DNA from: Crocinitomicaceae bacterium | Lineage (GTDB): Bacteria; Bacteroidota; Bacteroidia; Flavobacteriales_D; Parvicellaceae | Direction: 5' to 3' | Assembly (NCBI GenBank): GCA_018663635.1 | Contig: JABJPZ010000160.1 | Span: 1 to 42,545, forward strand | DNA length: 42,545 nt | Shown here: positions 1-42,545 of the stretch, one piece after another | Layout: each line of letters begins with the position of its first letter | Position numbering within the stretch: position 1 is the first letter of the stretch | Notes under the pieces: model-generated | What the model saw: only the letters and a program-made list of their open reading frames with translations | The model's database searches: none | Told to the model about the DNA's origin: nothing | Translations under genes and position numbers: made by a program

Positions 1-723
1 ATCGGCTTGAGAATTCTCAGAGAAGCAATGCCTGGTTATGATGTAGTTGGAATCGATTGTGACAATTCAGGTGCAAACATAATTGGTTCGGGTGGTGCAA
101 TTCACTGCATTACTAAGGCCATTGGAGTAGACGACCCATTATTGATTTCTCATCAGGAACTACCTAATACTGCAGATGTCGTTAATCCATATAACGTTGA
201 CGCTTTAATTATGCATCGATCTGGAATAGCTAGCGCAACTTTATTTTACAAAGTTGGGATGACTGGAACTTACGTTCCCGTAGCCATGATTAATACTTCT
301 GCAGATAATTGGTCGGCTGACATTCCTGCACAAAGTGCCGGTACAAAGGTTTTTTATTATATTAATGCAACATCGATATCTGGCAAAAATCAAGTAAGAC
401 CAATAACGGCGCCAGTTGGTTATTTTCATTTTGAAGTTTCTGAAAGTGTAGGGGTTACTAGTGCAGAAATATCTTTTGGTCGTGTATTTCCAAACCCATC
501 AGCAGGTTTGACATGTATTGAAGTGAAGAATACGACTTCTTTTTCAGGAACCTTATCCGTTTATAATGTTCTTGGACAGGAATTAGAAACCATTCATTCT
601 GGTTTCTTTAGCGGTCATAATCGAAAATACTTTATCGATGTCTCTGATTATTCTGCTGGGGCTTATCAGGTTGTACTCAAATCAAATTCTATTTCACAAT
701 CGATGCCATTGCTTGTGCATTAA
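1..723 (+). CDS. C-terminal part of secreted peptidyl-arginine/agmatine deiminase-family (PAD_porph) protein with T9SS type A sorting domain; 5' end outside window
   Basis: Frame open from base 1; GGAIHCITKAIG matches the catalytic-Cys motif of the agmatine deiminase/PPAD family; C-terminal VFPNPSAG...VYNVLGQEL...YSAGAYQVVL is a type A CTD. Confidence 0.75.
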   Translation: MGLRILREAMPGYDVVGIDCDNSGANIIGSGGAIHCITKAIGVDDPLLISHQELPNTADVVNPYNVDALIMHRSGIASATLFYKVGMTGTYVPVAMINTSADNWSADIPAQSAGTKVFYYINATSISGKNQVRPITAPVGYFHFEVSESVGVTSAEISFGRVFPNPSAGLTCIEVKNTTSFSGTLSVYNVLGQELETIHSGFFSGHNRKYFIDVSDYSAGAYQVVLKSNSISQSMPLLVH

Positions 724-740
724 AAAAACATCTTTTCGAA

Positions 741-1406
741 CTAATAGTTTAAGTAATAAACGGCAGTGTCACCAGTATTGCAAGTAATTGAATTACTGTA
801 AGAATTTGTAAAACCATTTTTTGTAACTACCCAACCAATATCAAGAGTGGTATTGCCAAGGGTTAAACATTTTAATGAAGTGTTAACGGTGTCACCAATT
901 AAAACCGAGATGGTGTTGCCACAACAGCTACTGCAAATGGGCTGGCTGCTCGTAATTTGATATTGCAACAAGTCCGAAGAGTCTACCGGGCTTGTATTTT
1001 TAATAATTACTTTGTACCAGGCTTTTGGTTGCAAATAAAAATCATAGGTGTTGGTTTCATTTTTTTGTAGTTCGTCAGAATCAAACACAAGCGATTCACT
1101 AAACCTATTTTGCCCTGCTACATCAATTTTATACTCAATTGCATTGTAAGCTTCAAAATCATGCAAGTATTTACCAAGTGCATTTGAATTAGTGGTATGA
1201 AACACTACAAAATTATTAGAATATGTGCCAGATGAAATTTCTTTTACGGCTAATTGAATTTCTGCATCAGAGACTGCACCAGTGGCATCACTTATTGTTC
1301 CTTCAATTGTAATTCTTGCTGGTTCGGGTTTTTTACAGGAACAAAAGGTTGCGAATAGGACAATTATGAATAAGTTTAAAAAAGAAACAAAAGGAGAACT
1401 TCTCAT
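741..1406 (-). CDS. Hypothetical lipoprotein with CarboxypepD_reg-like domain
   Basis: Lipobox-like LFATFCSCKK; ITIEGTISDATGAVSDAEIQL resembles a carboxypeptidase regulatory-like domain. Confidence 0.6.
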   Translation of the reverse strand: MRSSPFVSFLNLFIIVLFATFCSCKKPEPARITIEGTISDATGAVSDAEIQLAVKEISSGTYSNNFVVFHTTNSNALGKYLHDFEAYNAIEYKIDVAGQNRFSESLVFDSDELQKNETNTYDFYLQPKAWYKVIIKNTSPVDSSDLLQYQITSSQPICSSCCGNTISVLIGDTVNTSLKCLTLGNTTLDIGWVVTKNGFTNSYSNSITCNTGDTAVYYLNY

Positions 1407-2218
1407 TTCATGTTAAAGGTGTCGGTTGCATTATCGTAGCTTAAATAATATTCTGCTTTTTCTAAATTAGAAACCTTCACAGAATCTCCGTAACCTCTTT
1501 TGACTAACCTTCCGTATAAATCATGTATTTCGAATTGTGTAGGTAGAGAAAAAACCAACTCTTTGGTCCTTTTGTTATAGATAAAAGTTAGTTTAGGTAT
1601 AGTCGACTTGTGTATTACAGAAGTACTCTTTTTAATTTTACCTTCATAATTCCTCTGAATAATGCGGAACTTATTGTTTCCAGAAATCAATTGAACTTTA
1701 AATAAATAGTCATGCTTGTCAGGCGTGCCAATTCCAGCAATTTGACCAACATCCACCCATTTATTCCATTTAAATTGTTGTACAATATAGTCTAAAATAC
1801 CTGCTTCATTGGAAGTGGTCCAGGTTAATATTCCTTCCGAGTTTAAATCAATTTTTTCGGTTTCGAACGTTGGTTTTGGCTTTAGACCCGCTGGATTTAA
1901 AACTTTAGGCGCACAACCACTTTTGTGTTTGATTTCAATAACAACTCTTTCCCCTGTCTTCAAGTCGAATTGTTTTAAGTCAATTTCAAATGCTTTGCCA
2001 TTTACCTCATCAGGTATGAGTTCTCCATTCACTCTAACTTCATAAGTGCAGTAACCGACTCCATTCTCCGGATACGGATTTGCAACATATATATTTCGAT
2101 TTTGGTATTTGCCTTCAAGAATAATAATCCCTTCTTTTTCATAATCATTCACGTCATATGTGAAAGACATGAGTATGACCAAAATGGATATGGCTACTAT
2201 TTGAAGAAGTGGTTGCAT
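1403..2218 (-). CDS. Hypothetical secreted protein with a T9SS-CTD-like C-terminus
   Basis: N-terminal hydrophobic signal; FEIHDLYGRLVKRG...VSNLEKAEYYLSYDN resembles the type A CTD core; ATGA overlap with downstream ORF. Confidence 0.55.
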   Translation of the reverse strand: MQPLLQIVAISILVILMSFTYDVNDYEKEGIIILEGKYQNRNIYVANPYPENGVGYCTYEVRVNGELIPDEVNGKAFEIDLKQFDLKTGERVVIEIKHKSGCAPKVLNPAGLKPKPTFETEKIDLNSEGILTWTTSNEAGILDYIVQQFKWNKWVDVGQIAGIGTPDKHDYLFKVQLISGNNKFRIIQRNYEGKIKKSTSVIHKSTIPKLTFIYNKRTKELVFSLPTQFEIHDLYGRLVKRGYGDSVKVSNLEKAEYYLSYDNATDTFNMK

Positions 2219-2295
2219 GGGTTAAAGTTACAATGTATACGTTAAATAGCCATAAAAGTGACACAGAAATGTTACATTTCGCTCAATATCATGGA

Positions 2296-2550
2296 TTAAT
2301 GCCTAAAATGAATAAACAAACGACCCCAATTCTTCCCATCCTTTTCTACTCTGTGGTACTTTTGTTTGATTGTTTTCTGGTTTAAAAATCGGAGAACTTT
2401 CTTTTTTAGTTGACCAGAGCCTTTCCCTGGAATGATTTCAACCAATTTTATTTTTTTTTCGATGGCCTCTTCAACGATGTCTTCCAGAGCTTGATCAATC
2501 AAATTGCCTTTGTTGTAAATAGCGTGAAGGTCTAACTTAAGTTTGGCCAT
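2296..2550 (-). CDS. Small Smr-domain protein
   Basis: LDLHAIYNKG...IIPGKGSGQLKKKV matches Smr motifs (LDLHG..., GxGxG); start taken at MAKLKLDLH (2550) rather than the longer ORF start. Confidence 0.7.
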   Translation of the reverse strand: MAKLKLDLHAIYNKGNLIDQALEDIVEEAIEKKIKLVEIIPGKGSGQLKKKVLRFLNQKTIKQKYHRVEKDGKNWGRLFIHFRH

Positions 2551-3130
2551 GACGAATTTTATAGGAATTACAAAAGTCGACAATTTGTGGAAAAAAACAA
2601 TTGAATTCAGCATCATATAAATTCTCGTGCAATAACAAATCTGAGCTTGCATTTTTCATATTGTTTTGGAACTTGGTTCTTTTGGATAATCCATTAAGCG
2701 CTTTAGAAATACCTATTACATTTTGATAGCTGCTCAGCCAATTGTCTTCGACCATTTTGTGAAATATCAATTGGGATAATGGCGGCATGGATTCGATGTT
2801 CTGTTCAAGAATTTGATATTTGTTACGGATGAACATTTCTAGCGGTTCTTCGCTATATTTCAACCAATTCTTGCAAAGGAAATAGTCATAAAATAAATCT
2901 ACTAGGACTCCAGAAAATTTATGATGTCGAGGGTATAGCCGCTCTTTACCTTTTAATACAACTTTATGATTATCAGTGAATGAGTCAATTGCTCTATGCA
3001 TCTTAATTCCCATTGCTATTCGCCGGGAATAGTTTGAAAAAGCTTTCCCTTTAACAGCATCGCCAATAAAGTTGCCAACTAGCAATTCGTTATCATTTCC
3101 ACTAAGAAAAAGATGCGCAAGGTAATTCAT
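2537..3130 (-). CDS. Acyl carrier protein phosphodiesterase (AcpH family)
   Basis: MNYLAHLFLSG...LVGNFIGDAVKGK...GIKMHRAIDSFTD...FSGVLVDLFYDYFL are characteristic AcpH motifs. Confidence 0.85.
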   Translation of the reverse strand: MNYLAHLFLSGNDNELLVGNFIGDAVKGKAFSNYSRRIAMGIKMHRAIDSFTDNHKVVLKGKERLYPRHHKFSGVLVDLFYDYFLCKNWLKYSEEPLEMFIRNKYQILEQNIESMPPLSQLIFHKMVEDNWLSSYQNVIGISKALNGLSKRTKFQNNMKNASSDLLLHENLYDAEFNCFFPQIVDFCNSYKIRHGQT

Positions 3131-3210
3131 TGGTAATTATGTTCTATTGTGATTTGATTCATACCTTTCCAGTAAATTTAGTAAAAACACTAATTGTTTA
3201 GTTTATCAAT

Positions 3211-4242
3211 ATGAGTAAGGTTGTTTCTTATTGGATTGCTCAGGTGCTGGGTTGGGGAACACTGATTACATTGGGTTTAATTTTTCAGAAAGGAGATATA
3301 CAGCCGGAATTTATTTTGGAGGCGGCACTTTTCTTTCTGTCAGGAATAGCAATAACTCATTTATACAGAAGCATTATTATTAAATGGAATTGGTTAACGC
3401 TAAAATTGATTAAGCTAATTCCACTTGTATTACTCGTAAGTATTCTATTGTCTGTGCTGTTTTTTTCTGCTGATTTTATGATGGATTATTTTCTGGGAAG
3501 GCGACCGATTATATTGAATAACTCAGGTAAAGTAATTTTCCAGATTCTGAGTTATGCTTCTTACTTTTTATTTTGGTCAATTATCTATTTTGGATACCAT
3601 CTTTTTGAAAAATCTCGAGAACAGGAAATAAGAAATATAAAACTCATAGCAACTAAAAATGTAGCTGAATTACAAAATCTGAGAACACAACTTAACCCTC
3701 ATTTTATGTTTAATTCCATGAATAGTATCAGGGCTCTAGTCGATGAGAATCCTGAAAAAGCTAAAGTCGGAATCACCAAGCTATCTAATTTACTCAGAAG
3801 TACTTTGATAGCAGGTAAAAAAGATTTATTGCCATTCGAAGATGAATTAGATATCGTAAAGGATTATCTAGATTTGGAAAAAATTCGATTCGAAGAACGC
3901 TTAAATTTTTCATTTGAAATTGATACTGAATTATTGAAGAGAAATTTCCCCCCGTTGTTATTGCAAACCATTGTTGAAAATGCAGTTAAACACGGTATTT
4001 CAAGTTTGTCTCAGGGAGGGCGAGTTTATATTTCTGCCAAAATGGAAGATGATAATATGATTATTCGGGTTTTAAATTCGGGAAACTATCATCCAGACAA
4101 ACGTTCTAAATCCACGGCTATAGGAATCGAGAATTCGAAAAAAAGGCTGCAAATCATGTTTGGAGATAAAGCACATTTGAAAATTGGAAATTATGCGGAT
4201 GAGGTTAGAACGACAATTACTCTTCCTTTGATAAATATATAG
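3211..4242 (+). CDS. LytS/YehU-type sensor histidine kinase
   Basis: N-terminal TM helices; QLNPHFMFNSMNSIRALV His_kinase motif and PLLLQTIVENAVKHGI HATPase N-box. Confidence 0.9.
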   Translation: MSKVVSYWIAQVLGWGTLITLGLIFQKGDIQPEFILEAALFFLSGIAITHLYRSIIIKWNWLTLKLIKLIPLVLLVSILLSVLFFSADFMMDYFLGRRPIILNNSGKVIFQILSYASYFLFWSIIYFGYHLFEKSREQEIRNIKLIATKNVAELQNLRTQLNPHFMFNSMNSIRALVDENPEKAKVGITKLSNLLRSTLIAGKKDLLPFEDELDIVKDYLDLEKIRFEERLNFSFEIDTELLKRNFPPLLLQTIVENAVKHGISSLSQGGRVYISAKMEDDNMIIRVLNSGNYHPDKRSKSTAIGIENSKKRLQIMFGDKAHLKIGNYADEVRTTITLPLINI

Positions 4243-4243
4243 T

Positions 4244-4966
4244 ATGAAAATAATAATTATTGATGATGAAAGATTGGCCCGTCAGGAACTTGCAAATTTA
4301 TTGAGTGAGTATGCCGAGGTAGAAATAGTAGATCAGTGCAGCAATGCTAACGACGCAATCGCTAGTATTGAAAAATGGAATCCAGATCTTATTTTTTTAG
4401 ATATTAACATGCCCGAAAAATCTGGTTTTGATCTTTTGATAGAATTAGAATACGTTCCTAAAGTTATTTTTGTAACCGCCTATGACGAATTTGCATTAAA
4501 GGCATTTGAAGTGAACGCATTAGATTACTTGCTAAAGCCCGTTGATCCGAATCGTTTACAGGATGCGGTTAACAGGATTAGTGCTGAAGAAGAATTAAGT
4601 CCAGATATATTTGAAGAGCAGAATGGAAGGCTTGGAATGAATGATCAAATATTTTTAAAAGATGGGGAAAAGTGCTGGTTTGTTCGATTGGAAGATATCC
4701 GACTGTTTGAATCAGAAGGGAATTACGTTCGTGTATTTTTTCAAAATTTTAAACCGCTAATTCTGAAGTCATTGAATACCTTGAATGATCGGTTAGACCA
4801 AAAACATTTCTTTAGAGTAAGCAGAAAGTACATTGTTAATTTATCATACATTGATAAAGTTGAAAACTGGTTTAATGGAGGCCTTCAGTTAACATTGAAA
4901 AATGGGGAAAAAATAGAGGTCTCTCGCCGACAAGCAACAAAATTCAAAGACTTAATGAGTCTATAA
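4244..4966 (+). CDS. LytTR-family response regulator
   Basis: Receiver domain (IIIDDERLAR, DLIFLDINMPEKSG) and LytTR DNA-binding domain (FESEGNYVRVFF...FFRVSRKYIVNLSYI); starts 2 nt after the kinase gene. Confidence 0.92.
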   Translation: MKIIIIDDERLARQELANLLSEYAEVEIVDQCSNANDAIASIEKWNPDLIFLDINMPEKSGFDLLIELEYVPKVIFVTAYDEFALKAFEVNALDYLLKPVDPNRLQDAVNRISAEEELSPDIFEEQNGRLGMNDQIFLKDGEKCWFVRLEDIRLFESEGNYVRVFFQNFKPLILKSLNTLNDRLDQKHFFRVSRKYIVNLSYIDKVENWFNGGLQLTLKNGEKIEVSRRQATKFKDLMSL

Positions 4967-5072
4967 ATTCATCGTAATATTTCAACGTTTTATCCATGCC
5001 AAAATTTAGTTAGTAGAAATTCTGTAACGAGTTTAAATTATTGTTCCCATATTGTAGATAAGAAATCAACGC

Positions 5073-5465
5073 ATGGATCAACTTTACATTCAGGAAACTG
5101 CTCTCACGCCAGAAGTTATTTTCCGCCCTAGTGATGGTACTTTTGTAATTTCAGGAAAGTCAATTCCTGAGGATGCTGAGTCCTTTTATAGTCCAATTCT
5201 AGATTGGGTGGATCAATTCTCTAAAAATGTATCTTGTGAGGTACATTTATCTATTGAATTAGAATTCTTCAATATATCGTCTTCTAAAAGGCTACTATTC
5301 TTAATGTACAAGCTAAATGAGCTTGTGGATCAAGGAGAAAAAGTAGAAATAACATGGATGTGTAAGGAGAATGATGATGATATGTACGAGGTAGGTCAAG
5401 ATTATGCATTTATGGTGAATATTCCATTTCATTTTTATGCTAACGGTGAAAAAATGCTAGCGTAA
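5073..5465 (+). CDS. DUF1987/SiaC-family protein (copy 1)
   Basis: TPEVIFRPSDGTFVISGKSIPEDAESFYSPILDWVDQF is the DUF1987 signature. Confidence 0.85.
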   Translation: MDQLYIQETALTPEVIFRPSDGTFVISGKSIPEDAESFYSPILDWVDQFSKNVSCEVHLSIELEFFNISSSKRLLFLMYKLNELVDQGEKVEITWMCKENDDDMYEVGQDYAFMVNIPFHFYANGEKMLA

Positions 5466-5574
5466 CGATTTGTTTTTCGATTTTTTTTTAATTTCTAATC
5501 ATTAATAGGGAATCTTCTTTGACCTAAAACCATTTTTCTCAAAAGAATTCTATAATATCTGATGGAATAATCAA

Positions 5575-5865
5575 TTGAAACCTAGTTTTGTACTATTTTT
5601 GGCCGAATCAGTGCGAATAGTAAAAGAAATACCTCATAGACAGTTCAAAATTACCATCTTTTCATGGAATGGGAAGTTCCAGATTAAAATAGAACTTGAT
5701 CAATACGAACAGGTTTTCAAAATTAATGAACAGGATGTTGAAGGAATAGATGATGTTGTAAACATGTTAGATGCCGACTTCCTGAAAACTACCATGCATC
5801 GTTTCTTAACTATGCGCTCTGATTTTACAGAATCTTTCAAGCGAAAAAATTTTATCAATGAATAA
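5575..5865 (+). CDS. Hypothetical protein, TTG start
   Basis: Open frame between SiaC-like and OmpH-like genes; overlaps next CDS by 8 nt; no in-frame upstream ATG. Confidence 0.5.
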   Translation: MKPSFVLFLAESVRIVKEIPHRQFKITIFSWNGKFQIKIELDQYEQVFKINEQDVEGIDDVVNMLDADFLKTTMHRFLTMRSDFTESFKRKNFINE

Positions 5866-6532
5866 TAAAGCCCTTTCCGTGGTTAACGTTCTGCTAATAG
5901 TAGCAGTGATAGTACTGTTTATCATGCAACTGAATAATTCAGAACCTGTAGTACATCATGAACAACTGATTGATAAGCCGGTTTCAGAAGAAAATATCCA
6001 AGATCAAGTTTTGACAAAGCCGGATTCTGCCACTGTTAAACTTCCAGAATTCAATCGAGGTTTGAAAATTGCATTTGTTAATTCGGATAGTCTTAATAAG
6101 AATTATAAGTATTATGAGGATGCGAAAAACGAGATCAGCCAGGAATTGGCCAAGGTGCAGGGAAGAATAGAAGGAAAAAAAAATACCCTAATGAAAAAGT
6201 ATGCTGCTTTAGAACAAAAGGCCCAAGGTGGTCAAATGTGGAATGATGAAATTCAAGCAGAAGCTGCTAAACTGCAGGAACAAGAAATGAGATTGGGGCA
6301 AGAAGCACAAGAGCTCCAGGCAAAACTTGCTAATGTAGAATATGAAGTTACGTTAAAAGTAATCAACGAAACAGCCGATTACTTAGATGAAATTGGTAAG
6401 GAATTGGGATATGATTATGTACTTACTTATGCGAAGTCTAATCAAATCATTGTTTTCGCGAACGAAGAATTCGATATTACTGATTATGTAACGAAAAAAT
6501 TAAATGAAGCATACGCTTCAAAAAAGAACTGA
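5858..6532 (+). CDS. OmpH/Skp-family periplasmic chaperone-like protein
   Basis: N-terminal TM/signal; KIAFVNSDSLNKNYKYYEDAKNE, coiled coil, DYVLTYAKSNQIIVFANEEFDITDYVTKKLNEAY. Confidence 0.82.
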   Translation: MNNKALSVVNVLLIVAVIVLFIMQLNNSEPVVHHEQLIDKPVSEENIQDQVLTKPDSATVKLPEFNRGLKIAFVNSDSLNKNYKYYEDAKNEISQELAKVQGRIEGKKNTLMKKYAALEQKAQGGQMWNDEIQAEAAKLQEQEMRLGQEAQELQAKLANVEYEVTLKVINETADYLDEIGKELGYDYVLTYAKSNQIIVFANEEFDITDYVTKKLNEAYASKKN

Positions 6533-7083
6533 TGCTAATTGCCCAAGCTAAAAAGGAGGAGAACGTTGTTGAATACGTATTGTATATGTTTCAACTTCAG
6601 GATTTAATACGAGGACTGCGCTTTGAAGAGGAGTCTATTCGATCGAATTTGGCCATGCCCATGGCCAAATCCAAGGAGGAAGAAGAATTGATAATGGATT
6701 GGTATCGTGACCTAGTTAAAAAGATGACAACAGAGGGTTTACGTGAAAAAGGGTTTGTAAGTGATGTACTTTCCGTCATCGGCGAATTATCACTTTTGCA
6801 CGGAATGCTCATGCAACAGCTCAATGATAAAACATACGCTGGTATTTTTGAAAAAGCAATGCCTTTTATAGAAGAGTATAAAGTCAAATCAAAAGATGAA
6901 AAAGTGTCAGATATCTTGATTTGCGTCAATGCGATGTATGCAAAATTATTACTTAAATTAAAGAAGACTCCAATTTCGAAAGAGTCGGAAGAGGCGTTCA
7001 CCACGTTTTCTGCTTTATTGGCCTACCTTGCAATCAAATACAAAGAAATGTATCAAGGTAAACTGTCGTATTCTTTAAATTGA
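6532..7083 (+). CDS. DUF4924-family protein
   Basis: MLIAQAKKEENVVEYVLYMFQLQDLIRG matches the N-terminus of DUF4924-like Bacteroidota proteins; 1-nt overlap with upstream gene. Confidence 0.7.
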   Translation: MLIAQAKKEENVVEYVLYMFQLQDLIRGLRFEEESIRSNLAMPMAKSKEEEELIMDWYRDLVKKMTTEGLREKGFVSDVLSVIGELSLLHGMLMQQLNDKTYAGIFEKAMPFIEEYKVKSKDEKVSDILICVNAMYAKLLLKLKKTPISKESEEAFTTFSALLAYLAIKYKEMYQGKLSYSLN

Positions 7084-7194
7084 TTCTTAAATCAGCTTAA
7101 ACTAAATAATATTCGATAAAATCAGTTTTAATCTTTACGCTTGCGTATATTAGTGTGCAAGTATCTTTCTAATCATTAGTTGAATAGTTAAAAA

Positions 7195-8043
7195 ATGAAA
7201 GCGAACATGATAAGAAACTCATTAATTTTTCCATCCATTCTACTCTTTGTTGCTATGCTCTGTTCCTGCGCGAGCGATGATCACGATGAAATAGTTGAAG
7301 AAGAGGATTACAATAAACCAATAGCAAACCTTGCTTTAGACGAGGTGGAGTTGGTAATGATTCCAACACCGGTTCAAACTCCAACCATATTGGTTCATTC
7401 TAAATGCAACTATAATCCAAGCCATATTGAGTTTGCTGACCTTGTAAATAAGTCTACGACCAGCAGTCAAAAAGCGATTAGTTTAGGAATTAGTATTGTG
7501 GATTTTACCTACGCAGGTGTTAATAAAGACCATATTTTGGCCAAAGAGAAATTAGCAAATTGCATAGGTTTAATGGATGACTTAGGAATAGACATTCCTA
7601 AGGATGAGAAATTTTTAGCCAGAATAGAGGATAATATGGAAAACAACGATTCACTCTCGTTTTATGTCCTTTCTGCTTTTGAAAGAAGCACACAGTATTT
7701 TAAAAACACAGACAAGGAGGAGCTAGGGATATCCATTTTAGTGGGTACCGCTTTAGAAAGCTCTCTTCTTTTAACTCAAGATTTGAATCCTGAGCTGAAT
7801 AGTTTGTATTTTAATTTCTTTAGCCAGCAAAAACAGTACGCCATGGGTTTAGAGGTTATTATGAGAAGATTTAAAGGGCTTGAATCGATGAAAAGAAATA
7901 TAGAAATTGCTGAAAAGTTGAGAGGAGCCTTTGAAAAGTATGAAGAATGGGCAACTTCGGCGGATAGTGCGTTAAGGTTCGAAGAAAGCAAGGACAACTT
8001 AATTGCTGAAATTATTGAAGTAAAAGAAAATTGTTACCATTAA
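7195..8043 (+). CDS. Hypothetical lipoprotein
   Basis: Signal peptide with lipobox-like LFVAMLCSCAS. Confidence 0.6.
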   Translation: MKANMIRNSLIFPSILLFVAMLCSCASDDHDEIVEEEDYNKPIANLALDEVELVMIPTPVQTPTILVHSKCNYNPSHIEFADLVNKSTTSSQKAISLGISIVDFTYAGVNKDHILAKEKLANCIGLMDDLGIDIPKDEKFLARIEDNMENNDSLSFYVLSAFERSTQYFKNTDKEELGISILVGTALESSLLLTQDLNPELNSLYFNFFSQQKQYAMGLEVIMRRFKGLESMKRNIEIAEKLRGAFEKYEEWATSADSALRFEESKDNLIAEIIEVKENCYH

Positions 8044-8054
8044 AGTAGAAAAAT

Positions 8055-9047
8055 ATGAAGCATTTTTTGATTTTGTTTTTGCTCCTGATAATAGGAGAAT
8101 CTGTTTTTGCATCAAGGACAAGAATTACATCACAATCAAGTGGTAATTGGCGAGATATTAGCACATGGGATTTAGGTCGGACGCCGCAGAACGGAGATAT
8201 AGTCGTAATTGATGCACTTCATACGGTTACGGTCATAACCAACAATGGTACTTGCAATGGCGCGCCAGATTCACATTTGTATGTTAGTGGTACATTAACT
8301 TTTTCAAATGGATCAAAATTAAGACTGGGTTGCGCTTCATCTGTGACGATTGAAGTGGGAGGATTACTTGCAGGAGGCTCCGGAGGAGGCTCAAGTAAGA
8401 AATTATATATATGTGAAAATGAGCAATGGAACTCTGGAGATCCAGATGTGCCTGGATTTTATGTTTTTGGAAAGCCTTTACCTATAGAATTAATGGACTT
8501 TAGTGCGGAAGTAAGCGATAGTTATATTTTATTAGATTGGTTAACGGCTGCAGAGGAAAACAATGATTATTTCGAAATTTTAAGAAGTAAGAATGGATTG
8601 AGCTATGAAGTAATCGGTCAAGTTGCAGGTGCGGGAACTACTAATAACACCATGATTTACGAGTTCGAAGATTATAGTCCGCTTGAGGGACTTTCATACT
8701 ATAGGCTAAGACAGACAGATTATGATGGCAAGTCCGAATCATTTAGTCCCATTGCTGTGGAATTTACCGTAGAAGCTGATGGCTCATGTGTTTTAACTGT
8801 TTATCCTAATCCGTGCCCTGGAAGCTGTAAAGCGAAGCTAAATGAGTGTCCTAAGGGCAGCCCTCAGGTCAGGTTAATGATGACGGATGCAACGGGCCAT
8901 TTGGTTAATGAAGTTTACGATTCCAGAAATTTTGATGGCTCATTTGATATACATATTGACAAAACCAATAATTTAAAACCAGGTGTTTATGTTATATCAG
9001 CGATAATAGGAGAAGAAAATATTTCTGAAAAGATAATTATGAAATAA
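8055..9047 (+). CDS. Secreted G8-like/T9SS type A cargo protein, tandem paralog A
   Basis: Signal peptide; SGNWRDISTWDLGRTPQNGDIVVIDALHTVTV G8-like start; C-terminal VYPNPCPG...LKPGVYVISA CTD. Confidence 0.8.
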   Translation: MKHFLILFLLLIIGESVFASRTRITSQSSGNWRDISTWDLGRTPQNGDIVVIDALHTVTVITNNGTCNGAPDSHLYVSGTLTFSNGSKLRLGCASSVTIEVGGLLAGGSGGGSSKKLYICENEQWNSGDPDVPGFYVFGKPLPIELMDFSAEVSDSYILLDWLTAAEENNDYFEILRSKNGLSYEVIGQVAGAGTTNNTMIYEFEDYSPLEGLSYYRLRQTDYDGKSESFSPIAVEFTVEADGSCVLTVYPNPCPGSCKAKLNECPKGSPQVRLMMTDATGHLVNEVYDSRNFDGSFDIHIDKTNNLKPGVYVISAIIGEENISEKIIMK

Positions 9048-9057
9048 TCAATCGAAT

Positions 9058-9115
9058 CTGCAAGATTTTTTTATCGTTAACAAAAACTATCTGACGCCTG
9101 CAAACTTTTTTTGTC
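9058..9115. repeat. Imperfect direct repeat CTGCAA(ga/ac)TTTTTTT(a/g)TC, 40-bp period
   Basis: Copies at 9058-9075 and 9098-9115, 15/18 identical by eye, between the two paralogs. Confidence 0.4.
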
Positions 9116-9202
9116 ATCTAATCTGATATTCTTGTCATTCAATACCGCTCAGTTGTAATTTTTTTAAGCTAAACAAGGTGCTGCCAACGTACATTTGGTA
9201 AA

Positions 9203-9210
9203 TAATTTTG
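9203..9210 (+). promoter_or_regulatory. Candidate Bacteroidota -7 element TAnnTTTG upstream of paralog B
   Basis: TAATTTTG matches the TAnnTTTG consensus; no clear -33 element. Confidence 0.3.
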
Positions 9211-9214
9211 CACC

Positions 9215-10276
9215 ATGAAACAAAATCATTCAATCCCGAAAGGATCGTTGATAACACATATGTATCGCTCATTTAATATTGAATTCTTCAGAAGAGCTTA
9301 TATTTTTTTATTACTATCTTTTATTTATCCGTCTTTAATTGATGGAGCTACAATTACGTCTTTGTCTAGTGGTGATTGGAGAGATGCGACTACCTGGGAC
9401 CTAGGTAGAATTCCAGAAAATGGAGATATCATAATAATTGATGCATCACACACGATTACTATCCTTACCAATAATGGTTCGTGCAATGGTGTTCCCGAAA
9501 CGCACTTATATATTAGTGGGACCTTAACATTTTTAAATGGCTCAAAATTAAGGCTAGGTTGTGGGTCATCGGTGACGATTGAAGTTGGGGGGTTGCTTGC
9601 TGGAGGCTCGGGAGGAGGTTCAGGTAAGAAATTATATATATGCGAAAACGAACAATGGAATTCTGGCGACCCTGATGTTCCTGGATATTATGTTTTTGGT
9701 AAACCTCTACCAATAGATCTCATGAACTTTGATGCTGAGGTTCGTGATAAATTAGTCTTATTAGATTGGGTTACAGCTGCGGAGGAAAATAATGATTATT
9801 TCGAAATATTAAGAAGTAAAAATGGACTGAGCTATGAAGTGATTGGGCAGGTTTTTGGTGCAGGAACAACCAACAACACGATGTTCTATGCGTTTGAAGA
9901 TTACAGTCCATTTGAAGGTTTGTCTTACTATAAGCTTCGTCAATCAGATTACGACGGTAAGTCCGAATCGTTTGGCCCTATTGCTGTACAAAATTCCAGT
10001 GAGCCCGTTGGTTCTTGTGTTTTAAGTGTTTATCCTAACCCGTGTATCGGGAATTGTAAAGTTAAATTAAGTAATTGCCCTCAACGAGAAGGACAAGTTA
10101 AACTATTGGTTACGGACGCTTCAGGCCTTTTGATCAATGAAGTCATTGACGTGAGGAAATTCGACGGCTCTTTTGATATACAGATTGATAAATCGAACGA
10201 TTTAAAACCAGGAATTTATTTAATTTCAGTTATAGACGGTGAAGATTATTATTCAGAAAAACTGATTGTCCAATAG
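9215..10276 (+). CDS. Secreted G8-like/T9SS type A cargo protein, tandem paralog B (start may be 9260)
   Basis: Near-colinear with 8055-9047; GGLLAGGSGGGSGKKLYICENEQWNSGDPDVPG almost identical to paralog A; signal peptide fits better from Met at 9260. Confidence 0.8.
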   Translation: MKQNHSIPKGSLITHMYRSFNIEFFRRAYIFLLLSFIYPSLIDGATITSLSSGDWRDATTWDLGRIPENGDIIIIDASHTITILTNNGSCNGVPETHLYISGTLTFLNGSKLRLGCGSSVTIEVGGLLAGGSGGGSGKKLYICENEQWNSGDPDVPGYYVFGKPLPIDLMNFDAEVRDKLVLLDWVTAAEENNDYFEILRSKNGLSYEVIGQVFGAGTTNNTMFYAFEDYSPFEGLSYYKLRQSDYDGKSESFGPIAVQNSSEPVGSCVLSVYPNPCIGNCKVKLSNCPQREGQVKLLVTDASGLLINEVIDVRKFDGSFDIQIDKSNDLKPGIYLISVIDGEDYYSEKLIVQ

Positions 10277-11362
10277 TTACTTTAAGTATCTAAAGTCCTG
10301 GTCTTTTTTCAAGCTTAGTAAAGTTTCATAGATTAATGAAATAACGTGCTCAACATCATTTTTATGAACCGTTTCTACGGTTGTGTGCATGTACCTTAAA
10401 GGTAATGATATCAGGCAACTTGCAACTCCTTCATTAGAATAAGCGAATACGTCTGTGTCTGTTCCTGTAGCTCGAGATGCTGCCAACCTTTGAAATGGAA
10501 TTCTATTTTTTTCAGCGGTTTGAATTACTTGCTTTAATAAATTATTTTGAACTGCTGGTCCGTAGCTCAGTACAGGCCCACTACCCATTTTAAGGTCACC
10601 TTGGGCTATTTTGTTTACCATAGGGGTTTGTGTATCATGGCAAACATCAGTCACAATTGCAACATTAGGCTTGATTCGTTCTGCTACCATTTGAGCTCCA
10701 CGCAGTCCTACTTCCTCCTGAACAGCATTAACGATATAAAGTCCAAACGGTAAAACAACATCGTTTTCTTTCAATAATCGGGCTACTTCTGCTATCATAA
10801 ACCCGCCTATTCTATTATCTAAGGCACGACCAACATATTTGTTTTTATTGAGAATCATGAATTCATCTTCATAAGTAACAACGCACCCGACATGAATTCC
10901 TAACTTTTCAACTTCCAGCTTTGATGAACAGCCACAATCTAGAAATATATTTTTGAGCGTTGGACTTTCTTCTTTTGGCCTCCTGGTGTGAATTGCTGGC
11001 CATCCAAAAACGGCTTTAACTAGCCCTTTTTCTGTGTGTATATTGACTCTTTTAGACGGAGCAATTTGATGGTCAGAACCTCCATTTTTCCTAAGATAGA
11101 TGAATCCGTCTTTCGTAATATAATGAACGAAATAGGAAATTTCATCTGCATGGGCCTCTATAACAACTTTGTAGTTTTTTTTAGGATTTATTACACCAAC
11201 AACCGAACCGTAGGTGTCTACAAAATATTCATCTAGGTAAGGGGAGATATACGATAACCATAATTTTTGGCCTTCTGTTTCAAACCCTGTGGGAGATGGG
11301 TTATTTAAATAGGTTCTTAGAAAGCTTTCTGAATTTTTTGTAATTATTTTCTTTTTGGCCAT
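10277..11362 (-). CDS. M42-family metallopeptidase (glutamyl aminopeptidase/endoglucanase-like)
   Basis: IEAHADEISYFVHYI, YVGRALDNRIGGFM, VQEEVGLRGA, VTDVCHDTQTP, RYMHTTVETVHKND metal-binding and catalytic motifs. Confidence 0.9.
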   Translation of the reverse strand: MAKKKIITKNSESFLRTYLNNPSPTGFETEGQKLWLSYISPYLDEYFVDTYGSVVGVINPKKNYKVVIEAHADEISYFVHYITKDGFIYLRKNGGSDHQIAPSKRVNIHTEKGLVKAVFGWPAIHTRRPKEESPTLKNIFLDCGCSSKLEVEKLGIHVGCVVTYEDEFMILNKNKYVGRALDNRIGGFMIAEVARLLKENDVVLPFGLYIVNAVQEEVGLRGAQMVAERIKPNVAIVTDVCHDTQTPMVNKIAQGDLKMGSGPVLSYGPAVQNNLLKQVIQTAEKNRIPFQRLAASRATGTDTDVFAYSNEGVASCLISLPLRYMHTTVETVHKNDVEHVISLIYETLLSLKKDQDFRYLK

Positions 11363-11424
11363 AAAACTAAAATATTAAAAGGGTATAAATTTTGTACATT
11401 CGTTCCTGCACCAAATTAAGTAAA

Positions 11425-12504
11425 ATGCGAGCAATAATCTCAATTTTTTTTCTGGCGATATTTTGTGGTACTTCTTTAGCTCAAGAAGATGATCTTCAAG
11501 CTAAAAAAGACTCTTTAATTCAGAATGATAGTTTGTTTCAAATTGCGGAGGCGGAAAGACATTACAATCTTGGTGTTTCTTTCATGCAGCAGAATGATAA
11601 TTCTGGTGCAATTGCTGAATTCAATCAGGCCTTATCGATTATGCCGAATTTTGCTGTAGCCAAGTTCAATAGGGGCATGGCTTACTTTTCGATGAATCAA
11701 AATGATAAAGCTAAGGGCGACTTTATCCAGGTTTTGGAAATGGATTCGACTTACCACCAAGCTCATTTTCAAATCGGACTAGTCCAAATGAAAAATAATC
11801 AAATGGAACAGGCGTTTGCCTCTTATTCGGAGGCAATAGCCTTGAATAAAAAGCAAGCAAAATATTTTTATTATCGAGGGATGCTCAGGTTTCAGCAAAA
11901 TGAATTTAAAGAAGCTATTATCGATTATGATCGTGCTATAATGCTGAAAAGAGACTATGCTTATGCCTATAACGATAGAGGCAGTGCGAAGCGGAAATTA
12001 AATAATTTGGAAGGAGCTGTTGCAGATTATGTTTTGGCTGTAAAAAGTAATCCGGGTCTTGCTTTTGCATACAATAATTTAGGTTCTGCCAAAAGGCAAC
12101 AAAAGGATTATGATGGCGCTATTAGTGAGTACAATCAAGCAATTCGATTGAAAAAGGAATATTATGTTGCCTTTAATAACAGAGGAATGGCCAAGTACGC
12201 TAATAAAGATTATGAAGGTGCAGTATCTGATTTTACGGAGGCAATAAAGATTAAAGAAGATTATGCATTTGCGTTAAACAATAGAGCATCAGCAAAAATC
12301 AGACTGGAAAAGTATAAATCTGCTATTATAGATTGTGATGCAGCTATTAAACTTGATCCATCTTATGGTTATGCTTTTTATAACAGGGGTATTGCTAATG
12401 AAATGACGCGTGATTTAGATGCAGCTTGTTCAGATTGGGAAAAGGCCGCAAGCATGGGAATTGAAATTGCTGGAGAATATAAAAGAATAACATGCAATCA
12501 ATAA
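11425..12504 (+). CDS. Secreted TPR-repeat protein
   Basis: Signal peptide MRAIISIFFLAIFCGTSLAQ; multiple 34-aa TPRs (AxxxFNRGMAxxxxxxxxxAxxDFxxA); ORF track start at 11392 is probably too early. Confidence 0.85.
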   Translation: MRAIISIFFLAIFCGTSLAQEDDLQAKKDSLIQNDSLFQIAEAERHYNLGVSFMQQNDNSGAIAEFNQALSIMPNFAVAKFNRGMAYFSMNQNDKAKGDFIQVLEMDSTYHQAHFQIGLVQMKNNQMEQAFASYSEAIALNKKQAKYFYYRGMLRFQQNEFKEAIIDYDRAIMLKRDYAYAYNDRGSAKRKLNNLEGAVADYVLAVKSNPGLAFAYNNLGSAKRQQKDYDGAISEYNQAIRLKKEYYVAFNNRGMAKYANKDYEGAVSDFTEAIKIKEDYAFALNNRASAKIRLEKYKSAIIDCDAAIKLDPSYGYAFYNRGIANEMTRDLDAACSDWEKAASMGIEIAGEYKRITCNQ

Positions 12505-14621
12505 TGGATAGGACAATGAAGAAGATAATTTTGACTTTTCTTATGGCGTGTTTTGTGAATATTAGTTTGTCGCAAAAGAATGGGGATGTGCCGTTTGAAA
12601 AAGAATTTTTCAAAGAAAATAAAGCAGAATTTAAAGAAGCTAAAAAATGGCTTCAAGAGGGATTGGCTCTGGTGGATGTTCCAGATGGATTTTATCCAAA
12701 TTATAAGGCTGCGATACCATTACTTAAAAGAGCATATGCCTTTAATCCCAAGAGTGCGGATTTGTGCTTTAAATTAGGCATCTGCGAAATTAACAGTTCT
12801 TATAAATTTGATGCGCTTCATTTTTTTCAAGAGGCATATCATCTTAAGCCAAATGTGGATCGGATGATACATTATTATATTGGTTTTTCGAAGCAGCTGC
12901 ATTATGCATTTGATGAGGCACTCTATGAGTATAAACTCTATCGGAATGCCTTAAACCCTGCTACAGATGCATCAAAAGTATCGGAGGTAACGAAGCGCAT
13001 TATGGAATGTGAAAGTGGTATTCAGTTGTTAGAAGAACCCGTTCGAGTTTGGATTGATAATCTTGGGTCAGAAATTAACGGAAAATATCCAGAATATGCT
13101 GGCGTCATATCAGCTGACGAATCACTTATTATTTATACCTCAAGAAGAGAAGGTAGTACCGGGGAAGAGGTGGTTAACGGTTCTTATATGGAGGACATTT
13201 ACATCTCTAATAAAGTTGGAGGTAAATGGATGCAGTCTGTAGGGATTTCGGACCGAATAAATACGAAGAATCATGATGCAACTGTCGGGCTCTCCAACGA
13301 TGGACAAATGCTTTTCACCTATTACGATAGCGGTAAAAATCGAGGAGATTTATTTTATTCTACAAAAGAAATTGATGGCTGGTCTAAATTGGAAGATCTG
13401 GGTAAAAACATCAACAATAAAGATACTTGGGAGACAGGTGCCTCAATCAGTTTTGATAAAAAGACATTGTATTTTGTTTCTGATCGAGAAGGAGGAAAAG
13501 GAAAAAGAGATATTTGGAAAAGTAATTGGGATGAAGAAAAATCGAGGTGGGGTGAGGCCACCAATTTAAGTGCAACAATTAATACAGCCTATGATGAAGT
13601 GGGAATATTTGTACATCCCGATGGTAAAACATTTTATTTTTCATCTGGTGGTCATAATTCAATGGGCGGTTTTGATATATTTAAAACGACATTGAATGAT
13701 GATGGTACTTTTGAAACCCCAGAAAATATTGGTTTCCCTGTTAATACACCCGATGACGATGTACATTTTGTAATGGCTGGAAATGGCCGACACGGATACT
13801 ATTCATCTTTTAAAGCAGATGGATATGGTGAAAAAGACATCTATTTAATTACTTTTTTGGGTGAGGAGAAAATTCCATTAATGAATGCCGAAGATAATTT
13901 ATTGGCAATGGTCGCTAAACCTGTTACAGAAAAGGTTGTAATGCCAAAGGTTGAAGTGCAGCAATCAAACCTTGCTATTCTGAAAGGAGTAATCAGAGAT
14001 GAAAAAACACAGAAGCCATTAATGTCCAGTCTGGAGTTAGTTGATAATTCCTTGGGTGTTATCATTCAAACCTTTAAATCTGATCCAGTATCTGGTAGGT
14101 ACTTAGTTTCTCTCCCCTCGGGGAAAAATTATGGAATAGCAGTTAAATCAAATGGTTATCTTTTTCATTCTGAGAATTTTGATTTACCAAAAGCTTCAGG
14201 ATATCGAGAATACGAAAAGAATGTTGACCTAAAGAAAATTGAAGTCGGCAAGGCAATTGTTTTACGAAATATTTTCTTTGATCTAGATAAGTATACTTTG
14301 CGGACAGAATCAAAAACGGAGTTGGAACGATTGAATAAACTATTGATAGAAAATCCGACATTAAAAATAGAGTTGTCGGGACATACCGATACACGTGGCT
14401 CTTCGTCTCATAACAAAACACTTTCTGAAAATAGAGCAAAGGCGGTTGTTGAATACCTTAAAAAGAAAGGTATTTCTGGATCAAGATTAATTTCTGCTGG
14501 ATATGGGGAAGAAAAAACCATAGTTTCTGATGCTGATATAGCCAAAATGATTTCAAAGGAGGATAAGGAAGAAGGACATCAACAGAACCGACGTACGGAG
14601 TTTAAAATACTGAGCAAATAA
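12492..14621 (+). CDS. PorE-like OmpA-family protein (TPR, PD40 beta-propeller, CarboxypepD_reg, OmpA)
   Basis: TPR-like N-terminus; PD40 repeats (ISFDKKTLYFVSDREGGKGKRDIW, HPDGKTFYFSSGGHNSMGGFDIF); LKGVIRDEKTQKPL; IFFDLDKYTLRTES...LSGHTDTRGSSSHNKTLSENRAKAVVEYL. Confidence 0.85.
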   Translation: MQSIMDRTMKKIILTFLMACFVNISLSQKNGDVPFEKEFFKENKAEFKEAKKWLQEGLALVDVPDGFYPNYKAAIPLLKRAYAFNPKSADLCFKLGICEINSSYKFDALHFFQEAYHLKPNVDRMIHYYIGFSKQLHYAFDEALYEYKLYRNALNPATDASKVSEVTKRIMECESGIQLLEEPVRVWIDNLGSEINGKYPEYAGVISADESLIIYTSRREGSTGEEVVNGSYMEDIYISNKVGGKWMQSVGISDRINTKNHDATVGLSNDGQMLFTYYDSGKNRGDLFYSTKEIDGWSKLEDLGKNINNKDTWETGASISFDKKTLYFVSDREGGKGKRDIWKSNWDEEKSRWGEATNLSATINTAYDEVGIFVHPDGKTFYFSSGGHNSMGGFDIFKTTLNDDGTFETPENIGFPVNTPDDDVHFVMAGNGRHGYYSSFKADGYGEKDIYLITFLGEEKIPLMNAEDNLLAMVAKPVTEKVVMPKVEVQQSNLAILKGVIRDEKTQKPLMSSLELVDNSLGVIIQTFKSDPVSGRYLVSLPSGKNYGIAVKSNGYLFHSENFDLPKASGYREYEKNVDLKKIEVGKAIVLRNIFFDLDKYTLRTESKTELERLNKLLIENPTLKIELSGHTDTRGSSSHNKTLSENRAKAVVEYLKKKGISGSRLISAGYGEEKTIVSDADIAKMISKEDKEEGHQQNRRTEFKILSK

Positions 14622-14622
14622 G

Positions 14623-17600
14623 TTATTCTTTCGCAATCCGAATAATTTGCGGGGTTCCGGAAACTTTTGTTTTTAAAATGTAAATCCCAGCACTGTACCT
14701 GCTTAGATTAATTATTGGATTGTCCGACTCTGTAATCATTCTTCCAGCGCAATCATAGATTTCATAAACTGTTCCGATTGGTAAGCCTTGCACATAAAAA
14801 ACCCCAGTTCCTGGATTTGGATACACGCTGATGTTGGGTTTTTCTTTTTCGAAAGTATTTGTAGCGGGTTGATAATTGGTTATGTTAATGTTGTCGACAT
14901 AAAGCCAATTTCCTTTTCTGCCTATATTCCTGAAAATAATTTTCACACTGCTATCACCAATTACACTACTGATATCAATTGTTACTTTTGTCCAGTACGT
15001 AGGCTCGGGAGAGAAGGGTCCTGTAAATAGCCCACTTACGGTTGCTAAATTTGTACCCCCTTCTTGCCATTCATGGTTTACCAATCCACCGCAATTAGAC
15101 GTAGTATAAATGGCTAAGCTGTCTTTCTTGTACCCGCTATTTCTACCATAGGCATAGTCAAATTGCAACCAAACTTCGGATTCATTTGAAGCATCAAAGG
15201 CCGCTGAAAAAAATTCATCAATTGCCAAGAAGTTTTGACTGTAATTGTCTATTGCAATACATGAATCACTTAGTCCGTAGGCACCAAAAGGTGCAAGTTC
15301 CCATCCTTGCAATAGGTCTGGATTGTTGATGACCCACTCAGAATCAATACCAGATTCAAAGTCTTCGTATAAATCTAATGCATTCACTGTAGGATAATCA
15401 ACTGTAATGTGATGTACTTTATCAATGGTGTCACTTCCTGTGGCATTATTTACTATTAGCTGCACATCGTAAGATCCAAGTGTAGGGTACGTTACAGTTG
15501 GATTTTGATCTGTACTTGTTACTGGAATACCTCCTGGAAAACTCCACGACCACAAAGGCCCATGATTGGTGCAATTGTCAAAAAATTGTACAATTTGACC
15601 GGGACAAACGTCATTAAAATCCGATTTAAAATCGGCCACTGGCGGCCCTAACGGCCCCTTTAGAGGAGATTCCCAAATACCTCTGCCGTACGTTCCAGCT
15701 CGAATAGTACTGGTTGCATAATGAATGTTAAGCTCGTTAACGATTACATTGGGAAGGCCATTATCAAAAGTTTGCCAATAAACCAAATTACTGTCCTTGT
15801 AGTAAACGCCGTTATCCGTCCCTATATATATTCCTGCGTAAGAACCTGCTTCATATACGATACAATTAACGGGTATATTTGGTAGGTTGACTGTGATGTT
15901 GTCCCAAGAGGCACCCGCATTATTTGTTACATAAACTTTCTTTCCGTTGGTATAACCAGAAAGTGTTAAAAAAACCACATTTGGATTAGTTGGACTAATT
16001 GAAAATGAAGAAATCCACTGGCCAGAAGGAAGATTTGAATTGCAATTAACCCATGTTGCTCCAGCATCATCTGTTCGCCAAATGTCACTGTAGCTTGAAT
16101 AATACACAACATTTGGGTCTGCTGAAGAAATCTCAATGTACTGTATTTTAGTGCCTGATGGAGATACTTTTTCCCAGTCAAGGCCACCGTCCGTGGTTTT
16201 CCAAACTGCTGAATATCCTGCATATAATATATCTGTATTTACAGGATTAATGACATATGGTGTAACCCATCCACCGTTATCAATTATGCTGTCAGATATG
16301 CCAAAAAAGTTAATTCCTCCGTCTGTCGTTTTATTCATCGAACCATTTTGATAGCAGGTGTACCATATGTTTTGGTCAGAAGGATCAATGATTGCTTCCA
16401 TTCCGTCACCACCTCTAATGTGTTCCCAACCACTAGCTTTTCTCATGAAGGTGCCATTGTCTTGTAGTCCACCAATGATAAGATCTGCATTTTGCTCTGT
16501 TATGCCGATTTTGTAGAATTGAGAGACCTCCAGGCCCTCAGACAAGTCCGACCATGTTGTTCCGCTATTATAAGATTGAAAGATACCACCGTCACTACCA
16601 CAGTAAAGCTTAGACCCAATGTAATCCAGACAGTGAATATCTGCATGCGTATAACCCACTGAAGATGGATGAACCCAATGAGAAATTATGGTGAAGAAAT
16701 CGCCACCATCATTCGATCGCCAAACATTAACTCCACCTACAACAATACGTTCTTTGTTGGAATGACTGCACGCAATAGCAAGATCGTACCAACCCTGTCC
16801 GCCAGAGCTTGTGCCATCTTCTGAGTAACCCAAAAGATTAGTTGTGTCGTACCTAAGATCATAAGTAACCCCACCGTCTATGGAGCGATATACACCTAAT
16901 AGGCCGTTATCTGCAACACTTGAAGCAAGGGCGTAAACATAGTTCGAATCTGCTTCCGTTACTGCTATTGCGATTCTACCAACAACAGCAGTCGTTGGTA
17001 GTCCCGAACTCGCTGTGAAAGAATTTCCACCATCATTAGAATAAAATGAGGAAATACCACTTGCATAAATTGTATTTGGGTTCGCTGGGTTCAGTTCAAT
17101 ATCTCTAATGGCATAGTTGTTTTTTCGTATCCAATTATCACCACCGTCAGTCGTTTTATAAAATCCGTTATTTGTTGCTGCCCATAAAATTTGGTCATTT
17201 GTGGGATGGATTAATAATTTATATACTTTTTTAGCTGAGGTTACCAAGTAGTTCAAGTCTGTTGTAGACCAGGTCAATCCACCATCTAATGATTTAACTA
17301 CGCCAATACTATACGTATCACTTCCATCTCCATCGCCTGTTGCCGCATAGATAAGGTTTGAATTGGAATTACTGATTACAATTGACGAAATCCCCATACA
17401 TATAAAATCATCTGATAACGGCGTCCAGGTAGAGCCTGAATTTAAAGAACGCCATATGCCTCCAGACGGAGAGCCGATGTAAATGGTGTTGGAGTTATTA
17501 GGATCCTCTGTGATACAATTTACACGTCCATTCCCAGGATTCCATCCAGTAGGATTTGTCCAGTTGTTGGGCCCAAGAGATACCCAGTTGCTTGATTTTT

Positions 17601-17886
17601 GTTCAATGGATTGAAATTTTGACTCAAAATTCAATCGCGCCATGTAATTAGCAACAGGCGACGGGCGATTTCCTGTAGGATACACACGTGGCTCCATAAA
17701 ATACTCCCATCTTTTAAATGGTTTATAGCCTAAACCCCTCTCGATTTTTCTATTTCCCCAATGGTCCTCGAAAGATTGTTGGACTGTGTAAAAGTTAACG
17801 TCTGGATCTTGCATTTGCTCTACCCAATTTTGTCCATTAATGTTATTGGTAAAAATAAAAAGCGTGACAATTGCGATAATCTTCAT
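14623..17886 (-). CDS. Secreted BNR/sortilin-like beta-propeller protein with PKD domain, choice-of-anchor-type domain and T9SS CTD
   Basis: Repeated SxDGGxTW modules; PVADFKSDFNDVCPGQIVQFFDNC PKD; VYPNPGTGVFYVQG...LSRYSAGIYILK CTD. Confidence 0.85.
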   Translation of the reverse strand: MKIIAIVTLFIFTNNINGQNWVEQMQDPDVNFYTVQQSFEDHWGNRKIERGLGYKPFKRWEYFMEPRVYPTGNRPSPVANYMARLNFESKFQSIEQKSSNWVSLGPNNWTNPTGWNPGNGRVNCITEDPNNSNTIYIGSPSGGIWRSLNSGSTWTPLSDDFICMGISSIVISNSNSNLIYAATGDGDGSDTYSIGVVKSLDGGLTWSTTDLNYLVTSAKKVYKLLIHPTNDQILWAATNNGFYKTTDGGDNWIRKNNYAIRDIELNPANPNTIYASGISSFYSNDGGNSFTASSGLPTTAVVGRIAIAVTEADSNYVYALASSVADNGLLGVYRSIDGGVTYDLRYDTTNLLGYSEDGTSSGGQGWYDLAIACSHSNKERIVVGGVNVWRSNDGGDFFTIISHWVHPSSVGYTHADIHCLDYIGSKLYCGSDGGIFQSYNSGTTWSDLSEGLEVSQFYKIGITEQNADLIIGGLQDNGTFMRKASGWEHIRGGDGMEAIIDPSDQNIWYTCYQNGSMNKTTDGGINFFGISDSIIDNGGWVTPYVINPVNTDILYAGYSAVWKTTDGGLDWEKVSPSGTKIQYIEISSADPNVVYYSSYSDIWRTDDAGATWVNCNSNLPSGQWISSFSISPTNPNVVFLTLSGYTNGKKVYVTNNAGASWDNITVNLPNIPVNCIVYEAGSYAGIYIGTDNGVYYKDSNLVYWQTFDNGLPNVIVNELNIHYATSTIRAGTYGRGIWESPLKGPLGPPVADFKSDFNDVCPGQIVQFFDNCTNHGPLWSWSFPGGIPVTSTDQNPTVTYPTLGSYDVQLIVNNATGSDTIDKVHHITVDYPTVNALDLYEDFESGIDSEWVINNPDLLQGWELAPFGAYGLSDSCIAIDNYSQNFLAIDEFFSAAFDASNESEVWLQFDYAYGRNSGYKKDSLAIYTTSNCGGLVNHEWQEGGTNLATVSGLFTGPFSPEPTYWTKVTIDISSVIGDSSVKIIFRNIGRKGNWLYVDNINITNYQPATNTFEKEKPNISVYPNPGTGVFYVQGLPIGTVYEIYDCAGRMITESDNPIINLSRYSAGIYILKTKVSGTPQIIRIAKE

Positions 17887-18006
17887 TCAGCGTATGATTT
17901 CGAACAAATTTAGCATCTAGCTCACTAACATCCAATTAGGAATCGAATCAATATTGGGATGCTATGTAACGAACAGATGGCCATTGGTTATAAATAAAAA
18001 CAACTC

Positions 18007-19596
18007 ATGGCCCGAATCATTTTTTTATTCTTGATCTTTCCGTCTGCTCTGTTTAGTTATGCAGTTACTGACGTTTATGTCCCCAATTGTAAAGTGGTAA
18101 AGGGAAGCTTTCTTTTTGCCGCTGAAACTGAAGTTACAAACGGGCAATACCTTCTCTTTTTGAACGACCAGTACAGGAAACATGGTGCCGAATGCTATTC
18201 GTCTTTACTTCCGGATACCTCGGCATGGTTGTCACCGGGCACTTATTGTGAGCCGTATCTTCAGTACTATTTCAGACATCCTGCGTATAGATTATATCCG
18301 ATGGTAAATGTGTCAAAAAGGCAAGCTGAAGCGTTTTGTGAATGGATGGAGGTTCAATTGAACGAACAGTTCGAAAAAATGACAGATCAGCCAATCGTTT
18401 CTGTAGATGTTCGATTACCTACAGATCAAGAATGGCAAGAAGCGGCTCGTGGTGGCAATCGATACGCGATTTTCCCGTGGCCGGGATCAGGAATGCGAAA
18501 TACAACTCAAAAACACAAAGGTAGATTTATGGCTAATTTTTCGAGAGGCCAGGGAGACTATATGGGTGTTACAGGCGATCTGAATGATGGAGCGGACATT
18601 ACCGCACCGGTTCGTTCGTATTGGCCGAATCAGTTTGGTCTTTATAACCTGTCCGGAAATGTGGCTGAAATGCTGCAGGAGGAGGGCAGAACAAGAGGTG
18701 GTAGTTGGGCTAGCCGAGCACCCTATCTTGAAATTTCAGGCGTTGATCCTTTTGCAGGGTTTTCAAAACCATCTCCGGAAATAGGGTTTCGGTATTTTGT
18801 GGAGGTGATACATAGGCGGGATTGCAAACCCATTCGGAAACAGAAGATTACAGCAAGACGAATCGAAAAAATGCTGGTGCCGGTAATTCAAGATACATTG
18901 ATGGCCTGGAAATTTGAAATTTCAAACGAATGGTATGATGAATTTGTTCAGGAAACTTCTGATGAAAACAAACCCAATGGAGAATTGTGGATCGGAGAGC
19001 TATCCTATGCGCGCCGCTTCAAGAATGATTACAGCACGCATTCCGACTATAAAAACCACCCGGTTGTCAACATTAGTCGTGAACAGGCATTGAAGTTTTG
19101 CGATTGGTTGACCGAGAAGTACAATCAATTCCCCAAGAGAAAATATACACGATTAGCCATCAGCTTGCCAACCGAAGAAGAGTGGGAGCTCATTGCTTCA
19201 GGAAACAACAGGGATAATTATTTTCCTTGGGGTGGTCCATACGCCATGAATTCCAAAGGAGAGTGGTTGTGTAACTACAATACAGTTCAAGAGAGATGGA
19301 TCATTGATCTGAATAATAGTACTTATCTAGTGAACGGAATTTCAAAAGACATGATCCAGGCCGCAGCCGGTCAGGATGGTGCATTGGTAACTGCACCTGT
19401 AGACTCATATTACGATAATTCATTGGGCATTAAAAATGCATGCGGTAATGTGTCGGAAATGGTGGCAGACCTAGATGTGGCAAAAGGTGGAAACTGGGGG
19501 AGCATGATCCATGAAATAGGAATAAAGAAAAGTGTGATTTTTACGAAGCCAAATCCTTACGTTGGCTTTCGTTTTGTTGCTAGGGTTATGGAATAA
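18007..19596 (+). CDS. Tandem FGE-sulfatase (SUMF1-like) domain protein, GldJ/GldK-like fold, probable pseudo-enzyme
   Basis: Two copies of E-V/L-...-VNVSRxQAxxFCxW...LPTxxEWE...FPW...GLYNLSGNVAEM...RGGSW...GFRY. Confidence 0.75.
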   Translation: MARIIFLFLIFPSALFSYAVTDVYVPNCKVVKGSFLFAAETEVTNGQYLLFLNDQYRKHGAECYSSLLPDTSAWLSPGTYCEPYLQYYFRHPAYRLYPMVNVSKRQAEAFCEWMEVQLNEQFEKMTDQPIVSVDVRLPTDQEWQEAARGGNRYAIFPWPGSGMRNTTQKHKGRFMANFSRGQGDYMGVTGDLNDGADITAPVRSYWPNQFGLYNLSGNVAEMLQEEGRTRGGSWASRAPYLEISGVDPFAGFSKPSPEIGFRYFVEVIHRRDCKPIRKQKITARRIEKMLVPVIQDTLMAWKFEISNEWYDEFVQETSDENKPNGELWIGELSYARRFKNDYSTHSDYKNHPVVNISREQALKFCDWLTEKYNQFPKRKYTRLAISLPTEEEWELIASGNNRDNYFPWGGPYAMNSKGEWLCNYNTVQERWIIDLNNSTYLVNGISKDMIQAAAGQDGALVTAPVDSYYDNSLGIKNACGNVSEMVADLDVAKGGNWGSMIHEIGIKKSVIFTKPNPYVGFRFVARVME

Positions 19597-19709
19597 ATTA
19601 ATGCCGACCTCAGTTGGAGCTCAATATGTAATTGTGCACATCGTAAATCAATCCCAATTCTGACTGCTCATTATTCACTTCAATAGACTATTTTTATTCC
19701 ATTCAGAAC

Positions 19710-20375
19710 ATGGAGAAAGACCAGAACCGATTATCTAGAGCTGTCATTACCACCAAAGATGGATCAAAATCAATATTTGTTCCGGAACTGGATGAACACT
19801 ATCATTCTGTCCATGGAGCCATACAGGAGGCCCTTCATGTGTTTATAGGTATGGGTCTAGATCAGTGTTCAAATGAGCCGATTCGTATTCTTGAGGTAGG
19901 TTTTGGCACCGGATTAAATTGCTTGCTTACCTGTTTAACAGGGAGAGAAATTTTCTACCATGGTGTAGAAGCATACCCGGTTCAAAGAGAAATACTCAAC
20001 AAATTAAATTACTCAGAGCTAACCGGGGATAATAAGAGCTTGTTTAAATCGATACATAAGGCCTCCTGGCAGTCCGACGAAAGGATCACACCAAATTTCA
20101 GGTTGTTGAAAGATCAGGTCCTTATTCAGGAGATAGAACTTACAGAACAATATAATTTGATTTATTTCGATGCTTTTGGACCAAGAGTACAAAAGGAATT
20201 ATGGGACCCCAAATTGTATAGAAAGCTGTACAGTGCGTTGACTATAAATGGCATTTTTGTAACTTATTGTGCTAAAGGCCAGGTGAGAAGAGATTTGCAA
20301 AGTGTGGGTTTTAAAATAGAACGACTTCCGGGGCCACCAGGAAAAAGAGAAATGTTGCGAGGACGAAAAGTGTGA
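19710..20375 (+). CDS. mnmD: tRNA (5-methylaminomethyl-2-thiouridine) methyltransferase, stand-alone MnmD/MnmC1-like
   Basis: ILEVGFGTGLNCLLTCL, HGVEAYP, YDAFGP-type LIYFDAFGPRVQKELWDP, FVTYCAKGQVRRDLQSVGFKIERLPGPPGKREMLRG. Confidence 0.88.
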   Translation: MEKDQNRLSRAVITTKDGSKSIFVPELDEHYHSVHGAIQEALHVFIGMGLDQCSNEPIRILEVGFGTGLNCLLTCLTGREIFYHGVEAYPVQREILNKLNYSELTGDNKSLFKSIHKASWQSDERITPNFRLLKDQVLIQEIELTEQYNLIYFDAFGPRVQKELWDPKLYRKLYSALTINGIFVTYCAKGQVRRDLQSVGFKIERLPGPPGKREMLRGRKV

Positions 20376-20806
20376 CGCAAAAGCGGTTTAATATTAGGGT
20401 TTATGGAATTTGCTCGATTGAGGATAAATTTTTAATCACGGATGAAATAATTAATGGTTTCAGAATGACAAAATTCGTTGGTGGCGGGGTAGAGTGGGGT
20501 GAAGGAATTCGAGATGCGTTAATGCGTGAGTTTGTAGAGGAATGTGGAGCTGAAGTGATTGAAACCAAACATTTTTATACTACGGAGCAATTTCAAGAAT
20601 CAGCTTTTTGTTCACAAGACCAATTAGTTAGTATTTACTACCATGTAAAATTAAAAGACCCAGACTTAATTTTATCCGTAAAAAAACCATTTGAAGGTCT
20701 GATTGATAATCAGCAGTGCTTTAGATGGGTAGATAAGGCATTGTTGTCACAAGAAGATTTTACTTTTCCGTTAGATCGATTGGTTGTAAAAAAATTGGGC
20801 GGATAG
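20372..20806 (+). CDS. Nudix hydrolase, GTG start
   Basis: Nudix box-like GGGVEWGEGIRDALMREFVEECGAEV. Confidence 0.85.
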   Translation: MTQKRFNIRVYGICSIEDKFLITDEIINGFRMTKFVGGGVEWGEGIRDALMREFVEECGAEVIETKHFYTTEQFQESAFCSQDQLVSIYYHVKLKDPDLILSVKKPFEGLIDNQQCFRWVDKALLSQEDFTFPLDRLVVKKLGG

Positions 20807-20857
20807 ATTATCAAAACGGTTGACTTGAGCATTTATGAAGAAGAAGAAGTGCGAACT

Positions 20858-21424
20858 TTAGCTTACGCGCTGAATTACTTGAGATTCTATTTTCTGAAAT
20901 AACTGTAAGGGCCTATACGTTCTCCAAGCGGCTTCACTTACTTCCCCGTCTTGTACAAAATATCTAGAGACATTTGCTTGACGAAATTCTGTAAGTACAT
21001 GTTCTCGAAAATTCAGAAGTGCTACCCAGCCGTCTTCACAGTCTTCAATCCATTCTTCATAATAGCAGTCGTCACTCGCATGAAAATTCAGTACGTTTTC
21101 GCCAATTAATATAAACTTATTGATACCAGCTAAAATTAAACGATCAGCGATTTCTCTTTTTAAAAACATGACGTCGTTATAAAGTGTGTCATTCCATTCA
21201 CCAATCAATTCTATGAATGCATAACCATCCTCGTAATCAGCAAATATTATTTTTAAAAAAAGAGTTGAAGAGCCCATGTTATCCCATTGAGGATGAATAT
21301 AGTGGTCATATATCTTTTCAACGTAATAAAATTCACTGTATTCATCGCCGAAGAATGGTGAATTGGGATCACTTTCTGAGGCATAAAGATTTCTCCAGTT
21401 AAAATAAGGTTCTAAGTCTTGCAC
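20858..21424 (-). CDS. Conserved-looking hypothetical protein
   Basis: 188-aa ORF with no competing frame; no family recognised. Confidence 0.55.
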   Translation of the reverse strand: MQDLEPYFNWRNLYASESDPNSPFFGDEYSEFYYVEKIYDHYIHPQWDNMGSSTLFLKIIFADYEDGYAFIELIGEWNDTLYNDVMFLKREIADRLILAGINKFILIGENVLNFHASDDCYYEEWIEDCEDGWVALLNFREHVLTEFRQANVSRYFVQDGEVSEAAWRTYRPLQLFQKIESQVIQRVS

Positions 21425-21535
21425 GAAATAAAATTACTTCGATTTCGTTTAAATGGGCATGCTTTTCACAAAAAATCTAAATTTTAAGTCCTCTCCGCGT
21501 TTATAATTATTTTAAAATGTAATTTAGTTCGACTT

Positions 21536-23104
21536 ATGATTCTAAGAGCCTTTTTTTATGTCAGTATTGTCGCATTTATAACTGGGTGTAGTTCAGGTGA
21601 AGGAGATTCTCAATTAGTAAACAGCCCTCAGTATAATATGCTAATGGCCGACGATATGACTTCTGCTATTTGGTCTGTTAATATTCTTGAATTGTTGGAT
21701 AACTCTACTATTGATGAGCTAGACTTGGGTATGGCTGGTATGGTTGTTCAGGGACTATTGACAAAAATGATAGATACTGCTGAGGGTGGTATTGATTTTT
21801 CCAGCAATTCCTATATATCGATTAAGCATGATGCTGCGTTTAATTTTAATTATTCATTCACCAATTATCCGGTAACTAATCGGTCAAAAGTATTTAAAAC
21901 GCTAAAGTCTACTATTGGTTTTGTAGCTTCGGGCAATGAAAGTATTTATGAAGGTTTCGACGCCTACACTTCAAATACAGGTACGGCTGCCCTTTGGGAT
22001 GACCAGCACGTAGTGCTTGTTTTTAGCCATCCAAATGTAGAAAAGCAAAAATTACTAGAAATAGCTAAGCGCATACTCGATAGTCGGTATGTAGATGCTC
22101 GGGCCAATAAGCATATGGATGATTTTTTAGCACTTCAAGATGATTTCAGTTGTTATGTGGATCTTTATAAAATGGCTAAAATAGCTGAAATTCAGAGTGA
22201 TGTAAATCTTATAAATTCATTATTAGATTCAAATAAACAAGGTTCGCTTATTGCTCGTGGTAATTTTTCAAAAGGTGAAATGATTTTTACAATAGATGCA
22301 AATCTTGATAAATTGAAAGAAAGTGAATTCAATGTTTTTCAGCGGGAGGGGGTTTCTGAAGATATACTTCGTTCAGTTGCAACGAATCAGTCTATTAATG
22401 TTTGGGGTGCTAACTTGAAAATAAAAGGTTTACTCCAGATTTTAAGTGATTTTGAATTTGGTGGTAACAATATTTTTCAGGTTTTGGAAGAATTTGGTTT
22501 TACAGGACCTTCTCTTGAACAGCTCTTAACGGGTGAAATAGCAATGTCGATGGTTGATGTTCATTTTGATGAAGATGAAGAGGCGTTTGATTTCTTTGAT
22601 GAAGATAGCTATTCATCGCTACTATTTGGTCAAGATTTGAAACCTGAAATATTAGTAGGACTTAAATTGAAAGATCCAAATGCGTTTAAAAACTTTCTTG
22701 CTGAATCTGCCAAAATTAAGAATGAAGATAAGGTCTATAGTATCAACGGATTTTACATCATCGAGCGTGATGGGAATGCAATTATTACCAAGGGTAGAGA
22801 GCTGATTCAGAAAATTAAAAGTGGCGAATTAACAAGGGCTGATCATATTGAAATTAACGAAGCATCTAATGATTTTTCATTTTATGGATATCTAAATACA
22901 GATTATTCTGAATATGCGCCTTCAGTGCAATCTATGTTGATAAACCAGTTTTCAAAAGAAGGAATTGATAAATTGTGGATGGCCGAAAAAATTACCATGG
23001 CAGGTAATTATAATCACATTGAATTTAAGGTGGTAATGAAAGATCGGGAGATTAACGCGCTAGGTACTTTTGTGCAATCGCTCTATGCCTTAGTGCTAGG
23101 TTGA
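21536..23104 (+). CDS. DUF4836-like lipoprotein
   Basis: Lipobox IVAFITGCSS; overall pattern resembles DUF4836 Bacteroidota proteins. Confidence 0.65.
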   Translation: MILRAFFYVSIVAFITGCSSGEGDSQLVNSPQYNMLMADDMTSAIWSVNILELLDNSTIDELDLGMAGMVVQGLLTKMIDTAEGGIDFSSNSYISIKHDAAFNFNYSFTNYPVTNRSKVFKTLKSTIGFVASGNESIYEGFDAYTSNTGTAALWDDQHVVLVFSHPNVEKQKLLEIAKRILDSRYVDARANKHMDDFLALQDDFSCYVDLYKMAKIAEIQSDVNLINSLLDSNKQGSLIARGNFSKGEMIFTIDANLDKLKESEFNVFQREGVSEDILRSVATNQSINVWGANLKIKGLLQILSDFEFGGNNIFQVLEEFGFTGPSLEQLLTGEIAMSMVDVHFDEDEEAFDFFDEDSYSSLLFGQDLKPEILVGLKLKDPNAFKNFLAESAKIKNEDKVYSINGFYIIERDGNAIITKGRELIQKIKSGELTRADHIEINEASNDFSFYGYLNTDYSEYAPSVQSMLINQFSKEGIDKLWMAEKITMAGNYNHIEFKVVMKDREINALGTFVQSLYALVLG

Positions 23105-23120
23105 TACCCTTGTTTAAACT

Positions 23121-23921
23121 TTAATTATTGTCTATCGCAGCGCGAACGGAGCCATGTTTTAGTAGCAATGCGTTTGCTTTCTCATAGCTAATGTTTAAGG
23201 CTGCCATGACCATCTTGGTCCCCCTGTCTACTAGTTTATTATTAGAAAGCTGCATGTCAATCATTCTATTACCTTTTACACGACCCAATTTAATCATCAC
23301 AGAAGTAGAAATCATATTGAGAATCAGCTTTTGCGCAGTTCCAGATTTTAATCGCGTACTGCCTGTAACAAATTCTGGTCCTACGATGGGCACCAAAGAA
23401 TGTCTAGAAACCAAAGCTAAAGGACTTCCAGGATTGCATGTTATTCCTGCAGTCAGAATGCCATTTTTATTGCATGCTTCAATGGCTCCAATTACATAAG
23501 GTGTGGTTCCACTGGCAGCAATGCCAATTACACAGTCTGAATTACTAATATGATGATCTTTTAGGTCTTCCCACCCTTGCTCTAAACTGTCTTCTGCGAA
23601 TTCAACCGCTTTTCTTATTGCACGGTCTCCACCTGCCATAAGGCCTATGACCATTCCATGCGGAACGCCAAAAGTTGGCGGACATTCTGACGCATCCACT
23701 ATCCCTAATCGACCACTTGTTCCAGCTCCGATATAAAATAGTCTGCCACCATTTTGCATTAACGAAACCACTTCAACAATCAGGCGGCTAATGTGTGGAA
23801 TTATCTTTTCAATAGCTGTAGGAACAGATTTGTCTTCTTCGTTCATTCCAGTAAGGAGACTGTCCACATCCATGGAGTCAAGATTGTTAAAATTAGATGT
23901 CGATTCAGTAATTTTATCCAT
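23121..23921 (-). CDS. murQ: N-acetylmuramic acid 6-phosphate etherase
   Basis: GRLFYIGAGTSGRLGIVDASECPPTFG, LMAGGDRAIRKAVEFAEDS, VIGIAASGTTPYV; start at MDKITES. Confidence 0.92.
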   Translation of the reverse strand: MDKITESTSNFNNLDSMDVDSLLTGMNEEDKSVPTAIEKIIPHISRLIVEVVSLMQNGGRLFYIGAGTSGRLGIVDASECPPTFGVPHGMVIGLMAGGDRAIRKAVEFAEDSLEQGWEDLKDHHISNSDCVIGIAASGTTPYVIGAIEACNKNGILTAGITCNPGSPLALVSRHSLVPIVGPEFVTGSTRLKSGTAQKLILNMISTSVMIKLGRVKGNRMIDMQLSNNKLVDRGTKMVMAALNISYEKANALLLKHGSVRAAIDNN

Positions 23922-24034
23922 GGAAGCAATAAGTTTCAGTAAAATTACAACTCGTGTAGTTTGATTTGAAAGATAAATAGTATTTTTTGCAACCAATTAG
24001 ATGTTTACATCGCATTACTTGTGGGATTTTTTAA

Positions 24035-24604
24035 ATGATGATTTACATACTCGATAATTTCGATTCTTTCACTTATAATTTAGTTCATTATATAACGGCA
24101 GAGGGGGCACAGGTTCTTGTAGAGCGTAATGATGAGATTGATTTTTCAAATATAGAATTGTGTGATAAGATTGTCCTTTCGCCGGGTCCTGGTCTTCCTG
24201 TGAATGCGGGAGGAATGATGGAACTTATTCAAAAATACGTGGGAGTTAAGCCAATACTTGGTGTATGTCTTGGGCATCAAGCAATTGCGGAGCATTTTGG
24301 ATGGAGGCTAAGAAACTTAAATGAAGTGTTTCATGGTGTGGACTGCACGGTTTCTGTGGATTCAAGTCACTATCTTTTTAATGGCGTGCCTACTCGATTT
24401 AGGGCAGGTCGATACCATTCTTGGGTTGTTGATAATGCGTCAGGAATTGATCTCGATGTAACGGCCGTGGATGAAGAAGGCGATATAATGGCTTTAGCTC
24501 ATTCTTATATAGACATTTGTGGTGTGCAATTCCATCCGGAGTCTGTAATGACAGAATTTGGAAGAGACATAATAAAAAACTGGTTAAATGAAAAAGGGAG
24601 CTAA
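24035..24604 (+). CDS. Anthranilate/aminodeoxychorismate synthase component II (glutamine amidotransferase)
   Basis: ILDNFDSFTYNLVHY, LSPGPGLP, ILGVCLGHQAIAEHFG, GVQFHPESVMTEFG. Confidence 0.92.
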   Translation: MMIYILDNFDSFTYNLVHYITAEGAQVLVERNDEIDFSNIELCDKIVLSPGPGLPVNAGGMMELIQKYVGVKPILGVCLGHQAIAEHFGWRLRNLNEVFHGVDCTVSVDSSHYLFNGVPTRFRAGRYHSWVVDNASGIDLDVTAVDEEGDIMALAHSYIDICGVQFHPESVMTEFGRDIIKNWLNEKGS

Positions 24605-24617
24605 AAAGGCTCCCTTT
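24593..24617. terminator. Bidirectional hairpin terminator between convergent genes
   Basis: AAAGGGAGC (24593-24601) / GCTCCCTTT (24609-24617), 9-bp stem, 7-nt loop; loop contains the TAA stop of the upstream gene. Confidence 0.75.
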
Positions 24618-24638
24618 AAATTCAAATATTTTACCGTA

Positions 24639-24998
24639 TCACTTCTTAGTGAACGTTCGCTTTTCTTTAATTCTTGCAGATTTACCACTTCTTTCTCTCA
24701 AGTAGAAAATTCTTGCTCTTCGGACTGAACCTGTTTTGTTGATATCAATACGATCAATCAAAGGTGAGCATACAGGAATAACTCTTTCAACACCGAAACT
24801 GCCAGACATTTTTCTTACGGTAAATGTTTCCGTAATTCCACTACCTCTTCTTTGTAAAACAACTCCTTGAAATTGTTGAATTCGTTCTTTATTACCTTCT
24901 TTGATTTTATAGTGCACAGTGATGGTGTCACCAGTTTTAAAATCTGGAAGTTGCTTTTTTTCTATTAGACTTTCTGAAATTTCTTTAACTACGTCCAT
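24639..24998 (-). CDS. rplS: 50S ribosomal protein L19
   Basis: [58 protein letters not shown]. Confidence 0.97.
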
Positions 24999-25202
24999 GG
25001 TTTACTATGTTAAATGCCTTAAAAACGGGCTGCAATATTACGAATATTATTTTAAAAAACAGTAAAGGAATGATTTATTCGTGCGAACTTATTGAAATAT
25101 GGTTGGTGGATTTATAGTAAGCGACTCTTTTAAACGAAAATACTCTAGACATTGCTTGTTTTTAACCAATTTAAAATGATTTTAAATGAACTGGTGATTA
25201 TC

Positions 25203-25880
25203 TCATTCACCCAATAAATCGGGGCGCCTTTCTTTGGTTCGTTCTAATGCTTTGTCCATGCGCCATTGCTCTATCGCTTTTTTATTTCCAGAAGCTAGAA
25301 TTTCGGGCACTTTTAGCCCTTTATAATCTGCGGGCCGTGTATAAACAGGAGGTGCTAGTACGTTATCTTGAAATGAGTCTGTTAGTGCAGATGTTTCATC
25401 ATTCAAAACCCCAGGGATTAATCGAATAATGCTGTCTGCTAAAACAGCTGCGGCTAATTCTCCTCCAGAAAGTACGTAATCTCCAATACTTACCTCCATG
25501 GTAATGTAATGATCTCTTACTCGTTGATCAACTCCCTTGTAATGACCGCAAAGAAGAATCAGATTGCCTTTCAAAGATAACTTATTCGCTAATTTTTGAT
25601 TTAAGGTAGCGCCATCAGGAGTCATGTAAATGATTTCGTCATATTCTCGCTGCGATTTCAAATGAGAAATACATTTGTCGATGGGTTGAATAGTCATGAC
25701 CATTCCGGCGCCACCTCCAAAAGCATAATCGTCAATACTTTTTTGTTTGTTTTCCGCAAAAATTCTCAAGTCATGTATATGAATTTCAACTATGTTTTTT
25801 TCTTGTGCCCTTTTAAGGATAGAATCATTAAATGGACTTTCAATTAATTTGGGTAACGCTGTTACTATATCGATACGCAT
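25203..25880 (-). CDS. trmD: tRNA (guanine-N1)-methyltransferase
   Basis: [73 protein letters not shown]. Confidence 0.97.
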
Positions 25881-26003
25881 GGTGTAAAGATAGAACCCTT
25901 TAAATTAAAATTGATCACGAGCTTAATTTTCGACAAACAATAATATTTTATCGATTAATATGTTCTATTTGTCGATTAATTTTAGTAATTTAAGTCGTAC
26001 TAT

Positions 26004-26174
26004 ATGTTATTAAAGCTATATATATCTGATTCTGTTAGGAATGAAATGTTTCAGAGAATGATTGATGAAGAGCATTTAAAAACTCAAAAACAAAGTGTTT
26101 TTGGCCCGTTTTTTCTAAAAAAAGCGAATCGATTTAAGCCTAAATCAAGGTGTTGGATTCATCTTTGCTTATGA
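26004..26174 (+). other. Candidate small ORF (56 aa) in trmD-bioB intergenic region
   Basis: ATG-to-TGA frame: MLLKLYISDSVRNEMFQRMIDEEHLKTQKQSVFGPFFLKKANRFKPKSRCWIHLCL; below the ORF track length cut-off. Confidence 0.25.
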
Positions 26175-26223
26175 TTTGTTTAAAAAAGGCGATCTATTAA
26201 AGTAGGTTTTCACGATGTCTGCT

Positions 26224-26231
26224 TATCTTTG
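26224..26231 (+). promoter_or_regulatory. Candidate Bacteroidota -7 promoter element for bio operon
   Basis: TATCTTTG matches TAnnTTTG, 22 nt upstream of the TTG start of bioB. Confidence 0.4.
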
Positions 26232-26253
26232 AACTCTCAAAAAATAGATTGAT

Positions 26254-27393
26254 TTGGAAAGGAATTGGAGTAAGAATGACATTATAGAGCTTTATAACAA
26301 GCCATTAGTAGAGCTACTTTATGAAGCGGCCACTGCGCATCGTAAATATCATGACCCTAGAGAAGTGCAGGTCAGTACTTTGTTATCTATAAAAACTGGA
26401 GGGTGTCCTGAAGATTGTGGTTATTGTCCGCAGGCTGCGAGATACCATACGGACATAGAAAAAAATGATCTGCTTTCTATTGATGAAGTAAAGAGTGCTG
26501 CAATCGAAGCTCAAAATTCTGGATCTTCGCGGTTATGCATGGGGGCAGCTTGGCGAAATGTTAAAGACGATGCTGAGTTTGATCAAGTATTGGAAATGGT
26601 CAGAACTGTTAATGATTTAGGGCTTGAAGTTTGTGCAACCTTAGGTATGGTTACTGAAAATCAAGCGTTAAGGCTCGCAAAAGCAGGTTTGTATGCTTAT
26701 AATCACAATTTGGATTCTTCAGAAGAATATTACAAAGAGGTTATTTCTACTAGAGGCTATCAAGATCGTTTGGATACATTGGATAATGCAAGAAAAGCAA
26801 ATTTAACCTTGTGTTCAGGTGGAATAATTGGAATGGGGGAGTCGGTAGAAGATCGTGCTGGAATGTTAGCGGCTTTGGCGGCTATTAGGCCTCACCCCGA
26901 ATCTGTTCCTGTCAATGCATTGGTTGCAGTTGAAGGGACGCCTCTGGAAGAACAGAAAAGTGTTAGTATTTGGGAAATGGTGCGTATGGTGGCGACTACT
27001 AGAATTGTCATGCCTACCACAACTGTTCGTCTTTCTGCAGGAAGAACGGATATGAGTCCTGAAGGACAGGCACTTTGTTTTATGGCGGGTGCAAGCTCAA
27101 TATTTGCGGGAGATAAATTGCTAACTACTCCAAATCCCGATTGTAAATCCGATCACGAATTATTTGATATTTTAGGGCTCATACCTCAAAAAGCATATAA
27201 GAAAGGAAGTAAGCCAGCGGTTGATGAGTCATATAAAGACAAGCCGGACTTGGAGGAAAAAATAAAGTGGAGTAGGCCTGGGCATAAAATAGAACGCAAC
27301 GAGGAAGCAAAGAAGAAGGCTAAATCGATTCGAAATGAAGATGGTTTTGAGCCTAGAAAGATTACTTCAGTTTCTTCTATTGATGATGCATGA
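26254..27393 (+). CDS. bioB: Biotin synthase (TTG start)
   Basis: LLSIKTGGCPEDCGYCPQAARYHT radical-SAM CxxxCxxC; SRLCMGAAWRN; YNHNLDSSEEYY. Confidence 0.96.
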   Translation: MERNWSKNDIIELYNKPLVELLYEAATAHRKYHDPREVQVSTLLSIKTGGCPEDCGYCPQAARYHTDIEKNDLLSIDEVKSAAIEAQNSGSSRLCMGAAWRNVKDDAEFDQVLEMVRTVNDLGLEVCATLGMVTENQALRLAKAGLYAYNHNLDSSEEYYKEVISTRGYQDRLDTLDNARKANLTLCSGGIIGMGESVEDRAGMLAALAAIRPHPESVPVNALVAVEGTPLEEQKSVSIWEMVRMVATTRIVMPTTTVRLSAGRTDMSPEGQALCFMAGASSIFAGDKLLTTPNPDCKSDHELFDILGLIPQKAYKKGSKPAVDESYKDKPDLEEKIKWSRPGHKIERNEEAKKKAKSIRNEDGFEPRKITSVSSIDDA

Positions 27394-28507
27394 TGATCTG
27401 CTGCAATCCAAACTAAATGGTCGAGTTGCTGACCTTAGTCTCAGGAAATTACAAACCTCAGAAGGGTTAATTGATTTTTGTTCTAACGACTATTTAGGTT
27501 TTTCGAAATCTCAAGAAATTTTACAACAAGTCTTATCTATGAATATTGCTGCTTCTGGGCGGTTGATAGGTTCTGGCGGCTCAAGACTAATTTGTGGTAA
27601 TAATGAGCTAATAGAGACCATAGAAGAGAATGTTGCTTCATTTGTTAATGCTTCGAGCGCTTTGCTTTTTAATTCCGGCTATAGTGCAAACATTGGGTTT
27701 TTCAGCTGTGTTCCTCAAAGAGGAGACGTCGTTTTTTACGATGAATTTGTTCACGCATCAATTAGAGACGGTATCAAGTTGGGGTTGTCGAAGTCATATT
27801 CATTTCAACACAATAATATTGCGGACTTAATAAGGCGTTATGAGCTCTTAGCTTGTGATCAGACTGTTTTTGTAGTGGTAGAATCTATTTATTCGATGGA
27901 TGGTGATATGCCTGATTTACTTGAAATCGCTCAATTTTGTAAGGAAAAAAACATCAGACTTGTTGTCGATGAGGCTCATAGTTTTGGTTGGCTCGGTGAA
28001 GGACGGGGCTTAGTGTCTAAATTGGGTTTGGAGGACATTACTTATGCGAGAATAATCACATTTGGTAAAGCGCTTGGCTGTCATGGTGCAGTTGTTGTTG
28101 GTGATGAGTTGTTGCGATCTTATTTAGTTAATTTTGCGAGGTCGTTTATATATACTACTGCACCATCAATAATGGATCAAAAGTGCGTTTATGTAGCATT
28201 AGAAAAGCTAGTGTCAATAGACTTTAAAAGTTTAAAAATCAACAGTTTAATTGATTTGTTTAAATCCTTAATTAAGGAAAGTGATTTGAATGTGATTCCC
28301 TCGAGAAACTTGATTCAATCGGTTCTTATTCCAACTAATAGACTAGCGTTAAGTACAGAGCAGAGGTTGCGAAAAAATGGTATATGGGCAAAAGCAATAT
28401 TGAGTCCGACGGTTCCGATTGGAAAGGAACGAATTAGAATCTGTCTACATGAGTTTAATACCGAAGATGAAGTGAAAAAATTAATAGATTGTTTAAGTAA
28501 TGTGTGA
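27383..28507 (+). CDS. bioF: 8-amino-7-oxononanoate synthase
   Basis: FCSNDYLGFS, SGGSRLICGNN, LLFNSGYSANIG, VVDEAHSFGWLGEGRG, ITFGKALGCHGAVV; start at 27383/27386 preferred over ORF-track 27335. Confidence 0.92.
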   Translation: MMHDDLLQSKLNGRVADLSLRKLQTSEGLIDFCSNDYLGFSKSQEILQQVLSMNIAASGRLIGSGGSRLICGNNELIETIEENVASFVNASSALLFNSGYSANIGFFSCVPQRGDVVFYDEFVHASIRDGIKLGLSKSYSFQHNNIADLIRRYELLACDQTVFVVVESIYSMDGDMPDLLEIAQFCKEKNIRLVVDEAHSFGWLGEGRGLVSKLGLEDITYARIITFGKALGCHGAVVVGDELLRSYLVNFARSFIYTTAPSIMDQKCVYVALEKLVSIDFKSLKINSLIDLFKSLIKESDLNVIPSRNLIQSVLIPTNRLALSTEQRLRKNGIWAKAILSPTVPIGKERIRICLHEFNTEDEVKKLIDCLSNV

Positions 28508-29135
28508 GAAAATATTCGTAACAGGAATAGATACTGAGGTTGGCAAAACAATTATTTCTGCAGTTTTAGTTGAAGCAATGGTAGCAGACTACTGGAAGCC
28601 GATTCAGGCAGGAGATCTAGATTATTCAGACACGATGAAGGTTCGTGACTTAGTTTCTAATGATACTTCGGTATTTTTTGAAGAAAATTATCGACTTAAA
28701 ACGCCCGCTTCTCCTCATCTTGCTGCTCGGCTGGATGATTTGTCGATTTCTATAGAGCAAATCAATGCGCCCAGAACCAGTAATAATTTGATTATTGAAG
28801 GGGCGGGAGGGTTAATGGTTCCAATAAATGATGAAGGAGATTTCATTCTGGATTTAGTGGAAAAAATGGCGACAAAAATCGTATTGGTTTCAAAAAATTA
28901 TTTGGGTAGTATTAACCATACTGTATCAGCTTTTGAAATGTTAAAATCTCGGGGGTTGAAAGTAGATTTGTTGGTTTTTTCAGGACACACCAATTTTGAA
29001 ACGGAGTCAATTATTGAGAAACATATCTTGCCAAAATCTGTATTGAAATTTCCATTTTTTGAGCAGCTGAACAGTAGGGTGATTAATGAGTTTTCATGTA
29101 ATAATAAAAAATTGATATTCAGTGGGTTTAGTTGA
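28500..29135 (+). CDS. bioD: Dethiobiotin synthetase
   Basis: IFVTGIDTEVGKTIISAVL P-loop, YWKPIQAGD, IIEGAGGLMVPIND. Confidence 0.94.
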   Translation: MCEKIFVTGIDTEVGKTIISAVLVEAMVADYWKPIQAGDLDYSDTMKVRDLVSNDTSVFFEENYRLKTPASPHLAARLDDLSISIEQINAPRTSNNLIIEGAGGLMVPINDEGDFILDLVEKMATKIVLVSKNYLGSINHTVSAFEMLKSRGLKVDLLVFSGHTNFETESIIEKHILPKSVLKFPFFEQLNSRVINEFSCNNKKLIFSGFS

Positions 29136-30396
29136 TTTAGATAAACAATTCGTTTGGCATCCTTTTACACAAATGAAAGGAGCACTAATTACTCCGATAG
29201 TCAAAGGAGAAGGTGTCTATTTAATTGATGAGAAGGGCAATAAATTCATTGATGCGGTTTCTAGTTGGTGGGTAAAAATCCACGGACACAGTCATCCTTA
29301 TATTGCTGAAAAATTGATGCAGCAATACAATGAACTTGATCATGTTATATTCGCTGGAATCACACATCCAAAAGCGGTTGAATTAGCGGTAAGATTAGTG
29401 GATAAATTGCCAAGTAATATTGATAAAGTCTTTTATTCAGACAATGGTTCAACAGCGAATGAGATCGCTTTAAAACTTGCGCTTCAATACTGGCACAATC
29501 AAGGAGTCACAAAAACTACCTTAGTAGCATTTGAAGGGGCTTATCATGGAGACACCTTCGGTGGTATGAGTGTAAGTGCGCGATCTATGTTTTCAGAGCC
29601 TTTTAATCATCATTTATTTAAGACAGAATTTATTCCGACTCCTACGAATTCTAATATAGAATCAGTAGAAGAAAAACTTAGAGCAATTTTGATAAAAAAT
29701 GATGTAGCCGCTTTTATTTATGAGCCTTTGGTTCAGGGGGTTAGGGGTATGGCAATGCATAATAAATTGCATTTATCTAGACTTTTAGCTTTGGCGAAGG
29801 AATTTGGTGTTTTATGCATAGCGGATGAGGTCATGACGGGATTCGGTAGAACTGGAACCCTGTTTGCTTCTGATCAAGTAGAAGTTAAACCGGATATTGT
29901 TACGCTTTCCAAGGCACTTACAGCTGGTGTTATGCCCCTTGCAGTTACCGCTTGTTCTAATGCTATATACGAGGCATTTTACAGTGATGATAAGGAGAAA
30001 GCATTTCTGCACGGCCATTCTTTTACAGGAAATGCGTTAGCTTGTGCAGTTGCATGCGCTAACTTGGATCTCCTTGAATCAGAAGAAGTGTCCAAAAATT
30101 TGTCTGATTTAATATGTTGGCAAACTGAATTTCGAGAGTTAATTAGTAGCCATAAGGGTATAAAAGCGGCACGTCAGCAAGGTGCAATTCTGGCCTTAGA
30201 ATTGAATTCTTCTCAGCAATCAGGATATACCAATGAACTGGGAGCTAAAGCGTACGCTTATTTTTTGGATCGAGGAATCATTATGCGTCCATTGGGCAAC
30301 GTGCTTATCATAATGCCGCCGTATTGCATCACTAAAGAAGAGTTGCAATGCATTTACACAAATGTGGATTCTTTTCTAGAGGAACTGTTTCCTTAA
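29122..30396 (+). CDS. bioA: Adenosylmethionine-8-amino-7-oxononanoate aminotransferase (GTG start)
   Basis: VWHPFTQMK, SSWWVKIHGHSHPYI, YSDNGSTANEIALKLA, IADEVMTGFGRTG, PDIVTLSKALTAGVMPLAVT. Confidence 0.95.
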   Translation: MGLVDLDKQFVWHPFTQMKGALITPIVKGEGVYLIDEKGNKFIDAVSSWWVKIHGHSHPYIAEKLMQQYNELDHVIFAGITHPKAVELAVRLVDKLPSNIDKVFYSDNGSTANEIALKLALQYWHNQGVTKTTLVAFEGAYHGDTFGGMSVSARSMFSEPFNHHLFKTEFIPTPTNSNIESVEEKLRAILIKNDVAAFIYEPLVQGVRGMAMHNKLHLSRLLALAKEFGVLCIADEVMTGFGRTGTLFASDQVEVKPDIVTLSKALTAGVMPLAVTACSNAIYEAFYSDDKEKAFLHGHSFTGNALACAVACANLDLLESEEVSKNLSDLICWQTEFRELISSHKGIKAARQQGAILALELNSSQQSGYTNELGAKAYAYFLDRGIIMRPLGNVLIIMPPYCITKEELQCIYTNVDSFLEELFP

Positions 30397-31163
30397 TTGT
30401 GCAGATCATCATACAAATCCTTGTACTCATCTGAATAATCTTTTTGATAGTCCTCATTTTCACTGTAAAAATAAGGATGTCCAAAAGCGATGATTGTTTG
30501 AGCTTTTACGATATCTGTTTTTTTTGCATATTTCGCATATTGCATAAGTGCAAATCTTAAATTGTACTGCGTTTGCTCCGACATTTCTTCAAATTGAATA
30601 TTATCCGTTCCTATTTCGGCCATTGACTTCCAAGCAGATACGATCATTTTTCTGCCCTCGGATTTATTGCCAGAAAGAACTTCTAATACTGCTCTAGTAA
30701 GGGTAAGACCTTTGTCTTCAGGGCTAAAGCCGGACATCTTTTTTATTAAGCTTAGCCCTTTTTTATACCCTTTTTCTGTATCTACTGATATGTAATTTTC
30801 TACCTCCTCCGCAACTAAATACCTCAGCTCTTCAAAATAATCTATAGCGTCTTCCCAATAGGCGTTTGTTTTATCTTTTTTACGAAATTTTACAGCATAA
30901 CTTAACGCAGACTTATACGCTTTAGGATACATTGCACTGTATTTATTATCTAAAGACATTCTGTAGGATGCTTCAGAAAAATACAAATAGGGTAAAGGGT
31001 CTTTTTTTGTATTGTCATTTTGAATGTACTTATTCGCTTTTCTCAATACTTTCTCGTATTCCTCACTAACGAGCAATGACAACAAGTCTGAATATTCTTG
31101 ACTTGACGCTAAATTAGGTAGTAAAAACAACAGCATTACAGTAAAAAAAAATATTTTTTTCAT
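30393..31163 (-). CDS. Hypothetical secreted, helical-repeat protein
   Basis: Signal peptide MKKIFFFTVMLLFLLPNLASSQ; TPR-like helical pattern. Confidence 0.55.
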   Translation of the reverse strand: MKKIFFFTVMLLFLLPNLASSQEYSDLLSLLVSEEYEKVLRKANKYIQNDNTKKDPLPYLYFSEASYRMSLDNKYSAMYPKAYKSALSYAVKFRKKDKTNAYWEDAIDYFEELRYLVAEEVENYISVDTEKGYKKGLSLIKKMSGFSPEDKGLTLTRAVLEVLSGNKSEGRKMIVSAWKSMAEIGTDNIQFEEMSEQTQYNLRFALMQYAKYAKKTDIVKAQTIIAFGHPYFYSENEDYQKDYSDEYKDLYDDLHN

Positions 31164-31301
31164 AACGAAAAATTTAATTCAAGCAAATAAAAACAAAATA
31201 CATGCCTAAAGTTATCAAATCTGAACTTATTGAAATAGGTTTGTTGCAGGAAACTTAAAATAGGGCTGATTTAGTTCCGAATCATTCTAGTAAAAACATT
31301 C

Positions 31302-31901
31302 ATGAAAAAGGAAAAATACATTTCTGATAGAATTAGCTTTTTTGATCATGGCTCGAATACGACAATTGTTGTATCCACTGCAATCGATAGATGGAAAGAA
31401 TCGCTGCTTTTATTCTGGATTTTATGCTGGAGTGCATCTGGTTGTTATTTATTGTATGAGCTTTTAGCAGTAAATAATGAACAAGAAATGCAAATTGGGT
31501 TATTTATATTTATCTCTTTTTGGTTTTATTTTGAGTACCGTATTGTTCGTGTATTTTTATGGAGGAAATGGGGAATGGAGTTAATTAGCGTAGATGAAGC
31601 AGAATTATCCTACAAACGGGCAATTGGCAAGTATGGCAAATCAAGTAGGTATTATTTTGATCAGATGGAGCCGTTTGAAGTAAGAAAGCCCAGTGCCAAG
31701 TCTTTGTCCGTTAATATTGAAGATTCATTTTGGTTTCTAGGCGGTGAAAGAGTTCAGTTTAGCTACAAAAATAAGGTCATTTCTTTTGGCAGACAGTTAT
31801 CTTTTGAAGATGCTAATAAACTTGTTAAATTGATTCGTAAGCAAGAGATTTTGCATCAAAAAAGATTGGAGCAGACTACTTTGAAAAGCGAAAAGCAATA
31901 G
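31302..31901 (+). CDS. Hypothetical membrane protein
   Basis: Two predicted TM helices (LLLFWILCWSASGCYLLYELL, IGLFIFISFWFYFEYRIV). Confidence 0.6.
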   Translation: MKKEKYISDRISFFDHGSNTTIVVSTAIDRWKESLLLFWILCWSASGCYLLYELLAVNNEQEMQIGLFIFISFWFYFEYRIVRVFLWRKWGMELISVDEAELSYKRAIGKYGKSSRYYFDQMEPFEVRKPSAKSLSVNIEDSFWFLGGERVQFSYKNKVISFGRQLSFEDANKLVKLIRKQEILHQKRLEQTTLKSEKQ

Positions 31902-32952
31902 AACTCGGACGGATAGTGTTCGTTCCATTTAAATCTTCATGTATTAGCATATTTTGGGCAGTTTCTCCTGCAAAGACTTCTTTCATACCATGGATTGCTC
32001 CGGCTGGTATTTTAGCCTTCAACAAGCCTTTCAATATCTCATCCCTTTCCTTTCCTTGAAAAGACAATGCTAAAACTTCGTTCAAGGCTTTTCTATTTGC
32101 TATGCGGTTTTGATTAGATTGATACTTGCCGTCTTCTAGCTTTTTGTTGTTTAAAATTTTTATTAGGTTTTTGAATTGTTTGTCGTTGCCAATAGCAAGT
32201 ACAAGCCATTTCCCATCTTTACATTGGTAAGTTTCGCCGTATGGTGCGATATTAGGGTGTAATGATCCATTTCTTTTTCCCTCCAGCCCACTCATTAGCC
32301 AATTGGTGGCTTGATTAGCTAGCGAAGAAATGGCAGAGGCCTCCAAAGAAACTTCAATATAGCTTCCAAGATTTTCCTTTTCTAGCTTAAGAAGTGCAAT
32401 TAGCAATGCTTCTTTCATTTGATGACCAGCAATAACATCAATAAGCGCTACAGGCATTTTGGTAGGAGGAGAGTTCGGATGTCCATTCATGTGCATATAT
32501 CCTGTTTCAGCTTGCAAAACGGCATCAAATGCAGGTCTGCTCTTATCTGATTCAAACCCAAATAATTGACATTGAATAATGTTTTCTTTTAAGCTACGAA
32601 AGTAATCGTAAGTTAATCCAAGTTTTTCAGCGTCACCTAGCTTCAAGTTGGTGGTAATTATATCAGCGGATTTGACGTATTCATCAAGTTGGTATTTTTC
32701 TTTTGGATCTTTTAGGTCAAGGAAAACATGTGTTTTCCCATAATTAACAGCGGCGAAATAAGCAGAAATTTCGTTGCTTTGAGAAGCAATTTCATGAGAA
32801 TTTTTCCAGCTTCTAGTCACATCTCCGCCTGTTTTACTATTTTCTATTTTAATAACGTTTGCGCCCAATTCAGCAAAAAACATACCCACAGAAGGGCCAG
32901 CTAAAACACTTGAGAGCTCAATTATTGTAAGTCCTTTAAAAAAGTTGTCCAT
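31876..32952 (-). CDS. CaiB/BaiF-family class III CoA-transferase
   Basis: FFKGLTIIELSSVLAGPSVGMFFAELGANVIKIEN, GDVTRSW, HPNIAPYGETYQCKDGKWLVLAIGNDKQF. Confidence 0.92.
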   Translation of the reverse strand: MDNFFKGLTIIELSSVLAGPSVGMFFAELGANVIKIENSKTGGDVTRSWKNSHEIASQSNEISAYFAAVNYGKTHVFLDLKDPKEKYQLDEYVKSADIITTNLKLGDAEKLGLTYDYFRSLKENIIQCQLFGFESDKSRPAFDAVLQAETGYMHMNGHPNSPPTKMPVALIDVIAGHQMKEALLIALLKLEKENLGSYIEVSLEASAISSLANQATNWLMSGLEGKRNGSLHPNIAPYGETYQCKDGKWLVLAIGNDKQFKNLIKILNNKKLEDGKYQSNQNRIANRKALNEVLALSFQGKERDEILKGLLKAKIPAGAIHGMKEVFAGETAQNMLIHEDLNGTNTIRPSSIAFRFSK

Positions 32953-33064
32953 TTAAGCAGTGTTACGATTACCTTTAGTTTATCAAACTAGCTTGTTTAT
33001 TTGTGAGCACAAACAAAAATAGAACCTTTTTGGCTGTTTTTCGTCTAAAGAAGTTGATTTTGTT

Positions 33065-36000
33065 ATGAGTGTAACGGTAAGGAAATTCGGGACGTTTGCA
33101 GGGGTTTATACACCTTCTGTTCTAACTATTCTTGGGGTAATAATGTACCTTAGAATGGGTTATGTTGTCGGTAACGCGGGCATGTGGAGCACCATTGCTA
33201 TTATCCTTGTCGCTCACGTAATTTCTATAACAACAGGATTAAGTGTGGCTTCTATTTCTACTGATCGTAAAATTGAAGCTGGTGGAATATATTACATCTT
33301 GTCTCGAAGTCTTGGTTTGCCTATTGGTGGCGCCATTGGATTCACCTTATTCGTGGGTACAGCTTTGGCTATTTCCCTTTATTTAGTTGGGTTTTCTGAA
33401 TCTTTTATCGATGTTACTGTACCAATTGAAGCCAATTGGTTCGGATTGTCAGACCTGAGTATGATTCGCATTGTTGCAAGTTCAGCATTAGTATTGATTA
33501 CAATTATTGCGTTTATCAGCACCAATATTGCTTTGAAATTGCAATTTATAATTTTAGGTGCGATTGTGCTTTCTTTGATATCCATATTTGGTGGAGATTG
33601 GTCTAACCCAGACCCTATAAATTCGGAATTATTAGAGATTAAAAGAGAGAGTGGTTGGTTTAATTTGTTTGCCATATTTTTCCCTGCGGTTACAGGTTTC
33701 ACGGCTGGTGTTGCCATGTCAGGAGACTTAAAGGATCCGAAGAAGTCGATTCCCAATGGAACTATTTTATCCATTGCAACAGGCCTCATTATTTACCTTT
33801 TTTTAGCAGTTTTTATAGCCGTTAGCATCCCACAAGACCTTTTAATTACGGATGATAATGTTTTAAAAAAATATGCGTGGATTCCTGTTTTAGTAGTTGC
33901 GGGAATTTGGGGTGCAACCTTATCTTCTGCTATCGGTAGCTTATTAGGAGCGCCCAGAATACTTCAGGCGATGTCTATGGACAAGATAGGGCCGAAAATT
34001 TTTGCAAGAGGCTTTGGAGCTGAAAATGAGCCAAGAAATGCTTTGATGCTCACGTTTCTAATTGCTGAAGCAGGCATATTAATAGGAGAGCTGAATACGA
34101 TTGCCGAAATAGTCTCTATGTTTTTCTTGGCGGCATATGGCTTTATAAATTTAGCACAGTTTCTAGAAAGTTGGGCAAGTACAGATTATTTGCCGTCATT
34201 TAAAATCTCGAAATGGTTTGGTTTAGTTGGATTCATTGCCACTTTGTATGTGATGATGATGCTCAATACGGCTGCCATGGTAATTGCACTCATTGTCATT
34301 TTAGGAATATTCGTTTTCTTAACACGGAAGCAAATTACGCTGGGTTCAGGTGATGTTTGGCAATCTGTTTGGTCATCTGTTGTGAAGGCAGGTTTGAAAC
34401 GAATGGATCGCAAGGAAATGCATAAGAGAAATTGGGAACCGAATATTTTGCTTTTTTCTGGTGAAACAGACAACAGACCGTATCTCTTAGAATTTTCAAA
34501 AGCATTAGCGGGAAGGCTTGGTATGATTTCTAATTTTGATTTAGTTGAGACGCCTGATTCTAAAGTGTTGTTTCCAAAACACCAGCAAGCAAAAAGAGAT
34601 ACAGAAATTATAGAGCAGGGTGTATTTTCGAGAAGGCAGGAATGCAAGAATTTATTTCAAGGAATTGAAATGATTTCAGCTACATATGGGTTTTCTGGAA
34701 TTGAACCCAACACGGTGTTAATGGGTTGGGCCAGAAATGCGAAAGATCCAATTTTATTCTCTCAAATGAATAAGCGTTTGATTGATTTGGATTATAATAT
34801 TTTGTATTTAGATTTCAATCAGAAGAAGGGTTTTGGAAATTATACTAGAATTGATCTTTGGTGGGATGGTTTTTCTAAAGACTGCGAATTTATGTTGAGT
34901 TTGGTTAAGCTCATTCAAACCTCTAATCAATGGAGAAACGCACAAGTTCGTGTTTTGATGGTTAACAGTCAGAATGATCAAAAAATCGCTGTCGAGGAGC
35001 AAATAGGTGAGCTCATTGCTGATTTAAGAATTCAGGCCGAAATTGAGGTGGTCAATAATGCAATTGATAAAAAGACTTTTTACAATATTGTAAAAGCGCA
35101 TTCTTTCGACTCTGATTTGATTTTTCTTCCTATTCCTGAATTGGCTCCCGGTAGTGAAAAAGAGTTTGTAAATACAATAGATGAACTGGTAGATAATATT
35201 GGAACAACCGTTTTAGTTAGGGCATCATCACATTTTGATGAAATAGCGATTGACCTCAATACAATCAATGCATTTAATCAAGAATCAGAAGAGCAAGCGC
35301 CATATGTTCTTCAACAAAAAATTACTATTGATGAGTGTAAGTCTAAATTGGTTCAAATAACTGTTGAAAAGCTTTTTGCAGACTTTCGAGAGGTAAATGG
35401 TAAGTACGCACATAATGGACTCAAAGGATTTCATACGTTATACAAAGGAAAGATTGACTATCTGCAAGGTCAACTTCAATTGCTTTTTTTGGAATTCGAC
35501 GGTACTAATGGAGAGCTTAAGAAGAAAATAGAGGGTATTTTAAGAATGGTGATTGACGACATTTCTAGAAAGCAATTGATTCATGCTGCTCAATCTATTC
35601 GAAGTAACTCTTTAAAGCTGATAGATCAGCACCGATTGATATTAGAAAGACAAAAAAGCCGAATAGAACATATTTTTGGTCGCGAAGATTTGTTGCCAAA
35701 ACCACAGGAAGATATTCGTATTTCTAGATCAAAAAAATTAAAAAGAACAATTGCTAAATTTGGAATCAAACCAAAGATTAAGATTCGTTTTCGTGCTCTT
35801 GGTATAAATCGATATGACTATTATTTTATTCCCGAATTTAAAGAGTTAAAAAAATCGTTTTCATTAAGTGGATTTCATGTAATCGAGGACCTGACAAATA
35901 TTTTTCAGGAATTAAATGATACAATTGATGAGTTACCATTAAATCCTTCAAAGCAAGAATTCAAAAAAGTTAATTTAGAATTACAAGATAGATTTGCTTT

Positions 36001-38143
36001 GTTTTTTGAGGATCTCAATAAATACCCTGAGCTCATTATGCATGAGCTTGATATACTCACTTCCCGATATGTCAATAAATTAATTCAGGATTCGAATCGA
36101 GTTGATGTGAACGCAAGACTAGATGAGCGTATTGAAAATCGTTCTGTGTCAAGATTAAAAAGTGATTTGAATTCAATTGGAAGATTTTCTGATGCTTGGT
36201 TATCTTTTCAAAATTTATTACATAACAATTTACTCCTTGAGCAACAATTATCGGGAATAAAGTGTAAGGTTAAACCTGTTGTAGAAGGGAGTACCATTAA
36301 ATTAACGCATGGCATATTTTGGAACTTGAAAAAAGACTTTTCTAATTTTGAAAACCAACTTATTGTACTGCACTCTTCAAATAATACGACCGATGGAATT
36401 GAATTAAACTTTAAGTCTGCTGCATTTTTTGCTTACGAAGAAATTATTAAAGATAATTTGAAGGTGATTTCGGAAATGGTAAAAGATATTCCCGAATCAC
36501 TTTTTGTAATTGATACACAACAAATTGATTTAGAACGGGGAAATTTTCATGAAATCAATAAGTCAAATATTAAGGCGAAAGAGTTAGTGGTCTTTATGCT
36601 TGAGTCAAAATTAGTTGAGGATATTGAGCTGAAAACCCTTGCCATTATTGAGGAAGTTCAAAAACTAAAAGCAGCAACAGAAACAAGTGGGAAATTAGTT
36701 GCTTATACGTGTCAAAATCCAGATGTAAAACCTGAGCAAATTAAAGAAGTGGTTTCAAAAGCTCAAGCGGATTTGACAAGAACAATTGCTAGGGTGCAGG
36801 CGCTGGAGCAAAAGCTAACTACAGAAATTCGAAGTAATTTGATTCATGTCAATGAAATGCTCGATGCGAAGACCTTTATAGCCAGGGCAAAGCAGCTGGG
36901 AAGGTATGTGAAAAGAGACATTACTAAAAAAGGTTTGAGCAACTATGTTACACCGATTTCAAAAGGGGTAGAAAAAATGTACAAAAGGTTAGCCAAAGGC
37001 TATCTGAGCACAAGAGAAGATTTTGTGCAAGCTCAATTTAGAATAGCGAATGAATCGATTCAAAATTTGCATGCTGAAGTTCATGATTTTGTTGAGAAGA
37101 TTTCCATTTCAAGAGAGGTTGAGGATGTTTTACCATTTTATTACAAGCAGCTTTTTCTTGGAAGGCATGCGTTGTTAGATGAGCACTTAATGGAAAAGAG
37201 TCCAGAGCTAGACCAACTAAAAAAAGCTTTGAAAAGAAGTGCGCAAGGAATAGACGGCGCGGCACTAGTTACTGGTTGTATGGGTTCTGGATATTCTTCC
37301 ACGGCAGAAATTTGGGCTTCTAAAATAGAGTCGTCATCGTACTATGAAATTAAGGCTCCTTCTAGGACTGAGTTATTAAATGAGGAAAGTTGGGATAATG
37401 CGATGTTTGCAAGTGCAAACGTCCAAAACTGGCCTGAATATAAAACGAAATTAAATCCTGGCGACACCTTGTTCTTTAAAGACATCGAATTGTGGTTTGT
37501 TAAAGGGGCATCGAATCTAGCATTTGAAAAACTTTTGGAGTTCATCAGAACTTATGGAGGCAAACTCAATATATACATCAGCTGTAACATTGAGTTTTAT
37601 AAATACGTGAGAAAAGTAACGGCCTTTGATAATGTATTGCACTCCTCTATTATTATTGCACCTCGATCTGCAGAAATTGCTACAAAAGAATTGATGCATC
37701 GGCATAATTCTGGTGGAATGAAATTGATGATTGGAGAAAAGTTTTTAAAACAATTACCCAAAAGACAACAGAATAAAATAGTTAAGAAATTTCACCAAAG
37801 GTCTAACGGTACCATAGGATCAGCTTTGTATTTATGGTTAGCTAATATTGTTGAAGTAAAAGGAGATACACTTTATATGAAAGAACCTCCAATAACTACC
37901 AACCCGGTCATCACTAATTCAGATTGGTTAATTTTATTGAATGAGTTTGTGATTCACAAAGAAATGACGGCAGAAACAGCTTTGGTAATTTTTAAAAGTC
38001 AAAGAAAAGCGGTTATACGCAGATCGTTTACGAGTCTTTTAAGGACAGGATTACTCACCGAGAGAAACGAGATTCTTACTATTAATCCATATGCTGAAAT
38101 GTATGTTGAAGAGATTCTAAGAGAAAATGGTATAATTTCATGA
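33065..38143 (+). CDS. 1692-aa SLC12/APC-like cation-chloride cotransporter fused to a long helical region and C-terminal degenerate AAA+-like and winged-helix module
   Basis: FGTFAGVYTPSVLTILGVIMYLRMGYVVGNAG is SLC12-like TM1; about 12 TM helices to residue ~430; NWEPNILLFSGETDNRPYLLEFSKALAGRLG is SLC12 C-terminal-like; TGCMGSGYSST and DTLFFKDIELWF near the C-terminus. Confidence 0.85.
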   Translation: MSVTVRKFGTFAGVYTPSVLTILGVIMYLRMGYVVGNAGMWSTIAIILVAHVISITTGLSVASISTDRKIEAGGIYYILSRSLGLPIGGAIGFTLFVGTALAISLYLVGFSESFIDVTVPIEANWFGLSDLSMIRIVASSALVLITIIAFISTNIALKLQFIILGAIVLSLISIFGGDWSNPDPINSELLEIKRESGWFNLFAIFFPAVTGFTAGVAMSGDLKDPKKSIPNGTILSIATGLIIYLFLAVFIAVSIPQDLLITDDNVLKKYAWIPVLVVAGIWGATLSSAIGSLLGAPRILQAMSMDKIGPKIFARGFGAENEPRNALMLTFLIAEAGILIGELNTIAEIVSMFFLAAYGFINLAQFLESWASTDYLPSFKISKWFGLVGFIATLYVMMMLNTAAMVIALIVILGIFVFLTRKQITLGSGDVWQSVWSSVVKAGLKRMDRKEMHKRNWEPNILLFSGETDNRPYLLEFSKALAGRLGMISNFDLVETPDSKVLFPKHQQAKRDTEIIEQGVFSRRQECKNLFQGIEMISATYGFSGIEPNTVLMGWARNAKDPILFSQMNKRLIDLDYNILYLDFNQKKGFGNYTRIDLWWDGFSKDCEFMLSLVKLIQTSNQWRNAQVRVLMVNSQNDQKIAVEEQIGELIADLRIQAEIEVVNNAIDKKTFYNIVKAHSFDSDLIFLPIPELAPGSEKEFVNTIDELVDNIGTTVLVRASSHFDEIAIDLNTINAFNQESEEQAPYVLQQKITIDECKSKLVQITVEKLFADFREVNGKYAHNGLKGFHTLYKGKIDYLQGQLQLLFLEFDGTNGELKKKIEGILRMVIDDISRKQLIHAAQSIRSNSLKLIDQHRLILERQKSRIEHIFGREDLLPKPQEDIRISRSKKLKRTIAKFGIKPKIKIRFRALGINRYDYYFIPEFKELKKSFSLSGFHVIEDLTNIFQELNDTIDELPLNPSKQEFKKVNLELQDRFALFFEDLNKYPELIMHELDILTSRYVNKLIQDSNRVDVNARLDERIENRSVSRLKSDLNSIGRFSDAWLSFQNLLHNNLLLEQQLSGIKCKVKPVVEGSTIKLTHGIFWNLKKDFSNFENQLIVLHSSNNTTDGIELNFKSAAFFAYEEIIKDNLKVISEMVKDIPESLFVIDTQQIDLERGNFHEINKSNIKAKELVVFMLESKLVEDIELKTLAIIEEVQKLKAATETSGKLVAYTCQNPDVKPEQIKEVVSKAQADLTRTIARVQALEQKLTTEIRSNLIHVNEMLDAKTFIARAKQLGRYVKRDITKKGLSNYVTPISKGVEKMYKRLAKGYLSTREDFVQAQFRIANESIQNLHAEVHDFVEKISISREVEDVLPFYYKQLFLGRHALLDEHLMEKSPELDQLKKALKRSAQGIDGAALVTGCMGSGYSSTAEIWASKIESSSYYEIKAPSRTELLNEESWDNAMFASANVQNWPEYKTKLNPGDTLFFKDIELWFVKGASNLAFEKLLEFIRTYGGKLNIYISCNIEFYKYVRKVTAFDNVLHSSIIIAPRSAEIATKELMHRHNSGGMKLMIGEKFLKQLPKRQQNKIVKKFHQRSNGTIGSALYLWLANIVEVKGDTLYMKEPPITTNPVITNSDWLILLNEFVIHKEMTAETALVIFKSQRKAVIRRSFTSLLRTGLLTERNEILTINPYAEMYVEEILRENGIIS

Positions 38144-38898
38144 ATGAATTGTCTCACATATCGGTTGACACAATCTTGCCTTCGCAAATGCTTCAAGATG
38201 CCGTAATGGGTATAGATGTTGCTTCAAGTCGAGGAATATCATTAGGATCTATCTTGTTGCTTATAGTAGGTGCCGTAATAATGTTTACATGCTTTTATTT
38301 GATAAATGAATACGGTATAAAATTGGTTCAAAATAAAAGAGCACGAGCGAGTGCAAAGCGGTATTTTCCGATTATTACTTCTTTTATATGGTTAGGTTAT
38401 TTTATTTACAGTGGCTATGTGATTTTGGCACCATACCCTTTAATTGGAATTGGAGTTATTCTTTTTCTTTTACTTGGTTTTTGGCGATTTATTAAAGATT
38501 TTATCGCTGGATTAGTTTTTAGAATTCAAGATAATTATAGGGTTAACCAAAGGATTCAACTAAAGAGTAACTCAGGAATTATAGTGGAACTGCTGACCAC
38601 ACATGTAGAACTCGAATCAGATAGTGGAGAGCGTATTTTTGTTCCGTTTACGGAGTTTTTTAATCAAATAATCAGGAAACCTTCGGTTCAAGAGCGATTG
38701 AAACAATTCTCATTAGAAATATCGGTAGCCGCTGAAGTAGATTTTGGACAATTTGAAAAGAATGTATTGAGCTGTCCCTGGATTATTACAGAAAAAACTC
38801 CGCGATTGATCCAAAATTACAAGGAGGGTACAATTCGAATTTCAGGTTATACTATTGATTTGAAGTATGTAGCTCATATTAGAAAGTACCTTGAATAG
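38140..38898 (+). CDS. MscS-like small-conductance mechanosensitive channel family protein
   Basis: Three TM helices, then GFWRFIKDFIAGLVFRIQDNYRVNQRIQLKSNSGIIVELLTTHVELESDSGERIFVPFTEFFNQII (MscS TM3/beta-domain pattern); ATGA overlap with upstream stop. Confidence 0.75.
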   Translation: MNELSHISVDTILPSQMLQDAVMGIDVASSRGISLGSILLLIVGAVIMFTCFYLINEYGIKLVQNKRARASAKRYFPIITSFIWLGYFIYSGYVILAPYPLIGIGVILFLLLGFWRFIKDFIAGLVFRIQDNYRVNQRIQLKSNSGIIVELLTTHVELESDSGERIFVPFTEFFNQIIRKPSVQERLKQFSLEISVAAEVDFGQFEKNVLSCPWIITEKTPRLIQNYKEGTIRISGYTIDLKYVAHIRKYLE

Positions 38899-38935
38899 AA
38901 AATGTATAAATAGAATTACTCAATACGAGGAATTG

Positions 38936-40207
38936 ATGAAGAATATAACGGGCATAAAGTATTATTCATTTTTTGCTATTGTTTTTTTTGGAGCGGTATC
39001 ATATTCACAATCAACAGAAACGTTAAAAATCAAATTAGATAAACTTCAAAATGCCAAAGGAAGAATCGAGTCTACAATAATTGATATTAATCTAAAAATT
39101 GAAGAGGTTAAATTAAAATTGGTTCATAATGATTTGGTGGAATTAGGATTCCCAACTTCTGATTTGGTCATTCATCATAAGGCATTGTCAATTGCTTACT
39201 GGGAAGATTATGAACAAGCTAAGTGGGTAGCTCACATTATTTCTCCCGAAATCATTAATGGTTCTGTACATCGTACAAACGACTTCCGAATTGACACATT
39301 AGTTAGGTCAGGATCATCAGAAGAATTGGATTTTTTTGTAAAAAGTCAAAATGAAGAAGGAGAAGATATTTATGATGGATTTGGTTATGACCGAGGTCAT
39401 CTTGCACCATCGGCAGATTTTAGATGGTCTAGGGTCGCGCTGTCTGAATCTTATTATTATTCCAATATGTCACCGCAATTTCCAGAATTTAATCGAGGTA
39501 TATGGGCAGAATTAGAAAATCAAATTCGAGCTTATGTCAGTGCTCACCCAAAGAATCAATTACATGTAGTTACCGGGCCTATATTTGAAGGTGAGGTGTC
39601 TTTTATCGAAAGAAGTAAAAATCAAGTTGCGATTCCTGATTATTTCTTCAAGGTGATTTTGGATAAAAAACGAAATAGTTCTGTGGCGTTTGTTCTCCCG
39701 CATGCCAGAAATATACACTATCCACTGGATACTTATATTGTGACAGTTGATGAATTAGAAAAACGTACAGGTTATGATTTTTTTCCAAACATCGAAAATG
39801 ATTCCTGTGAAGCTGTAGTAGATGCGAGAGCGTGGTTAAAAACGACGGAAAATGGTGATGTTACTCCAGTTTCGGCAGTAAACCTTCCGAAAGGGCATTT
39901 TAATACCGTTGACGCAAAAATTTATATGAATGATGGTAGCAAAGTGAAGGTGGTAGGTCAAGTTGTAAGTGCCAAGAAAACAAGCAAGGGAAACGTGATG
40001 ATAAATCTCGACAAGCAATTTCCGAATCAAATTTTCACCTTATTTATAAAAAAAGAGGACCTTGTTAATTTTACTTACGATCCAGCACATTTTTTAAAGG
40101 GTAAAGTTATCGTTGCAAGAGGTAAAATCAGTAGTCTAGGTAATACGCCAACGATGTTTGTGAATGGTGAACAACAACTTAATTTGTTTGATCAGGAAAA
40201 GAAATAA
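38936..40207 (+). CDS. Secreted DNA/RNA non-specific endonuclease (NUC1 family) with C-terminal OB-like extension
   Basis: Signal peptide from 38936; DRGHLAPSADFRWS (DRGH motif), YYYSNMSPQFPEFNRGIWAELENQIR. Confidence 0.88.
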   Translation: MKNITGIKYYSFFAIVFFGAVSYSQSTETLKIKLDKLQNAKGRIESTIIDINLKIEEVKLKLVHNDLVELGFPTSDLVIHHKALSIAYWEDYEQAKWVAHIISPEIINGSVHRTNDFRIDTLVRSGSSEELDFFVKSQNEEGEDIYDGFGYDRGHLAPSADFRWSRVALSESYYYSNMSPQFPEFNRGIWAELENQIRAYVSAHPKNQLHVVTGPIFEGEVSFIERSKNQVAIPDYFFKVILDKKRNSSVAFVLPHARNIHYPLDTYIVTVDELEKRTGYDFFPNIENDSCEAVVDARAWLKTTENGDVTPVSAVNLPKGHFNTVDAKIYMNDGSKVKVVGQVVSAKKTSKGNVMINLDKQFPNQIFTLFIKKEDLVNFTYDPAHFLKGKVIVARGKISSLGNTPTMFVNGEQQLNLFDQEKK

Positions 40208-40234
40208 AGCGAGCATGTATTTCTTACTCGCTTT
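40206..40234. terminator. Hairpin terminator between nuclease gene and convergent tRNA
   Basis: AAAGCGAG (40206-40213) / CTCGCTTT (40227-40234), 8-bp stem. Confidence 0.65.
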
Positions 40235-40243
40235 AATTCTAAG

Positions 40244-40327
40244 TGCCCAAGGAGGGAGTCGAACCCTCACGCCCATAAGGACACATGGCCCTCAACCATG
40301 CCTGTCTACCAATTCCAGCACTTGGGC
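40244..40327 (-). tRNA. tRNA-Leu (anticodon GAG)
   Basis: Reverse strand GCCCAAG...CATGG TTGAGGG CCATG...GAGGG TTCGACT CCCTC CTTGGGC A; acceptor, anticodon and T stems pair; long variable arm; CCA not encoded. Confidence 0.93.
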
Positions 40328-40358
40328 AAGAATAGAATTGCGGGCAAATATAAAACTA

Positions 40359-40736
40359 TTATGCGGTAACTGGGATTAAACGGAAGTCTAAGTCAAATCG
40401 AGATTGAAAAACTTTTCCTTCATCTAAAATCTCTTCATCATCCTCGTCATATTTCCAAAATACGATCAGCTCGTTCTTATTTGTTACGTCATATAAGGAT
40501 TCTATGATATCGTAAACAACTTTTTGGGAAATTGAATTGAGATAATCTAAATAAAATGTTAATTGTGTTTTTGGACTAGGGTTGTGCTTATATTCATCAA
40601 TCCAAACCAAGAAAGGTCTATAAAAGCTCGTTGCATTTTCTGGTATTGAACGACCAGAAATTAGTATTTCACCTGTACCACAATTACCAGATACGAGCGG
40701 TGTGTGTTTCGTCGCTTCTATTACGAAATTTTCCAT
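40359..40736 (-). CDS. DUF1987/SiaC-family protein (copy 2)
   Basis: GEILISGRSIPENATSFYRPFLVWIDEYKHNP...LDYLNSISQKVVYDIIESLYD matches DUF1987; start at MENFVIE. Confidence 0.82.
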   Translation of the reverse strand: MENFVIEATKHTPLVSGNCGTGEILISGRSIPENATSFYRPFLVWIDEYKHNPSPKTQLTFYLDYLNSISQKVVYDIIESLYDVTNKNELIVFWKYDEDDEEILDEGKVFQSRFDLDFRLIPVTA

Positions 40737-40895
40737 TCTTGAAATATAAAAAAAAAGCAGGATTAGCATGGCGAATATTATGTTTTACTTGAAAATGACT
40801 CCTTATTTTCGAAAAAAAAACGAGGAAAGATTAAAATTATGACAACCGAATAGTAAATTAATCGTCACATTTGTAATAACCACACACTTTGCCCT

Positions 40896-41240
40896 ATGAA
40901 ATCACTTATTCTCTGTTCTATTATTTTTCTTCTGACAATAAACTTTGGGTGGTCACAGTCCTATTCTTGGGCGTCATCGAACAGAGTTGATAAGCATTTA
41001 ATCGTTCACACTATTCAGCTTAAGAAATCAGCTAAGTTCCAGTCTGCGAGTGATGATAAGGCGGCAATCGTACCGGCTTTTGTAAATGATATAATTGAAG
41101 AGCTCAAAAGATCGAAAGGTGTCATTAGAATCACATTCGATTGTGCTACCTATACTTTTACCATACTATCTAATGATGATTTGGTCTTGAGTGAAGTGAA
41201 CAAGGTGATGGAACAGTTTAATCTTAAAATGGACAAATAA
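40896..41240 (+). CDS. Small secreted hypothetical protein
   Basis: Signal peptide MKSLILCSIIFLLTINFGWSQ; compact C-terminal alpha/beta pattern. Confidence 0.6.
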   Translation: MKSLILCSIIFLLTINFGWSQSYSWASSNRVDKHLIVHTIQLKKSAKFQSASDDKAAIVPAFVNDIIEELKRSKGVIRITFDCATYTFTILSNDDLVLSEVNKVMEQFNLKMDK

Positions 41241-41242
41241 AA

Positions 41243-42545
41243 ATGAGGCATATATTTCTTTTGGTTTTTAGTCTTTTCACAATTTGTATTGTTCATGGGC
41301 AGTGTGGACCGTTATCAACACCAACTTTTACAAATAATGGTCAAAGCGGAATCATGTTTGACGTTGTAGCACTCACGCCAGTTACAATTACTCAGTTGGC
41401 CATGGATTACGATCCTGGTAATTATAATATAGAAGTATATTCAATAGCGGGTACGCATGTTGGCAATGAAATGAATGCCGCTGCGTGGACATTACAGGGT
41501 GTGTTTAATGGTTTGAATTTTCCAGCAGCAGGCATTAATACGCTCATACCAATTGTTTTTAATCAATTTATTTGTGCCGGTGATCGTGCGGGATTTTACA
41601 TTACTGCTAACAACAGTACTAGTGGGAATTATTCGAATGGAACTGGCGTTGGAAATGTGATTGTTGCTGATGGTAATATTCAAATTCTGGAAGGGACAGG
41701 GAAAGCCCACCCCTTTGGTACAAGCTTTACCCCAAGGGTCCCTAATGTTACGGTTTTTTATGATTGTTCAGTCAGTTGTTGTACCCCTCCAACAATGAGT
41801 ATGGTAGCATCCAGTTGTGCCGGTGCGTGTGATGGCACAGCCATGGCGACGGTAGGTGCAGGTGGAATAGGACCATATACTTACCTTTGGGATGCTGCTG
41901 CTGGTAATCAAATAACTCAAACTGCCGTTGGATTGTGTGCAGGAACCTATACGGTTGAAGTAACGGATAATACGGGTTGCGTATCTTCTGGTACGGTAAC
42001 TGTGAGCAGCGGGACTGCGGTTGCAGATGCTACAATTACTGGAGCTGGACCATTTTGCGAGACCACTGTACCCTTTAATTTAACAGCAGCTGAGCCTGGA
42101 GGAACTTGGAGCGGAACGGGAATAACTGACCCCGTAGCAGGAACTTTTGACCCAACTGTGGCCGGTCCCGGCAATTGGACTATTACTTATACGATTTCAG
42201 GAGCATGTGGCGCTTCAGATACTGAAGATATCACCGTTTTGGCTAATGCTAACGCCACGATTACCGCTGCCGGACCATTTTGTACAGGAGACCTTGCTTT
42301 TACTCTTACCGCTGCTGAAGTGGGGGGTACATGGTCAGGAACAGGCATTACGAATGCAACAACAGGAATATTCGATCCTGCCTCAGCTGGACCAGGAAAT
42401 CATACGATTACTTATAGTATAGCAGGTGCATGTCCAGATGCCCAGACTACATCCATAACGGTCAATTTGACTTTGGACGCAACAATAAATACCGTCGGAC
42501 CTTTTTGTGAAAGTGATCCTGTAATCACTTTAACGGGAGCAGATC
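41243..42545 (+). CDS. N-terminal part of large SprB/Ig-like repeat adhesin; runs off window end
   Basis: ATG at 41243, open to 42545; signal peptide MRHIFLLVFSLFTICIVHGQ; SprB-like LCAGTYTVEVTDNTGC; then 75-aa repeats ATITxAGPFC...GGTWSGTGIT...GxFDP...AGPGNxTITYxIxGAC. Confidence 0.85.
   Translation, partial: MRHIFLLVFSLFTICIVHGQCGPLSTPTFTNNGQSGIMFDVVALTPVTITQLAMDYDPGNYNIEVYSIAGTHVGNEMNAAAWTLQGVFNGLNFPAAGINTLIPIVFNQFICAGDRAGFYITANNSTSGNYSNGTGVGNVIVADGNIQILEGTGKAHPFGTSFTPRVPNVTVFYDCSVSCCTPPTMSMVASSCAGACDGTAMATVGAGGIGPYTYLWDAAAGNQITQTAVGLCAGTYTVEVTDNTGCVSSGTVTVSSGTAVADATITGAGPFCETTVPFNLTAAEPGGTWSGTGITDPVAGTFDPTVAGPGNWTITYTISGACGASDTEDITVLANANATITAAGPFCTGDLAFTLTAAEVGGTWSGTGITNATTGIFDPASAGPGNHTITYSIAGACPDAQTTSITVNLTLDATINTVGPFCESDPVITLTGAD
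42029..42545 (+). repeat. 225-bp (75-aa) in-frame tandem repeat, at least 2 full units plus a partial
   Basis: ATI motif codons at 42029, 42254 and 42479, an exact 225-nt period. Confidence 0.85.

Follow-up and report, generated by a model that had tools for sequence, protein, structure and literature searches.

The gene pair at the locus

The window, by which we mean the whole stretch of 42,545 nucleotides analysed here, holds a pair of overlapping genes on the forward strand. The first encodes one long protein in which the transmembrane (TM) core and cytoplasmic C-terminal domain of an SLC12 cotransporter are followed by a helical module and then by an AAA+ domain with a winged helix. The second encodes a small protein of the MscS family (Table 1).

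Table 1. Features of the cotransporter-module gene and its partner, in window coordinates
Feature	Position	Strand	Details or basis
Cotransporter-module ORF	33065-38143	+	1692 aa, ATG start, no internal stops
SLC12 (cation-chloride cotransporter) TM core, residues 1-440	33065-34384	+	Pfam, TIGR00930, KCC4 6ukn alignment
Y106, predicted K+ site (KCC4 Y216 / NKCC1 Y383)	33380-33382	+	KCC4 alignment; PMC7200160, PMC7889885
P207-A-V-T210, predicted K+ site (KCC4 P429 and T432)	33683-33694	+	KCC4 alignment
ATLSS, A284 to S288, predicted NKCC-type Na+ site	33914-33928	+	Signature in PMC11641049, serine pair in PMC7200160
Y358, predicted Cl- site (KCC4 Y589)	34136-34138	+	KCC4 alignment
SLC12-type cytoplasmic C-terminal domain, residues 441-735	34385-35269	+	KCC4 alignment up to residue 666; profile boundary ~733
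Helical module with two short beta hairpins, residues ~740-1330	35282-37054	+	AlphaFold2 model; hhalign homology across fusion types
AAA+ and winged helix, ORC/Cdc6/STAND kind, residues 1335-1692	37067-38140	+	Foldseek; homologues match AAA_16 and related models
Degenerate Walker A GCMGSGYSS with Tyr in place of Lys, residues 1404-1412	37274-37300	+	
MscS-family partner gene, 252 aa	38140-38898	+	Overlaps cotransporter stop codon by 4 bases; Pfam, fold

A sequence-only reading of this DNA had proposed that the first ~750 residues form a complete cation-chloride cotransporter, and profile and structure comparisons bear this out. Pfam AA_permease matches residues 15-438 (E 4e-47), Pfam SLC12 matches residues 593-670 (E 3.6e-7), and the K-Cl cotransporter model TIGR00930 matches residues 4-558 (E 2.5e-119). 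In addition, the KCC4 cryo-EM chain 6ukn aligns to residues 4-177 and 200-666 (E 4.8e-79). Sequence homology to solved KCC and NKCC structures settles that the N-terminus is an SLC12 homologue, and not a protein with a fold outside the SLC12/APC group.

The same reading had a single frame running on for ~900 residues past the transporter. An extension of about 900-950 residues is indeed found in ~50 homologues, which have the whole architecture in common as intact long ORFs from many genomes. Two congeners carry the same 1692-residue protein, uninterrupted, with identities of 92% and 60%. Full-length ORFs, 1630-1705 aa long, come from throughout the family, from further families of the order and from further classes of the phylum, and most genomes of the window's family have the fused gene. 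With this recurrence among Bacteroidota homologues, the extension is neither a lone case nor a frameshift product. An assembly or frameshift artefact that joins separate genes has practically no probability left, being refuted by the ~50 intact long ORFs and by both congeners, although split or joined frames do occur in a few relatives. In one of them, L050, two small indels relative to a 97% identical sister explain the split frame, and we therefore discount its apparent AAA-MscS fusion. Between the window gene and its nearest congener, omega is 0.03 in the TM core and 0.02 in the SLC12 C-terminal domain. The values for the helical part (0.11) and the AAA part (0.10) show that the extension is a protein under purifying selection.

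Predicted ion sites and folds

In KCC4, the K+ ligands are the Y216 hydroxyl and the carbonyls of N131, I132, P429 and T432, and Y589 contributes to a Cl- site (PMC7200160). The Na+ site of NKCC1 involves L297, W300, A610, S613 and S614 (PMC7889885). Its consecutive Na+-coordinating serines are kept in all Na+-transporting members and are Gly and Ala in KCC4 (PMC7200160), and ATLSS is the signature of the site (PMC11641049). The window protein has the two consecutive TM8 serines of NKCC-like members (S287 and S288), and these, like A284, are invariant in the 52 fused homologues that cover them. P207 and T210 (52/52) and Y358 (52/52) are likewise invariant where covered, as is Y106 (51/51). Because the ion-site residues are conserved, Na+/K+/Cl- symport is the likely activity of the SLC12 part.

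Compared with the animal NKCC and KCC proteins, the window protein is alike in its TM core, its C-terminal domain, the Y/P/T residues of the K+ site and the Tyr of the Cl- site (PMC7200160, PMC7889885), and it has the same Na+-site ATLSS as NKCC. It differs in having Thr at the TM1 Asn position (KCC4 N131 / NKCC1 N298), as do the fused homologues throughout, and in adding the ~950-residue AAA+ extension and the MscS-like partner gene. Prokaryotic cation-chloride cotransporters, for which a C-terminal domain structure is credited to Warmuth et al. 2009 (as cited in PMC4301019), are alike in core and C-terminal domain. Unfused SLC12 relatives of 730-750 aa in the same order (L043, L046-L048) are without the module, and no MscS match was found near these four loci.

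We modelled the extension (residues 739-1692) with AlphaFold2 from 50 sequences. Since the mean pLDDT is 84.7 but the pTM is 0.52, the local folds of the model are credible and its overall arrangement is not. Foldseek matched the last ~360 residues to archaeal ORC2 and Cdc6 (1w5s, 1fnn), to RuvB and to the ATPases 2qen and 2fna, so that the terminal nucleotide-binding-like fold suspected from the sequence is now predicted to be an AAA+ fold. In the structure search the AAA part alone was matched, and the helical part (~600 residues) had no counterpart among solved structures; when the PDB was searched with a sequence profile built on the AAA part, the matches were weak and of the generic P-loop kind only.

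The AAA+ and winged-helix fold is like that of ORC/Cdc6 and STAND-type ATPases, and most homologues have a Walker A motif. Unlike those ATPases, the domain is here part of a fusion protein, together with a membrane transporter and ~600 aa of helical sequence, and in the window's genus its Walker A motif has lost the lysine: the window protein does not have the GxxxxGK[ST] of active ATPases. The lysine is kept in 58 of 72 homologues and has changed about four times on the tree, in this genus and elsewhere. Since several lineages have lost it, ATP hydrolysis cannot be essential in every one of them.

The sequence of the partner gene matches Pfam MS_channel_2nd above the cut-off, and a profile of its family matches the MscS structure 2vv5 (E 1.1e-11). 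Its predicted fold is that of MscS, MscK and YnaI, with TM helices, a split third helix, a beta domain and an alpha/beta domain. The window's genome contains four MscS-domain matches, of which the partner gene is one.

The module and its partners in Bacteroidota

Profile comparison by hhalign shows that the SLC12-fused, standalone and exchanger-fused modules are homologous at 100% probability over ~830-870 columns, with the helical part included. On this sequence evidence, the C-terminal extension is a separate evolutionary module, widespread in Bacteroidota, which also occurs on its own or joined to other transporters. The SLC12 fusion is found in the window gene and about 50 others. A Na+/H+ exchanger domain is fused instead in proteins of ~1500 aa (L161-L164, L187), and three of these loci (L161, L162, L187) have TrkH next after the MscS gene, two of them (L162, L187) with a confirmed TrkA as well. 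In L165-L167 and L188, a separate Na+/H+ exchanger is the neighbouring gene. In L194, the module is fused to a ten-TM domain, with TrkH and TrkA upstream and adjacent. Most other module loci are transporter-free. Exchange is also seen at closer range: L044, placed within the SLC12 clade, keeps the module and MscS and has no SLC12 part, and genome G466 has one SLC12-fused and one standalone copy. Every transporter that could be assigned, fused or neighbouring, is a monovalent-ion transporter. TrkH is present in 37 of the 40 relatives searched, so the cotransporter-module system is additional to ordinary K+ uptake.

Directly upstream of the exchanger-fused module gene lies a gene for a ~414-aa protein (L161:10797-12041, L162:10688-11956, L163:11548-12792, L187:3021-4265). 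Those tested gave no Pfam match. The protein does resemble, weakly, the profile that we built for Na+/H+ exchangers.

An MscS gene directly adjoins the module gene at 107 of 114 Bacteroidota module loci, on the downstream side in 102 (97 of them within 20 bp) and upstream in 5. Three of the seven remaining loci lie at contig ends (L049, L068, L069), and L050 is counted as an exception although its frameshifted frame itself contains MscS. L166 and L188 have a short three-TM protein in the MscS slot. In L017, MscS is truly absent from the 1.4 kb downstream of the SLC12-module gene (L017:1-1449).

Near-obligate adjacency and overlapping reading frames would also fit a module that serves as an assembly factor, helping the MscS-like oligomer to assemble or to be anchored in the membrane, with the transporter fusion merely tethering it. 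Fusion to transporters as unrelated as SLC12 and the Na+/H+ exchanger could then be membrane anchoring alone. Yet the identified fused transporters all carry monovalent ions, the SLC12 ion-site residues are invariant, and TrkH/TrkA and exchangers cluster with the module-MscS pair. We give this explanation a rather small chance.

Three observations on the partner slot may be added. The proteins at L166:7172-7729 (-) and L188:6172-6735 (-), each of ~185 aa with hydrophobic segments, lie between the module and the Na+/H+ exchanger gene, and a similarity to MscS was looked for and could not be shown. L017, where no MscS gene follows, belongs to a lineage that is without the Walker A lysine too. 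At L154:3779-5766 (-), two more MscS-domain genes lie near the module-MscS pair, which makes three MscS-family genes in that stretch.

The MscS partners themselves differ with the presence of a transporter. All 46 MscS proteins paired with transporter-free modules have the TM3a Gly/Ala/Gln motif of canonical MscS (G[FL]A[AS]QD), whereas the 58 paired with transporter-linked modules, the window's partner included, all lack it. The SLC12-linked partners are, in addition, short (~240 aa). Judged from these sequences, the family divides in two: a channel type, and a transporter type whose MscS is changed. The loss of the motif in the latter suggests a changed pore. Because the tree requires just one motif change and two transporter-state changes, the link is a clean association and not a test by independent contrasts, and it may reflect just one or two ancestral events. 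A statistical claim for it was dropped, the independent-pairs test being without power at these numbers of changes, and a Fisher p-value was set aside because it takes no account of relatedness.

The motif also bears on a pump-leak arrangement in which signals run in the opposite direction from the one we favour. Here the AAA+ module would read a cytoplasmic cue such as a nucleotide or ionic strength and gate the MscS-like protein, which would act as a channel for ion release. The attached transporter would refill the cell, as co-localised cargo rather than as the regulated part. The pairing of all standalone modules with a canonical-motif MscS means that gating MscS may be the ancestral task, and AAA+ proteins of the ORC/STAND kind, the fold that Foldseek assigns to the module, are nucleotide switches. 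However, the transporter-linked partners are without the conserved TM3a motif, which suggests a changed pore, and several lineages no longer have the Walker A lysine. We regard this arrangement as unlikely, though it deserves to be kept in mind.

Proposed role of the pair

We give about an even chance to the reading that the pair forms a complex for osmotic control or ion homeostasis, whose MscS-like tension sensor governs the transporter by way of the AAA+ module. The two products would associate in the membrane. The N-terminal half of the large protein is a cation-chloride cotransporter and, judged by its conserved site residues, would move Na+, K+ and Cl- together. The C-terminal half would be a regulatory module that works together with the small MscS-like product of the overlapping gene next to it. 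The MscS-like protein would sense membrane tension, that is turgor, and the AAA+ module would pass this signal on to the transporter fused to it, switching ion uptake on or off with changes in cell volume. A Na+/H+ exchanger, alone or with TrkH/TrkA, is what the module-MscS pair is coupled to in relatives. At transporter-free loci, the canonical-motif MscS partner is itself probably the regulated output.

Such a relay from tension to transporter would account for two findings: MscS partners have lost the pore motif at loci with an attached transporter, and all assigned partner transporters carry monovalent ions. Against it stand the separability of the components, as in L044, which has no SLC12 part, and L017, which has no MscS in the 1.4 kb downstream; the loss of the Walker A lysine in this genus and elsewhere; the one or two ancestral events that may underlie the pore-motif association; and TrkH, a further K+ route in most of the relatives searched. 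The evidence for the relay is wholly genomic and from structural prediction. The sequence-only reading had proposed an allosterically regulated ion or solute transporter. Such regulation of an ion transporter remains the best guess, but the reading missed both the MscS link and the nature of the extension as a separate module. In general idea, the arrangement resembles Trk/Ktr systems with TrkA/KtrA, in which an ion transporter is run by a nucleotide-binding cytoplasmic regulator, and TrkH and TrkA genes adjoin some of the module-MscS pairs. It differs in that the regulator is an AAA+ domain and fused, rather than a separate Rossmann protein, and in the presence of the MscS partner.

A wider form of the proposal, which we advance tentatively and with some doubt, is a control system that spans Bacteroidota. 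Its MscS-family protein would have given up the role of a conventional channel and would sense membrane tension, and a shared AAA+ module would connect it to one or another of several interchangeable ion transporters (SLC12, Na+/H+ exchanger, Trk cluster). If true, this would be direct mechanical regulation of secondary ion transport.

How volume or tension is linked to cation-chloride cotransport is a central question of physiology, and cotransporters of the SLC12 kind control chloride in human nerves and kidneys. In animals, this link runs through the kinases WNK-SPAK/OSR1, the subject of PMC7606576. A bacterial NKCC-like cotransporter with a fused regulator and an MscS-like protein would be a compact and testable case of tension-controlled cotransport. 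In the open-access library searched, we found no description of a fused cotransporter/AAA+ module combined with MscS. The components belong to known families, and the broader system would be the novel case. Our data offer a likely role for a large uncharacterised gene pair spread through Bacteroidota and point to the module and MscS pair as an unstudied osmotic-control system across a bacterial phylum.

Defence systems can pair a STAND-like NTPase with an adjacent membrane protein, and the layout seen here would fit an anti-phage or other conflict system in which such an NTPase triggers an MscS-type membrane effector. We consider this very improbable. The PADLOC models for known anti-phage defence gave no match, the genes are linked to ion transporters, and their occurrence in the window's family is not sporadic, most of its genomes having them. 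Similar chromosomal neighbours also recur between genera. Upstream of the cotransporter lies a divergent gene of CoA-transferase family III (31876-32952, -), and similar-looking genes hold its place in other genera of the family (L035, L036, L037, L051, L052), which points to a conserved chromosomal context.

On the other side of the pair, a DNA/RNA non-specific endonuclease gene (38891-40207, +; Endonuclease_NS, E 2.6e-48) begins before the MscS-like gene ends and is found at this place in the genus only. It is followed by a gene for a SiaC family regulatory phosphoprotein (40359-40769, -; E 5.5e-31) and by a frame that runs off the window end (41243-42544, +), whose match to the SprB repeat (E 3.7e-6) narrowly misses the curated cut-off.
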